A stretch of 64,000 nucleotides of DNA, taken from assembly GCA_002840245.1 (NCBI GenBank), contig PHAA01000011.1, positions 62,001-126,000 on the forward strand, written 5' to 3'. The stretch's first letter is position 1. Each line of letters begins with the position of its first letter. Positions 1-64,000 of the stretch are shown here, piece after piece. Source of the DNA: Firmicutes bacterium HGW-Firmicutes-15. Its GTDB lineage: Bacteria; Bacillota; Syntrophomonadia; Syntrophomonadales; Syntrophomonadaceae. A program made the translations under genes and the position numbers. Below the pieces are notes generated by a model, which was not told the origin of the DNA, did no database searches, and worked only from the letters and a program-made list of their open reading frames with translations.

Positions 1-809
1 GCCGTAGTTTACAATTGGGGAAAAAGACCTTAATAATGGGAATACTAAACGTCACTCCTGACTCATTTTCGGATGGAGGGCGTTTTTTTGACCCTAATTA
101 TGCGGTGGAGCATGCAATGCAGATGGTGGAGGATGGTGCGGATATCATCGATATTGGAGGCGCATCATCACGGCCAAATTCCATTATGGTGGACGAAAAC
201 GAGGAATTACGTCGTATACTGCCGGTAGTCAAGCGGCTGGCGGAAAAAAATGTACTCCTTTCGGTGGATACCTTTCGGGCTCGGGTAGCGGAAGAGGCCT
301 TGGCCCAAGGGGCACATTTAATTAATGATATTGGCAGCTTTGAAATGGATCCGGAACTATTGAATGTTCTTTGCAGATGGCAGGCTCCAGTGGTTTTAAT
401 GCATAACCGTATGCAAGTAAAACCGGGTGAAGTTTATGGCGATCTGGTAGGTGATATTATTCGGGATTTGGAGCAGTCCATAGCCAGGGCGGTTGCAGCA
501 GGGCTTAGAGAAGAACTAATCATTATCGATCCAGGCTTAGGGTTCGGTAAGACCCCGGGAGAAAATAGATTGCTGCTGAAGCGATTACAGGATTTCAGGA
601 GCATGGGTAGGCCTATTCTAATAGGTGCTTCACGGAAAACCTTTATTGGCAAAACCCTGAACCTGGAAATAGATGAGCGATTGGAAGGCAGTCTGGCTGC
701 AGTGGCCATAGCTATCATGAATGGTGCGGACATTGTCCGGGTGCACGATGTGAAGGAGAGTGCCCGGGTGGCTCTGATGACTGATGCAGTGAGGTTAGAA
801 AATGGATAG
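1..809 (+). CDS. folP: Dihydropteroate synthase, 5' end outside window
   Basis: Joins 6-hydroxymethyl-dihydropterin diphosphate to p-aminobenzoate to make dihydropteroate in cytoplasmic folate synthesis. The reading frame is open to the left edge. A TTG at 15 is possible as a start, but it sits only a few residues before the core motif GILNVTPDSFSDGG, whereas family members usually carry an N-terminal strand first, so the true start is probably upstream of the window. Other visible family motifs are DIGGASSRP (usually DIGGESTRP), the MHN turn, DPGLGFGKT, GASRKTFIG near the sulfonamide site and the closing RVHDV. The stop overlaps folB by 8 bases, so folP, folB and folK are translationally linked. 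Confidence 0.95.
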   Translation, partial: RSLQLGKKTLIMGILNVTPDSFSDGGRFFDPNYAVEHAMQMVEDGADIIDIGGASSRPNSIMVDENEELRRILPVVKRLAEKNVLLSVDTFRARVAEEALAQGAHLINDIGSFEMDPELLNVLCRWQAPVVLMHNRMQVKPGEVYGDLVGDIIRDLEQSIARAVAAGLREELIIIDPGLGFGKTPGENRLLLKRLQDFRSMGRPILIGASRKTFIGKTLNLEIDERLEGSLAAVAIAIMNGADIVRVHDVKESARVALMTDAVRLENG

Positions 810-1164
810 TATCATCGCCCGGGGCATGACTTTTCAGGGCTGTCATGGGGTAATGGTGCAGGAAAAAAACACCCCCCAGACATTTCGGGTGGATCTGGAA
901 ATGTTTCTGGACTTGCAGTCCGCCGGTAAGAATGATGACCTGCAAAGTACCATTAATTATGACCAGGTATTTCATCTGGTGGAGAAAATCGTGGCGGAGG
1001 AAAGCTATGCTTTGATAGAAGCCCTGGCAGAGAAAATGGCTCAGGCTTTGTTATTCGCTTTTCCGCTAATAGATAGCCTGGAAGTGACAGTTTACAAACC
1101 GGAAGCCCCTGTTCAGGGTGAGTTTGAATATTTTGCGGTAAAAATTAGGCGTTTCCAAAAATAA
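802..1164 (+). CDS. folB: Dihydroneopterin aldolase
   Basis: Cleaves 7,8-dihydroneopterin to 6-hydroxymethyl-dihydropterin and glycolaldehyde, the folate step before FolK. The protein is 120 residues, the normal size for this small tunnel-fold enzyme. The N-terminal GCHGV segment and the C-terminal YKPEAP segment match the conserved substrate-binding ends of the family. The ATG at 802 lies inside the end of folP, and folK follows at once, so all three folate steps are in one operon. Confidence 0.95.
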   Translation: MDSIIARGMTFQGCHGVMVQEKNTPQTFRVDLEMFLDLQSAGKNDDLQSTINYDQVFHLVEKIVAEESYALIEALAEKMAQALLFAFPLIDSLEVTVYKPEAPVQGEFEYFAVKIRRFQK

Positions 1165-1213
1165 ATGCTTGCTCTTGAAAAAGCTTTATGCTAGTTTAGA
1201 GGGTGAAAACAGT

Positions 1214-1705
1214 TTGAATAAAAAAGTATACATTGGTTTAGGTTCAAATTTGGGAAATAAATCTAAAAACATTCAAAACGCACTTGATTTCATAGCAAAT
1301 ATCGAGGGCGTAAGTGTTAAAAAATTATCATCCCTGTATTTAACTGCGCCGTGGGGCAAAACTGATCAGGATGATTTTATAAATCAGGTCATTGAAATAG
1401 AGACAGACTTATCAGCTTTAAGTTTACTGTATCGGTTACAAGATATTGAAATTAAATTGGGGCGCCAGAGAGACGTAAAATGGGGTCCCCGGATAATAGA
1501 TCTGGATGTTCTCCTGTACGGAGAGGAGACAATTCACCTGGAGGAACTGGAGGTTCCCCACCCATACTTGTTGGAGCGGTTGTTTGTACTGATTCCGTTG
1601 GCGGAAATTGACTCGGAACTGGAGTTTCCTGACGGGACAAAAATCAGGGAGGTGTTGAGTAGAGCAAGAGCCCGTTTAGAGGGTAACGACATAATAAAAT
1701 TATGA
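1214..1705 (+). CDS. folK: 6-hydroxymethyl-7,8-dihydropterin pyrophosphokinase
   Basis: Transfers diphosphate from ATP to 6-hydroxymethyl-dihydropterin, supplying FolP. The frame opens at 1169, but I chose TTG 1214 because GAGGGTG at 1199-1205 is a well-placed ribosome site and the protein then begins directly with the family's first strand (KKVYIGLGSNLGNK). HPPK signatures are APWGKTDQDDF, KWGPRIIDLDVLLYG (normally RWGPRxIDLDIL) and VPHPYLLERLFVLIPLAEI. Length is 163 residues, typical for a single-domain HPPK. It is the last gene of the folate operon; no clear terminator is seen in the 125 bases after it. Confidence 0.93.
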   Translation: MNKKVYIGLGSNLGNKSKNIQNALDFIANIEGVSVKKLSSLYLTAPWGKTDQDDFINQVIEIETDLSALSLLYRLQDIEIKLGRQRDVKWGPRIIDLDVLLYGEETIHLEELEVPHPYLLERLFVLIPLAEIDSELEFPDGTKIREVLSRARARLEGNDIIKL

Positions 1706-1830
1706 TTGCAAGAGTCCTCCCACCGGTACTCCTGAGGAAAGAGCCCGCTTGTATCTCTTAGGGAACAAGACGGTAGTTTGTAGACAGGGTCAAGGTCGTT
1801 TTTTTGACTCGTTTTTTAAGGAGGGTTATC

Positions 1831-2739
1831 ATGAGCAAGAAGATGGGTATTATCGGGGCGGGAGTAGTAGGAACGGCAATTGGGGTAGTTCTAAATGCTA
1901 AAGGCTATGAGATTACGGGTGTATATGATATTAAATCCGAATCTACACGGCAGCTGGTGGAACGGATTGGATGTACACCATATTTAGACCCCGAGGACGT
2001 TGCTCGCTCAGCCGACATATTGTTTATTACTTCAAGTGACACCGCTATTCAAGAGGTTGTGGATTCACTAGCGGATTTGCACGCCTTTCATAAGGGACAG
2101 GTTGTAGTTCATATGAGCGGTGCTCAGTCATCGGAGATTTTAGATAGAGCCAAGGAATTTGGCGCACATGTGCTATCTGTTCATCCTTTACAGTCGTTTG
2201 CCAACCTGGAAGGAGCTATTAAAAACCTGCCTGGTTCGGTATTCAGCATCGAAGGAGATAAGGTAGCATACAATGCTGCGGTTTGTATAGTGGAATCCCT
2301 TGGAGGGGAATACTTTTTTATCGATAGAAAGGCCAAGGCCTTGTATCATGCAGGAGCCTGTGTAGTTTCCAATTACCTGGTTACAGTATTGGATCTGGGT
2401 AGGAAACTAATGGAATCGACTGGTATACCTGCCAGTATGACTAACCGGGCTTTATTGCCCCTGGTTCGCGGCACGATAAATAATGTGGAAAACATAGGCA
2501 TTCCTAATGCACTTACCGGGCCGATTGCCCGCGGGGATGTTTCTACCGTATTAAAACATCTGGATTGCATGGAAGAGATGGCTCCCGACCTGGTCAAGCT
2601 CTATACTTTGCTGGGATTTTATACTGCTCCGATTGCTCATGAAAAGGGCACGATCGATCAGCAGGCAATGGAAGAATTTCAACAGGTTTTTAGCCGGGAA
2701 CTAGCCTTCATTACTTCAACTCGACAGGGAGGGGGTTAA
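1831..2739 (+). CDS. Rossmann-fold reductase-like protein, DUF2520 type
   Basis: A 302-residue protein with an N-terminal NAD(P)-binding Rossmann domain (MGIIGAGVVGTAIG, residues about 5-18) and an all-helical C-terminal half of the kind labelled DUF2520. ATG 1831 is preferred over the longer frame because AAGGAGGG lies just before it. It is followed three bases later by panB, then panC and panD, so it belongs to the pantothenate operon. No classical ketopantoate reductase (panE) is present there. Overall architecture resembles 6-phosphogluconate dehydrogenase/ketopantoate reductase relatives, so a PanE-like role is a reasonable inference but is not shown by the sequence. Catalytic residues of PanE were not identified. 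Confidence 0.8.
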   Translation: MSKKMGIIGAGVVGTAIGVVLNAKGYEITGVYDIKSESTRQLVERIGCTPYLDPEDVARSADILFITSSDTAIQEVVDSLADLHAFHKGQVVVHMSGAQSSEILDRAKEFGAHVLSVHPLQSFANLEGAIKNLPGSVFSIEGDKVAYNAAVCIVESLGGEYFFIDRKAKALYHAGACVVSNYLVTVLDLGRKLMESTGIPASMTNRALLPLVRGTINNVENIGIPNALTGPIARGDVSTVLKHLDCMEEMAPDLVKLYTLLGFYTAPIAHEKGTIDQQAMEEFQQVFSRELAFITSTRQGGG

Positions 2740-2742
2740 ATT

Positions 2743-3573
2743 ATGGCCAGAATGTCTACTGCCAGCCTGAAAGAGAAGAGGCTGAAAAATGAAAAGATAA
2801 GTATGCTAACCGCTTATGACTATTCTACTGCCAGTTTGGTAGACGAAGCGGGGATAGATATGATTCTGGTGGGAGATTCCTTGGGGATGGTATTTCTAGG
2901 TTATGAAAATACTCTGTCGGTGACCATGGAAGATATGATTCATCATACCAAAGCCGTGGTTAGGGGAACTAAGAATGCCATGGTCGTAGGTGATATGCCG
3001 TTTATGTCCTACCATGTGTCCGTCAAAGAGGCCGTGAGGAACGCCGGCCGTTTTATTCAGGAAGGCGGGGCGCAGGCAGTAAAGCTGGAAGGCGGACAAG
3101 AAAGAATTGCTACCGTTAAAGCTATACTGGATGCACAAATCCCTGTTATGGGGCACATTGGCCTAACTCCCCAGTCGGTTAATCAATTTGGGGGCTTCAA
3201 GGTGCAGGGTAAGGATTTGGAAACAGCTAATAAACTTATTCGGGATGCGAAGGCTTTGGATGAAGCCGGGGTCTTTTCCATCGTGCTGGAGTGTGTCCCT
3301 ACCCAATTGGCAAAAAGGATCACCGAGGCGGTATCCGTACCGACAATTGGGATAGGAGCCGGTCAGTATTGCGACGGACAGGTACTGGTAATCAATGATA
3401 TGCTAGGGATGTTCAAAGGCCATATTCCTAAATTTGTTAAAAAATTTGCTAATTTAGAGCCTATTATCATCGCTGCACTACGGGACTATAAAAAAGAGGT
3501 AGAAGAAGGCACATTCCCAGGCGAAGAGCACGGCTTTACTATTAAGGATGATGTTCTGGAAAAATTATATTAA
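2743..3573 (+). CDS. panB: 3-methyl-2-oxobutanoate hydroxymethyltransferase
   Basis: Adds a hydroxymethyl group from methylene-tetrahydrofolate to 2-oxoisovalerate, giving ketopantoate, the first committed step of pantothenate synthesis. At 276 residues it is full length for this TIM-barrel enzyme. Family motifs visible are LTAYDYSTA, the metal-binding [30 protein letters not shown] and LECVP with the catalytic glutamate. The folate cofactor it needs is the product of the pathway encoded just upstream. It is three bases after the DUF2520 gene and 20 bases before panC. Confidence 0.97.
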
Positions 3574-3593
3574 TTTTTGGAAGAGGATAAGAG

Positions 3594-4442
3594 ATGCAAA
3601 CATTTACGAGTGTAATTAAAATGCAAGAGTGGTGTAAAGAGCAGAAACGCGAGGGCAAGACCATAGGACTTGTACCAACTATGGGATACCTGCACCAGGG
3701 CCATCTGGCCCTGGTCAGGGAAGCTCGCCGCGCTTGTGATATTGTGGTGGTATCTATCTTTGTAAACCCTATTCAGTTTGGGGTGGGAGAGGACTTTGAG
3801 GATTATCCGCGTGATCTGGACAAGGATAGCCTTTTGTTAGAGCAGGGGCAGGTTGATGCAGTATTTGCGCCTTCCATAAAAGAGATGTATCCCCTCGGAT
3901 ACAATAGCTTTGTGGAAGTTTTAGGCGAAATAAGCCAGAAGCTCTGCGCTCAGTCGCGCCCCATACATTTCCGGGGAGTAACCACCGTGGTCAGCAAGCT
4001 TTTCCATATCTGCTTACCGGATCAGGCTTTTTTTGGACAAAAAGATGCTCAGCAGGTGATGATCATTGAGAAAATGGTACGAGAACTCAACTTCCCACTG
4101 AGCATTGTTAGAGTACCTATTGTCAGAGAGGAAGACGGGTTGGCCCTCAGTTCCCGTAATGTCTATCTGGATGCAGAACAAAGAAAGCAAGCCCTGGTTT
4201 TGAATCGGTCGTTGCAGGCGGCACGAGAACTTATTCAGTCGGGTGAGAGAAACGTCGCCAAAGTAAAAAGCCTGTTGGAACAAACCATTAAAACCAGCCC
4301 CGGAGCAATCATTGGCTATGCCGAAATATATGATGCCAGTGACCTGACTGAGGTAGAAGAGATCAAGGGCCAAGTCTTAATCGCCCTAGCGGTTAAGTTC
4401 GGTACGACCAGATTAATTGATAACCTATTAGTGGAGGTGTAG
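3594..4442 (+). CDS. panC: Pantothenate synthetase (pantoate-beta-alanine ligase)
   Basis: Condenses pantoate with beta-alanine using ATP through a pantoyl-adenylate. The 282-residue protein shows the nucleotidyltransferase signatures of the family: [17 protein letters not shown] with the HIGH-like [32 protein letters not shown] and [12 protein letters not shown] with the KMSKS-like loop. GAGGATAAGAG precedes the ATG. It lies between panB and panD, and PanD supplies its beta-alanine. Confidence 0.97.
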
Positions 4443-4446
4443 ACTA

Positions 4447-4818
4447 GTGCTTCGTTATATGTTGAAATCAAAAATTCATCGCGCAGTGGTTACGGAGGCT
4501 GATCTAAACTATGTGGGCAGTATTACCATTGATAAGAATATCATGGATTCTGCCGATATTATTGAGAATGAAAAGGTAACCATCGTCAACAATAATAACG
4601 GAGAACGCTTCGAGACCTATGTAATTGAGGGTGAAGCAGGCTCCGGGATCATATGTTTGAACGGGGCGGCCGCTCGCTTGGCAGTACGGGGAGATATTGT
4701 TATTATCCTGACCTATACTATTTTAAGCGATGAGGAATGTCAGACCCATAAGCCCAAGTTGGTTTTTGTTGACGAAAAGAACAAAATTAAGAAAGCCTGT
4801 GTGGGCAAGTACGAATAG
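4447..4818 (+). CDS. panD: Aspartate 1-decarboxylase proenzyme
   Basis: Pyruvoyl enzyme converting aspartate to beta-alanine for PanC. With the GTG start at 4447 the self-cleavage pair falls exactly at Gly24-Ser25 ([10 protein letters not shown]), the numbering known for characterised PanD; cleavage makes the pyruvoyl group from Ser25. GAGGTG a few bases upstream supports this start. The C-terminal region has the conserved [12 protein letters not shown] segment. Length 123 matches the family. The gene closes the panBCD run; a remnant of an interspersed repeat follows. Confidence 0.97.
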
Positions 4819-4830
4819 GCAAACGGCCTT

Positions 4831-4870
4831 AGGGGCTGTCGAGGAATAAACAAGGCAGTATAGTCCCTCA
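4831..4870. repeat. Internally deleted copy of foldback repeat family A
   Basis: The sequence starts AGGGGCTGTCGAGGAATAAA and ends TAGTCCCTCA. These match the outer ends of the two full copies at 8441-8651 and 12940-13201, but the roughly 200-base interior is missing. It sits between panD and nadB. Confidence 0.65.
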
Positions 4871-4887
4871 GCTTAGAAAGGCGAAAC

Positions 4888-6489
4888 ATGATAACTACTA
4901 GATACATTGGGGAGTTGGAGAAAAACACTCCCCTATTCTTTACGGATTTTCTCATCATCGGAAGTGGCATTGCGGGCCTGTTTACCGCCTTAAAGGCATC
5001 TGCTTTCGGCCAGGTCGTGGTATTGACCAAGAAAACCATGAAAGACTCTAATACCGGGCTGGCTCAAGGAGGGATTGCGGCTGCAGTTCATGAAGAGGAT
5101 TCCCCTTTCCTGCACCTGGAAGATACCCTGGAAGCCGGAGCCGGGCTTTGCGATATCGAAGCGGTAGATGTTCTGGTTCGGGAAGGGCCGGATCGGGTAC
5201 GAGAACTCATGGCCGCCGGGGCTTCATTTGACATGAAGGATGGCAATATAGCCTTTACGAGGGAAGGAGCCCATGGCCGCGCCCGCATATTGCATGCAGC
5301 CGATGCTACTGGGGAAGCCATAAGGGTAGCCCTGGTAAAGAGCTGCGAAGATAAAAGCAATATAATCATCAAAGAAAACCATTTCCTGGTAGACCTGCTG
5401 GGTAATGATCAGAGCCGGGAATGCCATGGGGCACTAGTATATGACAATATAAGCGGGCAAAAATCTGTTTATATAGCCCGGGCTACCATCATAGCTACCG
5501 GTGGTGCCGGGCAGCTATACCAGAATACCACCAATCCTGATATTGCGACCGCAGACGGCATGGCCGCCAGTTTTAGGATGGGCTGCGAGCTTAGCGACCT
5601 GGAATTCATCCAGTTTCACCCCACTGTACTATTCAGCCACGATACGCAGCGTTTCTTGATTTCAGAGTCGGTGCGGGGAGAAGGTGGACTGCTGTACAAT
5701 ACTCGTGGGGAAAGATTTATGAATAAATACCATTCCCTGCAGGAGCTGGCTCCTCGTGATGTGGTATCGCGGGCCATATTAAGCGAAACGAACGAAACCG
5801 GCAGTGAGTTTGTTTATTTAGACATGACCAAAATTCCAGGGGCCAAGGAGCGTTTCCCCAATATATACCGTACTTGTTTGCAAAGGGACATTAACCTGGA
5901 AAAGGATATGGTACCAGTTTCTCCTGGAGCCCATTATACCATGGGAGGCATCAAGACCAATACGCGGGGGGAGACGGGCATTTATGGTTTATATGCCTGC
6001 GGTGAAGCTGCCTGTACGGGTGTACACGGAGCGAACCGCCTGGCCAGTAATTCACTCCTGGAAGGAATCGTGTTTGGCGAGCGCATAGTTGCCAATGCCG
6101 AGGAGATAATGTATCGACGTCAGGTTCGCGAGGAAGAGATATACAAAAACTTCGATAATAACTGGGTGCATAGGCCGCCTGAACGAGGGATACTACCCAC
6201 CGAAGCCAAGCAGGAATTGCAGGCAATTATGTGGGAAAATGTAGGTATCATCCGGGAACAAGGTGGGCTAAAAAAGGCCAATCTGAAAATAGAACGCCTG
6301 TACAATTTCTTATGCGAGGGTGAAGAACCCTTAGCCTATTTGGAAATGGTCAATATGTTAACAGTCGCGCGCATTGTGGTTCAGGCTGCCTTATGGCGAA
6401 AAGAGAGCCGAGGAGGGCATTTCCGCTCAGACTACCCCCAGCGCGATGATATAAGATGGATAAAACACATGAGTTTTGTAAATTGCTAA
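4888..6489 (+). CDS. nadB: L-aspartate oxidase
   Basis: FAD enzyme oxidising aspartate to iminoaspartate, first step of de novo NAD synthesis. At 533 residues it has family length. Visible are the FAD-binding IIGSGIAGLFTALKA, the GLAQGGIAAAV segment typical of NadB, FIQFHPTVLF, ESVRGEGG, the active-site DVVSRAI, and the C-terminal FAD segment (YACGEAACTGVHGANRLASN). The family resembles succinate dehydrogenase flavoproteins, but no SDH-like partner is nearby and nadC follows. NadA, the partner that turns iminoaspartate into quinolinate, is not between nadB and nadC nor elsewhere in this window. Confidence 0.96.
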   Translation: MITTRYIGELEKNTPLFFTDFLIIGSGIAGLFTALKASAFGQVVVLTKKTMKDSNTGLAQGGIAAAVHEEDSPFLHLEDTLEAGAGLCDIEAVDVLVREGPDRVRELMAAGASFDMKDGNIAFTREGAHGRARILHAADATGEAIRVALVKSCEDKSNIIIKENHFLVDLLGNDQSRECHGALVYDNISGQKSVYIARATIIATGGAGQLYQNTTNPDIATADGMAASFRMGCELSDLEFIQFHPTVLFSHDTQRFLISESVRGEGGLLYNTRGERFMNKYHSLQELAPRDVVSRAILSETNETGSEFVYLDMTKIPGAKERFPNIYRTCLQRDINLEKDMVPVSPGAHYTMGGIKTNTRGETGIYGLYACGEAACTGVHGANRLASNSLLEGIVFGERIVANAEEIMYRRQVREEEIYKNFDNNWVHRPPERGILPTEAKQELQAIMWENVGIIREQGGLKKANLKIERLYNFLCEGEEPLAYLEMVNMLTVARIVVQAALWRKESRGGHFRSDYPQRDDIRWIKHMSFVNC

Positions 6490-6514
6490 AATAAGGGGCG
6501 ACAGGAAAACAAGG

Positions 6515-6607
6515 GGACGTAAGCAGACAAGCAAGCAGACAAGGGGACGGTTCTTCTGTCTGCCTCAGGCAAAGACAGAAGAACCGTCCCCTTGTCTGCT
6601 TACGTCC
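6515..6607. repeat. Large palindrome of the GGGGACGGTTCT repeat family
   Basis: An inverted repeat with arms of about 35 bases sharing AAGCAGACAAG and GGGGACGGTTCTTCTGTCT, closed by a loop around GCCTCAGGC. The left arm carries a 12-base internal duplication (CAAGCAGACAAG) that the right arm lacks. It fills the gap between nadB and nadC and ends just before the nadC ribosome site, so the transcript would fold strongly there. No T-run follows, so it is probably not an intrinsic terminator. Confidence 0.85.
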
Positions 6608-6630
6608 CAGTACATCTTTGGAGGTATATT

Positions 6631-7470
6631 ATGGATTATCTAGGACTTAACGACCTAATAAAAAGAGCCCTGGAGGAAGACGTGGGTTATGGGGATATTA
6701 CCACCCAGAGTCTGGTGCCGCCAGAGCAAAAGGCTCGCGGAATATTCTCAGCTAAAAGCCCTGGGATAGTAGCGGGAATAAGGGTTAGTCAGGCAGTATT
6801 TTCTTACCTGGATCCGGAAATCGAATTTGATGTACTCAAAAGTGATGGTGATGAAATTCAACCCGGCGATGTGATTGCAGTAGTCCGGGGAAAGGCTAGA
6901 ACCCTGCTTACCGGCGAACGCTTGGCTCTGAACTTTTTACAGAGACTTTCGGGTATAGCCAGCAAAACCCGGAAAATGGTGGAGATGATTAAATATAGTA
7001 AGGCAGAGCTTTTGGATACTAGAAAAACCACACCCGGGCTCAGGGTGTTAGAAAAATATGCTGTGGGAATCGGTGGAGCCCGCAACCACCGCTTTGGTCT
7101 CTTCGATGGAGTTATGATAAAAGACAACCATATCAAAACCGTGGGAAGTATTCAAAAAGCAGTGTCAACAGCCCGGCAAAAAGTGCCCCACACTATTAAA
7201 ATAGAGGTGGAAGTTGAGACTATGGAACAATTGCAGGAGGCAATAGAGGCTCATGCAGATATTATAATGCTGGACAATATGGATATTTATGAGATGATTG
7301 AGGCGGTGAATATCGTTGGCGGACGGGCTCTCCTAGAAGCTTCCGGCGGTATCAATGAGGGCAACTTGGCCGAGGTAGCCAGAACCGGAGTAGATTTCAT
7401 TTCAATGGGTGCCCTAACCCACGCCGCTACCAGTCTGGATATCAGTTTCGATATAGTTGAAGCAGATTAA
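6631..7470 (+). CDS. nadC: Nicotinate-nucleotide diphosphorylase (quinolinate phosphoribosyltransferase)
   Basis: Converts quinolinate and PRPP to nicotinate mononucleotide with loss of CO2. I use ATG 6631 because GGAGGT lies 6-12 bases before it; the longer frame runs back into the palindromic repeat. The 279-residue protein has the family's N-terminal EEDVGYGDITT, the TRKTTPGLR segment, GGARNHRFGLFDGVMIKDNHI, EVEVE and the C-terminal ASGGI and SMGALTH phosphate-binding turns. With nadB it forms a NAD synthesis pair lacking a local nadA. Confidence 0.96.
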   Translation: MDYLGLNDLIKRALEEDVGYGDITTQSLVPPEQKARGIFSAKSPGIVAGIRVSQAVFSYLDPEIEFDVLKSDGDEIQPGDVIAVVRGKARTLLTGERLALNFLQRLSGIASKTRKMVEMIKYSKAELLDTRKTTPGLRVLEKYAVGIGGARNHRFGLFDGVMIKDNHIKTVGSIQKAVSTARQKVPHTIKIEVEVETMEQLQEAIEAHADIIMLDNMDIYEMIEAVNIVGGRALLEASGGINEGNLAEVARTGVDFISMGALTHAATSLDISFDIVEAD

Positions 7471-7488
7471 TGCGACAGGGGTGATTTT

Positions 7489-8451
7489 TTGGCTAAATCG
7501 ATTACGGATGTACAGGGAATAACAGTGGGTTCCAAGGAAAATCTTCAAGCTTTGACTGGATGTACAGTAGTACTTACCGGCAGGGAAGGCGCGGTATGTG
7601 GCGTGGATGTCCGGGGATCTGCTCCGGGCACGAGGGAAACCGACGGGCTGGCCCCAATAAACATGATAGACCGAGTACATGCTGTCCTCCTCAGCGGGGG
7701 CAGTGCTTACGGCTTAGATGCCGCCGGCGGGGTAATGCAATACCTGGAAGAACACGGAATAGGACATCAAACCGGTCCTGCACTCGTGCCTATCGTTCCT
7801 GCTGCGGTAATATATGACCTGGCAGTAGGAGATTGCAAGGTACGACCGGATAAAGAAATGGGCTACCTGGCTGCCAGAGATGCCGGAATTATAGTAAGCG
7901 AAGGCAATGTGGGTGCAGGGGCTGGAGCCACAGTAGGAAAAATCCGCGGTTATGATTATTGTACCAAGGGAGGATTGGGAACCTGGTCAGTTAGTCTGGA
8001 AAACGGTCTTACGGTTGGAGCCATAGTTGTTGTGAACTCCTTTGGCGACGTAATTAATCCGGGTGGAGAAATCGTAGCCGGAGTACGTGATGATGAAGGT
8101 ACAGCATTCATAGGGACCGAATTAGCCTGGATGCAAAATAAAGCTGCCGGAGCTTATGCGATGGCGACTAATACCACCATAGCTGTAGTGGCTTGTAATG
8201 CCAAACTGGATAAAACCCAGATGACCAAGGTGGCGCAGATGGCTCACGACGGTCTAGCCCGGGTTATCAATCCCATCCACACTATGTGTGATGGAGATAC
8301 GGTATTTGCCCTGTGTACGGGAGGAATACAAGTCGATGTAAATATCGTGGGCTACATGGCGCAGAAGGTTTTAGCTCATGCAGTATTAAGGGCAGTTCTA
8401 GCTGCCCAGACCATTCAGGGATATCGCTGCTGCAAGGATAAGGGGCTGTAA
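7489..8451 (+). CDS. P1-family (DmpA/NylC-like) N-terminal-nucleophile peptidase
   Basis: A 320-residue member of peptidase family P1, whose precursors self-cleave to expose a Ser/Thr nucleophile. The family includes L-aminopeptidase D-Ala-esterase, beta-peptidyl aminopeptidases and nylon-oligomer hydrolase. Visible are ITDVQGITVGS at the start, RGSAPGTRETD, LLSGGSAYGLDAA, GNVGAGAGATVGK, and ATNTTIAVVACNA, where family members cut before the nucleophile. The start is TTG with AGGGGTGA before it. It sits between nadC and coaX; a role in releasing beta-alanine or amino acids from peptides is possible but unproven. Its last two codons and stop (GGG CTG TAA) lie inside the left end of a foldback repeat, so the original C-terminus may have been altered. 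Confidence 0.85.
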   Translation: MAKSITDVQGITVGSKENLQALTGCTVVLTGREGAVCGVDVRGSAPGTRETDGLAPINMIDRVHAVLLSGGSAYGLDAAGGVMQYLEEHGIGHQTGPALVPIVPAAVIYDLAVGDCKVRPDKEMGYLAARDAGIIVSEGNVGAGAGATVGKIRGYDYCTKGGLGTWSVSLENGLTVGAIVVVNSFGDVINPGGEIVAGVRDDEGTAFIGTELAWMQNKAAGAYAMATNTTIAVVACNAKLDKTQMTKVAQMAHDGLARVINPIHTMCDGDTVFALCTGGIQVDVNIVGYMAQKVLAHAVLRAVLAAQTIQGYRCCKDKGL

Positions 8452-8651
8452 AGGAATAAACCAGGCAGAATACGCCGAGGATTTGTCGCGTTAGACAAGG
8501 CGTCAAAACGTGGTAATACTGGAGCTATTAGCGACATTATTAGTGAGCGATAGCGAACATCGGTGGTACCCGGAGGGTGCGCGTTTTGATAACGAAGTAT
8601 GGCGCGAAAAAGACCGGAGTAAATGACGAGTTTATTTCTTTAAAGTCCCTC
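8441..8651. repeat. Foldback (MITE-like) repeat, family A, full copy
   Basis: The ends are inverted repeats: AGGGGCTGTAAAGGAATAAA on the left and, reading inward on the other strand, AGGGACTTTAAAGAAATAAA. The interior shares AGGCAGAATACGCCGAG and GCGCGAAAAAGACCGGAGTA with the copy at 12940-13201. It contains one reversed copy of a roughly 38-base module beginning CGGGTACCACCGATGTTCG. There is no coding capacity of its own. It supplies the stop codon of the preceding peptidase gene. Confidence 0.8.
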
Positions 8652-8680
8652 GATAGAATGATCAGCTTAGGGGGGATTTT

Positions 8681-9448
8681 ATGATACTGGTTTTTGATGT
8701 AGGTAATACCAATATGGTGGTGGGAGTCTTTGCCAAGGAGGAGCTCTTGACCCATTGGAGGGTAAGAACTGATACTCTGCGCACCTCGGATGAGTATGGG
8801 ATGATGCTGAATTCCCTGTTTCACTATAGCGGTATTTCTATGCAGGAAATCAAAGCGGTGGTAATATCATCGGTGGTGCCAACCCTAATGATGGAATTAG
8901 AATGGATGAGCCAGCGCTACTTTTTCTGCAAACCGCTGGTGGTTGAACCGGGTATCAAGACCGGGTTGGCAATAAAATATGACAATCCCCGTGAAGTAGG
9001 AGCTGACCGAGTAGTAAATGCAGTTGCCGCCTATCACAAATATGGGGGACCGTTGATCATTGTTGATTTTGGCACTGCTACCACATTTTGCGTGGTAAAT
9101 GAAGCCGGAGAGTATCTAGGTGGGGCTATTGCACCGGGAATAAAAATTTCCACCGAAGCTCTTGTAAACAGAGCTTCTAAGTTGCCCAGGGTAGAATTAA
9201 TCATTCCAAAAAGCTTGATTGGTAAGAACACTGTGATGAGCATGCAGGTAGGAATTATGTATGGATTCGTCGGACAAGTAGAGGGAATCATCGAACGCAT
9301 GAAGAAGGAAATAGATGGAGTTCCTAAGGTTATTGCCACCGGTGGGCTAGCTGCTATTATTGCCCGGGAAACATCTGCCATAGATGTTATCGACGAATAC
9401 CTCACCCTGGATGGGTTGCGAATGATTTATGAAATGAACCGGGGGTAA
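8681..9448 (+). CDS. coaX: Type III pantothenate kinase
   Basis: Phosphorylates pantothenate to start coenzyme A synthesis, acting on the product of panBCD upstream. The 255-residue protein has the actin-like ATPase fold signatures of Coa[14 protein letters not shown] at the N-terminus, [33 protein letters not shown] and ATGGLA near the C-terminus. Type III enzymes are insensitive to CoA feedback, which is family knowledge. Its stop is two bases before dusB. Confidence 0.96.
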
Positions 9449-9450
9449 AG

Positions 9451-10419
9451 ATGTTCTTAATCGGAGATGTAGAGATTGCCAACCAGGTCATAGTAGCCCC
9501 CATGGCAGGAGTTACCGATCGGGCTTTTCGTATTATTACTAAATCTTTTGGTTGTGGACTTGTTTTTACTGAGATGATTAGTGATATGGGGCTGGTATAT
9601 GGTCAGACCAGAACTCGCCAGATAGCGGATACAGAGGAAGAAAAGAGACCGATTGCCATCCAGATATTTGGTTCTAAGCCGGAAATCATGGCTCAGGCTG
9701 CAGTATTCCTGGAAGATCTGGGGGCAGATATTATTGATATTAACATGGGCTGTCCAACTCCTAAGATTGTAAAGAACGGGGAGGGGGCAGCTTTAATGCT
9801 GGATATACCTCGGTGCCGGCAGATCATCCGCCGGGTGGTGCAGGCAGTACGAACACCGGTGACAGTAAAGATGAGAAAAGGCTGGGACGAAGAACATATA
9901 AACTGCCTGGAACTTGCCATAGCAGCTCAGGAAGAAGGCGCAAAAGCCATTACCCTGCATCCCCGCAGCCGGATGCAGTTTTTTGCCGGTCAGTCGGATT
10001 GGAATATGATCCGAGCCATAAAGGAAGCGGTTCAAATTCCGGTCATCGGCAGCGGAGACATATGTAGTGCTGCAGATGCCTTGCGTATGATTCAGCAAAC
10101 CGGTTGTGATGCAGTAATGATTGGCAGGGCGGCCATGGGTAACCCATTCCTGGTGCGGGAGGCTGTAGAACTGCTGACCAGCGGGACGATCGTTCCCCCA
10201 CCTACATTTGCCGAGAGAATGGAGGTTGCCATTCAGCACCTGGAACTCGCCATAAAATTCAAAGGTGAGCGGGTAGCGGTGCGCGAAATGCGTAAGCACA
10301 TCTCCTGGTATATAAAAGGAATGCCAGGTGCGGCTAAAATAAGAATACTGATAAATCAGGCCGATACCAGGGCAGAGATGATAGATATCATGGGAAGAAT
10401 TTATACTGAACAGGAATAG
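9451..10419 (+). CDS. dusB: tRNA-dihydrouridine synthase
   Basis: FMN enzyme that reduces uridines in the tRNA D-loop. The 322-residue protein shows the Dus barrel signatures: APMAGVTDRAFR, INMGCPTPKIVKNGEGAALM with the catalytic cysteine, VTVKMRKGWDE, LHPRSRMQFFAGQSDW, IGSGDICSA and VMIGRAAMGNPF, followed by the C-terminal helical RNA-binding domain. The KNGEGAAL loop fits the DusB branch. It is two bases after coaX, a linkage common in Firmicutes. Confidence 0.95.
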   Translation: MFLIGDVEIANQVIVAPMAGVTDRAFRIITKSFGCGLVFTEMISDMGLVYGQTRTRQIADTEEEKRPIAIQIFGSKPEIMAQAAVFLEDLGADIIDINMGCPTPKIVKNGEGAALMLDIPRCRQIIRRVVQAVRTPVTVKMRKGWDEEHINCLELAIAAQEEGAKAITLHPRSRMQFFAGQSDWNMIRAIKEAVQIPVIGSGDICSAADALRMIQQTGCDAVMIGRAAMGNPFLVREAVELLTSGTIVPPPTFAERMEVAIQHLELAIKFKGERVAVREMRKHISWYIKGMPGAAKIRILINQADTRAEMIDIMGRIYTEQE

Positions 10420-10479
10420 ACATACATAAGCAGCCCTTGCTTATTAATATGGGAAAAACTAGCATTGTCCATTGGGCAG

Positions 10480-10488
10480 TGCTATAAT
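10480..10488 (+). promoter_or_regulatory. Extended -10 promoter before the HTH regulator
   Basis: TGCTATAAT at 10480-10488 is a good extended -10 element, about 40 bases before the regulator's ATG. The -35 region is weak, which is usual for extended -10 promoters. It would start a new transcription unit after dusB. Confidence 0.45.
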
Positions 10489-10530
10489 TTTATAAATCAT
10501 GTGTACAAGTTTGTGCTCAAGGAGGTGCGT

Positions 10531-11061
10531 ATGGACTTTATTCGTATCCAAGACAAAATCATCAGCTGGCAGAGAATCGAAAACAACTTAAAGAAGATAT
10601 TGCAGCTGCGTGCTCGGGGGGTATCTCAGCAAGAAGTTGCTGATCGTTTATCCATTGATCGCACATTTATTTCTCGTTTAGAAGGTATAGGTGAATTGCG
10701 TAAGGGGAAAACTATAGCCTGTATTGGATTTCCATTAATTAACAAACAAGAAATTAAAGAAATCCTGGAAAAAGAAGGCGTGGATTTCATATTACTAATG
10801 ACGGAACAGGAAAGGTTAGATTTCGTTAATCAGTACTCCGGGAAGGAACTGCTCAATGTAATCATGGATTTGGTCGCCAGTATACGCAAATTTGAGGTTG
10901 TCATCTGTTTGGGTTCGGATGAACGCGTCAAACTGATTGAGGGCATTCTGGACGCAGAGGTGATTTCGCTGGAACTGGGGACCTCACCCATCACTGAGGA
11001 TAAATGGGTGGATCCTCAAGAAATCCGTAAAATATTGAGAGCAATTAAATCCGCGCGTTAA
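10531..11061 (+). CDS. Helix-turn-helix regulator with C-terminal sensor-like domain
   Basis: A 176-residue protein whose first 65 residues contain an HTH (LQLRARGVSQQEVADRLSI followed by RTFISRLEGIGELRKGK), recognised by its QQEVADRLxI-xRTxISRLE pattern. The remaining 110 residues form an alpha/beta domain (KTIACIGFPLI, EVVICLGSDE) that I do not recognise; it could sense a ligand. ATG 10531 follows AAGGAGGTG directly, so I discard the longer upstream frame. It heads a three-gene unit with two unknown proteins and probably regulates them. Confidence 0.75.
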   Translation: MDFIRIQDKIISWQRIENNLKKILQLRARGVSQQEVADRLSIDRTFISRLEGIGELRKGKTIACIGFPLINKQEIKEILEKEGVDFILLMTEQERLDFVNQYSGKELLNVIMDLVASIRKFEVVICLGSDERVKLIEGILDAEVISLELGTSPITEDKWVDPQEIRKILRAIKSAR

Positions 11062-11084
11062 AAGTAAAATGAGGAGGCTTTGCC

Positions 11085-11999
11085 TTGAAACGTATCGTAA
11101 GCGTCAGCTTGGGTTCTTCCAAAAGAGACCATGCCTTTGAAACTGATTTTATGGGTGAAAGTTTTCGAATTGAGAGAATCGGTACCAATGGTGACTGGGA
11201 TAAGGCTATACAGTTGATTAGAGACCTTGATGGCAAAATAGATGCCTTTGGAATGGGGGGAATAGACCTCTATGTACAGTTGGGCGGTAAGCGTTATGTG
11301 ATCAAGGATGCTAAGAAACTGATGGTCGAGGCTAGGAAGACCCCCATGGTAGATGGCAGCGGTCTAAAAAACACCTTGGAGCGAAAATGTGTACTGGACA
11401 TACAGAAAGATGGCATATATGACCTACAGGGCAAGAAGGTCTTGATGGTATGTGGCATAGATCGTTTTGGAATGGCTGAGGCCTTTGAGGAAGTGGGAGC
11501 CCGCTTGACTGTAGGTGACCTTATATATGCAGTGGGAATACCTATTCCTATGCACTCCCTTAAGACCTTGCGACTAGTTGGCAGTCTGGTTGCCCCCATC
11601 GTTGTCAGGCTGCCTTTTGACATGCTTTATCCTACTGGGAAAAAACAGGAAGTCATAATTCCAAAATATTCAAAATACTATTATAATGCAGACGTCATAG
11701 CCGGAGATTTTATATATATTCGCCGCTATCTGCCCGAGAGGCTGGATGGAAAGGTAATAGTAACTAATACTACCACCCATGACGACCTGATACTGCTCAA
11801 AGAGCGGGGTGTAAGCAAGGTTATCACCACTACCCCGGATATGGGTGGACGTTCCTTCGGCACCAACGTGATCGAAGCCTTGATGGTCAGTCTGATGGGC
11901 AAACCCATGGATCAGATAAGACCTGAGGACTATTACGCCATGTTGAAGGAATTAAACATGAAGCCGGGAGTAATTGATTTGGAGAGGTTTAGTGCTTGA
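11085..11999 (+). CDS. Uncharacterised conserved protein ('quinate 5-dehydrogenase'-labelled family)
   Basis: A 304-residue soluble protein with TTG start behind GAGGAGGC. The N-terminal half has GMGGIDLYVQLGGKRY; the centre has a Rossmann-like strand-turn-helix (KKVLMVCGIDRFGMAEAFEE) and then IYAVGIPIPMHSLKTL; the C-terminal part has VIVTNTTTHDDLILLKERG and TTPDMGGRSFGTNVIEA. From memory, close relatives in clostridial genomes carry the label quinate 5-dehydrogenase, but nothing in the sequence or neighbourhood supports shikimate/quinate metabolism, so I give no function. It overlaps the next gene by 8 bases, so the two are probably co-translated and functionally linked. Confidence 0.7.
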   Translation: MKRIVSVSLGSSKRDHAFETDFMGESFRIERIGTNGDWDKAIQLIRDLDGKIDAFGMGGIDLYVQLGGKRYVIKDAKKLMVEARKTPMVDGSGLKNTLERKCVLDIQKDGIYDLQGKKVLMVCGIDRFGMAEAFEEVGARLTVGDLIYAVGIPIPMHSLKTLRLVGSLVAPIVVRLPFDMLYPTGKKQEVIIPKYSKYYYNADVIAGDFIYIRRYLPERLDGKVIVTNTTTHDDLILLKERGVSKVITTTPDMGGRSFGTNVIEALMVSLMGKPMDQIRPEDYYAMLKELNMKPGVIDLERFSA

Positions 12000-12873
12000 A
12001 TTAGATTTTGCCTTTTTTAATATGCGGGACAGTAACCGTCAGGGGCTAGCCAACCGGAAATCATTTTTGGACAGGCTGGCCCCGGTTTTATTTTCCCCCC
12101 GGGTAAAGCAGCTGATTCATTTCGGTAAGCTGGGCTTTAAGGGCTGTAACGTTCTGCTGCCGCTGGGAGAGGGCAACTGGAGTATTCTCAATCCCCATAG
12201 CCGTGGCCGGATGATTGAAAAGACAGAAGCCATTTTAAACAATTATGAACTTCCCCGCATGGGTGTAGATCGGAGGCTGAAAAGCCTGTTCCTTACCCAG
12301 GAGTACAGCCTGCCGATTGTGTTCGGAGATCACTTTATTAGCGCCTTGGCAGCTATTCTGGTTGAAAAGACCATGGCCTTGCAGGATATCAAAAAACTGA
12401 TTCTGGTAGGCGATATTCCTGATATGTGTCCCCTGCTAAACAATGTATCACGCTACCATATTCCAATATCAGTGCAGAATTATCATCCAGTCAGGAATGA
12501 AATTATGGTTCACCGCTTATTATATGAAAAGGGATTGGCGGTTAGTAACAGCTATGTAAATCCGCATAACTGGGGTAGAGGAGATTTGATAGTATCCTTT
12601 GAGCCTGGCTCCAGGAGTCTGGCTATAGCCTCTCCGGAGGTATTTGGTATCAGGCTCGACGATGACAGCAGCGGGCTGGCGCCAGAACTGGAACAAGTAC
12701 TGGCCGAAGCCGGGCTAAATCCGAAAATAAATACCCTGGCTCCGATTTTAGAAACTTGTCTGCTGGCTCAAGCAGGATATTTAAACCCTAATGGAGAAGA
12801 TATCCATCAAGCGTTGATTGATGCGGGTGATGGCATCGGCATATGGGAGCCATTTCTTGACAATGGGTTATGA
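11992..12873 (+). CDS. Uncharacterised protein paired with the preceding gene
   Basis: A 293-residue protein I do not recognise. GTG 11992 is chosen because GGAGAGG ends five bases before it; the stop of the upstream gene lies inside its first codons. It has no signal peptide or membrane segments. An internal alpha/beta stretch (KLILVGDIPDMCPLL) looks like part of a nucleotide-binding or Rossmann-like fold, and LPLGEGNWSILNPHSRGRM near residue 50 is distinctive. It closes the regulator/unknown/unknown unit between dusB and greA. Confidence 0.65.
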   Translation: MLELDFAFFNMRDSNRQGLANRKSFLDRLAPVLFSPRVKQLIHFGKLGFKGCNVLLPLGEGNWSILNPHSRGRMIEKTEAILNNYELPRMGVDRRLKSLFLTQEYSLPIVFGDHFISALAAILVEKTMALQDIKKLILVGDIPDMCPLLNNVSRYHIPISVQNYHPVRNEIMVHRLLYEKGLAVSNSYVNPHNWGRGDLIVSFEPGSRSLAIASPEVFGIRLDDDSSGLAPELEQVLAEAGLNPKINTLAPILETCLLAQAGYLNPNGEDIHQALIDAGDGIGIWEPFLDNGL

Positions 12874-12895
12874 GGTCTTTATAATTGATTTCATT

Positions 12896-12958
12896 ATGAA
12901 AAGCATATTTGCCGGCTTTATCGTTGGCATTATAGTTTTAGGGGCTATCATGAAATAA
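12896..12958 (+). CDS. Possible 20-residue membrane peptide, truncated by repeat
   Basis: ATG 12896 opens a 20-codon frame (MKSIFAGFIVGIIVLGAIMK) that is almost entirely one hydrophobic helix, like the N-terminus of a small membrane protein. Its last codons and stop fall inside the left end of the foldback repeat at 12940. It may be the remains of a small membrane gene cut by the repeat. The ribosome site is poor. Confidence 0.25.
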   Translation: MKSIFAGFIVGIIVLGAIMK

Positions 12959-13201
12959 ACGAGGCGGAATACTCCGAGTATTTTTTGTGCTAGACAAGGC
13001 GTCACCCTTCGGGCACTACTGGTGCTCCCTAGCGGTCGCCAATAATGATGCAAAGCGCAGTAATACTGGTCCGTATTGCTAGCTTTGAGAACGAAGTATA
13101 GCGCGAAAAAGACCGGAGTAAATGATCGCTCCTTGCCATCCATGGCAACGCGACATTAGTCCATCCTTGGACGTCACTGGGTTATTTCATGATAGTCCCT
13201 C
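12940..13201. repeat. Foldback (MITE-like) repeat, family A, full copy
   Basis: The left end AGGGGCTATCATGAAATAA and the inverted right end AGGGACTATCATGAAATAA differ at one position. Further in, TACTCCGAGTATTTTTTG on the left pairs imperfectly with the reverse of GCGCGAAAAAGACCGGAGTA on the right, so the inverted arms extend about 75 bases. One forward copy of the CGGGCACTACTGGTGCTCC module is inside. It fills most of the gap between the unknown gene ending at 12873 and greA at 13261; nothing else is seen in that gap apart from the tiny frame at 12896 and the greA ribosome site. Confidence 0.82.
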
Positions 13202-13260
13202 AGCCTGCAGAACACCGGGACGGCCGGGTTTGGCAGGACATTTATGTTAGGAGAGATTTT

Positions 13261-13746
13261 ATGGCTGAGCGTGAAGAAAGAGAGATTATTTTAACCAAAG
13301 AGGGCCTGGAAAAGCTGGAAACCGAACTGGAAATTCTAAAATCCTCGCGCCGCGAAGAGGTTGCAGAGCGCATCAAACAGGCCATTGCGTTTGGAGACAT
13401 TTCCGAGAACTCGGAATATGAGGACGCTAAAAACGAACAGGCTTTCATTGAGGGTAGAATATTCACCCTGGAACAGACCCTCAAGAAATCGCGCTTGATG
13501 GAAGATGCAGAAATCCGTACTGATGTAGTTTCTTTGGGATCCCGAGTAAAACTAAAGGAGATGAAATCGGGACGGGAGGTAAATGTGACCCTGGTTTCCT
13601 CGGTAGAGTCCAAACTAAAAGATGGTAAAATATCCGACGAATCACCAGTAGGCAAGGCCATCATGGGCAAGACGATTAAAACAGTGGTGTCGGTTGAAGC
13701 CCCGGCAGGTATTATAAAATATAAGATTATTAAGGTCGAAAAATAG
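13261..13746 (+). CDS. greA: Transcription elongation factor GreA
   Basis: Binds the RNA polymerase secondary channel and stimulates cleavage of backtracked transcripts. The ATG at 13261 with GGAGAG before it gives 161 residues, the usual length; the longer frame only runs into the repeat. The N-terminal coiled coil (residues about 5-80) has the acidic tip around ISENSEYEDAKNEQA, and the C-terminal FKBP-like domain includes ISDESPVGKAIMGK. It lies 33 bases before lysS. Confidence 0.96.
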   Translation: MAEREEREIILTKEGLEKLETELEILKSSRREEVAERIKQAIAFGDISENSEYEDAKNEQAFIEGRIFTLEQTLKKSRLMEDAEIRTDVVSLGSRVKLKEMKSGREVNVTLVSSVESKLKDGKISDESPVGKAIMGKTIKTVVSVEAPAGIIKYKIIKVEK

Positions 13747-13779
13747 GGCCGTAAATATATACTTTAAGGAAGCGTGAAG

Positions 13780-15252
13780 ATGTCAGAACAAGAATTGAGT
13801 ATTAATGATCTGAAGCAGGTTCGCCTGGACAAACTGGGGGAACTTCGAGACATGGGCATTGACCCCTTTGGCAGCAGATATGAAAGGGACTGTACCGCTT
13901 CTAAAATCCATGCTGATTTTGAGGAACTGGATGGACAGACCGTAAGAATTGCTGGGCGTATCATGTCCAAACGGAGGCATGGCAAGGCCGGCTTTGCGAA
14001 TTTACAGGACTTATCCGGGGATATACAGCTGTATTTTCGGAAAGATGATGTAGGCGAAGAAAAATATGAGCTCTTTAAAAAGCTGGATATGGGAGATATT
14101 CTGGGCATAGAGGGATTTGTCTTTCGCACCCAGAAGGGTGAAATCAGCGTTCATGTCCATGATTTTACCTATCTTAGCAAATCGCTTAATCCTCTGCCCG
14201 AAAAATGGCACGGGCTGAAGGATGTGGAAATGCGCTACCGCCAGCGCTATGTAGACCTAATAGTGAATCCCGCGGTCAGAGAGGTGTTTATCAAGCGCAG
14301 TCTGATCATCAAAGAGATTCGCCAATACCTGGATAGAAAAGAATTTCTCGAAGTAGAGACCCCCATGATGCATCCCATCGCTGGAGGCGCTACTGCGCGT
14401 CCCTTTACAACCCATCACAATGCTCTGGATATGAGCCTTTTCCTGCGTGTGGCACCGGAACTATATCTAAAAAGGTTGATTGTGGGCGGGATGGAAAAGG
14501 TCTATGAGATTAACCGCAGCTTCAGAAACGAGGGGATTTCCACCAAACATAACCCAGAGTTCACCATGCTGGAAATCTATCAGGCCTATGCCGACTTCCA
14601 GGTAATGATGGAACTTACCGAGGATCTCGTTTCCTCCGTAATGTTAAAAGTAAATGGAACCATGATCGCTGACTTTGAAGGACGGCAGATAGATTTTACC
14701 CCTCCCTGGCGGCGCGTGACCATGCTGGATGTGATTAAGGAACATACCGGCCTCGATTTCAGTCTTATTAAAGGTGATGCCGAAGCCCAGCAGGCAGCCA
14801 AGCAATTGGGCATGGAAGTGAAGCAAACCGAATCCCGGGGCGAGATTATTAATGAAGTTTTCGAGGAGTTCGTGGAGGACAAGCTGATTCAGCCTACTTT
14901 TGTCTACGGGCATCCGGTGGAAATTTCTCCCCTGGCCAAGCGTAACGCTGATAATCCGGAGTTTACGGATCGATTTGAGGTATTTATCATGCAACGTGAG
15001 ATCGCCAATGCCTTCTCTGAACTCAATGACCCCATAGATCAGAAGGAGAGGTTTATGAAACAGGTGGAGAAGAGAGCAGGCGGGGATGTCGAGGCGCAGA
15101 TGATGGATGAGGACTACATAAATGCTCTGGAATACGGAATGCCGCCAGCTGGTGGTCTGGGAATAGGAATCGACCGACTGATAATGTTAATGACCGATTC
15201 CTCCTCCATCCGAGACGTAATCTTCTTCCCCACCCTACGTAAAAGAGAGTAA
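13780..15252 (+). CDS. lysS: Lysyl-tRNA synthetase, class II
   Basis: Charges tRNA-Lys. Of the two in-frame starts, ATG 13780 has the better spacing from AAGGA at 13766-13770 and gives 490 residues. The N-terminal OB-fold (residues about 50-150) includes [18 protein letters not shown]. Class II motifs follow: motif 1 around [21 protein letters not shown], motif 2 in [20 protein letters not shown], and motif 3 in [14 protein letters not shown]. It is downstream of greA, a pairing common in Firmicutes, and is followed by a strong terminator. Confidence 0.97.
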
Positions 15253-15259
15253 GAGAAGC

Positions 15260-15294
15260 AAGGCTCAGCCATCACTTAACAACAGATGGCTAAG
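15260..15294 (+). repeat. Decayed first copy of the lysS terminator
   Basis: Thirty-two bases beginning AAGGCTCAGCCATCAC are repeated exactly at 15337. In this first copy the 3' arm stops at GATGGCT, so the stem is incomplete and no T-run follows. Between the two copies lies a 40-odd-base insert with GGGGACGTTC. Confidence 0.8.
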
Positions 15295-15336
15295 AAACAA
15301 GGGGACGTTCTTTTTGTTTTGTTCCCCTAACACATC
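15293..15336. repeat. GGGGACG-family element inserted between terminator copies
   Basis: The insert contains AACAAGGGGACGTTC and, inverted, TTGTTCCCCT, matching the core and the arm arrangement of the GGGGACGGTTCT repeat family seen at 6515, 30838, 56465, 56592, 59649 and 59698. It is precisely bracketed by the duplicated terminator sequence. Confidence 0.65.
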
Positions 15337-15380
15337 AAGGCTCAGCCATCACTTAACAACAGATGGCTGAGCCTTTTTTA
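15337..15380 (+). terminator. Rho-independent terminator of lysS
   Basis: A perfect 14-base stem (AAGGCTCAGCCATC pairing with GATGGCTGAGCCTT) with an 11-base loop is followed by a run of T. It ends the greA-lysS unit before the convergent DUF5693 gene. Confidence 0.92.
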
Positions 15381-15443
15381 GCGCAAAAATTTAATTGAAT
15401 CCCGTTAGAATCGTCCCCGGTTTACCTTCTGTCTTTTCTTCGT

Positions 15444-17507
15444 CTATCGTATTTGACTTGAATATCTGCCGACTACCCACTCACCAGCCCAGATTACCAG
15501 CAGTCCTACCAGACCCACCACTGTTCCGGTTAAGAGACCTGCCAGGGTGCGGTTGGCAGAGACCATTACGGTTGTAAACACATGGGAGAAGCTATTAACC
15601 ATAGAGATGCTGCCCATCATAACCCCGAGACCTAACACTAGAAGAATAGCATCGTACTGATATTTGCGATACAGGTACACCATAGCGAATAGAGATGGAT
15701 AGCCAATCAAGAGTTCTTTGAAACGGGGTCGAGCCAGGAAAAGACTTTCCAGTATCTCCCTCAGTCTGATTTCCAGTGACGACACGCTTACGACAGCATT
15801 GCCGCTGCGTCCCAGGTAGTAATATATGGCCAGGACACCAACCATACCCATCAGCAAGACCAAGTAACTGGGCTTATCCTGCAAGAACTGAATAGTGTTA
15901 TTTTTAAAGTCTGTAAATCCAACCATACAGCTCACATAGTTTACAAAGAAGAGCAAGAGAGGTAGGATAAAGGCCATTTTCACCCCGCTGAAAATATAGA
16001 CATTCATAATATAGCGGATATCTGCCAGGCTGGTTACCACCGTATACATCCCCAACGAATTAATTCCCAGGATTATTGCGAGCGAGACCATAAGCTGCAG
16101 CAGAAATGGCTTTTCCCGATTCTTTTTCAAATACAGCAGTAAGACTAAACTAGAAAAGGACGGGTAGAGAATAGCCGCAGCAAGGGCATACAGCTTCGAG
16201 AAATCAGCACTCAAAACTATATTGATTGCTATACAGATGAGAGTACCAAGAACCAGCCAGCTAGCTAACCAGACTGGTTTCAGCCTCGGTCTGAATAGGT
16301 AGAGAAGGTAGAGAGTTCCGGCCAACAGCAGGCTGAGTGCTACCAGAAGTCGGTGGGTTTGGCCCGGTATTTTAGCTGATAGCAGTTGCAAGGGCTGGTC
16401 AATACTATAACCTTTTTCAGCGATGGTAGCGTGGAATTTGCCAATCGTATCCACGGTGTTATCTAAATTCTTCGAGAAACTCACCTTCTGATCCTTAAAA
16501 GGAACCACATACATAATACGGATACCCCGATCAATAACCCCGCGTACCCAGCGATAGTATCGCTCATCAATGTCCTGCACAAATTCATCATTGCTAGTGG
16601 AGTAAACCCGGTTAATGGGGTAGCCGGCAGACTGCATCAATTCGTCCAGACCGTTTTGGGTTACATATTGCAACTGGGCAGATGTCTCAATAATCCCGAC
16701 AATCAGCCCGTGTTTCTTAACCAGGTTTTCAACCCATTCTAAGTGATTAGGGGCACCACTCAGATCATTGCCGGCAAAAATCAGGTATTTCACCCCATAA
16801 TCAGCAACCGCTCGTTCGTATTCGGCCAGGTATTGGGTGTTGGAGCCCAAGTTATTGCCGGGGCGCAGGATAATATTAAACCCGCTGGCCTTGAGCTGTT
16901 TCAGCACCTTCTCATCAAATCCCAGGCGGGCATCCAAGTCTTTGCTGACTGCCTTATTCTTGTCGGCCGGGTTCAACTCAATATTAATCGGACTTAACTG
17001 GGAATTGATAATGAAATAACTCTTGCCGGCTAAGGTGAAGCTGATTAATTCATTAGGCAGAAAGCGGGAGCCTAAGCGTTCCTTTAAAAAAGCAGCCACC
17101 GCAGGATCGCCGGTCACCACCGCTAGGTTAGAAGGACTAATAGGGGTGGAGCCAATAGCCTTCATGGCATCTGCCCATATCTGGGGGGAGAGGGTACGGG
17201 TCAGGGAAGCAAAATCGCCGTAAGAAGAAATATATATATCCCCATTATAGGCCAGGTCGCGCAAAGTAAGCTCATTAACCGCGACATTCTTGACCCCGCT
17301 GTCTTGCAAGCGCAGGAGAATTTTATCCAAATCTATATTGGCCGAATTGGCACTCTTCGCAAATTCCTTGTAGTCTATGGTAGTTATTACTGCATTATTA
17401 TGGCTTTCGTTTGTGACTCGCAGTTGAATCCCACTGTAGGATAAAATCAGAGTCAAGGCCAGCAAGGCCCATAGAAGTAGATAGCGATTCTTTTTCGGAT
17501 TATTCAA
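15444..17507 (-). CDS. DUF5693-type polytopic membrane protein
   Basis: A 687-residue protein starting at TTG 17507, which overlaps the end of murJ and has AAGGAGG nine bases upstream. It has one N-terminal membrane helix, a large extracytoplasmic domain of about 350 residues (for example GVKNVAVNELTLRDLAYNGD and KYLIFAGNDLSG), then eight or more membrane helices in the C-terminal half (LLVALSLLLAGTLYLLYLF onward). I match it to the DUF5693 family by memory of its context: such genes travel with csaB and murJ in Clostridia. A role in export or modification of a wall polymer is likely from that linkage, but the reaction is unknown. Confidence 0.75.
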   Translation of the reverse strand: MNNPKKNRYLLLWALLALTLILSYSGIQLRVTNESHNNAVITTIDYKEFAKSANSANIDLDKILLRLQDSGVKNVAVNELTLRDLAYNGDIYISSYGDFASLTRTLSPQIWADAMKAIGSTPISPSNLAVVTGDPAVAAFLKERLGSRFLPNELISFTLAGKSYFIINSQLSPINIELNPADKNKAVSKDLDARLGFDEKVLKQLKASGFNIILRPGNNLGSNTQYLAEYERAVADYGVKYLIFAGNDLSGAPNHLEWVENLVKKHGLIVGIIETSAQLQYVTQNGLDELMQSAGYPINRVYSTSNDEFVQDIDERYYRWVRGVIDRGIRIMYVVPFKDQKVSFSKNLDNTVDTIGKFHATIAEKGYSIDQPLQLLSAKIPGQTHRLLVALSLLLAGTLYLLYLFRPRLKPVWLASWLVLGTLICIAINIVLSADFSKLYALAAAILYPSFSSLVLLLYLKKNREKPFLLQLMVSLAIILGINSLGMYTVVTSLADIRYIMNVYIFSGVKMAFILPLLLFFVNYVSCMVGFTDFKNNTIQFLQDKPSYLVLLMGMVGVLAIYYYLGRSGNAVVSVSSLEIRLREILESLFLARPRFKELLIGYPSLFAMVYLYRKYQYDAILLVLGLGVMMGSISMVNSFSHVFTTVMVSANRTLAGLLTGTVVGLVGLLVIWAGEWVVGRYSSQIR

Positions 17508-19014
17508 TTTTATCAGCCTCCTTAACAAAAATACTTTGTATAATATTACTGAAATAGGCGATAAGCAGATAAACACAGCCGCTGGCCATTAGGGGCAGAA
17601 GGAAGGATAGCTTGCCACCGAGGGGAAGAAATCTGCTGCCTAGTATTACTGCTACCATACCGGCTACCGGCAGGCCTAATTGAAACATAAAATAGAATGA
17701 ACTCCGATTCAGGAAATTCCCTATTTCCCTGCGCAATAAAAGGGCCATAATAATTGCGTAGAGTAGGAGGCAAACGGCGGTCGAAGCACTAATGCCGATA
17801 ATTCCAGATGTTCTGAAGAGCCAGAAATCTAAAAGCAGTTTCAAGCCGATACAGAGCATACTCACCAACATGGGAACCTTGAACTTCTTCAGGGCATAAT
17901 AGACCCGATTGAAAATTTCCTGGCAGGCATAGCCCACCACGGCAAAACTGTAACCCAAAAAGGCCAAGGCCGTCATGTCTGTAGATTGGCTGGTAAAAGC
18001 CCCTCGCTCATAGACCAGGGCTACGATTTCCTGGTTATAGACTAAAACCAGGACCAGATAGGGAAGCAGGATAAACAGCAGGATTTTAAAGATATTGTTC
18101 AAGAGAGACCTGATGCGAACATTATCACCGTCCAGGCAGTACTGCGATAGCCGCGGAAAAATCACCGTAGACATGGCCACGATGAAAATGCTGGTAATAG
18201 TGACAAAAAGGTTGCTCCCGAAACCCAAGGCTGCAGTTGTACCCTCCTCCAGATGAGTGGCAAAGGAACGGTCAATAATCATACATAACTGCAAAATGGA
18301 ATTACCCAGAAGAATGGGCATTAATTGTTTGAACATGAGAACCGTATGTTCATTCTTGAAGTCAAGCCTGAAGAAAAACTGATATTTTTCCTTAAACAAT
18401 ACCGGAACTTGAATCAAGAATTGTAAGAACCAGCCTAGGGTGGTTACATAGCCCAGGAAAATGATGTCTTCGCCCTTCATTAACAGGGAACCGATAACCA
18501 AGAGATTAAAGGGGATACTGATGGAAGATGACACCAGGAAATAGCTGTGTACCTGTAAGACCCCGGCGGCTACATAGGTCAAGCTCACAAAGAGCAGGGT
18601 GGGAATCATGATCCGGGTAAGCAGAACCGCCAGACCGACGACATCATCACTCAGCCCGGGAGCAATCAGCCGGGTAATCGCTGGCGCAAACACAATACCT
18701 GCCAAGCACAATAGAGTGGCCCAGAGAGTTATCTGCGCAAAAAGATTAGAAAGATAAAGGTTCCTTTCCTCCCGCGTCTTGTTATTTATGTAATAGGTTA
18801 AATCCGGGATATTTACGGATGATAGAGCCGTACCGACACTGGCAAACAAATAACCGGGAAAACTGAAGATAAGCTGGAAAAGGTCGGTTAATATGGTAGT
18901 GCCAAAAATGGACGCAAAAACAATGTCCCGCCCAAAGCCCAGCAGTTTAGACATGAAAATGACTATAGAAACGCCTATAAATGTTTTGCCTGTCTTTTGA
19001 GTTTTATTATTCAT
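17500..19014 (-). CDS. murJ: MurJ/MviN-family lipid flippase
   Basis: A 504-residue integral membrane protein of the MATE-like MOP superfamily with about 14 membrane helices. The N-terminal GFGRDIVFASIFGTTILTD is the conserved MurJ TM1 region. MurJ flips lipid II across the membrane; in this csaB-linked setting the gene could instead flip a lipid-linked secondary wall polymer unit, since many Clostridia have more than one MurJ-like gene. It starts ten bases after csaB on the reverse strand and overlaps the DUF5693 gene. Confidence 0.9.
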   Translation of the reverse strand: MNNKTQKTGKTFIGVSIVIFMSKLLGFGRDIVFASIFGTTILTDLFQLIFSFPGYLFASVGTALSSVNIPDLTYYINNKTREERNLYLSNLFAQITLWATLLCLAGIVFAPAITRLIAPGLSDDVVGLAVLLTRIMIPTLLFVSLTYVAAGVLQVHSYFLVSSSISIPFNLLVIGSLLMKGEDIIFLGYVTTLGWFLQFLIQVPVLFKEKYQFFFRLDFKNEHTVLMFKQLMPILLGNSILQLCMIIDRSFATHLEEGTTAALGFGSNLFVTITSIFIVAMSTVIFPRLSQYCLDGDNVRIRSLLNNIFKILLFILLPYLVLVLVYNQEIVALVYERGAFTSQSTDMTALAFLGYSFAVVGYACQEIFNRVYYALKKFKVPMLVSMLCIGLKLLLDFWLFRTSGIIGISASTAVCLLLYAIIMALLLRREIGNFLNRSSFYFMFQLGLPVAGMVAVILGSRFLPLGGKLSFLLPLMASGCVYLLIAYFSNIIQSIFVKEADKIE

Positions 19015-19023
19015 ACCAAAACC

Positions 19024-20100
19024 TCACGATTTTTTCACTAACGACAAGGCCAGCCGGGCGTTTTGCTCGGACTTGCGGCGCATTTCCTGGGCCTGGGTGC
19101 TGATTTTATCCTGGAGATTCACATCTCCCAGCAGGGTATCGATCTGAGCTTGCATTTCCTTATAGCCTGTTGACAGAGGTTGGAGATTAAATAGTTTTAA
19201 AAAAGCATCAACCTTAGGGTCATAAGAAATCCCGGCAAAGGGAATCCCCCGGCTGGCTGAAAAAATCAAAGCGTGCAAGCGCATGGCCACCATTAGGTCC
19301 AGGCGGGAAATCAGGGCCAGGTGCTCCTGGCTTCCCAGATGTTCGTCCAAGACATAGGCATCCTCCTTCATCAGCTTAGCAACTCGTCTGGACTCGTTCA
19401 CATCATCGGGATAGGCCATGGGAATAAAAAGAATCTGGTAGCCTCGGCTGACTAATTCGTCCAGAAGCTTAGCCAGCCGTTCCTGGTAGCCTTCCAGAGC
19501 CTGCCATTTCCGTACGGCCACTCCTACTAATGGCTTATCACCACTCCGTATATTTTTTAATAAATGCTCTATCTTGGCCTGATCAGCTGGTCCGGGTTCC
19601 AGGGAAAAAACTGGGTCAGCGGTAACCAGGAGCGGGGGGCGAGTGACCCCTAAATCCCACAGAAACTGGCGAGAGTCTTCATCACGGAGGGTAATCAGAT
19701 TTACTCGGTTGCCTATCAGGCGCATTAGGAATTTGCTGAGGCGTCGGTTAATTGGGCCGACACCTTGGGCATAAAAGATAACCGGTTTGCCAACCAACCT
19801 AGCCAGAGCCACCACACTTATATAATAAGGAAGTGAGCGGGCGCTGGTTACATCCTGAAAAATACTTCCCCCGCCGCTTATCAAGAGGTCAGCTTCTAGC
19901 AGTTCATGGAAGACCTGCCAGGGATTTTTATGATATACCGCCCGAATGCCATGCAAAGCCGAAGTCTTCTCTGGACTGCCAGAAAAAACCACAAAATCTG
20001 CAGATGGGCGGAGCCTTTTTATAGAGGAGGTTATAGCTGATAGCAGAGCTTCATCCCCTGCATTATCGAAACCATAATAACCCGAGAGGGCAATTTTCAT
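19024..20100 (-). CDS. csaB: Polysaccharide pyruvyl transferase CsaB
   Basis: Transfers pyruvate from phosphoenolpyruvate to a sugar of the secondary cell-wall polymer, making the ketal that SLH domains bind. At 358 residues it has family length. Visible are the start SGYYGFDNAGDEALLSAI, LLISGGGSIFQDVTS, VIFYAQGVGPI, VGVAVRKW and MRLHALIFSASRGIPFAGISYDPK, all typical of CsaB. It heads the reverse operon csaB-murJ-DUF5693 and is divergent from tagO. The SLH-domain subtilase at 26860 is a plausible client of the modified polymer. Confidence 0.93.
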   Translation of the reverse strand: MKIALSGYYGFDNAGDEALLSAITSSIKRLRPSADFVVFSGSPEKTSALHGIRAVYHKNPWQVFHELLEADLLISGGGSIFQDVTSARSLPYYISVVALARLVGKPVIFYAQGVGPINRRLSKFLMRLIGNRVNLITLRDEDSRQFLWDLGVTRPPLLVTADPVFSLEPGPADQAKIEHLLKNIRSGDKPLVGVAVRKWQALEGYQERLAKLLDELVSRGYQILFIPMAYPDDVNESRRVAKLMKEDAYVLDEHLGSQEHLALISRLDLMVAMRLHALIFSASRGIPFAGISYDPKVDAFLKLFNLQPLSTGYKEMQAQIDTLLGDVNLQDKISTQAQEMRRKSEQNARLALSLVKKS

Positions 20101-20231
20101 GCACTATTCCTTTCATGCGGCAGTTTTCCCCATTGATTATAACAGAATTTGCACATTTTTTGGTATATGGACAACTAATTGTTACGGTGTTAGAATAAGC
20201 CTAGATTCCGATGGGGGAGGTTTATTTTATT

Positions 20232-21299
20232 ATGTCCATATATAGACTGGCTTTTGCACTCCTGGCGGCATTTGGTATAGCTTATTTTTCCATGCCTTAC
20301 GTAATTAAGCTGGCCCATCGCCTGGGAGCAATAGACCAACCAGATAAACGCAAAGTTCATAATGGTACCATGCCACGGCTGGGAGGCCTGGCTATTTTTT
20401 CGGCTTTTATCATAGTAATGGTTATAGGGGTGCAAGTTTCCCCGGAACTATTAGGTATTATAATAGGAGGCTGTGTTATATTTCTGGTAGGCATGCTGGA
20501 TGATATTTACCAGCTGCCACCCTGGGTAAAATTAATTGGTCAAGGTATAGCAGCGTCGATTGCCATTTCTTCCGGAGTGGTGGTTAGTTTTGTAACCAAC
20601 CCCTTTGATGGACCTTTGGATCTAGGTTATCTGGGTATACCGTTAACTTTTATTTGGATTATAGGTATCAGCAACGCCATTAATTTGATCGATGGTTTGG
20701 ATGGTCTGGCAGCTGGCGTTTCTGGTATAGCTGCGGCTACCATGGGAATTGTTGCCTATTCACAGGGTCAGGAATCGGTATTTATCGTAGCGTTGGTTCT
20801 GGTGGCAGCCATATTTGGTTTTCTACCCTATAACTTCCACCCAGCCCGCACCTTTATGGGTGACGGAGGTTCCAATTTCCTGGGTTTTACCCTGGGATGC
20901 ATGGCGGTTATGGGCCTGACCAAGAGCACCGCAGTTATATCCCTCTTTGTTCCCATAGTAATTTTGGGTATACCTATTTTCGATACCTTCTTTGCCATAA
21001 TCAGGCGTATATATAATAAAGCTCCGATTTTAATGCCAGACAAATCCCATTTGCATCATCGTTTGATGGCGATCGGGTGCAGTCATCAGAGAAGTGTGCT
21101 GATTATCTATGGAATCAGTGGATTTTTCGGCCTCACGGCCATTTTCCTCAACTATGTAAACCAGCCTAAGGCTACGCTGGTTCTAGCTCTGCTCCTGTTA
21201 CTCATCGTACTGGGAGCCGAAAAGATAGGAATGCGCACCGGCGAAAAGCCCAAAGAAATGGTGAAAACCGGAAAAACAACCTTAACCCTGCACCAATAA
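20232..21299 (+). CDS. tagO: Undecaprenyl-phosphate GlcNAc-1-phosphate transferase (TagO/WecA family)
   Basis: First membrane step of wall polymer synthesis: transfers GlcNAc-1-phosphate from UDP-GlcNAc to undecaprenyl phosphate. ATG 20232 follows GGGGAGGT; the protein is 355 residues with about 11 membrane helices. Catalytic signatures are GMLDDIYQLPPWVK (the DD pair), NAINLIDGLDGLAAGVS, FMGDGGSNFLGF and the cytoplasmic HLHHRL. It is divergent from csaB and is followed by an LCP ligase, matching secondary wall polymer assembly. wecB at 58472 makes UDP-ManNAc, which the next enzyme of such pathways uses. Confidence 0.93.
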   Translation: MSIYRLAFALLAAFGIAYFSMPYVIKLAHRLGAIDQPDKRKVHNGTMPRLGGLAIFSAFIIVMVIGVQVSPELLGIIIGGCVIFLVGMLDDIYQLPPWVKLIGQGIAASIAISSGVVVSFVTNPFDGPLDLGYLGIPLTFIWIIGISNAINLIDGLDGLAAGVSGIAAATMGIVAYSQGQESVFIVALVLVAAIFGFLPYNFHPARTFMGDGGSNFLGFTLGCMAVMGLTKSTAVISLFVPIVILGIPIFDTFFAIIRRIYNKAPILMPDKSHLHHRLMAIGCSHQRSVLIIYGISGFFGLTAIFLNYVNQPKATLVLALLLLLIVLGAEKIGMRTGEKPKEMVKTGKTTLTLHQ

Positions 21300-21368
21300 A
21301 ATCAGGGTAAATAAGCTCTATCCATTCTAAATGGTCTGTATAATTCATAATCATCACCCTTCACCCTT

Positions 21369-21448
21369 CGGGTACTACTGATGTTCCCGTTGGTCACTAT
21401 TAAGGTAGCGGGTACTACTGATGTTCGCGTACGCTCACTGTTAAGGTT
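21369..21448. repeat. Two tandem 40-base modules upstream of the LCP gene
   Basis: CGGGTACTACTGATGTTC starts at 21369 and again at 21409, giving two 40-base units that differ at few positions. The same module occurs singly inside both full foldback repeats (about 13011 forward, about 8530-8570 reversed). Each unit has an inner self-complementary part around TTCGC...GCTCAC. Confidence 0.8.
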
Positions 21449-21494
21449 GCAGTGTAAAATATTTAGTCTATTCGTTCTCTTAAGGAGGTTTATC

Positions 21495-22580
21495 ATGGCT
21501 AAGAAAATGAAATCATACCTGCAATTCATGTTGATGATGGGCCTGGTTTTCGGCATCTTCTATGCTCTAGGAGTAGGGCTGGTTAGCGCATTTATACCCG
21601 GTACTGAGCAGGCGCTTAACAATGACCCGTCAGCTATTGCAGACAAGAAAAGAACCAATATCCTCATATTGGGGGTAGATGCTCGACCCGGCGATATTAA
21701 CTCGCGTTCAGATACCCTGATACTTGCTTCCATCGACCCCACGCGGAACAAGGTTGCCGTAGTTTCTATCCCTCGTGATACCCAGATTAACGGAGCCGCA
21801 GGCAGCGGTATGGATAAGATTAATAGCGCCAATGTTACCGGAGGCCCGCAGCTAGCGGTGAAAGAGGTCGAAAGACTGATGGGCGAAAAGGTCGACTATT
21901 ATGTAGAGATGAACTTCGAGGGATTTAAAAAGATAGTCGATACCCTGGGCGGGGTTAGCATAAATGTTGACCAGCGTATGTACAAACCCACGGAAGACAT
22001 CAACCTTCAACCTGGCGTGCAGCGTCTCGACGGCAGCGATGCCCTGGCTTTTGTTCGTTATCGCGGTTATGTACAGGGCGATATCGAAAGAACTGCTCAT
22101 CAGCAGGAATTTATAAAAGCCCTGGGTAAAGAGTTGCTGCAACCTGCAACCATTGCCAAGCTTCCCCAGCTTATTCGTGAAGCCAACACCTATGTGGATA
22201 CTAACCTGCGCCTCACGGATATGCTGAAAATGGCCACATGGGCACCAGGTTTCAATGCCGAATCTATTGTGGCTCAGACCTTGCCTGGATACTTCCTGGA
22301 CAAAAGGGATGCCAATGGGGTCTTGACGGCCAGCTACTGGGTGGCAGATACCAAGCAGGCCAGCACGCTCCTGGACAAAATGCTGGATGGTCAAACCGTG
22401 GCAGTATTGGTAGAGGCACCGGCTTCCGTCCAAAATACGGTTGTCCGTACGTCCGATGTCCCCAAAGTCAAAGAAGTCACGCCATCCCTGCCTAAGCAGG
22501 AACTGCCCTCCGAAAAAGACAAAGTCAACTGGGAACGATCCAACCTCCCCAGCGCCGGCCACGGAGATAAGATAATATAA
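21495..22580 (+). CDS. LytR-CpsA-Psr (LCP) family wall polymer ligase
   Basis: Extracytoplasmic phosphotransferase that attaches lipid-linked glycopolymers to peptidoglycan. ATG 21495 follows TAAGGAGGTT; 361 residues with one N-terminal membrane helix (FMLMMGLVFGIFYALGVGLV). LCP signatures include DARPGDINSRSDTLILASID, VVSIPRDTQI, DKINSANVTGG, FEGFKKIVDTLGGV and LDGSDALAFVRYR, with the arginines and aspartates that bind the pyrophosphate. It follows tagO and so probably attaches the TagO-initiated polymer. A strong terminator follows. Confidence 0.94.
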   Translation: MAKKMKSYLQFMLMMGLVFGIFYALGVGLVSAFIPGTEQALNNDPSAIADKKRTNILILGVDARPGDINSRSDTLILASIDPTRNKVAVVSIPRDTQINGAAGSGMDKINSANVTGGPQLAVKEVERLMGEKVDYYVEMNFEGFKKIVDTLGGVSINVDQRMYKPTEDINLQPGVQRLDGSDALAFVRYRGYVQGDIERTAHQQEFIKALGKELLQPATIAKLPQLIREANTYVDTNLRLTDMLKMATWAPGFNAESIVAQTLPGYFLDKRDANGVLTASYWVADTKQASTLLDKMLDGQTVAVLVEAPASVQNTVVRTSDVPKVKEVTPSLPKQELPSEKDKVNWERSNLPSAGHGDKII

Positions 22581-22593
22581 AAGCAGGTATCAT

Positions 22594-22621
22594 AACTTGG
22601 GGCTTAGCCCCAAGTTTTTTT
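22594..22621 (+). terminator. Rho-independent terminator after the LCP gene
   Basis: AACTTGGGGC and GCCCCAAGTT form a ten-base stem with a three-base loop, followed by seven T. The 150 bases between here and the next gene hold only its ribosome site. Confidence 0.93.
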
Positions 22622-22769
22622 GCGCTCCCCCGCTGGGGACATTCCTTCAAAGAAGGTGTTTCTCAATTAGATAGATCAATATGGGATTACGTTTAGGCCG
22701 GATAGCGACCAAGGAGATTAAGCTGGAATAGTTTGGATACTTGCGAATGCTGGGTTGGGAGGTTAAAGG

Positions 22770-23426
22770 ATGAAGAAGCCAAGGAAATTTTTATCAAAAA
22801 AGATAATTGTAATCCTATTTATTCTATCAGGAATTTTGGTGCTAGGAAGATTATCCCTGCCCGGTTTGGGAAGTTTCCTGGTAGCTCAGGACCAGCCCCA
22901 GCATAGCGATATAATTGTTGTCTTGATGGGCAGCGGACCCGACCGGATGCTGGGAGCGGTGGATCTATACCAGGACGGGTATGCGGATAATATCGTGATG
23001 GTGAGGAACAATGTTGCAGGCTATAACCAGGTTGTGAGTAAAGGGGTGAAGATTCCCCATGACACGGAGCTGGCCCAGATGGTGGCAGTGCAGTTGGGTG
23101 TTTCGCAGGATAATGTTCTTATTATACCTGGGGATGCTCTTAGCACTCAGGATGAGGCCAGGCAGGTGAGGGAGTATTTGCGGGATAAGCAGGATATTGA
23201 TTCAATGATTCTGGTTACGTCCAAATACCATTCGGGTCGTGCCAAGAAGATTTTTGTACGGGCTATGAGTTCAATGGATCGCGAAATTAAGGTGACATCT
23301 TGTCCTAGCCAGTATGACGGTTTTAATGCGGAGCACTGGTGGCAGAGCCGGGAGGATCTTAAGATTGGGGTTATGGAATACATAAAGCTGTTCGAATTTT
23401 ATGGGTATGAGCAATATGAATTATGA
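22770..23426 (+). CDS. YdcF-like (DUF218) membrane-anchored protein
   Basis: A 218-residue protein with one N-terminal membrane helix (KIIVILFILSGILVLGRL) and an extracytoplasmic DUF218/YdcF alpha/beta domain: SDIIVVLMGSGPDRM, GDALSTQDEARQV and LVTSKYHSGRAKKIF are the usual family positions. Members are linked to envelope and polysaccharide functions but the reaction is not established. GGGAGG precedes the ATG. It stands alone between a terminator and a 256-base gap. Confidence 0.85.
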   Translation: MKKPRKFLSKKIIVILFILSGILVLGRLSLPGLGSFLVAQDQPQHSDIIVVLMGSGPDRMLGAVDLYQDGYADNIVMVRNNVAGYNQVVSKGVKIPHDTELAQMVAVQLGVSQDNVLIIPGDALSTQDEARQVREYLRDKQDIDSMILVTSKYHSGRAKKIFVRAMSSMDREIKVTSCPSQYDGFNAEHWWQSREDLKIGVMEYIKLFEFYGYEQYEL

Positions 23427-23682
23427 GCCATAGCTTGAAATAAATTGGGTTCAGTTTGCGGGCTATAGAAGAGATTCTACACTTACTATTGAATTTATAC
23501 GAATGCGGCGTTAACGATCTGATAAACACTGATCTTTAAACTGGCCGGATAATCTGAGCATACTTTTGTTTGGGAATCTGTTTTTGCGTTAAAATGGAAA
23601 AAAATTACAGGACTTAGGTACATTACTGGAATATGATGTAGGGTAATTTTTTATTTTAGCAGGAAAGACAGGTGAATGAATA

Positions 23683-24288
23683 ATGTTGAGGATTCAGTTG
23701 GAGACGATCAGGGAGGAGATCATCGGGATCAGGCCGCTATATACGGATACGGGGAATGCGACCATCATCTATCTGCGGGAGGGTGAGGTCATGGATACCC
23801 GGGGGTGTCGCTCTGTATCAAATGCTCTGGCCTCTTGTTATGCGATTGACCTGACGGCGCAGCGGCGAAACCTGGAGGAGAGCTTAGGCCGCAAAGGAAT
23901 TTTACCATTCCACTTGGGGGCGGAAAGGGTTTTCATACCGCTAAAGATGCGCCGGCCGGTTAGTGAGAATGATGTGGTATACGGGTATGTGGATGTTCGG
24001 TATATAGGAGATGTAGATATAATCGGGAAGACGTGCTGTTTGCTTACGCTGACTGATAGCCGGCAGATAGAGATTCTGAGCAGTCAAAATACTATACGGC
24101 AGAGTCAGCATGTTGGGCAGCGTCTGCTGGATTTGCTGCAGGCTGAGCAGGGTGTAGATCCGGGAATGAAGAGTGTGCACCAGCTGGTCGACGAAGCAGT
24201 AAATGCCTTTCGGGAGATTCGGGAAATTAAAATGAAGGTCGATAATATCGAGGAAATGGTTGGAGCGGGTAGGAAGAATAATGGATAG
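23683..24288 (+). CDS. ComK-like protein (putative competence-type regulator)
   Basis: A 201-residue soluble protein. Its middle follows the pattern of Bacillus ComK as I recall it: GNATIIYLRE near the start (ComK NGATIAVLPE), SLGRKGILPF (ComK GRKAGTYEV), VFIPLKMRRPVSENDVVYGY then VDVRY (ComK IFLFPTLSS...WISHVHV), and LTDSRQIEILSSQNTIRQSQ (ComK FSNGKTMELPISYNSFENQ). Order and spacing agree although identity is low. ComK binds DNA and activates DNA-uptake genes in Bacilli; whether this protein does so is inference. The C-terminal 40 residues are helical and charged. The 256 bases before it contain no other gene. A comF gene starts at 63637. Confidence 0.55.
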   Translation: MLRIQLETIREEIIGIRPLYTDTGNATIIYLREGEVMDTRGCRSVSNALASCYAIDLTAQRRNLEESLGRKGILPFHLGAERVFIPLKMRRPVSENDVVYGYVDVRYIGDVDIIGKTCCLLTLTDSRQIEILSSQNTIRQSQHVGQRLLDLLQAEQGVDPGMKSVHQLVDEAVNAFREIREIKMKVDNIEEMVGAGRKNNG

Positions 24289-24448
24289 CAGGCATTGGTC
24301 ATTTTTATGAATGTGCTCAGAGGAAGTGCATTGGTGAGATGGCCAGTATTTATTTTCTGAACTGAAACGACAAATTTTCCTATAATAAATTCGCTAATCG
24401 TGAAAGAGTTTTGGTAAAATGGGAGTATATAGTAGGGAAAACTATTTT

Positions 24449-24457
24449 TGCTATAAT
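24449..24457 (+). promoter_or_regulatory. Extended -10 promoter before the amidase gene
   Basis: TGCTATAAT lies 65 bases before the amidase ATG in an AT-rich stretch that also has weaker -10-like sites upstream. The -35 region is not clear. Confidence 0.4.
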
Positions 24458-24521
24458 GATCAGGCAGGACTTGTAGATCAAAATGTCGAATTAAGCATGC
24501 TAATTGTGTAAGGGTGGTTTT

Positions 24522-26681
24522 ATGTTAAGAGAAATTAGAAGCAAATCTATTAATACGCTATTATTATTAACGGTCGCCATATATCTTACCTTACTGCTGG
24601 GTTCATTGCCTGGCAGTGCCAATGCCGAAACTGGTATAGTAAGCGGAAGTGTAGTGAATATTCGCTCCGGGCCGGGTACTCAGTATAATATAGCAGGAAC
24701 CATTTATAAAAATGCCAGTGTTGAAATGCTGTCAAAAACCGGAGAATGGTATAAAGTCAAGTACGGAACAGTTAGTGGTTGGATAAACCAATCTTTACTG
24801 AGTAAAAATACATCTGAAAAATACCTAAAAGTGAACCAAGATGTGGTAAATCTTCGTTCGGGACCCGGTATTACTAATAAGATGGTGGCACAGGTATATA
24901 AGGGAGATTCATTAGTTCTTTTGGAAGTTCAGGGTGAATGGAATAAGGTGAAAACAGCCAGCGGCCAGGTTGCTTATATACGCTCGGATATGGTTGGTGA
25001 AGAGAATATGCCGGCTGCTGCAGTGTCTGTATCAGCTCCTGCCTCACCAATCCCTTCGCTGCCACCTGCAACTGGGTTAACCAACCCGATAGTAATGCTG
25101 GATGGCAAGCAAATGGCTTTCGAAGTGCTGCCCCGAATTGAAAACAACCGGGTAATGGTTCCCCTGCGGGCTATATTTGAGGCGATGGGAGCACAGGTAG
25201 AATGGAATCAGGCAACGCAAACCGCTACGGCTGTCAAAGATAATATCACAGTAGTGCTGCCATTGAATTCCACCCAACCAACCGTAAATGGGGTAGCTTG
25301 GCAACTGGATGTTCCGGCCAAGATAGTTCAGCAAAGAACCCTGGCTCCCTTGCGTTTTGTGGGCGAAGCTTTGGGTGGAACAGCCACCTGGGATCAGGCG
25401 AACTGCACAGTTGTTCTGCAAACCCCGCCCCCACCTGAACCGGTACTGCAGCCCTTACCACCACCTGTTCCTCAATTTGAAGGATTGCGTATGTTGTCGG
25501 AGCGGGATGACAGCGGTCTTAGAATAGTTATGGGATCTTCGGCAAAGCTGGAAACGAAGATAGACAAAACCAGCAGCAAGGTTAGGTATGAATTTTCTAA
25601 TCGGCAGATAGATGGAACCAGCTATATAGAGGTACCCTTTGGAACCCAGATTCTTAAGGTTCAGGGCAGCAACCAAGTAAATAATGCGGTGGTGGAGATA
25701 CAGATTCCTGCTGGAGTAGAATACCGGACTGCGACTGAGCTTGAAGGGAAAAAGGAAGTGCTTACCATACCTAACTTTATTACTGGGGTGGAAAGAAAAA
25801 CCTTCGGCAGCAGCGGGGAAAAAATTACTATAAGTTCGAATTTGCCCCTGACCTATACCTCCAGCCAAACCGGAACCAGGCTGGAAGTGGTATTTAGCAA
25901 TGTCCTGCCTGGTAAAGCACTAAGTGATTACAAGTATGACAGCCGCCTGATTAGCAGCATGGGGTTTAAGACTAAAACAACGGGTTCGGTTAGTCAGACG
26001 GTATTAACTCTGGTCACCAACAAAGCAGCAAAATTTTCGTTAGGTTCGAGCAGTGACGGAACTACCCTCAATATAATGTTTATCGACCAGAGTGAAATTC
26101 AGCCGCGTGTTCCTATGGTGGTGCTGGATCCCGGGCATGGTGGCAAGGACACCGGAGCACGGGGATATAATGTGAATGAAAAAGATGTCAATCTGGATGT
26201 AGCCTTGAAGGTAGGGCAAATCCTCACTCAAAAAGGTATTAAGGTAGGATATACCCGCACTGATGATACCTATTTGAGCCTAATTGAGGAAGCCACCGTG
26301 GGGAACCTTTATAATGCTGCGATTTTTGTTGGTATACATTGTAACTCCTGTGATAACCCCGGCCCGTCAGGTACGGAGACCTGGTACTATGCACCCTCGA
26401 CAATACCAGAGCTCTATATCCAGAAGGATGAGCGCTATAGCCTGGCGACCTACCTGCAGAAGGCCATGATTGCAAAGTTAGGTCTCAATGACAGAGGGGT
26501 GAAGCATGGCAATTTAGCCGTATTACGGAATACCCAGATGCCCTCGGCTTTGGTAGAAATGGCATTTATTAATAGCCCCACCGAAGGCGAGCTATTGAAA
26601 CAACAAAACTTCAGGCAAATGGCGGCGCAAGCGATAGCTGATGGAATAGCGGCATATATGAAAGAGAGTATTAAGCGTTAG
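24522..26681 (+). CDS. Multidomain N-acetylmuramoyl-L-alanine amidase
   Basis: Secreted peptidoglycan hydrolase of 719 residues. Domains in order: signal peptide (1-35), two bacterial SH3 domains (about 38-95 and 100-160, each with VxxxNxRSGPGxxxxxxG), a Pro-rich linker, a copper-amine-oxidase-like repeat (about 188-302, with NNRVMVPLRAIFEAMGA and RTLAPLRFVGEALGG), a Pro linker, an AMIN-like beta domain (about 325-520), and a catalytic Amidase_3 domain (533-715). Zinc ligands fit His539 in VVLDPGHGGKDTGA, Glu553 in VNEKDVN and the histidine of VGIHCNS. ATG 24522 is preferred because AGGGTGG precedes it. It stands as its own unit. Confidence 0.94.
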   Translation: MLREIRSKSINTLLLLTVAIYLTLLLGSLPGSANAETGIVSGSVVNIRSGPGTQYNIAGTIYKNASVEMLSKTGEWYKVKYGTVSGWINQSLLSKNTSEKYLKVNQDVVNLRSGPGITNKMVAQVYKGDSLVLLEVQGEWNKVKTASGQVAYIRSDMVGEENMPAAAVSVSAPASPIPSLPPATGLTNPIVMLDGKQMAFEVLPRIENNRVMVPLRAIFEAMGAQVEWNQATQTATAVKDNITVVLPLNSTQPTVNGVAWQLDVPAKIVQQRTLAPLRFVGEALGGTATWDQANCTVVLQTPPPPEPVLQPLPPPVPQFEGLRMLSERDDSGLRIVMGSSAKLETKIDKTSSKVRYEFSNRQIDGTSYIEVPFGTQILKVQGSNQVNNAVVEIQIPAGVEYRTATELEGKKEVLTIPNFITGVERKTFGSSGEKITISSNLPLTYTSSQTGTRLEVVFSNVLPGKALSDYKYDSRLISSMGFKTKTTGSVSQTVLTLVTNKAAKFSLGSSSDGTTLNIMFIDQSEIQPRVPMVVLDPGHGGKDTGARGYNVNEKDVNLDVALKVGQILTQKGIKVGYTRTDDTYLSLIEEATVGNLYNAAIFVGIHCNSCDNPGPSGTETWYYAPSTIPELYIQKDERYSLATYLQKAMIAKLGLNDRGVKHGNLAVLRNTQMPSALVEMAFINSPTEGELLKQQNFRQMAAQAIADGIAAYMKESIKR

Positions 26682-26804
26682 TGGAAGTGAGCCGATTTTA
26701 GAGTTCTATTGACCAGATAAAATATTGGTCTACCCTGGCAGGAAAGAAATAATCCGCAAAAAAAATAGCGAGAATAGTAAAATTTGCAGGATAATACTGG
26801 GCAT

Positions 26805-26835
26805 TTGACGAATAAAAATATTTAAATGTTAAAAT
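26805..26835 (+). promoter_or_regulatory. Possible promoter of the SLH-subtilase gene
   Basis: TTGACG at 26805 and TAAAAT at 26830, separated by 19 AT-rich bases. The -35 is good; the spacing is long. Confidence 0.35.
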
Positions 26836-26859
26836 ATACATATTAAGGAGCCTTTATAC

Positions 26860-29800
26860 ATGAAATACATATATAAGAAAAGCTGGCAGCATTTTCTATC
26901 CTTGCTGCTATGTTTGTGCTTATTTTTACAAATATCTATATATCCTGTCCTAGCCAATGACCGATCTGCTGACATTATTGGCTCTAGCCCGTTGCTGGTT
27001 CCCAATTTATTAACCCCCTCCGGCCTGAGCGGCAAGGGGCAGATCGTTGGTATTGCTGATAGTGGTCTGGATAAGGGCAGCATGACCGATATTCATCCCG
27101 ACCTGCAAAGTGACCCAGGAACAATGCCCAAGGTAGTTATGCTAAAATCATATACTGATCGTGAGCTGCCTGATGACCCTAACGGACATGGTACCTTCAT
27201 GGCTGCCACTATTGCTGGCAGCGGCAAGGCTTCCCAGGGTCAATACCAGGGTATCGCTCCAGGAGCCAGTCTATATTTTCAGGCTTTATTGGATAAAGTC
27301 AACAATCTGAAAGTACCGGAGCGGTTGGAAGACCTTTTTCGACCAGCTTACTCGGCTGGAGTAAGAATTCATGTAGATGGTTGGGGTGGAGGTAGTAACG
27401 CTTATAGCGCCAGCTCAGTCCAGATTGATGATTTTGTCTATAAATACCAGGATTTTATGCCGGTTTTTGGGGCAGGTAACAGCGGCCCGGGCAGTGGCAC
27501 CCTGACCTCCGAGGCTAACAGCAAAAATGCTCTTACGGTAGGATCCAGCCAGGTACCCCGCCCCGCATTTGGGCCAGAAGCCCGTTTTGCTGACCAGAGT
27601 GCAGAATCTTCCAGCCGGGGACCGACAGCGGACGGTAGGATAAAACCCGAAATCTTGGCTCCTGGATCAGCTTTAATTTCTGCCAACTCCAGTTTGATCG
27701 AAGGAAACTTTGCGGCAAATTCTTTTTATAACCGCATGGGGGGGAGCAGCATGGCTGCAGCAGTAACTGGCGGAGCTCTAGCTCTGCTGCGGGAGCAGTT
27801 GAAAACCGATAAAAATATGCCCGACCCTTCATCTGCTTTGCTCAAGGCCTTATTGATTAATGGAGCTCGTTCCCAGACAGGTGATCCTACCCAAGAGGGC
27901 TTTGGTATTCTGGACTTGGCGGGAACAGTTCTGGCATTACAGGAGGGAACTTTTAAAATAAGCGATGAAAAGACAGGACTCAAAGCAGAAGAGATCAGGG
28001 AATATAAGTTGCAGGTAAATGATCCGTCGCTTCCGATAAAAATAACGCTGGCCTGGGTAGATCCTCCCGGTACACCGGGGGCAGCTTCAGCCCTGGTAAA
28101 TAATCTAGACCTTATCGTGCAGGAGCCCGGGGGAAAAAGCTATTACGGCAATGATTTTTCCGGCCAGGGACGTGCTGATTATAAAAATAATGTGGAACAG
28201 GTGTCTATTCCAGTATCTAAAACGGGCGAGTATATCATTAAGGTTAAGGCTACTAGCATTGGCCGGGCAGGGAGTATGCAGAATTTTGCCCTGGTATACG
28301 GTCAGCCACTGAAAAGCCAAGTAATCACTGAGATTAATAAGAATGAACTGAACTTATTGGACGGTACGAAGGTCAATCTGGCAGAACTTAAGTTGCATCA
28401 GGTCGTGGATGGCAGTCTAGTGAATTCAACCGCTGGCATTCAAGTGGGCAGCGATATTTACCTGAGTGCGGGCGTTGCCTATATCTTCGGGCGTACATGG
28501 AAAACTGGAGGAATACAGGCCTTACCCACCAGCGAAGGAGATCTGCTGTTGGAAATGAATACTAAGGTAAGAGAAGGAGGCTATTATCTGGCTCCCCAGG
28601 CTGTTGCTGCAGGTGCTGGCATCAGCGTGAATGGCCTACCGGTAGCTAGTATTACAGATATTCCTTCTGGTGCGGAGTTGAAGGCCACCATAAACCCGGC
28701 TCTGCAAACACTGTGGAAACTAGAGGCAGTCAACCAGGAAACAAGTGGATTCATCGAGCAAGTGAATACTGAGGCAAAAGAAGTCAAACTTGTTCATGAC
28801 CCGCATATTTATAAGCTAGCTGCCTGGGCAGCTATATCCTACCGTGATAAACTGCTGGACTGTACAGTTCAAGATACCCCTTACGGAACAGCAGAACAAA
28901 ATGATTTAGACAAACTAATGCCAGGAATGAAAGTGACCATGCAGGTCTCACCGAAAACCCAAGTAGTACAATCCCTGTTGCTGGAAAGACCTATGGTAAT
29001 AGGCCGAGTGGAATCGGTCGATATTGCGGAGGAGAAGATCGTGCTGGATTCGGGGAAAACCTACCAGATTTTCCCTGGGGCCAGCTTTTACCGAGATGAA
29101 GAGCTGGTTAAACTAGAAGATATTAAAAGCGGGGATCGGATTGTGGCCCTACTGATGCCGGACAGCAGCAGCATCATGCAACTAAGGGCATTCAGTTATG
29201 TAAGTTATGGGCGAGTTGTATATACCAGTCCTAAGCAAAAAAGCCTTTATCTTATTGATTCTAATAATAGTGCCCATAACTTTGCCTTGAATAAGCAGAC
29301 TGAGGTGTTTGGGTGGGGGATACCACTGGAATTTACTTCTATTCTTCCGGGAAGCTGGGTGAGGGTTATTGCCGATCCGACTGGAAAAGAAGCTTGGCGT
29401 ATAGATCTGGCTGAAATCGGAGAGGCGGAAGTAAAGATACTTTCCTCGGTCAACCCTGATAAAAAGATACTTAGTATGACAGATGGGTCAAAATATACAT
29501 ACAGCAGTTCCACCCGCATTAGCAAGGGTGGCTACAGTATAAATGCCTTAGATATAATGCCGGGCGAGAAAGTGAACCTCACAACCCTCTTGTCGCATTC
29601 ACCCTGGCCGCAGGTCTTAGCTGGGGTTGAGGTGGAATTAATCCCGCAGATAAAGGTGCCGGATACGGAACTTACAGCTCGCTCTTTAAATGGGGTTTTG
29701 ATTATTCAAGGGAATACGACGGCGGATAGGTTATACCTGTACCGCCAAGACGGCAGCACCGAGCGTATTACGGTTGTTGATGGGCGGGTAAGCCGCATAT

Positions 29801-30444
29801 ATCGGTTGCTGGATAATGAGACCGAGTTACGATTGGTGATATTGGATACACGCAGCGGCGGGATGAAAGCCAGTGACCTGAAAATTAGCGTATATCAACC
29901 CCAGCCAGCTCAAAATAGCTTTAATGACATAAGCGGTCATTGGGCGGAAAATTACATTAAAGACCTGGCCAGACGTAACTTTGTAAACGGCTATGGAGAT
30001 GGCAGCTACCGTCCTGATCAGACCCTGAGCCGGGCGGAATTAGTATCAATAATTGCAAGTTTGCATGACCTCACTTTGACCGTAATGGGCGAAAAACCTA
30101 ATTTTATCGATTACCAGGATATTCCCTGGTGGGCGCTGGAAGCGGTTCTCGCCGCTAAGGAGCATGGCTTGATCAGCGGATATGCAGATGGGAGTTTCCA
30201 GCCTGCCCGAGCGGTAACCCGCAGTGAAATGGCGGTTATTCTTTCCCGCCTGGCAGGTGAAACTAAGGCGGTGACGTCAGCTGAATTGCCATACCAGGAT
30301 AGTGAGCAGATACCTTCCTGGGCTAGAGACGCTTTTGTTCAGTTATATGAACGAGGGCTTTTGACCATATTCCCAGGTGAATTATTGGAACCGAATCGCC
30401 CCGTAACCAGAGCTGAAGCCGCCGCGTTACTTGACAAGATATAG
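26860..30444 (+). CDS. SLH-anchored subtilisin-like serine protease
   Basis: A 1194-residue surface protease. A signal peptide (1-33) is followed by an S8 subtilase domain (about 55-360) with the triad Asp67 (IVGIADSGLD), His110 (NGHGTFMAATIAG) and Ser297 (GGSSMAAAVTGG), and Asn207 as the oxyanion residue (FGAGNSGPGS). A beta-rich domain follows (about 375-490), then a long region of repeated beta modules (VESVDIAEEKIVLDSGKTY, VKILSSVNPDKKILSMTDGS). Three SLH motifs close the protein (about 1025-1190: DISGHWAENYIKDLARRNFV, the module with SGYADGSFQPARAVTRSEMA, and one ending NRPVTRAEAAALL). SLH domains bind pyruvylated wall polymer, which CsaB makes. Its end overlaps the convergent acyltransferase by 18 bases. 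Confidence 0.94.
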   Translation: MKYIYKKSWQHFLSLLLCLCLFLQISIYPVLANDRSADIIGSSPLLVPNLLTPSGLSGKGQIVGIADSGLDKGSMTDIHPDLQSDPGTMPKVVMLKSYTDRELPDDPNGHGTFMAATIAGSGKASQGQYQGIAPGASLYFQALLDKVNNLKVPERLEDLFRPAYSAGVRIHVDGWGGGSNAYSASSVQIDDFVYKYQDFMPVFGAGNSGPGSGTLTSEANSKNALTVGSSQVPRPAFGPEARFADQSAESSSRGPTADGRIKPEILAPGSALISANSSLIEGNFAANSFYNRMGGSSMAAAVTGGALALLREQLKTDKNMPDPSSALLKALLINGARSQTGDPTQEGFGILDLAGTVLALQEGTFKISDEKTGLKAEEIREYKLQVNDPSLPIKITLAWVDPPGTPGAASALVNNLDLIVQEPGGKSYYGNDFSGQGRADYKNNVEQVSIPVSKTGEYIIKVKATSIGRAGSMQNFALVYGQPLKSQVITEINKNELNLLDGTKVNLAELKLHQVVDGSLVNSTAGIQVGSDIYLSAGVAYIFGRTWKTGGIQALPTSEGDLLLEMNTKVREGGYYLAPQAVAAGAGISVNGLPVASITDIPSGAELKATINPALQTLWKLEAVNQETSGFIEQVNTEAKEVKLVHDPHIYKLAAWAAISYRDKLLDCTVQDTPYGTAEQNDLDKLMPGMKVTMQVSPKTQVVQSLLLERPMVIGRVESVDIAEEKIVLDSGKTYQIFPGASFYRDEELVKLEDIKSGDRIVALLMPDSSSIMQLRAFSYVSYGRVVYTSPKQKSLYLIDSNNSAHNFALNKQTEVFGWGIPLEFTSILPGSWVRVIADPTGKEAWRIDLAEIGEAEVKILSSVNPDKKILSMTDGSKYTYSSSTRISKGGYSINALDIMPGEKVNLTTLLSHSPWPQVLAGVEVELIPQIKVPDTELTARSLNGVLIIQGNTTADRLYLYRQDGSTERITVVDGRVSRIYRLLDNETELRLVILDTRSGGMKASDLKISVYQPQPAQNSFNDISGHWAENYIKDLARRNFVNGYGDGSYRPDQTLSRAELVSIIASLHDLTLTVMGEKPNFIDYQDIPWWALEAVLAAKEHGLISGYADGSFQPARAVTRSEMAVILSRLAGETKAVTSAELPYQDSEQIPSWARDAFVQLYERGLLTIFPGELLEPNRPVTRAEAAALLDKI

Positions 30445-31482
30445 CTTCTTCTTAATTCCACCTAATAGAGAAGCTAAGGGCGATAAACTAACCACATACG
30501 TCATCATGATAGTAGAAACCGTTGTAAAGAAATATAGACCCAAGAGACCCCGGTTGCCAGCCCACAAACCAGGATGCCCTATTTTAATGGAGGCATAAAC
30601 CAGTATAGTTAAAAGCAATGGATGCATTAAATAAATCAGAAAAGATTGGGCAGAAAGCCAATTGAGCCAGGGCTTTTCCTTCTGGCTGAGCCGTAGTGCC
30701 AGGGCATAGAAGAAGAAGTAACTGCTGATGGCATATAGCATTACACTTGGTCTAACGATAGAGCCCTGAACGGTTAGCCTGCTATCCAGAAGCATCAGTC
30801 CCAGGCTGCACAACCAAATAAATCCTGAGCTTGATAAAGTGCGACAAGGGGACGTTAAGAAACGTCCCCTTGTCGCACTAGCCATATACATCCCAAACAC
30901 GAAGTAAAACAGCCAGACTGGGAAAGCAGATATATAGAACATGCTATATTGGCCAGGCAGAGCGATAATATGTAATAAATACAGATAAATAAGGCTTTGC
31001 GCTGCCAGGCTAATAGTCAGCGAACCCACCAAAATTGCGCGAGGGCACTTTTCCATCCATCGCCGCAATAGCGGATAAAGAATATAGAACTGCAATATAA
31101 TAGGTAAAAACCACAGATGATAATAACCGGTTCCCCATAACAAATCTTTGCCCAGAGTACTAAGAAAGAGAAGGGGATTGTTTAATCTAAGAAAATAAGC
31201 GTTTAATAGGCTGTATAGTAAGGTCCAAACAAAATAGGGCCATAGAATTCTATCCAGACGTTTTTTGTAAAATGCCCGGACTGGAAGGTTAAGAGCATCA
31301 CGGTCAGTATAATACAATAGAAAACCGGAGAGTACGATAAAAAGTGGAACTGCGAAACGCACTGAGTGATTCCATAAATAAGCCAGGGTAAAATCCATAT
31401 AACTGGCTGTAACATGGATAGCGATTACCGCCAGAGCCGCAGCTGCCCGTATAACATCAAATTCTAGCAAACGTTTATTCAT
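30427..31482 (-). CDS. Acyltransferase 3 family membrane protein with in-frame repeat insertion
   Basis: A 351-residue protein with about ten membrane helices of the acyltransferase 3 (OafA/NodX-like) family, which O-acetylates extracellular sugars. The N-terminal FDVIRAAAALAVIAIHVTAS has the conserved Arg and His of TM1, and VPLFIVLSGFLLYY follows in TM2. Between two helices the segment ASATRGRFLTSPCRT is encoded by a perfect 42-base palindrome of the GGGGACG family, which adds 14 codons without breaking the frame. The insertion is in a loop, so the enzyme may still work. The target polymer is unknown; the surface glycans made nearby are candidates. Confidence 0.85.
   Translation of the reverse strand: MNKRLLEFDVIRAAAALAVIAIHVTASYMDFTLAYLWNHSVRFAVPLFIVLSGFLLYYTDRDALNLPVRAFYKKRLDRILWPYFVWTLLYSLLNAYFLRLNNPLLFLSTLGKDLLWGTGYYHLWFLPIILQFYILYPLLRRWMEKCPRAILVGSLTISLAAQSLIYLYLLHIIALPGQYSMFYISAFPVWLFYFVFGMYMASATRGRFLTSPCRTLSSSGFIWLCSLGLMLLDSRLTVQGSIVRPSVMLYAISSYFFFYALALRLSQKEKPWLNWLSAQSFLIYLMHPLLLTILVYASIKIGHPGLWAGNRGLLGLYFFTTVSTIMMTYVVSLSPLASLLGGIKKKLYLVK
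30838..30879. repeat. Perfect 42-base GGGGACG-family palindrome inside a gene
   Basis: Arms AGTGCGACAAGGGGACGTT and its exact complement enclose a four-base loop (AAGA). The length is exactly 14 codons and the surrounding acyltransferase frame stays open. Confidence 0.93.
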
Positions 31483-31511
31483 AAAGGCATCTCCTAAATT
31501 ATTAGCCCGCG

Positions 31512-31534
31512 AAAAAGCGCCCTCTCAGGCGCCT
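31512..31534 (-). terminator. Terminator after the sigma/anti-sigma operon
   Basis: On the reverse strand AGGCGCC, a short loop and GGCGCT are followed by a run of five T. It lies after the end of the anti-sigma gene, separating it from the acyltransferase. Confidence 0.7.
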
Positions 31535-31566
31535 ATAAGAACTATCTTTATTCTATCTCAATAATA

Positions 31567-32577
31567 TTATTTTTCAAGCCACAGTACTATGGTTTCCCGC
31601 TCAGCCTTTTGCTCCCAATCCTGCAGTTCATCTTCCAGGGTTACTATCCGCTGATCCAGTTGAGCCTTCTGGCTGGCATCCTGTAAGGTTGCGCGCTGGG
31701 TAACCAGTGACTGGTACTGGGTCAGGGTTTCCGCATAACGGGTAGAAATGTCTTGTTTATCAACCTCCTGATCAATTACCGTACCCAAACCGCCCAGTCT
31801 ATTTATTAAGTTGGTCGAAGATGCTTTCATGACCGTAATCTTAAGGACTGTATAACTGCCATTTTCATTTACCTGCACACCCAGGCTCTGAGTTTCAGCC
31901 TGCATATCACCAGCTATTTGCAGAACCTTCTCCTGAGCTAGTGCAGAATCGCCTACTCTGACTTTCAGCAGGGTGGTTTTAATAGATCTTTCCCTATTTA
32001 AAAAGACATAAGCAGAACGAACGTTACTAGCTGCCACTACTGGAGATTCTACAGTAGTGGTAGTATTATCTTTATTTGCTGCAATGGGTGGTTCCGCTTT
32101 AGGCTGTACTGTTGATAAATTATCGGTAGTATTTACGACTCCTGGGGTGATATTATCAGCTGGATATTTATTAGAAATTCCGGAGGATTGAACCGTATCA
32201 ACTACCGGAGTCTTTTCTGCAAGTTGAACCATGGGGCTGGAATTCATAGTCACTGCACTAAAAATCAGTAAGAGCGCAGCAGCTGCACCGGCCACTACCT
32301 GCCGCCAGCTTGTGTTAAACCAACGGGATTTCTTAATAGGCGTAACAATTCTTTCCTCATTAATACGCAGCATGACTGCATCCTTAAATCCTGCAGGCGC
32401 AGGCATGAGAACTGCTCCCATCTGCTTCATGGCAGAGGAAAGCTGGACTAGGTCCTCATATTCCCGCTGGCATTCTGCACACGCAGCTATGTGAGACCTA
32501 ACTTCTCCGGTTTCGCCGGGAGTTAGTTCATCATCCAGAAAAGGAGATATAAGTTGTTCAATTCTCATACAGTCCAT
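31567..32577 (-). CDS. Zinc-finger anti-sigma factor with DUF4349-like outer domain
   Basis: A membrane protein of about 336 residues. The N-terminal cytoplasmic domain has the anti-sigma zinc-finger pattern HIAACAECQREYE (His-x3-Cys-x2-Cys), then one membrane helix (VVAGAAAALLLIFSAVTM, near residue 100), a Ser/Thr/Pro-rich linker, and an extracytoplasmic domain with a coiled coil (LTQYQSLVTQRATLQDASQK onward) ending IVLWLEK, as in DUF4349-type proteins. It should hold the adjacent ECF sigma factor at the membrane and release it on an envelope signal. ATG 32577 is taken as start; a GTG nine bases further upstream is also possible. It follows the sigma gene directly on the reverse strand. Confidence 0.85.
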   Translation of the reverse strand: MDCMRIEQLISPFLDDELTPGETGEVRSHIAACAECQREYEDLVQLSSAMKQMGAVLMPAPAGFKDAVMLRINEERIVTPIKKSRWFNTSWRQVVAGAAAALLLIFSAVTMNSSPMVQLAEKTPVVDTVQSSGISNKYPADNITPGVVNTTDNLSTVQPKAEPPIAANKDNTTTTVESPVVAASNVRSAYVFLNRERSIKTTLLKVRVGDSALAQEKVLQIAGDMQAETQSLGVQVNENGSYTVLKITVMKASSTNLINRLGGLGTVIDQEVDKQDISTRYAETLTQYQSLVTQRATLQDASQKAQLDQRIVTLEDELQDWEQKAERETIVLWLEK

Positions 32578-32590
32578 GCTTATCACACTT

Positions 32591-33157
32591 TCACAGTTGT
32601 TTTTCCAGTTCCTTTTTCAGAGCCTTCCTCCCCCGGTTTATCCGGGATTTGACCGTTCCCAGAGAACAGTCCAGCATAGCAGCTATTTCATCATAATTGT
32701 AACCTTCAATTTCCCTTAGTATCAGGACAATTCGAAACTCAGGCAGCAGACGGTTAAGAGCAGTTCCTACCATAGCATTAAATTCACTGCGCTCCACCTT
32801 ATCCAGAGGACTCTCTTCGCTGGCAGCCAGCTCGCGACTAACTTCGCCTTCGCGAACAGGTAAGGGCTCATCCAGTGAAAATGTTACCACCTTCTTATTC
32901 CGGCGGCAGAAATTAATCCACTGATTAACTGCGATTCGGTGCAGCCAAGTTCCAAAGTCAGCATCGTTACGAAATGAACGAATACCTTTAAATCCTTGAA
33001 CGAAAACATCCTGGGCTAAATCCTGGGCGTCTTCAGGGTTCCCGGCCAGATAGTGGCAATGGGAATAAACCCTGTCCTGGTAGATAAGCACCAGTTCCCC
33101 GAAAGCATCCAGGTCATCCCGCTGGGCTTTTTCAATCAGGTCTTTAACAGTTGTCAA
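32591..33157 (-). CDS. ECF-type RNA polymerase sigma factor (SigW-like)
   Basis: A 188-residue extracytoplasmic-function sigma factor. Region 2 spans about residues 20-90 (HYLAGNPEDAQDLAQDVFVQ and FGTWLHRIAVNQWINFCRR), region 4 about 130-185 (LLPEFRIVLILREIEGYNYDEIAAML then GTVKSRINRGRKALKK). TTG start with AGGGAG nine bases upstream. The anti-sigma gene follows. A promoter motif upstream (33201-33233, reverse strand) is matched by one before the divergent S-layer-like gene, which indicates autoregulation and a shared regulon. Confidence 0.94.
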   Translation of the reverse strand: MTTVKDLIEKAQRDDLDAFGELVLIYQDRVYSHCHYLAGNPEDAQDLAQDVFVQGFKGIRSFRNDADFGTWLHRIAVNQWINFCRRNKKVVTFSLDEPLPVREGEVSRELAASEESPLDKVERSEFNAMVGTALNRLLPEFRIVLILREIEGYNYDEIAAMLDCSLGTVKSRINRGRKALKKELEKQL

Positions 33158-33182
33158 ACAAGTACACTCCCTGAATAACCGG

Positions 33183-33249
33183 GTAAATTTACCTAGTTAA
33201 CTATTAGACAACGAGCCGCGCTAAAAAGTTCCCGGCCAAGTAAATTTAC
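33183..33249. promoter_or_regulatory. Paired GTAAATTTAC palindromes around the sigma promoter
   Basis: Perfect ten-base palindromes GTAAATTTAC occur at 33183-33192 and 33240-33249, one on each side of the ECF promoter. They could be operator half-sites for another regulator; no candidate protein is identified. Confidence 0.4.
33201..33233 (-). promoter_or_regulatory. ECF promoter of the sigma/anti-sigma operon
   Basis: On the reverse strand GGGAACTTTTT (33223-33233), 13 bases, then GTCTAATAG (33201-33209), about 45 bases before the sigma start codon. The GGAAC -35 and GTC -10 core are typical of ECF promoters. Confidence 0.8.
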
Positions 33250-33413
33250 GATTATGTATATATTTGCACAATTCATTTTAACATGCTCAGGCAGGAAGAA
33301 CAATTTCCTAATATTGTCCACGTGCTTAATTAGCTTAACCTTTTTCTTCCTTAACATAGCTGCGAGATAATTTAACGCACTATTCAGAGAATAAAAACCT
33401 TTTTTGCCTGACC

Positions 33414-33446
33414 GGGAACTTTTTGGTTATATTGTGCGTCTAACAG
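33414..33446 (+). promoter_or_regulatory. ECF promoter of the S-layer-like gene
   Basis: GGGAACTTTTT (33414-33424), 13 bases, then GTCTAACAG (33438-33446). The -35 is identical to that of the divergent sigma operon, the -10 differs by one base and the spacing is the same. Transcription from here leaves a leader of roughly 210 bases. Confidence 0.8.
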
Positions 33447-33449
33447 TAC

Positions 33450-33666
33450 AGTCAGCCAAGGGATTCCATTTCAGGCAGTAGCCGCCTTGGCTCACAAACC
33501 AGCCGGAACAAGCATTACATAATAACCGGCTTAAAAAGGAGGGGAGTGGAGAGAAGTATCGTTGGTATCTATCGCTAGATAGATGATCACCTCTCAAGTT
33601 TAGGGCTAAAGCCCTGATTATCTAAAAGAAATTAATATTGAAATTATAAAAGGAGGAAAATACACA
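33450..33666 (+). other. Structured 5' leader of the S-layer-like gene
   Basis: The 509-base gap between the sigma gene and the S-layer-like gene holds the two ECF promoters and this leader, and no other gene. The leader has successive hairpins: AGCCAAGG with CCTTGGCT (about 33454-33492), AGCCGG with CCGGCT (about 33502-33534), ATCTATC with GATAGAT (about 33568-33583) and AGGGCT with AGCCCT (about 33602-33616). A strong AAAGGAGGAAAA ribosome site ends it. Stable leaders are common on abundant surface-protein mRNAs; it matches no riboswitch I know. Confidence 0.5.
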
Positions 33667-36063
33667 GTGATAAAAGCAAGAAGTAAAAAAATATCATTAT
33701 TACTAGTTCTTATGATGCTGGCAACTATGTTTGTTGGTATTGGAACAGTAAGTGCGGCTTCCACTATTACTTGCAATAATCCATTGCAGGTTGGAACCGA
33801 TGGCAACAGAACCCTGGGAACAGTAAGAGTCGATGTTGATATGACTCAATTAAATAATGGTGATGAAATTACTTTCCGTCTACCCGCAGACTTTAAGTGG
33901 TTTACAAAACAAGCCGCCACTGACTTCAGTGGTGCTGGTAACGCAGTTAATGCTGATCAAATCCTTCAGGCTGGTGGTGCTCCCAAAGTAGCCACCCAGA
34001 CAGTCTTAGAGGCTGCTGTAGTTGGTACAGGAGTAGCTGTAGGAGACGACTTCATAGTACTGGACTTCCCAGTACCTGACAACGGTCTATCTCCAATTCT
34101 GACCGCGGCAAATAATCCGCTGTCTATAACAGTAATAAGTGACAGAGAATTCAAATTGACCTATGATGCTACCGTTGCAGATACCACTGAAGCCAATGGT
34201 TATTTTTACATGAAGCTCCTCAGCGCTTATGTTCCATCAGGAGCTAGCACTGAAGTACAGCTTTTTGTTGAAAAACAGCCTAGTTCTGGTTTCCCAGCAG
34301 TATCCAGTGTAACCGTTGCTACAACATCAGCGGGCGATTCCACTGCCACCATTGACAGCTTAAAATCAATAACTGGAAATGGTACCCTTGATGTTATCCG
34401 GATTAAAGAAAACCGCGCAGCAGCGATGGACGCATGTAACCTCACTGTTAACAATAGTTATCAAACTATTACCGTTAAGCTTCCTACCGGAATGGAATGG
34501 AATGCTGCTACTACTGTGACCGGTGATTGGGGTTTAAGTGCTTATACTTTCCCAGCCTTCGATACGACCTTTGCTAATCTTGCAGCAGGTGCAACTTCAG
34601 TTGCATATGGTTATGATGCTACAGACAAACAAAAATTGTTGATTTCCGTAACTGACGCAACCGCTACCGCAGGTATCTTAAAAATTACTCCGGTAATTGA
34701 CATCAGTGAAACAGATGCCAAGGTAGGCGATATCACTGTAACCTTTGGCGGCAAAGAAACTGTCACCAATGGCACACTGGTAATCGGACAATATGTTGAC
34801 TTTGGTGTAGTTGTTGAAGCTGGAACTGTTAAGACAGTTAAAGCTGGTTCAAATGATTCTGAAGCTGGATATTTCTTTGTTAAAGAGAATGGTCCTGGCA
34901 GTCTGCTGAACGGCCGCTCACTTACATTGACTTTATCTGGCGATGCAAAATGGGATGCCACTCAACCAGTAGTTTCTTATGAAAAAGGTGATGCTACCCT
35001 AGGAGCATGGGCAACAGTTGGAACGGATAACCGTACCATCAAGGCTTTAGTAACTAGTGGTACAACTACTACTACAATTAAGTTCAAGACTCCAAAAGTT
35101 GTAATAGCTCCGGATGCCGTTGCCGGCGACCTGAATGTTGAAGTAGGCGGTACCGCTGGTGCTGCAGGAACCATTAAGATTGCTGACATAGTACCCCGTG
35201 TAACCGGAACTATTAGCTCTTCCAGCGACGTTCGCATAGGCCTACAGAATCAGTTGCTTGGCGATATTCTGATTAAAGAAGGTGCGAAAGAAGCTTTACG
35301 CAAGGCTAATTTCCTAGTGAAATTACCTGAAGGTATGTCCTTTTCGGCAGTTCCTACAGTGGAAGTTACTGAAGGTGACATAAGTCTTGATACAGCCGCC
35401 ATCAAACTTGTTTCAGACACTAACACAAATGACAGCGTTCTGATTACTGTTAAATCTACTTCTTCTGCTGCAAGCACGATAAAACTCAGTGCAGTTAAGA
35501 TTAATGTAAACCGTGTTGTTCCTGAAGGACCATTTAAGATTGAACTCAAATCTGACGGAGTTGCTGGTGCTGCTTGTGCATTATTTACTGCTGGTTCAGT
35601 TGCAGCCAACTACTGGCCTAATACAGTAAAAGCTGTAAGCATTAGTGGTGGCGAAGTAGTAACTCCTGCTCCCGGCGAAGTAACTAATTCTTGTGCCTTT
35701 GTAGTTGGCGCAGCCACATATACAGTTAATGGCAACACTGTAGATGCATTTGCAGCTTCCTATATCAAAGATAGCCGCACCTATCTGGCTATTCGCGATA
35801 TCGCTAATGCAGTTGGAATCGACCAGGCTAATGTTATCTGGGATGGATCAAAGAATACGGTTACCCTTATGAAGGGCGACAAAGTTGTTCAAATGACCAT
35901 TGCTAGCAAAACCTTACTGATTAACGGTGCTCCAGTTACTATGGATGTAGCTCCGGAAATTGGTCCTGGTAACCGCACCATGTTACCAGCCGCATTTGTT
36001 GCTATGTCATTTGGCGCAACTGCTAGCTTTGATGCAGTTACCAACACAGTAACTATTAAATAG
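33667..36063 (+). CDS. Large secreted S-layer-like protein
   Basis: A 798-residue secreted protein with GTG start behind AAAGGAGG. A signal peptide (1-31, ending VSAAS) is followed by four beta-rich repeats of about 140-170 residues, each with an LPxxxxW/F-type strand (ITFRLPADFKWFT, ITVKLPTGMEWNA, LTLTLSGDAKWDA, FLVKLPEGMSFSA). The C-terminal 120 residues form a copper-amine-oxidase-like domain (DSRTYLAIRDIANAVGI and NRTMLPAAFVAMSFGATA). Codon use is shifted to GCT, GTA and ACT relative to neighbours, suggesting high expression. There are no SLH motifs. The abundance signs and ECF promoter fit a major surface-layer protein; I cannot name a family. Confidence 0.75.
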   Translation: MIKARSKKISLLLVLMMLATMFVGIGTVSAASTITCNNPLQVGTDGNRTLGTVRVDVDMTQLNNGDEITFRLPADFKWFTKQAATDFSGAGNAVNADQILQAGGAPKVATQTVLEAAVVGTGVAVGDDFIVLDFPVPDNGLSPILTAANNPLSITVISDREFKLTYDATVADTTEANGYFYMKLLSAYVPSGASTEVQLFVEKQPSSGFPAVSSVTVATTSAGDSTATIDSLKSITGNGTLDVIRIKENRAAAMDACNLTVNNSYQTITVKLPTGMEWNAATTVTGDWGLSAYTFPAFDTTFANLAAGATSVAYGYDATDKQKLLISVTDATATAGILKITPVIDISETDAKVGDITVTFGGKETVTNGTLVIGQYVDFGVVVEAGTVKTVKAGSNDSEAGYFFVKENGPGSLLNGRSLTLTLSGDAKWDATQPVVSYEKGDATLGAWATVGTDNRTIKALVTSGTTTTTIKFKTPKVVIAPDAVAGDLNVEVGGTAGAAGTIKIADIVPRVTGTISSSSDVRIGLQNQLLGDILIKEGAKEALRKANFLVKLPEGMSFSAVPTVEVTEGDISLDTAAIKLVSDTNTNDSVLITVKSTSSAASTIKLSAVKINVNRVVPEGPFKIELKSDGVAGAACALFTAGSVAANYWPNTVKAVSISGGEVVTPAPGEVTNSCAFVVGAATYTVNGNTVDAFAASYIKDSRTYLAIRDIANAVGIDQANVIWDGSKNTVTLMKGDKVVQMTIASKTLLINGAPVTMDVAPEIGPGNRTMLPAAFVAMSFGATASFDAVTNTVTIK

Positions 36064-36078
36064 TAAAGTCTAATAAAA

Positions 36079-36110
36079 AGAGTCCGGTTTTATAGCCGGG
36101 CTCTTTTTTT
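36079..36110 (+). terminator. Terminator after the S-layer-like gene
   Basis: AGAGTCCGG pairs with CCGGGCTCT (one G-T pair) over a short loop, followed by seven T. Confidence 0.92.
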
Positions 36111-36217
36111 ATTGAAAAAGAACTAAGATGTTAGTAAAAATTATTTAATATAAAAATTAATTCGAAAAACGTATTCAAAGTGCGGTTTACACCTAGTTAA
36201 AATAGGAAAATTATGTA

Positions 36218-36246
36218 TTGACCAGCCAGTCGGTTAGCTATATAAT
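36218..36246 (+). promoter_or_regulatory. Promoter with TetR-type operator before the TolC-like gene
   Basis: TTGACC (36218-36223), a 17-base spacer and TATAAT (36241-36246) form a near-consensus promoter. Within it TGACCAGCCAGTCGGT (36219-36234) matches 12 of 16 positions of TGACCGGCGGGTCGGC in front of the RND pump operon (51356-51371). Binding here would block polymerase. Confidence 0.75.
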
Positions 36247-36292
36247 TAGATAATAAAGAAAATATTAACTAAACGGTAAGGGATGGTATTAT

Positions 36293-37390
36293 ATGCGTAA
36301 ATGGATATCTGCAATTATAGTAAGCCTTCTTATTATAGCTACAACAAGCCAAGGGATCATGGCTTCCGAATCACAGGGGGATCAGACAGTAGGCAAAACC
36401 TTAACTTTTGAGCAGGCAGCAGACTTGGCACTGAAAAACAGTACTACCATTAAGAGTGCTGACTATAACATTGAAAGTGGGGAACTAGTACGTAACGCGT
36501 CGGCTGATAATGCAAAATGTATACCTTCCGATGGTACCAATTCCACGGCTTCAAGGGCCTATACCAGTCTAGTTTCAGCAGATATATCTTGGAATATGTC
36601 TAAAAAAACCAGAACCCTGGAAGGTGACAAGCTTGAATTATCTGTATATAAAGAATATATAAATATGATTAAAGCCATAGAGAACCTAAATTATGCACAG
36701 GTGACATTGAAGAATACCCAGTGGCAGTGGAATGTTGCTCAAATAAATTATCAAGTGGGAATTACCAGTCAGACGCAAAAGAATGCCAGTGACACCGAGC
36801 TTAAGGCAGCTCAGAACTCATTGAGATTAGCAGAAATCGCATTAGATACTGAATACCAGACATTTAATAAACTTGTAGGCTTAAATCCGACCGAAAGACC
36901 AGTCCTGGCTGAAAAACCGAATTATAGCTTATTGAAGATTGATGATCTCCAAAGCTCAGTAACCCGCACTTTGGAACAAAGCCCCTCTGTGTGGAAGGTT
37001 GATCAAAGCGTTATCCAGGCCCAGTTAGCAATAGAGCTTTATGACTGGAGTAGTTCGTCTACTTCTCCTTATAAGACTAAACAAATTGCTCTTACCCAAG
37101 CCGAGCTAAGTGCAAGTGAAACTAAGGAACAAGTAGCTCAGGCAGTAAGAGACTTGTATAATTCAATTTGTAATCAGGAAGAGACCTATAACACCCAGCA
37201 GGAAGCCATAAAGCTAGCTGAAGATACTCTAAGGGTTAAACGAGTAATGTTTGAAATAGGGATGGCAACCAAAACCGATGTTCAGACTGCGGAGTTAGCG
37301 TTGGAAAAAGCTAAGAAAGATCTGAACGCAACTATCTACCAGCACGAATACCTGAAACTAACCTTTGCCAAGCCGTGGGCAGCAAGCTAA
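36293..37390 (+). CDS. TolC-family efflux-like protein
   Basis: A 365-residue secreted protein with a signal peptide (1-24) and two OEP-type helical repeats: the first with LTFEQAADLALKNSTTIKSA, the second with VTRTLEQSPSVWKVDQSV. Long coiled helices include NYQVGITSQTQKNASDTELKAAQ and the C-terminal FEIGMATKTDVQTAELALEKAKKDL, the classic TolC-family G-x-xT-xx-DV-xA pattern. In diderms TolC forms the outer-membrane channel; in Firmicutes lacking an outer membrane the role is unclear. It is shorter than E. coli TolC and seems to lack the beta-barrel strands. A shared operator links it to the MFP/RND operon 15 kb away. Confidence 0.85.
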   Translation: MRKWISAIIVSLLIIATTSQGIMASESQGDQTVGKTLTFEQAADLALKNSTTIKSADYNIESGELVRNASADNAKCIPSDGTNSTASRAYTSLVSADISWNMSKKTRTLEGDKLELSVYKEYINMIKAIENLNYAQVTLKNTQWQWNVAQINYQVGITSQTQKNASDTELKAAQNSLRLAEIALDTEYQTFNKLVGLNPTERPVLAEKPNYSLLKIDDLQSSVTRTLEQSPSVWKVDQSVIQAQLAIELYDWSSSSTSPYKTKQIALTQAELSASETKEQVAQAVRDLYNSICNQEETYNTQQEAIKLAEDTLRVKRVMFEIGMATKTDVQTAELALEKAKKDLNATIYQHEYLKLTFAKPWAAS

Positions 37391-37832
37391 ACGCAAAACA
37401 AATATTTGGTGCTTGGCAAACAAATTATCCAACATATTTTTATGAAGATCATTTCCTGTTACGACAGTAGCGGGAGGTGATTTTTTTTGGAAGAAAGCAA
37501 CAGGTCGAATAGCTGAGAGTAATGAATGGTGTGATTCAGAGGGAAAATATAAAAGCGTCCTGGTTCAGAAACACAGATATAGTGGCCAAATTACAAAAGG
37601 GCATGTATGGCCAATCCAGCGAAAAAACTGACTATTGCCGAAAACGCAAAATCTGAATTGTAATGAAGCGAACCCCCCGGTAAGATATGACAAGTTGTAC
37701 CTGGGGTTGCTGTGTAAAGGTATCTGTTTATTAAGCGCTTACGGAGAATAAGGGTACTCTTTAACATACAGGGCAAATCTGGTATAATTCCATTCAAAGT
37801 AAGATGGATATTTAAAGGAAAGGTCGTTTTCC
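37391..37832. other. 442-base intergenic region before rmlA
   Basis: No gene is supported. A ribosome-site-like GGGAGGTGA at 37480 precedes a TTG with only nine codons, which I do not call. Short complementary pieces (GGGGTT near 37700 with AACCCCCC near 37673) suggest some RNA structure, but no riboswitch or T-box pattern is complete. The rmlA promoter lies at its right end. Confidence 0.5.
37760..37788 (+). promoter_or_regulatory. Extended -10 promoter of the rml cluster
   Basis: TTTAAC at 37760, then TGGTATAAT at 37780-37788, with 17 bases between the hexamers. It lies 45 bases before the rmlA start and would drive the glycan cluster. Confidence 0.6.
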
Positions 37833-38717
37833 ATGAAAGGGATTATTTTAGCTGGAGGTAGCGGAACCCGCCTATACCCCCTCACTCAGTGCATTTCGAA
37901 GCAGTTGCTTCCTATATATGATAAGCCCATGATTTATTACCCCTTATCGGTATTAATGCTGGCTGAGATTAAGGATATCCTGATTATCTCGACTCCTGAG
38001 GATATTAGTAGATTTGAAAATCTTTTAGGTGATGGGCGTCAGCTGGGATTATCCCTTTCTTATGCCGTGCAGCCGTCACCGGATGGATTGGCGCAGGCTT
38101 TTATTATTGGAGAGGATTTCATAGGTCGGGATCGGGCAGCCATGGTTCTGGGCGACAATATCTTTTATGGGCAGGGGTTTACCCCGATGCTGCGACGGGT
38201 GGCTGCTCGCCAGGAGGGGGCCACAGTTTTTGCGTACCGGGTTAAGGACCCTACTAGGTTCGGTATAGTGGAATTTGATAAAGAACAACGGGCAGTGTCC
38301 CTGGAGGAGAAGCCGGCTCAACCGAAATCTAATTTTGCAGTGACGGGACTGTATTTTTATGATAACCAGGTGGTCGAAATGGCCAAAGGTCTGCAGCCAT
38401 CTAAGCGGGGGGAACTGGAAATAACGGATTTGAACCGTATTTATCTGGAGAAAAACCAGCTGAATGTTGAACTATTAGGGCGTGGTTTTGCCTGGCTGGA
38501 CACGGGAACTTTCGAAGCCCTCCAGCAAGCAGCTCTGTTTATAGAGACTTTACAAAACCGTCAGGGATTTAAGGTAGCCTGTCTGGAAGAAATCGCATAT
38601 TATATGAACTGGATTAGCCGGGAACAATTAATAGCGCTGGCTGAGCCCTTGAGCAAAAATGAGTACGGGCAGTATCTGCTGGATATTGCAAACAGCGATT
38701 ATAGTAAACCCCTGTAA
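37833..38717 (+). CDS. rmlA: Glucose-1-phosphate thymidylyltransferase
   Basis: Makes dTDP-glucose from dTTP and glucose-1-phosphate. The 294-residue protein begins [17 protein letters not shown] with the nucleotide-binding G-rich loop, then [50 protein letters not shown] and [11 protein letters not shown], all typical of RmlA. It is the first gene of a forward cluster with rmlB and three amino-sugar genes. The rhamnose genes rmlC and rmlD are absent, so the dTDP-sugar made here is probably not rhamnose. Confidence 0.96.
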
Positions 38718-38756
38718 GGTGCCATGATCAGGGATAATTGATGGGAGTCATGCAAA

Positions 38757-39818
38757 ATGAATGGTGACAAAACTAGGCCGGTAAGCATATTGGTAACCGG
38801 GGGAGCAGGCTTTATTGGTTCCAATTTCATTCCTTATTATATAAACAAACATCCCGAGCATTGCATTATTAATCTGGATATTCTTAGCTATGCGGGTAAT
38901 CTGGATAACCTGTGCGAAGTAGCAGGAGACCAGCGCTATAAATTTATACGTGGTGATATTGGCAACCGGGAACTGCTGGAACATCTCTTTGCGGAGTATG
39001 ATATCCGCGGGGTTATTCACTTTGCGGCAGAATCTCATGTTGACAATTCTATATCAGGTCCTGATATTTTTATTAGGACTAACATTAACGGTACTTTTAC
39101 CCTCTTGGATGTGGCGCGAAAGTACTGGATGGATGCGCCCCATCAATGCAAACTTGGATATGAAACATGCCGCTTTCACCATATATCAACCGATGAAGTC
39201 TATGGGAGCCTGGAGGAGACGGGCCTATTTACCGAAGAAACTCCATATGCTCCCAACAGCCCGTACAGCGCCAGCAAGGCTAGCTCCGACCTGATTGTCC
39301 GGAGTTATTTTCATACCTACGGTATGAATGTAGTAACCAGTAATTGTTCCAACAATTATGGGCCTAAACAACACAACGAAAAGCTGATCCCCACCATAAT
39401 TAGAAAAGCCATGGCATTAGAGCCAGTGCCTATCTACGGAGATGGCCGCAACATCAGGGACTGGTTATATGTACTGGACCACTGTAAAGGGATTGATCTG
39501 GTTTTTAACCATGGAAAAAGTGGGGAAAGCTATAATATAGGCGGCAACAATGAACGTGAAAACCTTTATATAGCCCGAATTATTTGTAAGATAATTGATG
39601 AACTGGCCCCCGAGAATAAGAATGGCTCACAAATCAGCTCATACACAGAATTGATTACTTTTGTTACCGATCGCCCTGGACATGACCGCCGTTATGCCAT
39701 AGATGCCAGCAAGATTGAAAAAGAGCTGGGCTGGAAAGCGGAGGAGGATTTCGAAAGTGGGATTTTGAAAACAGTTCAGTGGTACCTTCGGGATTATAAA
39801 CCACTAAACTACTTATAA
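38757..39818 (+). CDS. rmlB: dTDP-glucose 4,6-dehydratase
   Basis: NAD-dependent extended SDR enzyme converting dTDP-glucose to dTDP-4-keto-6-deoxyglucose. The 353-residue protein shows VTGGAGFIGSNF (NAD binding), HFAAESHVDNSI, STDEVYGSLEETG (catalytic Thr-Asp-Glu), YSASKASSD (YxxxK), and NCSNNYGPKQHNEKLIPT. It is 39 bases after rmlA. Its keto product is the substrate of the ketoisomerase encoded next. Confidence 0.96.
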   Translation: MNGDKTRPVSILVTGGAGFIGSNFIPYYINKHPEHCIINLDILSYAGNLDNLCEVAGDQRYKFIRGDIGNRELLEHLFAEYDIRGVIHFAAESHVDNSISGPDIFIRTNINGTFTLLDVARKYWMDAPHQCKLGYETCRFHHISTDEVYGSLEETGLFTEETPYAPNSPYSASKASSDLIVRSYFHTYGMNVVTSNCSNNYGPKQHNEKLIPTIIRKAMALEPVPIYGDGRNIRDWLYVLDHCKGIDLVFNHGKSGESYNIGGNNERENLYIARIICKIIDELAPENKNGSQISSYTELITFVTDRPGHDRRYAIDASKIEKELGWKAEEDFESGILKTVQWYLRDYKPLNYL

Positions 39819-39831
39819 GGGGAATTACCAG

Positions 39832-40239
39832 ATGGAATATATTACTTATGATTTTAAGATACGTGGGGATGAGAGAGGGTCTTTGATAGCTATAGAAGAG
39901 AATGCTGATATACCTTTTTCTATTAAGCGGGTTTATTATATATTTAACACCCAGGAAGGGGTCAACAGGGGGCTGCACGCCCATAGAACCTTGAGGCAGG
40001 TTCTAGTATGCGTTAATGGGAGCTGTAAGATACTGCTGGACGATGGGGCTGAAAAAGTTACGGTTTCTATGGATAAGGCATTTCAGGGACTCCTGGTAGA
40101 CCCCATGATCTGGCATGAAATGTATGATTTTTCCGTGGATTGCGTATTACTGGCATTAGCCGGTGATTTTTACGATGAGAAAGATTATATAAGGGATTAC
40201 GGGGAATTTAGCGAATTAGTAAAAGTGCGGGTTAAGTAA
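39832..40239 (+). CDS. dTDP-4-keto-6-deoxyglucose 3,4-ketoisomerase (FdtA/QdtA type)
   Basis: A 135-residue single cupin of the WxcM-C/FdtA family, which moves the keto group from C4 to C3 of dTDP-4-keto-6-deoxyglucose. Family positions visible are GDERGSLIAIEE, FSIKRVYYIFNT, RGLHAHRTLRQVLVCVNGS with the active-site His pair, and PMIWHEMYDFS. FdtA (galacto product) and QdtA (gluco product) cannot be separated by eye, so the final sugar is either Fuc3NAc- or Qui3NAc-like. It follows rmlB by 13 bases. Confidence 0.9.
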   Translation: MEYITYDFKIRGDERGSLIAIEENADIPFSIKRVYYIFNTQEGVNRGLHAHRTLRQVLVCVNGSCKILLDDGAEKVTVSMDKAFQGLLVDPMIWHEMYDFSVDCVLLALAGDFYDEKDYIRDYGEFSELVKVRVK

Positions 40240-40255
40240 TAAAGGGGATGTTTCT

Positions 40256-40978
40256 TTGATCAGTGCAATGGCCGTTGTACAGACGGATGATATTGGTGAT
40301 AATATAGAGATAATGGAGTTCGCTGTAATAAGACAAGGGGTTAGAATCGGCAATAATGTAGTTATTCATCCCTTTGTAGTAATCGAAAGCGGTGTCGTAA
40401 TCGGTGATAATGTTGAGATTTTTCCGGGCAGTTATATCGGTAAAGTCCCCAAAGGAGCAGCTCTGGCCCGAAAGCCTGATTATCGCGAACATGTGGAGAT
40501 TAGTAGTAATTGCAGTATTGGCCCTAATGCGGTAGTTTATTACGATGTGGAAATAGGTGAGAACACTCTGATCGGCGATGGGGCTTCTATTCGGGAACAA
40601 TGCCGGATAGGTTCCAATTGTATATTGAGCCGATATGTTACGGTTAATTACGCCACTGTTGTGGGTAACAATACGAAGATAATGGATTCAACTCACATTA
40701 CCGGGAATTGCAGAATAGGGAATGACGTCTTTATCAGTTTATGTGTAGGCAGCACCAATGATAATGCGATCGGCAAAATGGGCTATAATAAAGCACGTGT
40801 CCAAGGGCCCACCATTGAAGATGGGGTGGCAGTCGGTGCGGGTGCCATGCTTATGCCGGGGATTATCATTCATAAAGATGCGATCGTCGGCGCTGGTTCG
40901 GTAGTAACGAAGGATGTACCGGAAAGAGCTGTCGTGATGGGCAGCCCGGCCACAATTAAGAGGTATGTGAGTGGGTAG
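40256..40978 (+). CDS. Hexapeptide-repeat N-acetyltransferase for dTDP-amino sugar
   Basis: A 240-residue left-handed beta-helix protein with many hexapeptide turns (IGNNVVIHPFVVIESGVVIGDN, split by short loops) and the C-terminal GAGSVVTKDVPERAVVMGSPA typical of sugar acetyltransferases. In this cluster it should acetylate the 3-amino group made by the aminotransferase at 42308, as FdtC or QdtC do; that assignment rests on context. It starts at TTG 40256 behind GGGGATG, with ATG 40268 as an alternative. The long N-terminal repeat resembles LpxD/PglD-like enzymes more than short FdtC proteins. Confidence 0.8.
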   Translation: MISAMAVVQTDDIGDNIEIMEFAVIRQGVRIGNNVVIHPFVVIESGVVIGDNVEIFPGSYIGKVPKGAALARKPDYREHVEISSNCSIGPNAVVYYDVEIGENTLIGDGASIREQCRIGSNCILSRYVTVNYATVVGNNTKIMDSTHITGNCRIGNDVFISLCVGSTNDNAIGKMGYNKARVQGPTIEDGVAVGAGAMLMPGIIIHKDAIVGAGSVVTKDVPERAVVMGSPATIKRYVSG

Positions 40979-40992
40979 GGGAGATTATTAGT

Positions 40993-41916
40993 ATGAAGAA
41001 ACTTTCGGTGGTAATTCCCGTTTACTATAATGAAGGGTCCCTTCCAGGCTTATTTGTTGAATTAATAAAGGTGGAAGAGCAGCTGCTGGCCAGGGGGATT
41101 GAACTGGAAATTATCTTTGTGGATGATGGTTCCGGGGACTGCTCATTCGGGGAATTACTGAAGATTAAGGAGCAGAGACAAGCTACCATAATCATCAAGC
41201 TGGCGCGCAATTTTGGTGCTATACACGCAGTGAAAACTGGTCTGCAATATGTGACTGGGGATTGTTTTACCATGCTGGCAGCCGACCTGCAGGATCCGCC
41301 GGAATTGCTTATAACTATGGCTGATAAATGGCTGGCTGGTTCAAAATTTATTATATGTGTACGCGAGTCACGCCAGGATCCGTTCTTAAGCAAAATGTTT
41401 GCTCGGATGTATTACGGCATACTACGTTTTGCAGTAGCCAAAGATTACCCATCGGGTGGGTTTGACCTGGCTTTGATGGACAGCTTGATGCTGCCTTACC
41501 TGCAGAAGAGTGGAAAGAATATTAACATAAGCCTGTTTGCCTACTGGCTTGGTTTTGAACCGGAAGTTATTAATTACCAGCGCCAGGAAAGGGTGCATGG
41601 AAAATCGAGGTGGACATTCAGTAAGAAATTTACCTACCTGCTGGATTCTATTTTAGGTTTTTCGGTGGTTCCGATTCGGATGATCTCCTTTACAGGTTTT
41701 GTGGTGGCATTGTTGAGCTTTATATATGGAGTAGTTACGGTGGTAAATGCCAATATTAATCATGCGATTGTACCGGGATTTACTACTATTGCGACGTTAA
41801 TTTCTTTTCTGTTAGGTCTGATTATTATAATGCTGGGGGTTATTGGCGAATACCTCTGGCGTATTTTTGATGAAGTGAACCAAAGACCGGAATATGTGAT
41901 CCATGAAGTTCACTAG
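40993..41916 (+). CDS. GtrB-like bactoprenol glycosyltransferase (GT2)
   Basis: A 307-residue membrane GT2 enzyme. The N-terminal catalytic domain has LSVVIPVYYNEGSLPGLF, IIFVDDGSGDCS, and AADLQDPPELL with the DxD-like motif; VHGKSRWTFSKK precedes two C-terminal membrane helices (about 225-285). This is the GtrB/ArnC/dolichyl-phosphate-mannose-synthase architecture, which loads a sugar onto undecaprenyl phosphate. Its donor may be the dTDP-amino sugar of this cluster or UDP-glucose. The stop overlaps the GtrA gene by 14 bases, tying the two together. Confidence 0.9.
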   Translation: MKKLSVVIPVYYNEGSLPGLFVELIKVEEQLLARGIELEIIFVDDGSGDCSFGELLKIKEQRQATIIIKLARNFGAIHAVKTGLQYVTGDCFTMLAADLQDPPELLITMADKWLAGSKFIICVRESRQDPFLSKMFARMYYGILRFAVAKDYPSGGFDLALMDSLMLPYLQKSGKNINISLFAYWLGFEPEVINYQRQERVHGKSRWTFSKKFTYLLDSILGFSVVPIRMISFTGFVVALLSFIYGVVTVVNANINHAIVPGFTTIATLISFLLGLIIIMLGVIGEYLWRIFDEVNQRPEYVIHEVH

Positions 41917-42286
41917 CTTAAATATAAAAGAATATGCCAGTTTTTTGCTTTGCGGGGCGGCCAACACCGTACTGACTTATGCCATGTATGCTGTATTTCT
42001 CCTTCTTATGCCGTATAAGCTGTCCTACAGCCTGGCTTATATATGTGGCATCATTATTTCCTACTATCTGAACAGCCAGTTTGTTTTTAAGGAACCGGTT
42101 TCATTGGCTAAGTTCCTGAAGTACCCGGTGGTTTATATTGTCCAGTACCTGCTGGGCATAGTAATTTTGTATATTTGTGTTGATGTTTTGGCTATTAGTA
42201 AATGGCTGGCTCCAATAGTGGTTATTATCATCAGCCTGCCGGTAACGTTTGGGTTAAGCAAACTGATTATTAAGGGGCCGGAGTAA
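41903..42286 (+). CDS. GtrA-like flippase
   Basis: A 127-residue protein with four membrane helices of the GtrA family (FLLCGAANTVLTYAMYAVF, then a helix pair with SYYLNSQFVFKE). GtrA proteins are thought to flip the undecaprenyl-phosphate-linked sugar made by GtrB. It overlaps the gtrB-like gene and is followed by the sugar aminotransferase. Confidence 0.9.
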   Translation: MKFTSLNIKEYASFLLCGAANTVLTYAMYAVFLLLMPYKLSYSLAYICGIIISYYLNSQFVFKEPVSLAKFLKYPVVYIVQYLLGIVILYICVDVLAISKWLAPIVVIIISLPVTFGLSKLIIKGPE

Positions 42287-42307
42287 ATTCCTGTATTAAG
42301 GGGTGGA

Positions 42308-43417
42308 ATGATGCAGAATAGTATACCCTTTCTGGATTTAAAAGCAGGTTATCTGGAATTAAAAGATGAGTTGAATGCGGCTTATGAGCGGGTCATGAAT
42401 TCTGGGTGGTATATACTGGGTTCAGAGGTAGAGGCGTTTGAATCCGAATTCGCCGCTTTTTGCGGTACCAGGTATTGCATTGGGGTAGGCAACGGGCTGG
42501 AGGCTCTGCATCTGATCCTGCGAGCTTATGGGATTGGACCTGGGGATGAGGTTATTGTTCCAGCCAACACTTATATTGCTACCTGGCTGGCTGTCAGCCA
42601 GTGTGGGGCACTGCCGGTACCGGTAGAACCGGTGGAGCTTAGTTATAATATTGACCCAGCTCGGATTGAGGAGGCTATAACTCCTAGAACCAGTGCAATT
42701 ATGGCTGTTCATCTCTACGGGCAGACGGCGGCCATGGATGAGATTAATGATATCGCAGCCCGTTATAATCTGAAGGTGATTGAAGATGCCGCCCAGGGGC
42801 ATGGAGCTCTTTATAAAGGACGGCGGGCCGGCAGCCTGGGAGACGCTGCCGGGTTCAGCTTTTACCCCGGCAAGAACCTGGGAGCATTTGGGGATGGCGG
42901 AGCAGTGGTGACCAGTGACGAGGAATTGTTTCATAGAATTAAGGCTCTTCGCAATTATGGTTCTCAGATAAAATATCACAACGAAGTCAAGGGCTATAAT
43001 TCTCGTCTGGATGAACTTCAGGCGGCTTTTTTACGGGTAAAACTAAGGAAACTGGACGCTTGGAATCAGCAGAGAGGCAGGTTGGCACAACGCTACCTGA
43101 AGTATTTAAATCCGGATTATTATGTATTGCCGTTCGTTCCCGAATGGGCTGAGCCGGTATGGCACATTTTTATAGTTCGCAGTCCCCAGCGGGATGTGGT
43201 GATTAAACACCTGCAGGACAATGGTGTTGGATGTATGATCCATTACCCAGTTCCCCCGCATTTGCAGCCTGCATATGCAGAGTTGGAAAAGGGTATGCGC
43301 ACCTATCCGATATCGGAAATTATTCATCGGGAAGTGTTCAGCCTTCCGATGTGGCCGCAAATGACCCTGCAGGAGCAGGATCGGGCTATTGAGGTAATGA
43401 ACGCTATGTCATTCTGA
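42308..43417 (+). CDS. DegT/DnrJ/EryC1-type sugar aminotransferase (FdtB/QdtB type)
   Basis: A 369-residue PLP enzyme that should aminate the 3-keto sugar produced by the ketoisomerase. Signatures: [80 protein letters not shown], and [17 protein letters not shown] with the PLP lysine (about residue 186). [20 protein letters not shown] follows. Only the last few residues are unusual: the final Ser-Phe and the TGA stop lie in a repeat end (43407-43433), so the native C-terminus has been replaced by a few residues. Confidence 0.93.
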
Positions 43418-43433
43418 GCAAAGCGAAGAATCT
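43407..43433 (+). repeat. Left inverted repeat of the GIY-YIG element
   Basis: TGTCATTCTGAGCAAAGCGA followed by AGAATCT. It matches in inverse the copy at 43752-43777 with about two mismatches and supplies the stop codon of the aminotransferase. Confidence 0.9.
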
Positions 43434-43466
43434 AACCCATTACAGAATAAAAAAGTGGGGATATGG

Positions 43467-43745
43467 ATGTACTATGTCTACATTTTAACAAACCAATCAA
43501 ACAAGGTACTTTATACAGGCATTACGAATGATCTTGAGCGTCGGCTGTATGAACATCAAAACAAATTAGTAAGAGGATTTACGAGTAAATACAACGTAAA
43601 CAAGCTAATATATTTTGATTGTACAACTGAAGCTACAAGTGCGATTGCTAGAGAAAAACAGATTAAAGGCTGGACACGGCAAAAGAAACTAGATTTGATC
43701 AGCGAGTTAAATCCTCAATGGAGGGATCTATCCGAGGATTGGTAG
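43467..43745 (+). CDS. GIY-YIG family nuclease, YhbQ/UPF0213 type
   Basis: A 92-residue single-domain GIY-YIG protein: MYYVYILTNQSNKVLYTGIT holds the two tyrosines and GI core, NDLERRLYEHQN the conserved Arg and His, and AIAREKQIKGWTRQKKLDLI the conserved Glu and the Lys/Arg-rich end. ATG 43467 begins the domain exactly. The gene is bracketed by inverted 26-base repeats and sits in the middle of a sugar cluster with no functional link, so it is probably a mobile insertion rather than a glycan gene. Small GIY-YIG proteins of this kind cleave DNA with little known biology. Confidence 0.9.
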   Translation: MYYVYILTNQSNKVLYTGITNDLERRLYEHQNKLVRGFTSKYNVNKLIYFDCTTEATSAIAREKQIKGWTRQKKLDLISELNPQWRDLSEDW

Positions 43746-43751
43746 AAAAGT

Positions 43752-43777
43752 GATTCTTCGCTACGCTCAGAATGACA
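43752..43777 (-). repeat. Right inverted repeat of the GIY-YIG element
   Basis: GATTCTTCGCTACGCTCAGA followed by ATGACA, the inverse of the repeat at 43407-43433. Each repeat also holds a small internal palindrome (TTCGCT with AGCGAA-like bases). Confidence 0.9.
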
Positions 43778-43835
43778 CAATGTGTTCAGAATGACACAAT
43801 GTGTTCAGGATGACACAATGTGTTCAGGATGACAG
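43770..43835. repeat. Tandem 19-base repeat
   Basis: Three full units of GAATGACACAATGTGTTCA (third with G for the second A) and a partial fourth, beginning inside the right inverted repeat. Each unit centres on the near-palindrome ACACAATGTGT. Confidence 0.9.
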
Positions 43836-43877
43836 TGCACTGATATTTATGGATTACAATTCAAATATAGGAGAGTT

Positions 43878-45557
43878 ATGGATACATATAGGTCAACTAA
43901 TAAATACATAATGCTGGCGGTGGCTGTGATTTTTGTATATCTTTCGCCGCTGTATATAATGGGCCAAGATGCCCATGTTTTAATTCTTGACAATGTTGAT
44001 GGGGCGGTAGCTTCCCTTAAAGTCCTGGCGGAAAGCGGACAAATCTTCGGGAGCATGCACTCCACAGTTTCAGCAGTCATGAACGGTCTGCCTCGGAATA
44101 CATTTAGCACTGAATTTAACCTGCAGGTTTTCTTATACTGGGCACTTCCTGCTTTTACTGCCTATGTCCTTAATCTGACCCTGGTTCACCTGATAGCCTT
44201 TCTGGGGATGTTTCTTTTATTAAAGAGATACGTTCTTCCCGAAAAAAGGAATGAAGCGATGGCGGTGGGCATAGCGCTGGCTTTTGCCTTGCTTCCTTTC
44301 TGGCCTTTTGGAGGTTTGAGTGTAGCCGGGCAGCCGCTGGTATTATATGCCTTCATGAATATACGATCTAAAATGGATAATAAGATGGATTGGATTATTC
44401 TTGCCTTGGTTCCTTTTTACTCCAGCCTTGTTTTCAGTTTTGCTTTTTTCCTCTTTATGATGGGGCTGTGGTGGATATATGATGTTATATTTATGGGAAA
44501 GGTGAATACCCGCTTCCTGGTGGCGATATTTTTTATGGGGCTGGTATTTTTGCTGGTGGAATACCGTCTGATTTATAATACCTTTTTCGATTCCGGCTTT
44601 ATATCTATTCGCAGCGAGTTTCCTTTAAGCCGTATTCCGGGTAAACGGGCGGCCCTTAATTCCAGTATTGCTAATTTCTTTTACGGGCAGTATCATGCGG
44701 CCAGTTTGCAGAGCATGGTTATTATCCCTTCGGTGGCACTGGCTCTGCTGATTGCAGGAATAAAAAGAAGAATTCCCGGCATTTTGTTAGGTTTGCTGCT
44801 TATTACCGGGATTATCTCAATATGGTATGGCTTCTGGTTCTTTGACGGGTGGATTCCTATTAAACAGCAATTCGGCTTTCTGCGGGAGTTTAATTTCAGC
44901 CGCTTTCACTGGCTGCACCCTCTCCTATGGTATCTTATTTTTGCCCTGGCCCTAAAGATTATTGCCGGGAACAACAGGCTGGGAAAAGCCCTGGTCATGA
45001 TCCTGATAGTCGTGCAAATTGGTTTCCTGTTTAGTAACAACGATGAGATTGTGGAAAGAAAGGCGGGCAGACCCAGCTATAAAGCGTTTTATGCCGAGGA
45101 TTTGTTTCGGGACGTCAAGGAATACATAGGCCAGGATCAGAAGGATTACAGGGTAGTAAGCATCGGCATTCACCCCAGTATCAGCCAGTATAATGGGTTT
45201 TATACTCTGGACGGCTATTCCAGTAATTACCCCCTGGCCTATAAGCATGAGTTCAGGAAGATAATTGCAGAAGAACTGGATAAAAGCCCGTTTTATAGGG
45301 ACTATTTTGATGCTCTGGGAGGCTCCCGCTGCTATATCTTCGTTGAAAAGTTATTTTATAACAGCATGATGGAAAAGGATGCGGGTATTAAAATTGAGAA
45401 ACTGGATTTGGATACAGGACAACTAAAAAAAATGGGTGGAAAGTATGTATTTTCCGCCCTGGAAATTCTTGATAGTAATGATAATAAATTAAAATTGCTT
45501 AAGGTTTTTGAAAATAATAATTCTGCATGGAAAATATATTTATATGAGGTTTTGTAG
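43878..45557 (+). CDS. Polytopic membrane protein, GT-C-like (DUF6044 type)
   Basis: A 559-residue protein with about 11-12 membrane helices and a C-terminal soluble tail of about 140 residues. The first outer loop carries QDAHVLILDNVDGAVASLKV with the acidic residues typical of GT-C glycosyltransferases, and the late soluble segment has YNGFYTLDGYSSNYPLAYKH. From memory it resembles the DUF6044/YfhO-like group. Following gtrB- and gtrA-like genes, it occupies the place of GtrC, the enzyme that moves the lipid-linked sugar onto a surface polymer; this is inference from order. The GIY-YIG element now separates it from the aminotransferase. Confidence 0.7.
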   Translation: MDTYRSTNKYIMLAVAVIFVYLSPLYIMGQDAHVLILDNVDGAVASLKVLAESGQIFGSMHSTVSAVMNGLPRNTFSTEFNLQVFLYWALPAFTAYVLNLTLVHLIAFLGMFLLLKRYVLPEKRNEAMAVGIALAFALLPFWPFGGLSVAGQPLVLYAFMNIRSKMDNKMDWIILALVPFYSSLVFSFAFFLFMMGLWWIYDVIFMGKVNTRFLVAIFFMGLVFLLVEYRLIYNTFFDSGFISIRSEFPLSRIPGKRAALNSSIANFFYGQYHAASLQSMVIIPSVALALLIAGIKRRIPGILLGLLLITGIISIWYGFWFFDGWIPIKQQFGFLREFNFSRFHWLHPLLWYLIFALALKIIAGNNRLGKALVMILIVVQIGFLFSNNDEIVERKAGRPSYKAFYAEDLFRDVKEYIGQDQKDYRVVSIGIHPSISQYNGFYTLDGYSSNYPLAYKHEFRKIIAEELDKSPFYRDYFDALGGSRCYIFVEKLFYNSMMEKDAGIKIEKLDLDTGQLKKMGGKYVFSALEILDSNDNKLKLLKVFENNNSAWKIYLYEVL

Positions 45558-45753
45558 AAATATAGGTACTAGCCGGGGTGTTTTCGGCTCTTGATGGTTT
45601 TCCTTTGTTGAGCCGGTTGATTCCAACTAAACCAGAAATAATTATATTTTAATCCAATATTTATGTTCTGATGATTCGTGAAAAATGCTATCATTATTTC
45701 AAAGGTGCTTTAATAGGCATTAATGTAATTGCTGAATAAGGGAGGTCTAAGCT

Positions 45754-47298
45754 ATGGATCTGAGTGGATGGAAAAGGGGAGTAGGCAGGCACATATATAA
45801 AGCCTTTGCACTGGTTATTACCCTGGCTTTGTTATGTACAGCTGTTGTGAAGCCAATACCCGTACAGGCTGCCGATGTTTATGCAATACCCGCAGGAGTA
45901 GGTAAAGACTTGCAGCCTGCACTCCAAAGTAAGATAACTAGCAGCATGGGGCTTATATTAAAGAGAGTAGAAACAGATATGACCGCTGCCATGGAACCGT
46001 TGATACCTCAGATGACATCCATGGTCAGCAGCAAAACCAGCCAGATGGGACCGAAGATAAACCAGGTAGGTATTGCTACCATAGAGCCTTCTCTTAAAGT
46101 TCATGTAGAAGAGCAGGCCCAGATTATTGCTGAGGAAGTTAACAGGATAATCATGAGTGCAATGGCTGGGGCTGGTCCTCGGAGTGATCCAACATCATTA
46201 ATCCGATCCAGTCTTTCGTCAGCTATTCCTCGTCTCAAGCAGGAGGCTCTGGTGAGGGCAGAACAAGAGCAGCTTAAGGATATGCAGGCGGTTAATCCTC
46301 AGATAGAAGCTATTGTCCAGGAAAACATGAATGTTCTAATTCCAGAGATACAAAATATTGTTCTTCCCAAGCTAAAGGAGCAAGTGCCAGCTACCCAGAA
46401 AGCAGTAGATGCTGAAATAGATGCAATGATTGCAGAATTACAGGCAAGTCTTCCGGATGACCAAAAAAAGTTAATGGTAGAGATGCGCCCGCAATTTGAA
46501 GCCAAGACTCGCCCTCATATTTCCGAGGAGCTTTTCGATGCCGTGGCGGCTAAATTAGACCAGAAAGTTATTAGCTCTGTCGAAGCTAGTACGAAGGAGA
46601 GTATAAAAGCTATCGTTACTCCTATGAACAAGTACTGTACTGATTTTGCAGCTAGCTATGCTAAGAGCTTATTGCCACCTCAAGTAGATGAAATGGGAAT
46701 TCGCGCTGAAATTGAAAAATTGATTGACGAGAGTGCATCCGAAAATGTTAATGTATTTGAGGAGCGTATAACAGCTAATAATGAGGTAATGTTCAAAAAG
46801 CAGGCAGATATAATAAACCAACAGATGCATACGTTTGTAAAGGATCAAACCATGGCACTATTGAACGGTGGCAGTGCTGCGACTACGGTCTTGCCAGTTA
46901 CCCCGGTACCCGTTGCGCCGGTTACTCCAGTTGTTCCCAACCTGGCCAATTCAGCTAATGTAACCTTAAACGGCAGGCAATTAAGTTTTGATGTACCCCC
47001 GGTAGTGGTTGAGGGCAGAACCTTGGTGCCGCTTGCTGTCATTTTCAACGCCCTGGGAGCTACAGTAAACTGGGATGCAAATACCCATGTTGTAACAGCC
47101 CAAAAAGGCAGTGTTGAAATTGCTTTACAAGCAGGTCAGAAGCAGGTGAGTAAAAACGGTCAGCCCATTATCCTGGATGTCCCGGCAATGATAGTCGATG
47201 GTCGTACCATGGTTCCGATAAGCTTTGTCAGTCAATCCTTCGGGGCAACCGTGAATTGGGATGGAAACACCAGAACGGTAAGCATTGAAGCTAAGTAA
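45754..47298 (+). CDS. Secreted helical protein with copper-amine-oxidase-like domain
   Basis: A 514-residue secreted protein. A signal peptide (1-39, ending VQAA) is followed by about 340 almost entirely helical residues with recurring heptad-like segments ending in LIPQ/LIPE/LLPP, then a Pro/Val linker (TPVPVAPVTPVVPN) and a C-terminal copper-amine-oxidase-like domain of about 115 residues with two VEGRTLVPLAVIFNALGATV-type units. GGGAGG precedes the ATG. The helical part matches no family I know and may form an extended stalk. The C-terminal domain resembles those in the amidase and S-layer-like proteins. Confidence 0.75.
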   Translation: MDLSGWKRGVGRHIYKAFALVITLALLCTAVVKPIPVQAADVYAIPAGVGKDLQPALQSKITSSMGLILKRVETDMTAAMEPLIPQMTSMVSSKTSQMGPKINQVGIATIEPSLKVHVEEQAQIIAEEVNRIIMSAMAGAGPRSDPTSLIRSSLSSAIPRLKQEALVRAEQEQLKDMQAVNPQIEAIVQENMNVLIPEIQNIVLPKLKEQVPATQKAVDAEIDAMIAELQASLPDDQKKLMVEMRPQFEAKTRPHISEELFDAVAAKLDQKVISSVEASTKESIKAIVTPMNKYCTDFAASYAKSLLPPQVDEMGIRAEIEKLIDESASENVNVFEERITANNEVMFKKQADIINQQMHTFVKDQTMALLNGGSAATTVLPVTPVPVAPVTPVVPNLANSANVTLNGRQLSFDVPPVVVEGRTLVPLAVIFNALGATVNWDANTHVVTAQKGSVEIALQAGQKQVSKNGQPIILDVPAMIVDGRTMVPISFVSQSFGATVNWDGNTRTVSIEAK

Positions 47299-47306
47299 AC
47301 CTATAT

Positions 47307-47390
47307 GGTGCCTGTCACCCCATTTATTCACTTATTTAGTTATCAAAGCACACTCCGTTAGGAATTTAGCAGAGAGTGCTTTTGCTTTTC
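47307..47390. repeat. GGTGCCTGTCACC repeat plus terminator, first copy
   Basis: GGTGCCTGTCACCCCA followed by a spacer and a hairpin (AAAGCACACTC with GAGAGTGCTTT, 47345-47382) and a T-rich tail. The same arrangement recurs at 48447-48526. The hairpin can terminate the 45754 gene. Confidence 0.8.
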
Positions 47391-47450
47391 GATAGCTTTC
47401 GATCCAGCATCTCGACCTGGATTTGGCGTTATAAAATGGCGTTATAAAGT
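47391..47450 (-). pseudogene. Degraded 3' end fragment of the SGNH-like gene
   Basis: Read on the reverse strand, bases about 47391-47450 encode QVEMLDRKL preceded by a stop-interrupted NAIL-RQI. This parallels the C-terminus TMLYDLKTQVETIDIGKL of the gene at 48530. With the adjacent terminator copy it shows that the 3' end of that gene was duplicated. Confidence 0.55.
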
Positions 47451-47559
47451 TATTAAATAGGTTAACACCTTCCCCGTGTAGCACTTGAAATACATATGGA
47501 TATGAAATATAATTGAAATTACCAAATAAATGGAATATGGATAAATGATGGGATAATTT

Positions 47560-48069
47560 ATGAAGAAAAATGAGATATTATTATACTTTGACATAATGAA
47601 TGAGAAGCTAAAAGAAAGAGATGTCTCTGCCTATGTGAATGTATATGGAGGAGCGGTCATGTGTCTGGTCTTTAATTCGCGTGACAATACTAAAGATATA
47701 GATGCCATTTTTGAGCCTGAGTCCGTTCTTAAAGAAATAGCAGTTGACATTGCCAATGAACATAAACTTAATAAGGATTGGTTTAATGACGAAATTAAGT
47801 TGTTCAGGCCCGAAACCACAAATAACAAGCTCTTTAAAAGCTGGAGTAACTTAAGAATATATGTGCCAGCTCCAGAGTACATGTTTGCACTGAAGTGTTA
47901 TTCAGCTCGTTTTGGAAAGTCAAAAGATCTTGAAGATATGATATATCTTGTTAAATATTTAGAAATACACAAGTTCTCACAGGCAGTTGGTGTTATAGAA
48001 AAGTTTTTTGATTTAAATCAGATAAGAGGCGAAGTCCGCGAATTTTTATTAGAGGAGTTAGGTAATTAA
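47560..48069 (+). CDS. Nucleotidyltransferase-like protein (DUF6036 type)
   Basis: A 169-residue protein of the minimal nucleotidyltransferase-like class: VYGGAVMCLVF then TKDIDAIFEP gives the GG and D-x-D acidic pattern of the nucleotidyltransferase fold, and YMFALKCYSARFGKSKDLEDMIYLVKYL matches the second half of DUF6036-type proteins. Relatives occur as toxin-antitoxin or defence components and modify RNA or proteins. It is three bases from the next gene, and the pair is flanked by a duplicated repeat/terminator, so it looks like an acquired cassette. Codon use is more AT-rich than its neighbours. Confidence 0.75.
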   Translation: MKKNEILLYFDIMNEKLKERDVSAYVNVYGGAVMCLVFNSRDNTKDIDAIFEPESVLKEIAVDIANEHKLNKDWFNDEIKLFRPETTNNKLFKSWSNLRIYVPAPEYMFALKCYSARFGKSKDLEDMIYLVKYLEIHKFSQAVGVIEKFFDLNQIRGEVREFLLEELGN

Positions 48070-48072
48070 GGT

Positions 48073-48441
48073 ATGCAGGTAAAAGAGATTTTTAATATTT
48101 ACATTGATACAGATATCGAACTGAATATTTCGAATTACCTGGATTATTTCTATTATGCAAGTCAGGATGAACGCCAGACCAGTATTAATGAGGAACCTCA
48201 CAATAATAAGGATATTTCTTGCGAGAACTATGCTTACGTAGCGGCTATGGTCGAGAAGCTTTGTACTGATTTTTCACTACAATATCCACAATGGATTTTT
48301 AAAGATAATTATTTTCTGAGCGATCCATGGTTCCCTGCTCGTATTAAAGGTAGGGCAAGGATTTACCTTATGCTTTATTCACCGATTGAGTTTTTGCGTC
48401 GCAATCTATACGTTTCTGAAAATGTGCTGGCAAGAGTTTAA
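48073..48441 (+). CDS. Partner of the nucleotidyltransferase, unknown
   Basis: A 122-residue soluble protein translated just after the nucleotidyltransferase. The C-terminal WFPARIKGRARIYLMLYSP followed by EFLRRNLYV is the most distinctive part; I recall similar SPxxFRRRNxFV endings in proteins paired with DUF6036 genes. There is no recognisable DNA-binding domain at the N-terminus. A cognate partner in a two-gene system is likely from the spacing; which of the two would be toxin is not clear. Confidence 0.65.
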   Translation: MQVKEIFNIYIDTDIELNISNYLDYFYYASQDERQTSINEEPHNNKDISCENYAYVAAMVEKLCTDFSLQYPQWIFKDNYFLSDPWFPARIKGRARIYLMLYSPIEFLRRNLYVSENVLARV

Positions 48442-48446
48442 GCTTA

Positions 48447-48526
48447 GGTGCCTGTCACCCCACTTATCAACTTATCAGTTAAAAAAGCACCCTATGTTAT
48501 GTGTAGCAAAGGGTGCTTTTGCTTTT
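48447..48526. repeat. GGTGCCTGTCACC repeat plus bidirectional terminator, second copy
   Basis: GGTGCCTGTCACCCCACTTA, then a hairpin (AAAGCACCCTA with a GGGTGCTTTT arm, 48483-48520) having T-runs on both strands. It serves the cassette and the convergent SGNH-like gene. It duplicates 47307-47390. Confidence 0.82.
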
Positions 48527-48529
48527 CTT

Positions 48530-49609
48530 CTATAGCTTTCCGATATCTATAGTCTCCACCTGGGTTTTTAGATCATATAGCATTGTTTCCATGTTCCAGG
48601 GTGTGACCAGGTATCTTTTGTCCTTGCGGGCTATGGAATCGATAATAATTTCGTTGAATTCCTGGGAATGATGGGAGTAGTCTTTGTATTTATCCAGTCG
48701 GGTATTTAGACTTTTATCGCCTTGGAAATCATAAATCCTAATATTTGTATAATTATTCAGTTGGGTGTAGATGTACCTTTTCATCTGCAGCTCGCTGTAA
48801 ATAAGCTGCGGATCTTCTTCGAAAATAGAGCGATGGCGCAGTATGGAATAGGGAGGATAGTAAATCACAAAGTTTACCTCGGGATTATCTTTTATCAGGG
48901 GCAGGATATTTTGATCAAAGCTGGCCTGCATGGCTGCAAATGAGCCATCCATTTTATCATAGATTTTCACGCCTGTTTTTTTCTTTGTCTGTTCATCCTG
49001 CCACATTTTCATCAGGCCATCCCGGCCAAATTTCGACGAGGAATTCCAGTTATTTAGGTAATCGAGGTCAGGATTGGCAATCGGAAGCTGTTGGTAGTTA
49101 TTTCTAAGGGCCATGGCGCTGCTTTTTAAGGTGGAAATTGAGAGTAAGTAGGGAAGGTCATTGTAGTCATTTTGATCATAAAGATAGTATGGAAAAGAAA
49201 CATCTTCATTCGTAACTCGATCGTTAAGGCCTTTTAATGATTCATAATCCAGACCCCAGAGGACGTTTTTAACCTTCCCTGTATTGAGGGCAAGCTGGAC
49301 GATTAGATTTTCCTCACGTGTGCTAGCACCCGACATGGACAGTTTTAAGGATTTAACCCCCAGCTTTTTGTTGACATATGCTGGAACGAAGTTCTCTGTC
49401 ATGGAACTGCCGATGATGATGGTGTCATAGCTATAATTTCTGACTAGTCCGGGGTTTTGATAACGCTGTTCTATGGAAAAAGCAGGTCGGTAAAGTGCTG
49501 CTTGCCTATAGAATTGCAATGGATCAACCAGGAAGTTGAGTCCTGCAACTAGGTAAAGCAGAATGAAGGTAATGGCCAGAGACTTAAATAAAAAATTTCT
49601 ATAAATCAT
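48530..49609 (-). CDS. SGNH-hydrolase-like membrane-anchored protein, MBOAT partner
   Basis: A 359-residue protein with one N-terminal membrane helix (FKSLAITFILLYLVAGLNFL) and an extracytoplasmic domain starting YDTIIIGSSMTENFVPAYV, where GSSM is a GDS-like nucleophile block; FVIYYPPYS and DYSHHSQEFNEI near the C-terminus fit the Asp/His block of SGNH enzymes of the AlgJ/AlgX/DltD kind. It lies immediately downstream of the MBOAT gene on the reverse strand. Together they should move acyl groups across the membrane onto an extracellular polysaccharide. Confidence 0.82.
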   Translation of the reverse strand: MIYRNFLFKSLAITFILLYLVAGLNFLVDPLQFYRQAALYRPAFSIEQRYQNPGLVRNYSYDTIIIGSSMTENFVPAYVNKKLGVKSLKLSMSGASTREENLIVQLALNTGKVKNVLWGLDYESLKGLNDRVTNEDVSFPYYLYDQNDYNDLPYLLSISTLKSSAMALRNNYQQLPIANPDLDYLNNWNSSSKFGRDGLMKMWQDEQTKKKTGVKIYDKMDGSFAAMQASFDQNILPLIKDNPEVNFVIYYPPYSILRHRSIFEEDPQLIYSELQMKRYIYTQLNNYTNIRIYDFQGDKSLNTRLDKYKDYSHHSQEFNEIIIDSIARKDKRYLVTPWNMETMLYDLKTQVETIDIGKL

Positions 49610-49612
49610 AAA

Positions 49613-51055
49613 TTAACCCTTTATCATATTCATATTTAGAATCGCGTAAGTAGCCAACAAGGAAATAAATAGGGCAGTCTTCCAATCTGGCTGAAATCTG
49701 TCTTTCATTTCCATGGAATTATTCATAAATACGGCAACAAGGAAAAACAGGACAAGCAGCACCGTGGCTTGATTAATATCCTGGAAGCGTACCGCCAAAG
49801 ACGCAAAATTTACTCCATATTCCGATAAGAATCCCAGCCGATTTGACAACGAAGCGGGGAGAATGATGCCACTAAGCCCAAACATGCCGGTCAAGACCTT
49901 AATGGCTGCACTCCACGTCTTGGCGCGGAAAAATATCCAGGCAATATTTACGAAGTTGAAGGTGATAAACCAAGCCAGCCAGGAATTAATCTGCAGGTTT
50001 AGCTTTTGCCATAGGCGTTGGATAACCAGTGCTGAGCCGTGCAGAAAACCCCAGAAGACAAAGGTCCAGCCTGCACCGTGCCATAATCCTCCCAGCAGGA
50101 AGGTTATCATGAGATTGCGGTAAATATTTAACTCTCCCATGCGGTTTCCACCCAGGGGGATATAAATATATTCGCGTAAAAACCGACTCAGAGTAATATG
50201 CCATCTGCGCCAGAAATCCTGGATGCTCAAGGCTTTATAGGGTGAGTTGAAGTTGATGGGCAGCTGAATATTGAACATCAAGGCCGCCCCGATAGCCATA
50301 TCAGTATAGCCGCTAAAATCAAAATAGAGTTGTAAGGTATAGGAAAGGGATGTTATCCAAGCTTCGATCAGGCTCAGGGTGGGAGCGGTATCAAAACCAT
50401 ATATAGCAGCTTTAGCCAGGGTATCGGCGATAACTGCCTTCTTAAATAAACCTATAAAGAATAGGAATACACCTAGAGCCAAATTTTTATAGTTGATAGT
50501 CGTATTTTCCCCGGATTCGAACTGGGGCATCATCTCTTTGTGGTGTAAAATAGGCCCAGCCAGCAAATACGGGAAAAAGGTGACAAATAGTGCATAATTC
50601 ACGAGATCATATTCCTTAGCGTCAGAACGATAGGCGTCTACCAGGTAAGCGATCTGGGTTAAAGTAAAAAAGCTGATGCCCAGGGGCAAAATGATGTGCA
50701 GCAGGGGCAGATGGCCAGAAAAGGCCAAGTTTATGTTGGCCATTAAAAAATCTGTATATTTAAAATATCCTAATAAAAGCAGGTTAAAAGCGATGCCGGT
50801 GGTTAGAATTGCTTTCGGACTGAGCCTTAAACGAGCGGGAGCTTTGACTAAAACCGTGCCCACGGCGTAGTTTACACCGATGGATGCTAAGATCAAGGGT
50901 AGGTAGGCTATGTTCCACCAGCTATAGAAAAAAAGGGAACAGAGTACCAGCCACAATTTAGCCCGGGTGCCGGAGGCAAATTTATTCAACATAAAGTAGA
51001 CGATGAGGCATACGGGCAGAAAGAAAAATATATATTCATAAGAATTGAATAACAA
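49613..51055 (-). CDS. MBOAT-family O-acyltransferase (AlgI/DltB-like)
   Basis: A 480-residue protein with about 11 membrane helices. MBOAT hallmarks are LPLGISFFTLTQIAYLVDAYR, YFDFSGYTDMAIGAALMF, INFNSPYKALSIQDFWRRWH with the first conserved His, and GGLWHGAGWTFVFWGFLHGS with the catalytic His. It takes a cytoplasmic acyl donor and passes the acyl group outward for transfer by the SGNH partner four bases downstream. TTG 51055 with AAGGAG upstream starts the gene. The acceptor glycan is unknown. Confidence 0.93.
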   Translation of the reverse strand: MLFNSYEYIFFFLPVCLIVYFMLNKFASGTRAKLWLVLCSLFFYSWWNIAYLPLILASIGVNYAVGTVLVKAPARLRLSPKAILTTGIAFNLLLLGYFKYTDFLMANINLAFSGHLPLLHIILPLGISFFTLTQIAYLVDAYRSDAKEYDLVNYALFVTFFPYLLAGPILHHKEMMPQFESGENTTINYKNLALGVFLFFIGLFKKAVIADTLAKAAIYGFDTAPTLSLIEAWITSLSYTLQLYFDFSGYTDMAIGAALMFNIQLPINFNSPYKALSIQDFWRRWHITLSRFLREYIYIPLGGNRMGELNIYRNLMITFLLGGLWHGAGWTFVFWGFLHGSALVIQRLWQKLNLQINSWLAWFITFNFVNIAWIFFRAKTWSAAIKVLTGMFGLSGIILPASLSNRLGFLSEYGVNFASLAVRFQDINQATVLLVLFFLVAVFMNNSMEMKDRFQPDWKTALFISLLATYAILNMNMIKG

Positions 51056-51313
51056 TGGACGTGGTCTCCTTGCCGTAAATTATACAAACAGAGAACTTAC
51101 GTTACGTACACTTTGCATCCCCTAAAGATATGCTTATTACAAAAATAAATAATTAGCAGGCAAAGGAGAGGGTCTTCGGTCTAGCTTTACCTCTTCAATG
51201 CTAATAGAAACTCGTCAATATTATACTGATAAATTAAAGAGCCGGCAAGTTGGAATGGATTGTCAAGGGCTAGCCATTTGACACCCTTGATAACCAATCC
51301 TACCACAAAATGG

Positions 51314-51343
51314 TTGACCCCCCAATTATTTAGAATGTATAAT
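51314..51343 (+). promoter_or_regulatory. Promoter of the MFP-RND-TetR operon
   Basis: TTGACC (51314-51319), an 18-base spacer and TATAAT (51338-51343). The operator palindrome at 51356 begins 12 bases after the -10, so it covers the transcription start. Confidence 0.75.
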
Positions 51344-51355
51344 AATAAAATAAAC

Positions 51356-51371
51356 TGACCGGCGGGTCGGC
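51356..51371. promoter_or_regulatory. Probable TetR-family operator
   Basis: TGACCGGCGGGTCGGC is a partial palindrome (GACC...GGTC) resembling known TetR-family operators of the TGACCG...CGGTCA kind. The near-identical site at 36219 lies inside the promoter of the TolC-like gene. The likely binder is the TetR protein at 55885. Confidence 0.7.
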
Positions 51372-51576
51372 GCGAAAATTATTTATTCTTGACACAAAAT
51401 TAACAGAATCTGTAGGGAAACAGGTGAAACTAAACAAACTGGGTGGTTATTTTCAAATTGCTATCCTGTTTAAATACAACGCCGAAATTGCATAGAGAAA
51501 GAGGGGGCAGCCCTGCTACAAGGCATCAAATATATCATTTCAGATCATAGATTTATTTTAAAAGGAGGATTTTCGG

Positions 51577-52713
51577 GTGAAAACAAGGTATCGGAATGTC
51601 ATGGTTATGCTAGTCATCATGTCGTTATTTATGGTTGTAAGTGGCTGTGGTAAAAAAACGCAAGAAGTGGTGCAAGATGTATTCAACGTTGAAACAGCAG
51701 TCGTAAAAACCATAGATATCACCAAATATTCAAGCTATTCCGGCAGAGTGAAAGGAAGTAATGAAGAAGCTGTACTGCCCAAGCTATCAAGCCGGGTTAC
51801 AGCGATTCATGTGACCGCAGGGCAAACGGTTCGAGAGGGGCAGGTTATTGTCAGTCTAGACCGGACTAGGCAGGATGCAGCTGTCCAACAGGCTGAGGCA
51901 GCGGTAGCTTCTGCTCGAGCTGGACAGGCTGGCAATGAAGTTCAGCGGCAGACAGCCTTGAGCAATTATAATCGCCAAAAAGAACTACATAATGCAGGGG
52001 CTGTTTCCGATCAGGCCCTGGAAACAGCCAAGGCTCAGTATGATGCCCTAAACACTGGTGCTACAGAGGCGGGCGTAGCTCAAGCGCAGGCCGCACTTAA
52101 CTTAGCCCAGCAGAATTTGGCAGATTGTGATATTAAAAGTCCGATGGACGGCATCGTTGGAAGAGTCGATGTTTCGGTCGGAGATACGACCAGTACTCAG
52201 AGCCCTGTTGCGGTAATTAATAATACTGCGGATCTGGAAGTGGAAGTCAAGGTCAGTGAATCTGATGTATCGTCGGTTCAAGCTGGGTCAACCGTCAAGG
52301 TGCTGATCAAAGCCATCAGCACAGAACCACTTACAGGTACTATCAAGAGTGTTGCCTCTGTTGCTGATTCGGTTAAGCGCACTTATCCGGTAAAGGTTTC
52401 CCTGCCCAATAATTCACAATCACAGGTGAAATCAGGTATGTTTGCTGAGGTTATGCTGGGTACGGAGCACCGAGCGGGTGTCATAGGTATTCCTATGGCC
52501 GCAGTTTTGCCTAAAAACGGTGAGAGTTCCGTGTATGTTGTAAACGAGGAAAATCGCGCTCAAGCAGTAATAGTTCAAACTGGCCTAAATGATGGAACCT
52601 ATACCGAAATAAGCAAAGGTCTTCAGGTAGGACAGAAAGTTGTTACCAAAGGCAATACACTCATTGATGAAACGAGCGTACTGAACTTTGCTGATGGGGG
52701 AACTGCGAAATGA
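51577..52713 (+). CDS. RND efflux periplasmic-adaptor (MFP) lipoprotein
   Basis: A 378-residue adaptor with a lipoprotein signal (VVSGC, cysteine about residue 25). Order of parts: beta-barrel/lipoyl halves (VTAIHVTAGQTVREGQVIVSLD and IKSPMDGIVGRVDVSVGDTT), a helical hairpin between them (AAVQQAEAAVASARAGQAG then ALNLAQQNLADC), and a C-terminal membrane-proximal domain. GTG start behind AAAGGAGGA. Its stop overlaps the RND gene by four bases. It should link the pump to a TolC-type partner such as the protein at 36293. Confidence 0.94.
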   Translation: MKTRYRNVMVMLVIMSLFMVVSGCGKKTQEVVQDVFNVETAVVKTIDITKYSSYSGRVKGSNEEAVLPKLSSRVTAIHVTAGQTVREGQVIVSLDRTRQDAAVQQAEAAVASARAGQAGNEVQRQTALSNYNRQKELHNAGAVSDQALETAKAQYDALNTGATEAGVAQAQAALNLAQQNLADCDIKSPMDGIVGRVDVSVGDTTSTQSPVAVINNTADLEVEVKVSESDVSSVQAGSTVKVLIKAISTEPLTGTIKSVASVADSVKRTYPVKVSLPNNSQSQVKSGMFAEVMLGTEHRAGVIGIPMAAVLPKNGESSVYVVNEENRAQAVIVQTGLNDGTYTEISKGLQVGQKVVTKGNTLIDETSVLNFADGGTAK

Positions 52714-55700
52714 TGAGAAAAATCGCCCAATTTGCGATAAACAGGCCGGCAACTATCATCATATTGATTGCCGCGATTGTCATCATTGGGTTGATGAACC
52801 TGTCCAAGCTGCCCACTGATTTGATGCCGGAAATGGATTTGCCCTATGCAGCTATCATCACCAGCTATGCAGGAGCAGGTCCTGAAGAAATAGAAGATCA
52901 AGTTACCAAACCTATTGAGAATGTGGTGGGTACAGTTGCTAACATTGATCAGATTATATCAACCTCTGCCGCTAATTCATCAATGGTTCTTATCGCTTTC
53001 AACTTTGGCACGAATATGGATGCTGCTATGGCAAATATTCGAGATAAAGTATCTATGGCTGAAGCTGCTCTCCCGGACGGTGCGGAGAAACCGCAGATTA
53101 TGAAAATGGATCTCAATAGTATGCCGGTTATCTCACTTAGTATCAATGGCAAAGACCTTTCTCTGGCACAGCTGCAAACCATTGCGGAAGATAAAATCGA
53201 ACCTCGTCTTTCCCGGATCTCAGGTGTAGCTTCGGTAACTATTACTGGAGGGCGCGAGCGCGAAGTGAAAGTAGTGGTTGATCCAGTCAAAGCGGAGAAT
53301 TATGGTTTAACCCTGAGCCAGGTTACCAGTTTTCTATCAGCCGAGAATTACAATATGTCCACCGGGAGCATCACCTATGGGGAACGAAAATACTATGCCC
53401 GCAGTTTGCAGGAATTTGAGAGCCTGGATGATATCGGAAACGTTGCGCTCACGACTGCAAGCGGTAACAAAGTTCCATTGAAAGACGTTGCTGAAATTAG
53501 TGAAGACTATAAAGACCTCGATCAAATCACCCGTACCAACGGTTCTCCGGCGGTGGGTATTCATGCTCAGAAAGAGACAGATGCCAATACGGTTGAAGCT
53601 TGTACGGCTGTAAAAGAGGAAATGGAGAAAATCAGAACTGAACTAGGCGGTAAAGTGGATGTGAAAATCGTCATGGATCAGTCGGATTTTATCAATAAAT
53701 CCATTAACAGTACTGCCAAAACGCTTGTTGAAGGCTCTATCCTGGCGGTATTGATTATTCTTTTGTTCCTGCGCAACATTCGCAGTACGATCATTATAGG
53801 GATAGCTATACCTCTTTCCATCGTTGCCACATTTATCCTGATGTATTATACCGGCAGCACCCTGAATACTTTTACCCTCGGAGGTCTGGCCCTGGGGGTT
53901 GGGCGAATGGTAGATGACTCAATTGTTGTTTTTGAGAATATCTACCGACATCGAAGATTGGGATTGTCTGCCAAAGAGGCTGCTTTAAAAGGCGCCGGAG
54001 AAGTAGGCGGAGCGGTTCTGGCAGGGACTTTGACCCTGGTTGCTGTATTTCTGCCCATTGGCCTGGCTGAGGGAATCAGCGGGGTATTATTTAAGCCCCT
54101 GGCCTTCACCATCTGTGTAGCTATTGTCTGTTCCTTGCTGGTCGCTGTAACGATTGTTCCTTTTATGTCTTCCCGCCTGCTAACAGATGCTGCCATGCAA
54201 AGGAAAACCAGCGACAAGACGGCCGTAGGTCAGTTGATCAATCGCATGGGGTACTGGCTGGATAATTTGGGTGAACGATACAAAGTCGTAGTGGAGTGGG
54301 TTTTGGGACACCGACGTACTGTTATTCTGGGCGTCACCGGGTTGATGATTGCATCACTTTGTTTGGTTCCTCTGATCGGTGCAGAGTTTATGCCTGCCTC
54401 TGATTCGGGCAGCATATCTGTAAGTCTCGAAGCGGACAAGGGATCTGTCATAGAAGATGTGGCTGAAATAACCCAGGTGGTTGAAGAGAGACTAATGCAG
54501 AATCCTTCTGTTAATGTAATATTTACCAGTGTCGGCAGTTCAGGACAAATTTCAATGGAGGTGGCTGGCACTAATAAAGCTACCATCTCAGTAAAGTTGA
54601 TCCCTAAGAGTGAGCGAAAAGGGGTAGATCAGGTTGCGGAAGAGATTAGAAAATCACTCTACGACATCCCCGGCGTAAAGAAGACGGTCACTGTCAGTAG
54701 TGATAGCGGGATGAGTTCAGGAAAGGCTCTCAGTGTCGCAGTCAAAGGTGATGATCTGAATACCCTGCGAGAAATTTCCCGGGAAGTTGAAAATATTATG
54801 AAAAAGGTTCCTGGAACCCGTGAAGTCACCGCATCAATGGCTGATGGCAATCCAGAAGTCCAGATCCGGATTAACCGCCAGCGGGCGATGGATTATGGGC
54901 TATCACCCGTACAGATTTCCAGAGAAATCAAAAACGCTATTGACGGAACGGTTGCAACCAAGTATCGCGTGCAAGGTGACGAAATCGATGTAAGAGTCAC
55001 CAGTAAAGATAAGCAGAATAGTGATATGGATATGCTCAAAGGTTTGAAGATTCTTACTGCTCAGGGCAGCAGTGTATCTTTATCAGAACTGGCCAGCTTT
55101 GATTTGGCAACCGGGCCGGTGCAAATTTCACGAGATGATCAAGCGCGTCAGGCGACAGTTTCCTGTGATCTTTTAAATAGAGATTTGCAGAGTGTTACGA
55201 AAGATGTTCAGGCCCAGGTCGGAAAAATTCAGCTGCCGGTCGGATACACCATAGACTATGGAGGACAGAATAAGGAGATGATGGATTCTTTTGCAAGTCT
55301 GTTCCTGGCATTGCTGCTGGCGATCCTGCTCGTTTACGTGGTAATGGTCATACAATATGAATCTTTCTTCGATCCTTTCATTATCATGTTTTCAATCCCG
55401 ACTGCTATTATCGGGGTGATTTTAGGGCTCTTGGTTACGGGGAGAAGCTTCAGTGTAACAGCCTTTATCGGCATTATTATGCTGGCAGGAATTGTGGTGT
55501 CCAATGCGATTGTCTATATTGATTATTTGAAAAAACTGCGTGATTCGGGCATGGAGCGGAATGCTGCTATAATCGAGGCTGGCAGGGTAAGATTACGACC
55601 CATATTAATGACCGCTCTGGCTACCATGCTGGCTATGATGCCTATGGCGACAGGATTGGGAGAAGGTGGTGAGACGTCTGCTCCACTGGCTACTGTAGTC

Positions 55701-55856
55701 ATCGGGGGACTAATTGCTTCAACCTTTGTCACCCTGCTGCTCCTTCCGGTTGTTTATAGTATCTTTGATGATTGGGGTCAGAAGCTGCGCCATAGATTTT
55801 CCCCGACCAAAAAATCTGAAGATATGGAATATGTGGAGATAGAAGTCGAAAACTAA
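52710..55856 (+). CDS. RND-family multidrug efflux permease
   Basis: A 1048-residue proton-driven pump with 12 membrane helices and two large outer loops. Recognisable are the start INRPATIIILIAAIVIIGLM, GGLALGVGRMVDDSIVVFEN in TM4 with the proton-relay Asp-Asp pair, LRNIRSTIIIGIAIPLSI, and the second-half equivalent SFSVTAFIGIIMLAGIVVSN and RLRPILMTALATMLAMMP. It belongs to the AcrB/Firmicute SwrC-like branch (HAE family). Translationally coupled to the MFP and followed by the tetR gene. SwrC-type pumps in Gram-positives export surfactants or lipids; the substrate here is unknown. Confidence 0.95.
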   Translation: MMRKIAQFAINRPATIIILIAAIVIIGLMNLSKLPTDLMPEMDLPYAAIITSYAGAGPEEIEDQVTKPIENVVGTVANIDQIISTSAANSSMVLIAFNFGTNMDAAMANIRDKVSMAEAALPDGAEKPQIMKMDLNSMPVISLSINGKDLSLAQLQTIAEDKIEPRLSRISGVASVTITGGREREVKVVVDPVKAENYGLTLSQVTSFLSAENYNMSTGSITYGERKYYARSLQEFESLDDIGNVALTTASGNKVPLKDVAEISEDYKDLDQITRTNGSPAVGIHAQKETDANTVEACTAVKEEMEKIRTELGGKVDVKIVMDQSDFINKSINSTAKTLVEGSILAVLIILLFLRNIRSTIIIGIAIPLSIVATFILMYYTGSTLNTFTLGGLALGVGRMVDDSIVVFENIYRHRRLGLSAKEAALKGAGEVGGAVLAGTLTLVAVFLPIGLAEGISGVLFKPLAFTICVAIVCSLLVAVTIVPFMSSRLLTDAAMQRKTSDKTAVGQLINRMGYWLDNLGERYKVVVEWVLGHRRTVILGVTGLMIASLCLVPLIGAEFMPASDSGSISVSLEADKGSVIEDVAEITQVVEERLMQNPSVNVIFTSVGSSGQISMEVAGTNKATISVKLIPKSERKGVDQVAEEIRKSLYDIPGVKKTVTVSSDSGMSSGKALSVAVKGDDLNTLREISREVENIMKKVPGTREVTASMADGNPEVQIRINRQRAMDYGLSPVQISREIKNAIDGTVATKYRVQGDEIDVRVTSKDKQNSDMDMLKGLKILTAQGSSVSLSELASFDLATGPVQISRDDQARQATVSCDLLNRDLQSVTKDVQAQVGKIQLPVGYTIDYGGQNKEMMDSFASLFLALLLAILLVYVVMVIQYESFFDPFIIMFSIPTAIIGVILGLLVTGRSFSVTAFIGIIMLAGIVVSNAIVYIDYLKKLRDSGMERNAAIIEAGRVRLRPILMTALATMLAMMPMATGLGEGGETSAPLATVVIGGLIASTFVTLLLLPVVYSIFDDWGQKLRHRFSPTKKSEDMEYVEIEVEN

Positions 55857-55884
55857 AGAGAGGGAGGAGAATAATATCAATTCG

Positions 55885-56463
55885 ATGAATCCAAAAGCGA
55901 GCAAGAGGGACTTGATTATGGAAGCTGCCATACGAGTATTCTCCCAGAAAGGCTATCATCACACCAAGATGGAGGAAATCGCCATTGAGGCTGGAATTGG
56001 TAAGGGAACCATTTATGAATACTTTAGCAGTAAGCTGCAGCTTTTGCAGGAAATAATGAAAAGAAGTTTTCGTCTGTACGAGCAAACTATGTCTTCAGAT
56101 ATAAGCAATAGTATGTTCATAAATGAAAAAATTAAGATGCTGGTCGAAGCTCATTTTAGGTTCTGCCAGGAAAATAAAGATTTAACCCGAATTTTATTTT
56201 GGGATACAGATATTATGGATGAGGAACTCAGAGACTGGGCTTGTCAACAACGTACGGGAAAGGAAAAGCGTCTGCAAGACTTTATTCAGGCAGGCATTGA
56301 TCGCGGGGAAATACGTGCAGTTGATGCTAAACTCCTGACAGTTGTAATTAGCGGGGTCTTAGGCTCTATATGGGTTCCAATGGTTATCGAGGACTGGATT
56401 ATTGATGCAGCCTTCGCTGCCGAACAGGTTACGGATATCATAATGAACGGGATTAAGAGCTAA
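55885..56463 (+). CDS. TetR-family transcriptional regulator
   Basis: A 192-residue repressor-type regulator. The N-terminal HTH (residues about 7-53) reads RDLIMEAAIRVFSQKGYHHT, KMEEIAIEAGIGKGTIYEYF and SSKLQLLQEIM, the standard TetR layout; the C-terminal ligand-binding domain is helical. It is the third gene of the MFP-RND operon, so it is probably autoregulated through the operator at 51356 and may also bind the site at 36219. The GGGAGGAG ribosome site is unusually far (about 16 bases) from the ATG. Confidence 0.93.
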   Translation: MNPKASKRDLIMEAAIRVFSQKGYHHTKMEEIAIEAGIGKGTIYEYFSSKLQLLQEIMKRSFRLYEQTMSSDISNSMFINEKIKMLVEAHFRFCQENKDLTRILFWDTDIMDEELRDWACQQRTGKEKRLQDFIQAGIDRGEIRAVDAKLLTVVISGVLGSIWVPMVIEDWIIDAAFAAEQVTDIIMNGIKS

Positions 56464-56464
56464 C

Positions 56465-56501
56465 GGGCAAGTGGGGACGGTTCTTGCTTGCCTGCTTGCC
56501 C
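56465..56501. repeat. GGGGACGGTTCT-family element
   Basis: GGGCAAG ... CTTGCCC arms enclose TGGGGACGGTTCTTGC. It shows the family pattern of a fixed core with arms of a different word. Confidence 0.75.
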
Positions 56502-56539
56502 TGCTGCTGCCCGCCCGCCGTAGATAATAGATAAGATAA

Positions 56540-56609
56540 GGTGCCTGTCACCCCACTTATCTCACCCCACTTATCAACTTATTCATTTATACGACACCGA
56601 GAACCGTTT
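56540..56609. repeat. GGTGCCTGTCACC copy and adjacent GAACCGT element
   Basis: GGTGCCTGTCACCCCACTTA at 56540 is the third copy of the repeat seen at 47307 and 48447, here with the CACCCCACTTATC part doubled. At 56592-56609 CGACA ... TGTCG arms enclose GAGAACCGTTTCC, a diverged GAACCGTCCC core. Confidence 0.75.
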
Positions 56610-56627
56610 CCATGTCGCACCGAACGT

Positions 56628-58235
56628 CTATGGGCTAACCGTTGCGGTGCAGACTACACCGGTTCCTAGGGAGATGTTATCTGTATATTGAATGCCGGGG
56701 TGAAGTATCAACCAGTAAGTAGTTCCGGGGAGTAGGTTTGTATCTGGCACGGCTTGCAATTCGGTGCTGTTCAACGGCGCAAAGGTCAAGGGGACGCGTT
56801 CCCCGCTGTCCTTTGCAATCAACTCTATGTTGGAGGGATTTACTGTCTGCATATTTATGCTCCTGGGGAAATGAATAGTGAATTTCTTATCTACCGCCAC
56901 GTTGGTTAATTGATTACTGAGCTGGTAATCAGGATAGTACAGTGACCAACGATCAGAGACCTCCTGAGTGTTTACAGGTTTCCACCCATCGGCGGTTCCC
57001 TTCATCAAACCGAGGCCGATTCGATCTATGATTTCTCCGTAAGCCTGCCAGTATTCTTGCTCCCGGGCTTGCTGAGTATTTATTGTAATGGAACGGGAGG
57101 CTAGGCTAAACTCAACCAAATCCTTTATATTTTCTTCGGGATTAATGGGAGATAAAACTAATTGGGCGACCTTCAAAGGGTCGCTTTTTTCAATTAGCAG
57201 GTCAGGAGTAATACCTACTTTATTTATTTGATGTCCCAGAGGTGACAGGAAACGAGCTACGGTCATTTTAAAGTAATCGCCACTATTTAGTGTGTACATT
57301 TGCTGCATAGATCCCTTGCCGTAGCTCTGGGTACCTATAATTAAGGCCTGGCCATAATCTTTAACCGCACCTGCTAGAATCTCAGAGGCGCTGGCGCTGT
57401 TTTGGTTGATCAAATAAATAGTTGGCTTATCCACAATATAATTGTGTTTATCTGCCCGTTCCAGCGAGGGGGGGCCGGTGCGGTACTGGGTTTGAATGGC
57501 CACCTCATCACTGATAAAATATCCGGCTATATCCAATGCGGCGGTAACATAACCCCCGCCATTATCCCGTAAATCAACGATATAAGAGCCAGGGTTCTGG
57601 CGGCGCAGATTTTCTAGGGAGCTGGCAAAGAGTTTGCCGGTTTCACTTCCAAAGGTGCTTATTCTAAGATAGCCAATTTGGAAGGGCTTGATTTCATCAA
57701 TGACGGAAGGAACTTCAATGCTTCTGCGCTCAACCTGAACGGTGAAGGATACCCCGTCTCTGAGCACGAGCAGCTGTATTGTGCTTCCCTCCGGACCCCG
57801 GATTAAGGGGATCGCTTCTTCTGAGGATAGACCTTTCAGGGAATGGCTTCCGACCGAAGTAATTATGTCACCTGCCCGCAGCACAGCTTTATCTGCTGGG
57901 GAACCGCCGACCAGGCCGGTAACCTTAACTCCTTCTGGTACGATGTCCAGGTAGATACCTATACCGGTAAAAGTTTGTTCCAAGGAATCATTGAAATCCT
58001 GGTACTCGGCGGCGGTCAGAAAACTGGTATGCGGATCACCTAGCTTTTCAAGCATTGAATCAATGGTAGGGGCATTTAATACGTCGGCCTGTACCGGATC
58101 TACGTAGTCATTGCGTAACAGATCCCGCACTTCATTTTGAGCCGTAAGCTGAGCTATGGCTAGGCCAGGGAAAAGCAGGGTTATTAGCAAGAGGGTCACT
58201 AAAACATGAATGGATATGCGTTGGATATTTTTCAC
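56628..58235 (-). CDS. S41-family C-terminal processing peptidase (CtpA-like)
   Basis: A 535-residue secreted protease. Signal peptide (1-28), an N-terminal helical segment with EVRDLLRNDYVDPV, a PDZ domain (about 88-170, GIGIYLDIVPEGVKVTGL and GSPADKAVLRAGDIITSVG), the S41 catalytic core with Ser282 in NSASASEILAGA and Lys307 in SYGKGSMQ, and VDLRDNGGGYV. The C-terminal 80 residues form an Ig-like beta domain (INMQTVNPSNIELIAKDSG, LLPGTTYWLILHPG), which is unusual for CtpA. GTG start behind TAGGAGG. It stands alone, flanked by repeats; its substrate is unknown. Confidence 0.93.
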   Translation of the reverse strand: MKNIQRISIHVLVTLLLITLLFPGLAIAQLTAQNEVRDLLRNDYVDPVQADVLNAPTIDSMLEKLGDPHTSFLTAAEYQDFNDSLEQTFTGIGIYLDIVPEGVKVTGLVGGSPADKAVLRAGDIITSVGSHSLKGLSSEEAIPLIRGPEGSTIQLLVLRDGVSFTVQVERRSIEVPSVIDEIKPFQIGYLRISTFGSETGKLFASSLENLRRQNPGSYIVDLRDNGGGYVTAALDIAGYFISDEVAIQTQYRTGPPSLERADKHNYIVDKPTIYLINQNSASASEILAGAVKDYGQALIIGTQSYGKGSMQQMYTLNSGDYFKMTVARFLSPLGHQINKVGITPDLLIEKSDPLKVAQLVLSPINPEENIKDLVEFSLASRSITINTQQAREQEYWQAYGEIIDRIGLGLMKGTADGWKPVNTQEVSDRWSLYYPDYQLSNQLTNVAVDKKFTIHFPRSINMQTVNPSNIELIAKDSGERVPLTFAPLNSTELQAVPDTNLLPGTTYWLILHPGIQYTDNISLGTGVVCTATVSP

Positions 58236-58385
58236 CGATTATCCTCCTATAGCTTATCTAACATAAGTCATACAGGAGAACCATCCTCTTGTGTGACCCT
58301 GTAGTTTTCAGCTTGTTTACTCATCAATGATATCACGTTGCGGCTCGGGATTAAACGTAAAATATTTGGCGTCACCAGCTTTGCT

Positions 58386-58414
58386 TTGACTTCCCAATAG
58401 TAATATATTACTAT
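58386..58414 (+). promoter_or_regulatory. Promoter of wecB
   Basis: TTGACT (58386-58391), 17 bases, TACTAT (58409-58414), 58 bases before the wecB ATG. Confidence 0.55.
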
Positions 58415-58471
58415 GGTGCTAAAGTCCGAGCCGTCCATGCGGCCTATATAGATTTATTGGAGGAATAATAA

Positions 58472-59608
58472 ATGCGTTTGGGGAAAGTGATGGTAGTTTT
58501 TGGCACCAGGCCAGAAGCTATTAAAATGGCTCCGGTCATTAAAGAATTAAAAAAGGTACAGGACATAGAAACACTGGTAGTGGTAACAGCCCAGCACCGG
58601 GAGATGCTGGATCAGGTTTTAAACCTATTTTCAATTGTGCCGGACTATGACCTCGATCTCATGAAGGATCAGCAGGATTTATACAGTATCACCACTGGGG
58701 TTTTGAATGGGCTAAAGGAAATAATGGAGCAGGAGAAGCCAGATCTGGTTCTGGTGCATGGAGATACGACTACTACTTTTGCCGCCGCCCTGGCAGCTTT
58801 CTATCAGAGAATACCGGTAGGGCATGTGGAAGCAGGTTTACGTACCCGTAATAAGTTTTCTCCATATCCTGAGGAGATGAACCGTACCTTGACTGCAAGG
58901 CTTACGGAACTGCATTTTGCTCCCACCGATTTATCACGGGAAAACCTTCTGGCGGAATCCACCGCTGTTTTTAAAATCTGGGTAACTGGAAATACTGTAA
59001 TAGACGCTTTGATGGAAACGGTGCAGCCTGATTATAAATTTGGCGAGGAATTAAAGGAAATTAACCTGAAAAATAGAATACTACTGGTAACTACCCACCG
59101 GCGCGAAAACTGGGGCGACCGGATGAGGGATATTTATCAGGCTCTGATTCAACTGGTGGAAGAGTTTGATGATGTGGAAGTGGTATTCCCGGTTCATAAG
59201 AATCCAACGGTGAAGGATATAGCCCTGGAGATGCTCGAAGGCAGGGAGCGGTTTCACCTCCTGGAACCTATGGAATATGAGCCGTTTTCCAATCTCATGA
59301 ATGCTTCTTATATAGTATTGACTGATTCGGGGGGGATTCAGGAGGAGGCACCTTCGCTGGGTAAGCCTGTACTAGTTCTGCGTGATACCACCGAAAGGCC
59401 GGAAGCCATCCAGGCCGGTACGGTAAAACTGGTGGGAACGATTCAGGAGCATATATATGAGGCAGCCCGGCTTTTGCTTAGTGACCGCAAGGAATACGAC
59501 AAGATGGCCCATGCAGTCAACCCTTACGGAGATGGTAAGGCGGCGCGGCGTATCGTGAAGGTAGTTAAAGACTTTCTTTACGTTCGCATAGGAGCTAGTA
59601 ATTTATAA
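58472..59608 (+). CDS. wecB: UDP-N-acetylglucosamine 2-epimerase (non-hydrolysing)
   Basis: Interconverts UDP-GlcNAc and UDP-ManNAc for wall polymer synthesis. The 378-residue GT-B-like protein has VVFGTRPEAIKMAPVI at the start, VTAQHREMLDQVL, VHGDTTTTFAAALAAFY, HVEAGLRT, PEEMNRTLT, TTHRRENWGD and TDSGGIQEEAPSLGKPVLVLR, all WecB/MnaA signatures. With tagO at 20232 it provides the GlcNAc-ManNAc linkage unit typical of teichoic acids and secondary wall polymers. The phosphohexomutase gene follows after a repeat-filled gap. Confidence 0.96.
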   Translation: MRLGKVMVVFGTRPEAIKMAPVIKELKKVQDIETLVVVTAQHREMLDQVLNLFSIVPDYDLDLMKDQQDLYSITTGVLNGLKEIMEQEKPDLVLVHGDTTTTFAAALAAFYQRIPVGHVEAGLRTRNKFSPYPEEMNRTLTARLTELHFAPTDLSRENLLAESTAVFKIWVTGNTVIDALMETVQPDYKFGEELKEINLKNRILLVTTHRRENWGDRMRDIYQALIQLVEEFDDVEVVFPVHKNPTVKDIALEMLEGRERFHLLEPMEYEPFSNLMNASYIVLTDSGGIQEEAPSLGKPVLVLRDTTERPEAIQAGTVKLVGTIQEHIYEAARLLLSDRKEYDKMAHAVNPYGDGKAARRIVKVVKDFLYVRIGASNL

Positions 59609-59648
59609 ATATAAGTACAGTTAATACCGGAGGGCGAGTTAATATTTA

Positions 59649-59677
59649 CGCAAGTCAAGAACCGTCCCTAACTTGCG
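59649..59677. repeat. GAACCGTCCC-family element with CGCAAGT arms
   Basis: CGCAAGT ... ACTTGCG enclose CAAGAACCGTCCCTA; AATATT on both sides extends the palindrome with a two-base bulge. Confidence 0.8.
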
Positions 59678-59697
59678 AATATTCTGACTAGGGGGAC

Positions 59698-59727
59698 TGC
59701 GACACGAGAACCGTCCGGGATGTCGCA
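59698..59727. repeat. GAACCGTCC-family element with TGCGACA arms
   Basis: TGCGACA ... TGTCGCA enclose CGAGAACCGTCCGGGA. It lies 20 bases from another family member and just before the phosphohexomutase ribosome site. Confidence 0.8.
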
Positions 59728-59756
59728 CAAGGTTGCATTTGACTAAGGAGGCAAAT

Positions 59757-61187
59757 ATGTCTGAAATTAGGTTTGGATCCGATGGCTGGCGAGCCATTAT
59801 GGCAGAGGATTTCACTTTTGCTAACGTTAGATTAGTGAGCCAGGGTATTGCCAATTATTTAAAAAATAACAATCTCGGTAAAAAAGGAATTGTAGTAGGC
59901 TATGACAATAGATTTCAATCCGAACAATTTGCGGCAGAGTGTGCGCGAGTTCTGGCAGGCAATGGCATTCGGGTTTCTATGATCAAAAAATCGGTTCCCA
60001 CACCTCTGGCTGCTCATGCTATTAGGATAGCTCAGGCGGGAGGGGCGATCATGTTAACTGCCAGCCATAATCCCCCCGAGTACAATGGCATTAAATTTAT
60101 ACCTGAATATGCAGGGCCGGCTTTGCCCGATGTGACGGTTGCCATTGAGGAAGAGGTTAAGCGGATACAGGAGGGCGGCAAAATCTATGAACTGGATTTA
60201 AAGGAAGCCGTAACTCTGGATTTATTAAAGGAAATTGACCTGGATAGAGACTACATTAATCAAATCTTAAAAATAATTAACCCCGAATTCTTTCAGAGAC
60301 GCGTTCTCAAGGTCGTGGTTGACCCTATGTATGGATCCGGGTCTGGTTATCTGGATAGGATATTGACTGAATTAGGCTGTGAGGTTAGAACCATAAACAA
60401 CTATCGGGATCCTCTTTTTGGGGGCTCTATACCCGAACCCACAGAAGCGTTGCTGCCTGATCTGAAACGAACTGTTCTAACCTATAAAGCTGATCTCGGT
60501 CTGGCTTTGGACGGAGATGCAGATCGCTTTGGTATTGTAGATGGGGACGGGGAATTCATAGCCCCCAACCAGTTTGCTTACTTACTCTTTGACCATCTTT
60601 TGAGCACTCGCACTTTTCGAGGTCCAGTCTGTCGTTCACTTACTACCACCCATAATCTGGATCGCATCGCTAAGCAAAACGGCCTGAGTGTAATCGAGAC
60701 CCCGGTAGGATTTAAATACATATCTGAATGCTTACGGGAAAAAGGCTGTATTATTGGGGTGGAGGAGAGCGGCGGATTGAGCATATTCGGGCACGTTCCT
60801 GAAAAGGATGGCATTTTGGCCTGTGTCCTGGCAGCTGAAATACTAGCCTTTACAGGTAAGTCTTTTAAAGAGTTGAGCCAGGAAATAGTGGCGAAATATG
60901 GACTTATGCAAGGTGAGCGCTTGGATATTAAGGTAACGTGCCGAGACAAAGAACGGATATTGACGGATTTAAATGCGTATGAACCCAAAATGCTTGCTGG
61001 TATTAAAGTTGATAGATATAATGAAAGTGATGGTAAGAAAATTATCCTGGACGATGGTAGTTGGCTTTTGATTCGTCCGTCGGGGACGGAATCGCTGGTC
61101 AGGGTTTATGTGGAGGCAGAGAGTGAGAAGCAGCAAAAGGATATGCTAAACGAGGTAATAAACGCTTTGAACTTACAGCCGGATTAG
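59757..61187 (+). CDS. Phosphoglucomutase/phosphomannomutase family protein
   Basis: A 476-residue phosphohexomutase. ATG 59757 follows AAGGAGG and starts the family N-terminus MSEIRFGSDGWRAIM. The phosphoserine loop is MLTASHNPPEYNGIKF, the metal loop LALDGDADRFGIVD, the sugar-binding loop GVEESGGLSIFGHVPEKDG, and the C-terminal phosphate loop RPSGTESLVRVYVEAES. It interconverts hexose 1- and 6-phosphates and could feed glucose-1-phosphate to rmlA and UDP-sugar synthesis. The exact sugar cannot be read from sequence. A strong terminator follows. Confidence 0.93.
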   Translation: MSEIRFGSDGWRAIMAEDFTFANVRLVSQGIANYLKNNNLGKKGIVVGYDNRFQSEQFAAECARVLAGNGIRVSMIKKSVPTPLAAHAIRIAQAGGAIMLTASHNPPEYNGIKFIPEYAGPALPDVTVAIEEEVKRIQEGGKIYELDLKEAVTLDLLKEIDLDRDYINQILKIINPEFFQRRVLKVVVDPMYGSGSGYLDRILTELGCEVRTINNYRDPLFGGSIPEPTEALLPDLKRTVLTYKADLGLALDGDADRFGIVDGDGEFIAPNQFAYLLFDHLLSTRTFRGPVCRSLTTTHNLDRIAKQNGLSVIETPVGFKYISECLREKGCIIGVEESGGLSIFGHVPEKDGILACVLAAEILAFTGKSFKELSQEIVAKYGLMQGERLDIKVTCRDKERILTDLNAYEPKMLAGIKVDRYNESDGKKIILDDGSWLLIRPSGTESLVRVYVEAESEKQQKDMLNEVINALNLQPD

Positions 61188-61195
61188 GATTTATC

Positions 61196-61221
61196 AACCC
61201 GACTGCGGTCGGGTTTTTTTT
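61196..61221 (+). terminator. Terminator after the phosphohexomutase gene
   Basis: AACCCGAC and GTCGGGTT form a stem with a TGCG loop, followed by a run of T. Confidence 0.93.
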
Positions 61222-61280
61222 GATTCAGGGACTGCACCAAAGGTCACGATTTTATTTGCAAATCAGGAAGGAATTTGACG

Positions 61281-62468
61281 GTGAATGACGAAATAGGTAA
61301 ATACAATAATGATGAAATTCAGCAGGGGAGACTGGATTCGGTCCTGCAGCAGGTGCTTGAGACTCTAGAAGGGGGTCGCAGGGACATATATGATATTGCC
61401 GAAGACTGCCGCAAGCAATGTGAGGCTTTGAAAACCAGGTTGGAGGAAGCCATTATTGAGACAGCAGGGCTTATTAAGCAGGTAGACAAATGCGAGCGGT
61501 TGGAAAAAATGGCCCGGGTTCGTTTGATGGAAGTAAGTCGCAATTTTAGAGCTTTTTCAGAATCATATATTAAAGAAGCCTACCAGACAGCACAGGTATT
61601 GCAAAACGAGCTTATTGGGTTAAGACAGCAGGAAGTATATCTGCGTAAAAAAAGGGATGAATTAAGCCTGCAGTTAAAAAAGTTTGAGGGCATAACCAAT
61701 AAGGCGGAAGGCTGTTTGCAGACTACCAACCTCGCCTTAAAGGTTTTGGAAGTGAATGTCGCTAGAGTATCCGACACCCTGGAAGACGTTCATAGGAAGC
61801 AACAGATGGCGATTTGGAACGTAGAATCATTGGAGGCTCAGCGGAGGAAGATAGCTCGTGAGCTTCACGATGGACCGGCCCAGACCATGGCTAGTATGCT
61901 GATGAGGCTGGATCTCGTAGATTATTTATTTAAGCAGGATCCGGAACAGACCATAGAAGAGTTATCAAATATTCGAGGGATGGGCCGGGAGAGTTTGAGC
62001 GATATTAGGCGAATTATGTTTGATCTGAAGCCTAGTGCCCTAAGAGAATTAGGGCTGGTTGCCACTCTAAAAGAGTATTTTGATGATTATGAGAGTAAAT
62101 ATAATTTTACCATAGAGTTTGTTTTCTTTGGTAAGGAGAGAAAATATGAACTGGCCGTCGCGATAGCTTTGTTCCGTTTGGTACAGGAGGCCATCGCTAA
62201 TGTTCGTAAACATGCCGGAGTTGCTAAGGCCATGGTGAAGATGGAAGAGACGCCAGCTGGTTTAACCTTGGTTATAAAAGATGAGGGTCTAGGATTCGAT
62301 GTGGATGAGGCCATTAATTCGGAAAACGATAGTTATGGCATATTGGGAATGAAAGAACGCGCCGAACTCTTCGGGGGACGAATCAAGATTATTTCTAACC
62401 CAGGGGTGGGTACTCAAGTTATCGTGGAGTTGCCAGCAGAGGGGGAGGAAGACAGTGGACAAGATTAG
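61281..62468 (+). CDS. degS: DegS-like sensor histidine kinase
   Basis: A cytoplasmic kinase of 395 residues without membrane segments, like Bacillus DegS. The first 180 residues are a long coiled-coil sensor region (LKTRLEEAIIETAGLIKQVD onward). The HisKA_3 box RRKIARELHDGPAQTMASML carries the phospho-accepting His196, and the HATPase part has LFRLVQEAIANVRKHAG, KDEGLGFDVDEA and GILGMKERAELFGG. GTG 61281 has better spacing from AGGAAGG than TTG 61275. It overlaps degU by 14 bases. Confidence 0.93.
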   Translation: MNDEIGKYNNDEIQQGRLDSVLQQVLETLEGGRRDIYDIAEDCRKQCEALKTRLEEAIIETAGLIKQVDKCERLEKMARVRLMEVSRNFRAFSESYIKEAYQTAQVLQNELIGLRQQEVYLRKKRDELSLQLKKFEGITNKAEGCLQTTNLALKVLEVNVARVSDTLEDVHRKQQMAIWNVESLEAQRRKIARELHDGPAQTMASMLMRLDLVDYLFKQDPEQTIEELSNIRGMGRESLSDIRRIMFDLKPSALRELGLVATLKEYFDDYESKYNFTIEFVFFGKERKYELAVAIALFRLVQEAIANVRKHAGVAKAMVKMEETPAGLTLVIKDEGLGFDVDEAINSENDSYGILGMKERAELFGGRIKIISNPGVGTQVIVELPAEGEEDSGQD

Positions 62469-63096
62469 GATATTAATAGCTGATGATCATACCATGGTTA
62501 GAGAAGGTTTAAGAAAACTGCTTCAAACCGATGAAAATCTTGAGATTATTGCTGAAGTGGGGGATGGACAGGGAGCTATTAACGTGGCTCGCAAAGAGAA
62601 ACCGGATATCATATTGATGGATATAAATATGCCCGGCACTAATGGTCTGGCTGCTACTCTGATTATCAAGAAGGAACTGCCTGCCACCAAAGTAATAGCG
62701 GTAACTATATATGAGGACGAAGAAGTAGTCGAGATGGTTAAAGCGGGAGTCTCTGCTTACATATTAAAGGATGTGGCTGGTAGTGAACTCATTAGCACCA
62801 TTCATAAGGTCATGGCTGGTGAGGTAGTGATACACCCTCGTGTAGCCAAAAGGTTAATCAAAGAGTTAATTCGCAATGAAAATAAAAAAGATGAAATTAA
62901 ATTGACCAGACGGGAAAAAGATGTGCTGACCCTCTTGGTTCAGGGCAGCAGCAACAAAAATATTGCCGATATTATGTTTATAAGTGAGAAAACGGTAAAA
63001 AATCACCTAACCAGTATTTTCAGGAAACTGGGCGTTAAAGACCGAACTCAGGCTGCAGTTTATGCCCTGAAAAACAACATGGTAGAAGCAGATTAA
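62455..63096 (+). CDS. degU: DegU-like response regulator
   Basis: A 213-residue NarL/LuxR-type response regulator. The receiver domain has ILIADDHTMVREGLRKLL, phospho-acceptor Asp56 in DIILMDINMPG, and conserved Thr and Lys (ILKD); the C-terminal LuxR HTH reads LTRREKDVLTLLVQGSSNKN then IADIMFISEKTVKNHL. GTG start inside the end of degS. In Bacillus the DegSU pair controls exoenzymes, biofilm and competence, and comF genes lie next to it as they do here. The secreted hydrolases in this window are possible targets. Confidence 0.94.
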   Translation: MDKIRILIADDHTMVREGLRKLLQTDENLEIIAEVGDGQGAINVARKEKPDIILMDINMPGTNGLAATLIIKKELPATKVIAVTIYEDEEVVEMVKAGVSAYILKDVAGSELISTIHKVMAGEVVIHPRVAKRLIKELIRNENKKDEIKLTRREKDVLTLLVQGSSNKNIADIMFISEKTVKNHLTSIFRKLGVKDRTQAAVYALKNNMVEAD

Positions 63097-63109
63097 TTAG
63101 ATGACACAG

Positions 63110-63163
63110 GAACGGCGAAATAATGTCCGCTTAAAAGCGATAAGTTATTGTTTTACCGTTCCT
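63110..63163. other. Long hairpin after degU
   Basis: GGAACGGCGAAATAAT pairs imperfectly with AATAACTT-side bases ending TTACCGTTCC; an inner GCTTAAAAGC hairpin sits at the centre. No T-run follows, so it may be a processing or weak termination site. Confidence 0.5.
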
Positions 63164-63286
63164 AAACGGTCGGGTAATCAATTCACCTCTTACCGGCATA
63201 TTATGTACAAATAAGGGATTATGAAATAATAAGACCAGATGAGAGCTTAATATTTTGTGATCCCTAAGCCGGAGGGAGGTTTTCCT

Positions 63287-63448
63287 GTGCTCATAGTACT
63301 TAAACTGACTTGTTTTGGCATTTGGCTCTTAATTATGCTAATTATTATTAACGCCGTTCATAAGAAGCACAAGTTCCCCGCCCAGAATTATAATTTGCAG
63401 CTGCAGGATGAAGCTAAGCACCCGTTTCAAGGGGAAGGCTCTTCATGA
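63287..63448 (+). CDS. Small single-span membrane protein
   Basis: A 53-residue protein from GTG 63287, nine bases after GGAGGG. One membrane helix (LTCFGIWLLIMLIIINAV) is followed by a basic segment HKKHKF and a polar tail. I do not recognise it. It lies between degU and comF, the place of small yvi-type genes in Bacillus, but no homology is claimed. Confidence 0.55.
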   Translation: MLIVLKLTCFGIWLLIMLIIINAVHKKHKFPAQNYNLQLQDEAKHPFQGEGSS

Positions 63449-63543
63449 CAGGCTTTGCATATCAAAAGAATCATCCCCTTGACCCCCGTACTTTTGACAT
63501 CGAGAGAAATTATATGAAATAGTATGGTATAATATTGTCCATA

Positions 63544-63572
63544 TTGTAAATGTATGGTTAAAATGGTATAAA
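63544..63572 (+). promoter_or_regulatory. Promoter of the comF-like gene
   Basis: TTGTAA (63544-63549), 17 bases, TATAAA (63567-63572), with TGG just before the -10. A second extended -10 (TGGTATAAT, 63525-63533) lies upstream. Confidence 0.55.
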
Positions 63573-63636
63573 GGATATTGTCAAAAGAACCTTGTTACGC
63601 TCCTTTCGCAGAATTATTCATAAATGAGGTGTTATA

Positions 63637-64000
63637 ATGTTCGCCCCTTTACTAGACATCCTGTTTCCTCAGGAAACATGTTGTATTTGTCGCAAACCCG
63701 GAAAATTTGGAAGCAGGCAGCCTTGGTGTCAGGAATGCACTGATAAGATGATAGAATTGCAGTGCTCCTGTTCTATATGCGAGAAATGTGGTAAGTATTT
63801 GGAGGAGGGGGAGACCCTATGTGCCGATTGTCGGAACAGCCCTCCTCAGTTTGAAGTGGCCCGTGCGGTAGGTCCTTATGAGGAACCTTACCGTATCGCT
63901 ACCAAGGTATTAAAATTTATGGGCAGAAAACATTTAGCCCCGCAGATGGGTAACATGATGGTAAAGAAAATTCAGCAAGAGTCCAGATTTGGAAAGATTG
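63637..64000 (+). CDS. comF: ComF-family phosphoribosyltransferase-like protein, 3' end outside window
   Basis: The frame is open from ATG 63637 (GAGGTG five bases before it) to the window edge, giving 121 codons. The N-terminus FAPLLDILFPQETCCICRKPG, then WCQECTD, CSICEKCGKYL and CADCRNSPP form the double zinc-finger of ComFC-type proteins; VARAVGPYEEPYRIATKVLKF is the usual start of the phosphoribosyltransferase-like domain. ComFC is needed for DNA uptake in Bacillus. It follows degSU, as in Bacillus. Confidence 0.9.
   Translation, partial: MFAPLLDILFPQETCCICRKPGKFGSRQPWCQECTDKMIELQCSCSICEKCGKYLEEGETLCADCRNSPPQFEVARAVGPYEEPYRIATKVLKFMGRKHLAPQMGNMMVKKIQQESRFGKI

What the first reader, a model, noticed from the sequence alone, without database searches (positions are those of the whole stretch)
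32591..36063. Autoregulated ECF sigma factor appears to drive the S-layer-like protein
GGGAACTTTTT-N13-GTCTAAyAG occurs on the reverse strand before the sigma operon and on the forward strand before the divergent S-layer-like gene, with the same -35 and the same 13-base spacing. This is direct sequence evidence for a sigma factor that controls itself and a probably very abundant surface protein. Linking major surface-protein output to an anti-sigma-gated envelope signal would be unusual.
Basis: partly seen in the sequence, partly recalled or inferred. Interest (0 to 1): 0.75.

Follow-up and report, generated by a model that had tools for sequence, protein, structure and literature searches.

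The report
Sigma factor drives S-layer-like surface protein
In a lineage of Gram-positive anaerobes, a membrane-gated sigma factor appears to control just itself and one large cell-surface protein, whose message starts with a conserved folded RNA leader not found in Rfam; the pattern holds across many genomes, but nothing has been measured at the bench.

Summary
GGGAACTTTTT-N13-GTCTAAYAG lies at 33201-33233 (-) before sigma/anti-sigma and at 33414-33446 (+) before the divergent 798-aa surface protein (SLP). These are the only two sites in the 3.47 Mb genome.

The interpretation survives comparison. In 54 family genomes, once a paralogous sigma2 class and one coding hit are set aside, all 28 sites lie before the sigma orthologue (14) or an SLP gene (14), even where the two genes are unlinked. 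Hexamers are near-invariant; the spacer is random. SLP genes of genomes lacking this sigma carry a different ECF-like promoter (GGAAC-N18-GTC), so ECF control of SLPs looks family-wide.

It has three hairpins of changing sequence, an SD-like AAGGAGG far from any start codon, and GATYACCT repeats. Rfam has no credible match, and it occurs once in this genome.

Not shown: transcription starts, abundance, an S-layer lattice, the signal. SLP has PF07833, not an SLH anchor. The TolC-like gene behind SLP is outside the regulon.

Verdict: a real, conserved, dedicated ECF-SLP circuit; a new variant of a known kind.

The parts
33201..33233 (-). ECF promoter of the sigma/anti-sigma operon: -35 GGGAACTTTTT (33233-33223), -10 GTCTAA (33209-33204)
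   Evidence: aligned with 18 sigma-side promoters of relatives, hexamers near 2 bits per position, spacer 0-0.4
33414..33446 (+). ECF promoter of the SLP gene: -35 GGGAACTTTTT (33414-33424), -10 GTCTAA (33438-33443)
   Evidence: aligned with 21 SLP-side promoters of relatives
33393..33405 (+). A-tract/T-tract upstream of the SLP -35 (possible UP element)
   Evidence: run of 4 or more A at -25..-8 in 17 of 19 SLP promoters against 3 of 17 sigma promoters; function inferred
32591..33157 (-). ECF sigma factor (sigma1), 188 aa, TTG start
   Evidence: Pfam Sigma70_r2 and r4_2; NCBIfam sigma70-ECF above cut-off
31567..32586 (-). anti-sigma factor: zf-HC2, one hydrophobic segment, DUF4349 outside
   Evidence: Pfam zf-HC2 and DUF4349 above cut-offs; segment read from the sequence
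33667..36063 (+). S-layer-like secreted protein (SLP), 798 aa, pI 4.8, C-terminal PF07833; GTG start with SD AAGGAGG at 33650-33656
33455..33491 (+). 5' hairpin of the SLP mRNA (GCCAAGG...CCTTGGC)
   Evidence: fold of the leader starts, mean z -1.6 over 20 leaders
33501..33623 (+). conserved structured leader element: P1 33501-33531, SD-like AAGGAGGGGAG 33536-33546, P2 33567-33584, GATCACCT 33585-33592, P3 33602-33615, GATTATCT 33616-33623
   Evidence: hairpins kept with changing sequence in 16 leaders; covariance model R1 unique in the genome and confined to SLP leaders in the family; no credible Rfam match
36080..36110 (+). probable intrinsic terminator after SLP (GAGTCCGG-TTTTATAG-CCGGGCTC-TTTTTTT)
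   Evidence: read directly from the sequence; not listed by the mechanical scan

Best explanation
A small, dedicated envelope circuit. The ECF sigma factor (32591-33157) is held by a zinc-finger, membrane-spanning anti-sigma factor (31567-32586). When released, it transcribes two promoters of the form GGGAACTTTTT-N13-GTCTAA: its own operon (positive autoregulation) and the divergent gene for a large wall-associated, S-layer-like protein. The SLP promoter differs from the sigma promoter by an upstream A-tract and by a leader of about 216 nt. That leader starts with a hairpin and holds three further hairpins, an SD-like AAGGAGG that starts no gene, and GATYACCT repeats; it most likely stabilises or tunes the SLP mRNA. 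Shown by sequence and comparison: the promoter pair, its conservation, its restriction to sigma and SLP, and the conserved leader structure. Inferred: that this sigma reads both promoters (co-occurrence and autoregulatory position), that the anti-sigma factor responds to the envelope, that SLP is abundant, and the role of the leader.
For: Only two sites in the genome. In 54 family genomes, 28 of 28 sites left after setting aside the sigma2 class and one coding hit lie at sigma1 or SLP. Hexamers near-invariant and spacer random in 19 + 22 promoters. The SLP site persists where SLP is unlinked to sigma or separated from it by two inserted genes (L070). Strict motif in 15 of 17 genomes with sigma1 and 0 of 37 without. 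GTCTAA-type promoter at SLP goes with sigma1: 19 of 20 against 2 of 22. Four congeners without detected sigma1 match SLP only in its C-terminal region. Anti-sigma directly follows sigma in the relatives whose contigs reach that far.
Against: No expression or start-site data. G044 has GTCTAA-type SLP promoters but no detected sigma1 (91% complete assembly). G022, G020 and G058 keep both promoters but not the adjacency, and in G042 both are degenerate. A weak sigma-A-like match (9 of 12) overlaps the SLP promoter, so a second promoter is possible. Counts are not corrected for relatedness.
Confidence: 0.88

Rival explanations
1. Both are real ECF promoters, but the SLP site is read mainly by another ECF sigma factor (for example the paralogous sigma2); adjacency to sigma1 is secondary.
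For: SLP genes of genomes without sigma1 have a related promoter GGAAC-N18-GTC, so other ECF sigmas can drive SLPs; G044 has GTCTAA-type SLP promoters without a detected sigma1.
Against: In this genome only one protein matched the sigma1 query at E 1e-30 or better, so no close paralogue is present. The -10 type at SLP follows sigma1 presence, 19 of 20 against 2 of 22. The SLP promoter is identical in hexamers and spacing to sigma1's own promoter.
Confidence: 0.08
2. The SLP is transcribed mainly from a housekeeping promoter and the ECF promoter only adds output under stress.
For: A weak sigma-A-like match TTGCCT-18-TATATT overlaps the site. S-layer genes are usually expressed constitutively (own knowledge).
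Against: The sigma-A-like match is only 9 of 12 in a region where several are expected by chance, and it lies partly in the spacer, which is not conserved in relatives.
Confidence: 0.2
3. The leader element is a translational switch: the SD-like AAGGAGG and the GATYACCT (anti-SD-like) repeats compete in pairing with each other and with the true SD.
For: The SD-like sequence is predicted to pair with the stretch at the first GATYACCT in most species. GATYACCT is kept family-wide, beyond promoter type.
Against: The true SD is not consistently paired across species (mean unpaired probability 0.1-0.72). A simple mRNA stabiliser, as described for STAB-SD in PMC4113751, needs fewer assumptions.
Confidence: 0.35
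4. The repeat is a shared operator or a chance or recently duplicated sequence, not a promoter pair.
For: Two near-identical copies within 250 bp of each other could come from duplication.
Against: Spacers and flanks differ completely while hexamers are fixed, in more than 40 promoters of relatives; form and spacing match the ECF -35/-10 architecture (GGAACTT -35 of E. coli sigma-E, cited in PMC3397946).
Confidence: 0.02

Closest known systems
Autoregulated ECF sigma factor / membrane zinc-finger anti-sigma pairs (E. coli RpoE-like and B. subtilis SigW-like groups)
   Same: Domain content, operon order, autoregulatory promoter next to the gene, GGAACTT-type -35
   Different: No equivalog model reaches its cut-off. 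Visible regulon is only the sigma operon and one surface-protein gene. DUF4349 as the outer part of the anti-sigma factor was not described in any paper found
Thermoanaerobacter tengcongensis Tt-RpoE1 / Tt-TolB (PMC3397946)
   Same: ECF sigma with cognate anti-sigma downstream in a thermophilic anaerobe of the Bacillota, own promoter recognised in vitro, start about 39 nt upstream of the gene
   Different: Its -35 is TGTTAC and -10 TCTATA, not GGGAACTTTTT / GTCTAA; I saw no S-layer target in the passages read
S-layer proteins of Gram-positive bacteria (SLH or CWB2 anchored)
   Same: Large secreted acidic Ala/Thr/Val-rich protein, tandem paralogues, very long leader
   Different: No SLH domain, only PF07833; lattice and abundance unknown
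STAB-SD 5' mRNA stabiliser of Bacillus thuringiensis cry3A (PMC4113751)
   Same: SD-like sequence far upstream of the true start that directs no translation
   Different: Here it lies about 85 nt inside the leader, between conserved hairpins and GATYACCT repeats; stability not measured
Surface proteome of Desulfotomaculum reducens (PMC4137172)
   Same: PF07833-domain proteins and a TolC-family protein (Dred_3141) were detected at the cell surface of a likely relative
   Different: Regulation was not studied; no link to a sigma factor in the passages read

Membership tests
ECF (group 4) sigma factor | sigma regions 2 and 4 only, about 190 aa | tested here: met
   Sigma70_r2 E 9e-18, Sigma70_r4_2 E 7e-16; TIGR02937 104.7 bits against cut-off 42.9
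ECF (group 4) sigma factor | recognises its own promoter | tested here: inconclusive
   Conserved promoter before the gene in nearly all relatives; recognition itself needs an experiment
Named ECF groups (SigW, RpoE, SigM and others in NCBIfam) | equivalog score above cut-off | tested here: not met
   Best is SigW 138.7 bits against cut-off 209
ZAS (zinc-finger) anti-sigma factor | zf-HC2 domain encoded directly after the sigma gene, with a membrane segment | tested here: met
   zf-HC2 37 bits against 22.2; hydrophobic segment visible in the translation
ZAS (zinc-finger) anti-sigma factor | binds and inhibits the cognate sigma | not testable with these tools
   needs an interaction assay
S-layer protein | SLH or CWB2 wall anchor | tested here: not met
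   Only PF07833 found
S-layer protein | self-assembly into a lattice, dominant surface protein | not testable with these tools
   No proteome or microscopy; codon usage rank 6 of 47 but the index separates ribosomal genes poorly; structure prediction failed, pLDDT 36
STAB-SD mRNA stabiliser | SD-like sequence in the leader that starts no gene | tested here: met
   AAGGAGG at 33536-33542 and in most leaders
STAB-SD mRNA stabiliser | 30S binding blocks 5'-3' decay | not testable with these tools
   needs half-life measurements
Any Rfam family (for the leader) | gathering score reached by window 33150-33720 | tested here: not met
   Best hits far below gathering scores, E 0.45 or worse

The most novel reading that the evidence does not exclude
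Surface-protein output in this class is set by two dedicated layers: a nearly one-target ECF/anti-sigma loop that reports on the envelope, and a new structured leader-RNA family carrying mimics of both the Shine-Dalgarno sequence and the 16S rRNA 3' end (AAGGAGG and GATCACCTC), which tunes stability or translation of the SLP mRNA. Related lineages kept the leader theme but use a different ECF promoter.
Probability: 0.5. Interest if true: 0.75.

Novelty: new variant of a known kind. Interest (0 to 1): 0.62.

Why it matters
Autoregulated ECF sigma factors usually command stress regulons (own knowledge). Here the whole visible regulon is the sigma operon and one structural surface protein, conserved across a class of environmental Gram-positive anaerobes. 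If true, surface-layer production there is a regulated, envelope-sensed process rather than a constitutive one. The locus also offers a natural promoter switch at one target gene (GTCTAA against GTCATAA) for studying how ECF specificity evolves, and a structured leader RNA, apparently undescribed, on what may be one of the most abundant mRNAs of the cell.

Tried and rejected
Sigma orthologues through genome contigs: mostly distant paralogues and one useful fragment, L070. I first read 11 family hits as chance inside coding sequence (and wrote a wrong reading frame in my notes). On inspection the -35 lies in the last codons of a paralogous sigma2 gene (ERELLP*) and CGTC of the -10 in the gap before anti-sigma2, in 14 of 15 loci, 11 of them with CGTCTAA, so they look like a separate anti-sigma2 promoter. 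The GTAAATTTAC palindromes beside the sigma promoter are not kept in relatives, so I do not call them an operator. MAFFT plus RNAalifold on whole leaders did not recover the variable hairpins. Covariation on the first alignment was weak and clearer after realignment to the model, which leans towards the structure; the shuffles are the more independent test. A leader peptide was considered: AAGGAGGGGAGTG could start a 10-codon ORF in the window, but the leaders of relatives lack the start codon there. AT content upstream of the -35 does not differ between SLP and sigma promoters; only A-runs do. Literature searches found no paper on ECF control of an S-layer gene in Bacillota and none on DUF4349 in anti-sigma factors. 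Subscription papers are largely missing from the library, so this is weak evidence of novelty.
Full report
OBSERVATION. No shuffle gave a match. The whole genome (3,465,716 bases, 84 contigs) has only these two, also for the looser GGAACTT-N15..17-GTCTAA. With 3 mismatches allowed, 6 more appear against 23 for the reversed control, so no further member of the regulon is visible.

GENES. Minus strand: an ECF sigma factor and, directly after it, an anti-sigma factor with zf-HC2, one hydrophobic segment and DUF4349. Plus strand: a 798-aa secreted protein (SLP) with C-terminal PF07833, then a TolC-like gene. Convergent with the anti-sigma gene, beyond an acyltransferase gene, lies a subtilase with SLH domains; it recurs beside the sigma operon in most relatives.

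CONSERVATION OF THE PAIR. Sigma orthologues of 49-72% identity were found in 15 of the first 60 relatives. Their loci repeat the layout: subtilase, anti-sigma, sigma, two divergent promoters, SLP, TolC-like, often followed by genes that look like an adaptor protein and an RND pump (the last two by eye only). Nineteen sigma-side and 22 SLP-side promoters align with nearly invariant hexamers and a spacer without information (0-0.4 bits at most positions). That is the mark of a constrained site rather than of recent descent.

REGULON. GGGAACTT-N16-GTCTAA in 54 family genomes: 40 sites, 3 for the reversed control. Eleven belong to a class at the junction of a paralogous sigma2 gene and its anti-sigma gene, and one is inside an unrelated ORF (G028). 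All other 28 are at sigma1 (14) or at SLP (14). The G003 site near a contig end is counted with SLP because the SLP leader element follows it. SLP genes not next to sigma also carry the motif: G020, G021 and G022 on other contigs, the second SLP copy of G068, and G058 with GGGAACTTTTC, about 20 kb away. In L070 two genes lie between the two promoters, yet each promoter is intact. The strict motif is in 15 of 17 genomes with sigma1 and 0 of 37 without. Four species of the same genus without a detected sigma1 match SLP only in its C-terminal region; one of them, G001, is 100% complete.

WIDER PICTURE. SLP genes of genomes without sigma1 have another ECF-like promoter at a similar distance: GGAAC[AC]-N-CGTCATAA and variants. 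Over all loci read, GGAAC-N17..19-GTC lies within 350 nt of 38 of 42 SLP genes (40 of 44 with two truncated SLPs), 0 of 174 other genes, 0 of 27 TolC-like and 0 of 12 subtilase genes. The GTCTAA form at SLP goes with sigma1: 19 of 20 against 2 of 22. The two exceptions are both in G044, a 91%-complete assembly. None of these counts is corrected for relatedness.

LEADER RNA. The SLP transcript would carry about 216 nt before its start codon, about 180-260 in relatives, against about 45 for sigma. The leader begins with a hairpin, then holds P1, AAGGAGGGGAG, P2, GATCACCT, P3 and GATYACCT, and last the true SD. Each hairpin is kept in place while its sequence changes: z 8.6, 8.0 and 9.5 for P1, P2 and P3 against shuffled regions in 16 leaders. 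A helix GATC/GATY pairs the two repeats in 97% of cells, with G-C to G-U changes. A covariance model finds the element once in this genome at E 5e-12. In the family it finds SLP leaders, plus one match at E 0.05 that I did not follow; most of the SLP leaders were in its training set. Rfam has no credible match. GATYACCT is also in SLP leaders of genomes without sigma1, and overall within 350 nt of 33 of 42 SLPs against 1 of 176 other genes. GATCACCTC equals the 3' end of 16S rRNA (own knowledge), and the SD-like sequence is predicted to pair near the first copy in most species. I favour a stabiliser in the manner of STAB-SD (PMC4113751), with a translational switch as the main rival.

MECHANISM, STEP BY STEP. 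Shown by sequence: two matched promoters, conserved and confined to sigma and SLP; an A-tract at SLP promoters (17 of 19 against 3 of 17); the leader element; a TolC-like gene without the ECF promoter, with a good sigma-A-like promoter of its own (36218-36246, 11 of 12) behind a probable terminator. From established knowledge of ECF systems: a zf-HC2 anti-sigma factor with a membrane segment holds sigma until the outside domain is triggered, often by proteolysis. Inference: the signal concerns the wall or surface layer itself, because the only visible output is a surface protein; the conserved surface subtilase may act on the anti-sigma factor or on SLP.

LIMITS. No RNA or protein data were available. 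S-layer identity rests on signal peptide, size, composition (pI 4.8, rich in Ala, Thr and Val, no His), tandem paralogues, and the finding of PF07833 proteins in the D. reducens surfaceome (PMC4137172). There is no SLH domain, and the structure prediction failed. Codon usage is not decisive.

Noticed in passing
window 33501-33623: Conserved structured RNA element in the SLP leader with SD-like and 16S-3'-end-like (GATCACCTC) sequences; no Rfam family matches it credibly.
   Followed up: partly
L021-L029, L031-L034, L164 (3' end of the sigma2 gene): A paralogous sigma (about 40% identity, sigma2) has GGAACTT in its last codons (ERELLP*) and CGTCTAA or CGTCAAA just before its anti-sigma gene in 14 of 15 loci: a likely promoter for the anti-sigma gene alone, straddling the sigma2 stop codon.
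   Followed up: partly
L165-L174, L187-L199 (upstream of SLP genes): SLP genes in genomes without sigma1 carry a different ECF-like promoter, GGAACA..CGTCATAA, at a similar distance; which sigma reads it is unknown.
   Followed up: partly
window 36293-37390; L079, L081, L084, L172, L173: A TolC-family gene follows SLP in nearly every genome of this Gram-positive group, often with what look like adaptor and RND pump genes, although an outer membrane is not expected there.
   Followed up: no
window 26860-30444; L076, L077, L078, L158, L163 and others: A subtilase with SLH domains lies convergent to the sigma/anti-sigma operon in most sigma1 loci but has no sigma1 promoter; possible protease in signalling or in SLP processing.
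   Followed up: no
L079 7979 and 8155; L160 8796 and 8972: Two sigma1-type promoters in tandem, 176 bp apart, before SLP in G027 and G069.
   Followed up: no
window 33183-33192 and 33240-33249: Two copies of the palindrome GTAAATTTAC flank the sigma promoter; not kept as sequence in relatives, though a small hairpin at the first position often is.
   Followed up: partly
L070 824-2890: Two ORFs (519 and 167 aa) lie between the sigma promoter and the SLP promoter; both promoters are intact.
   Followed up: no
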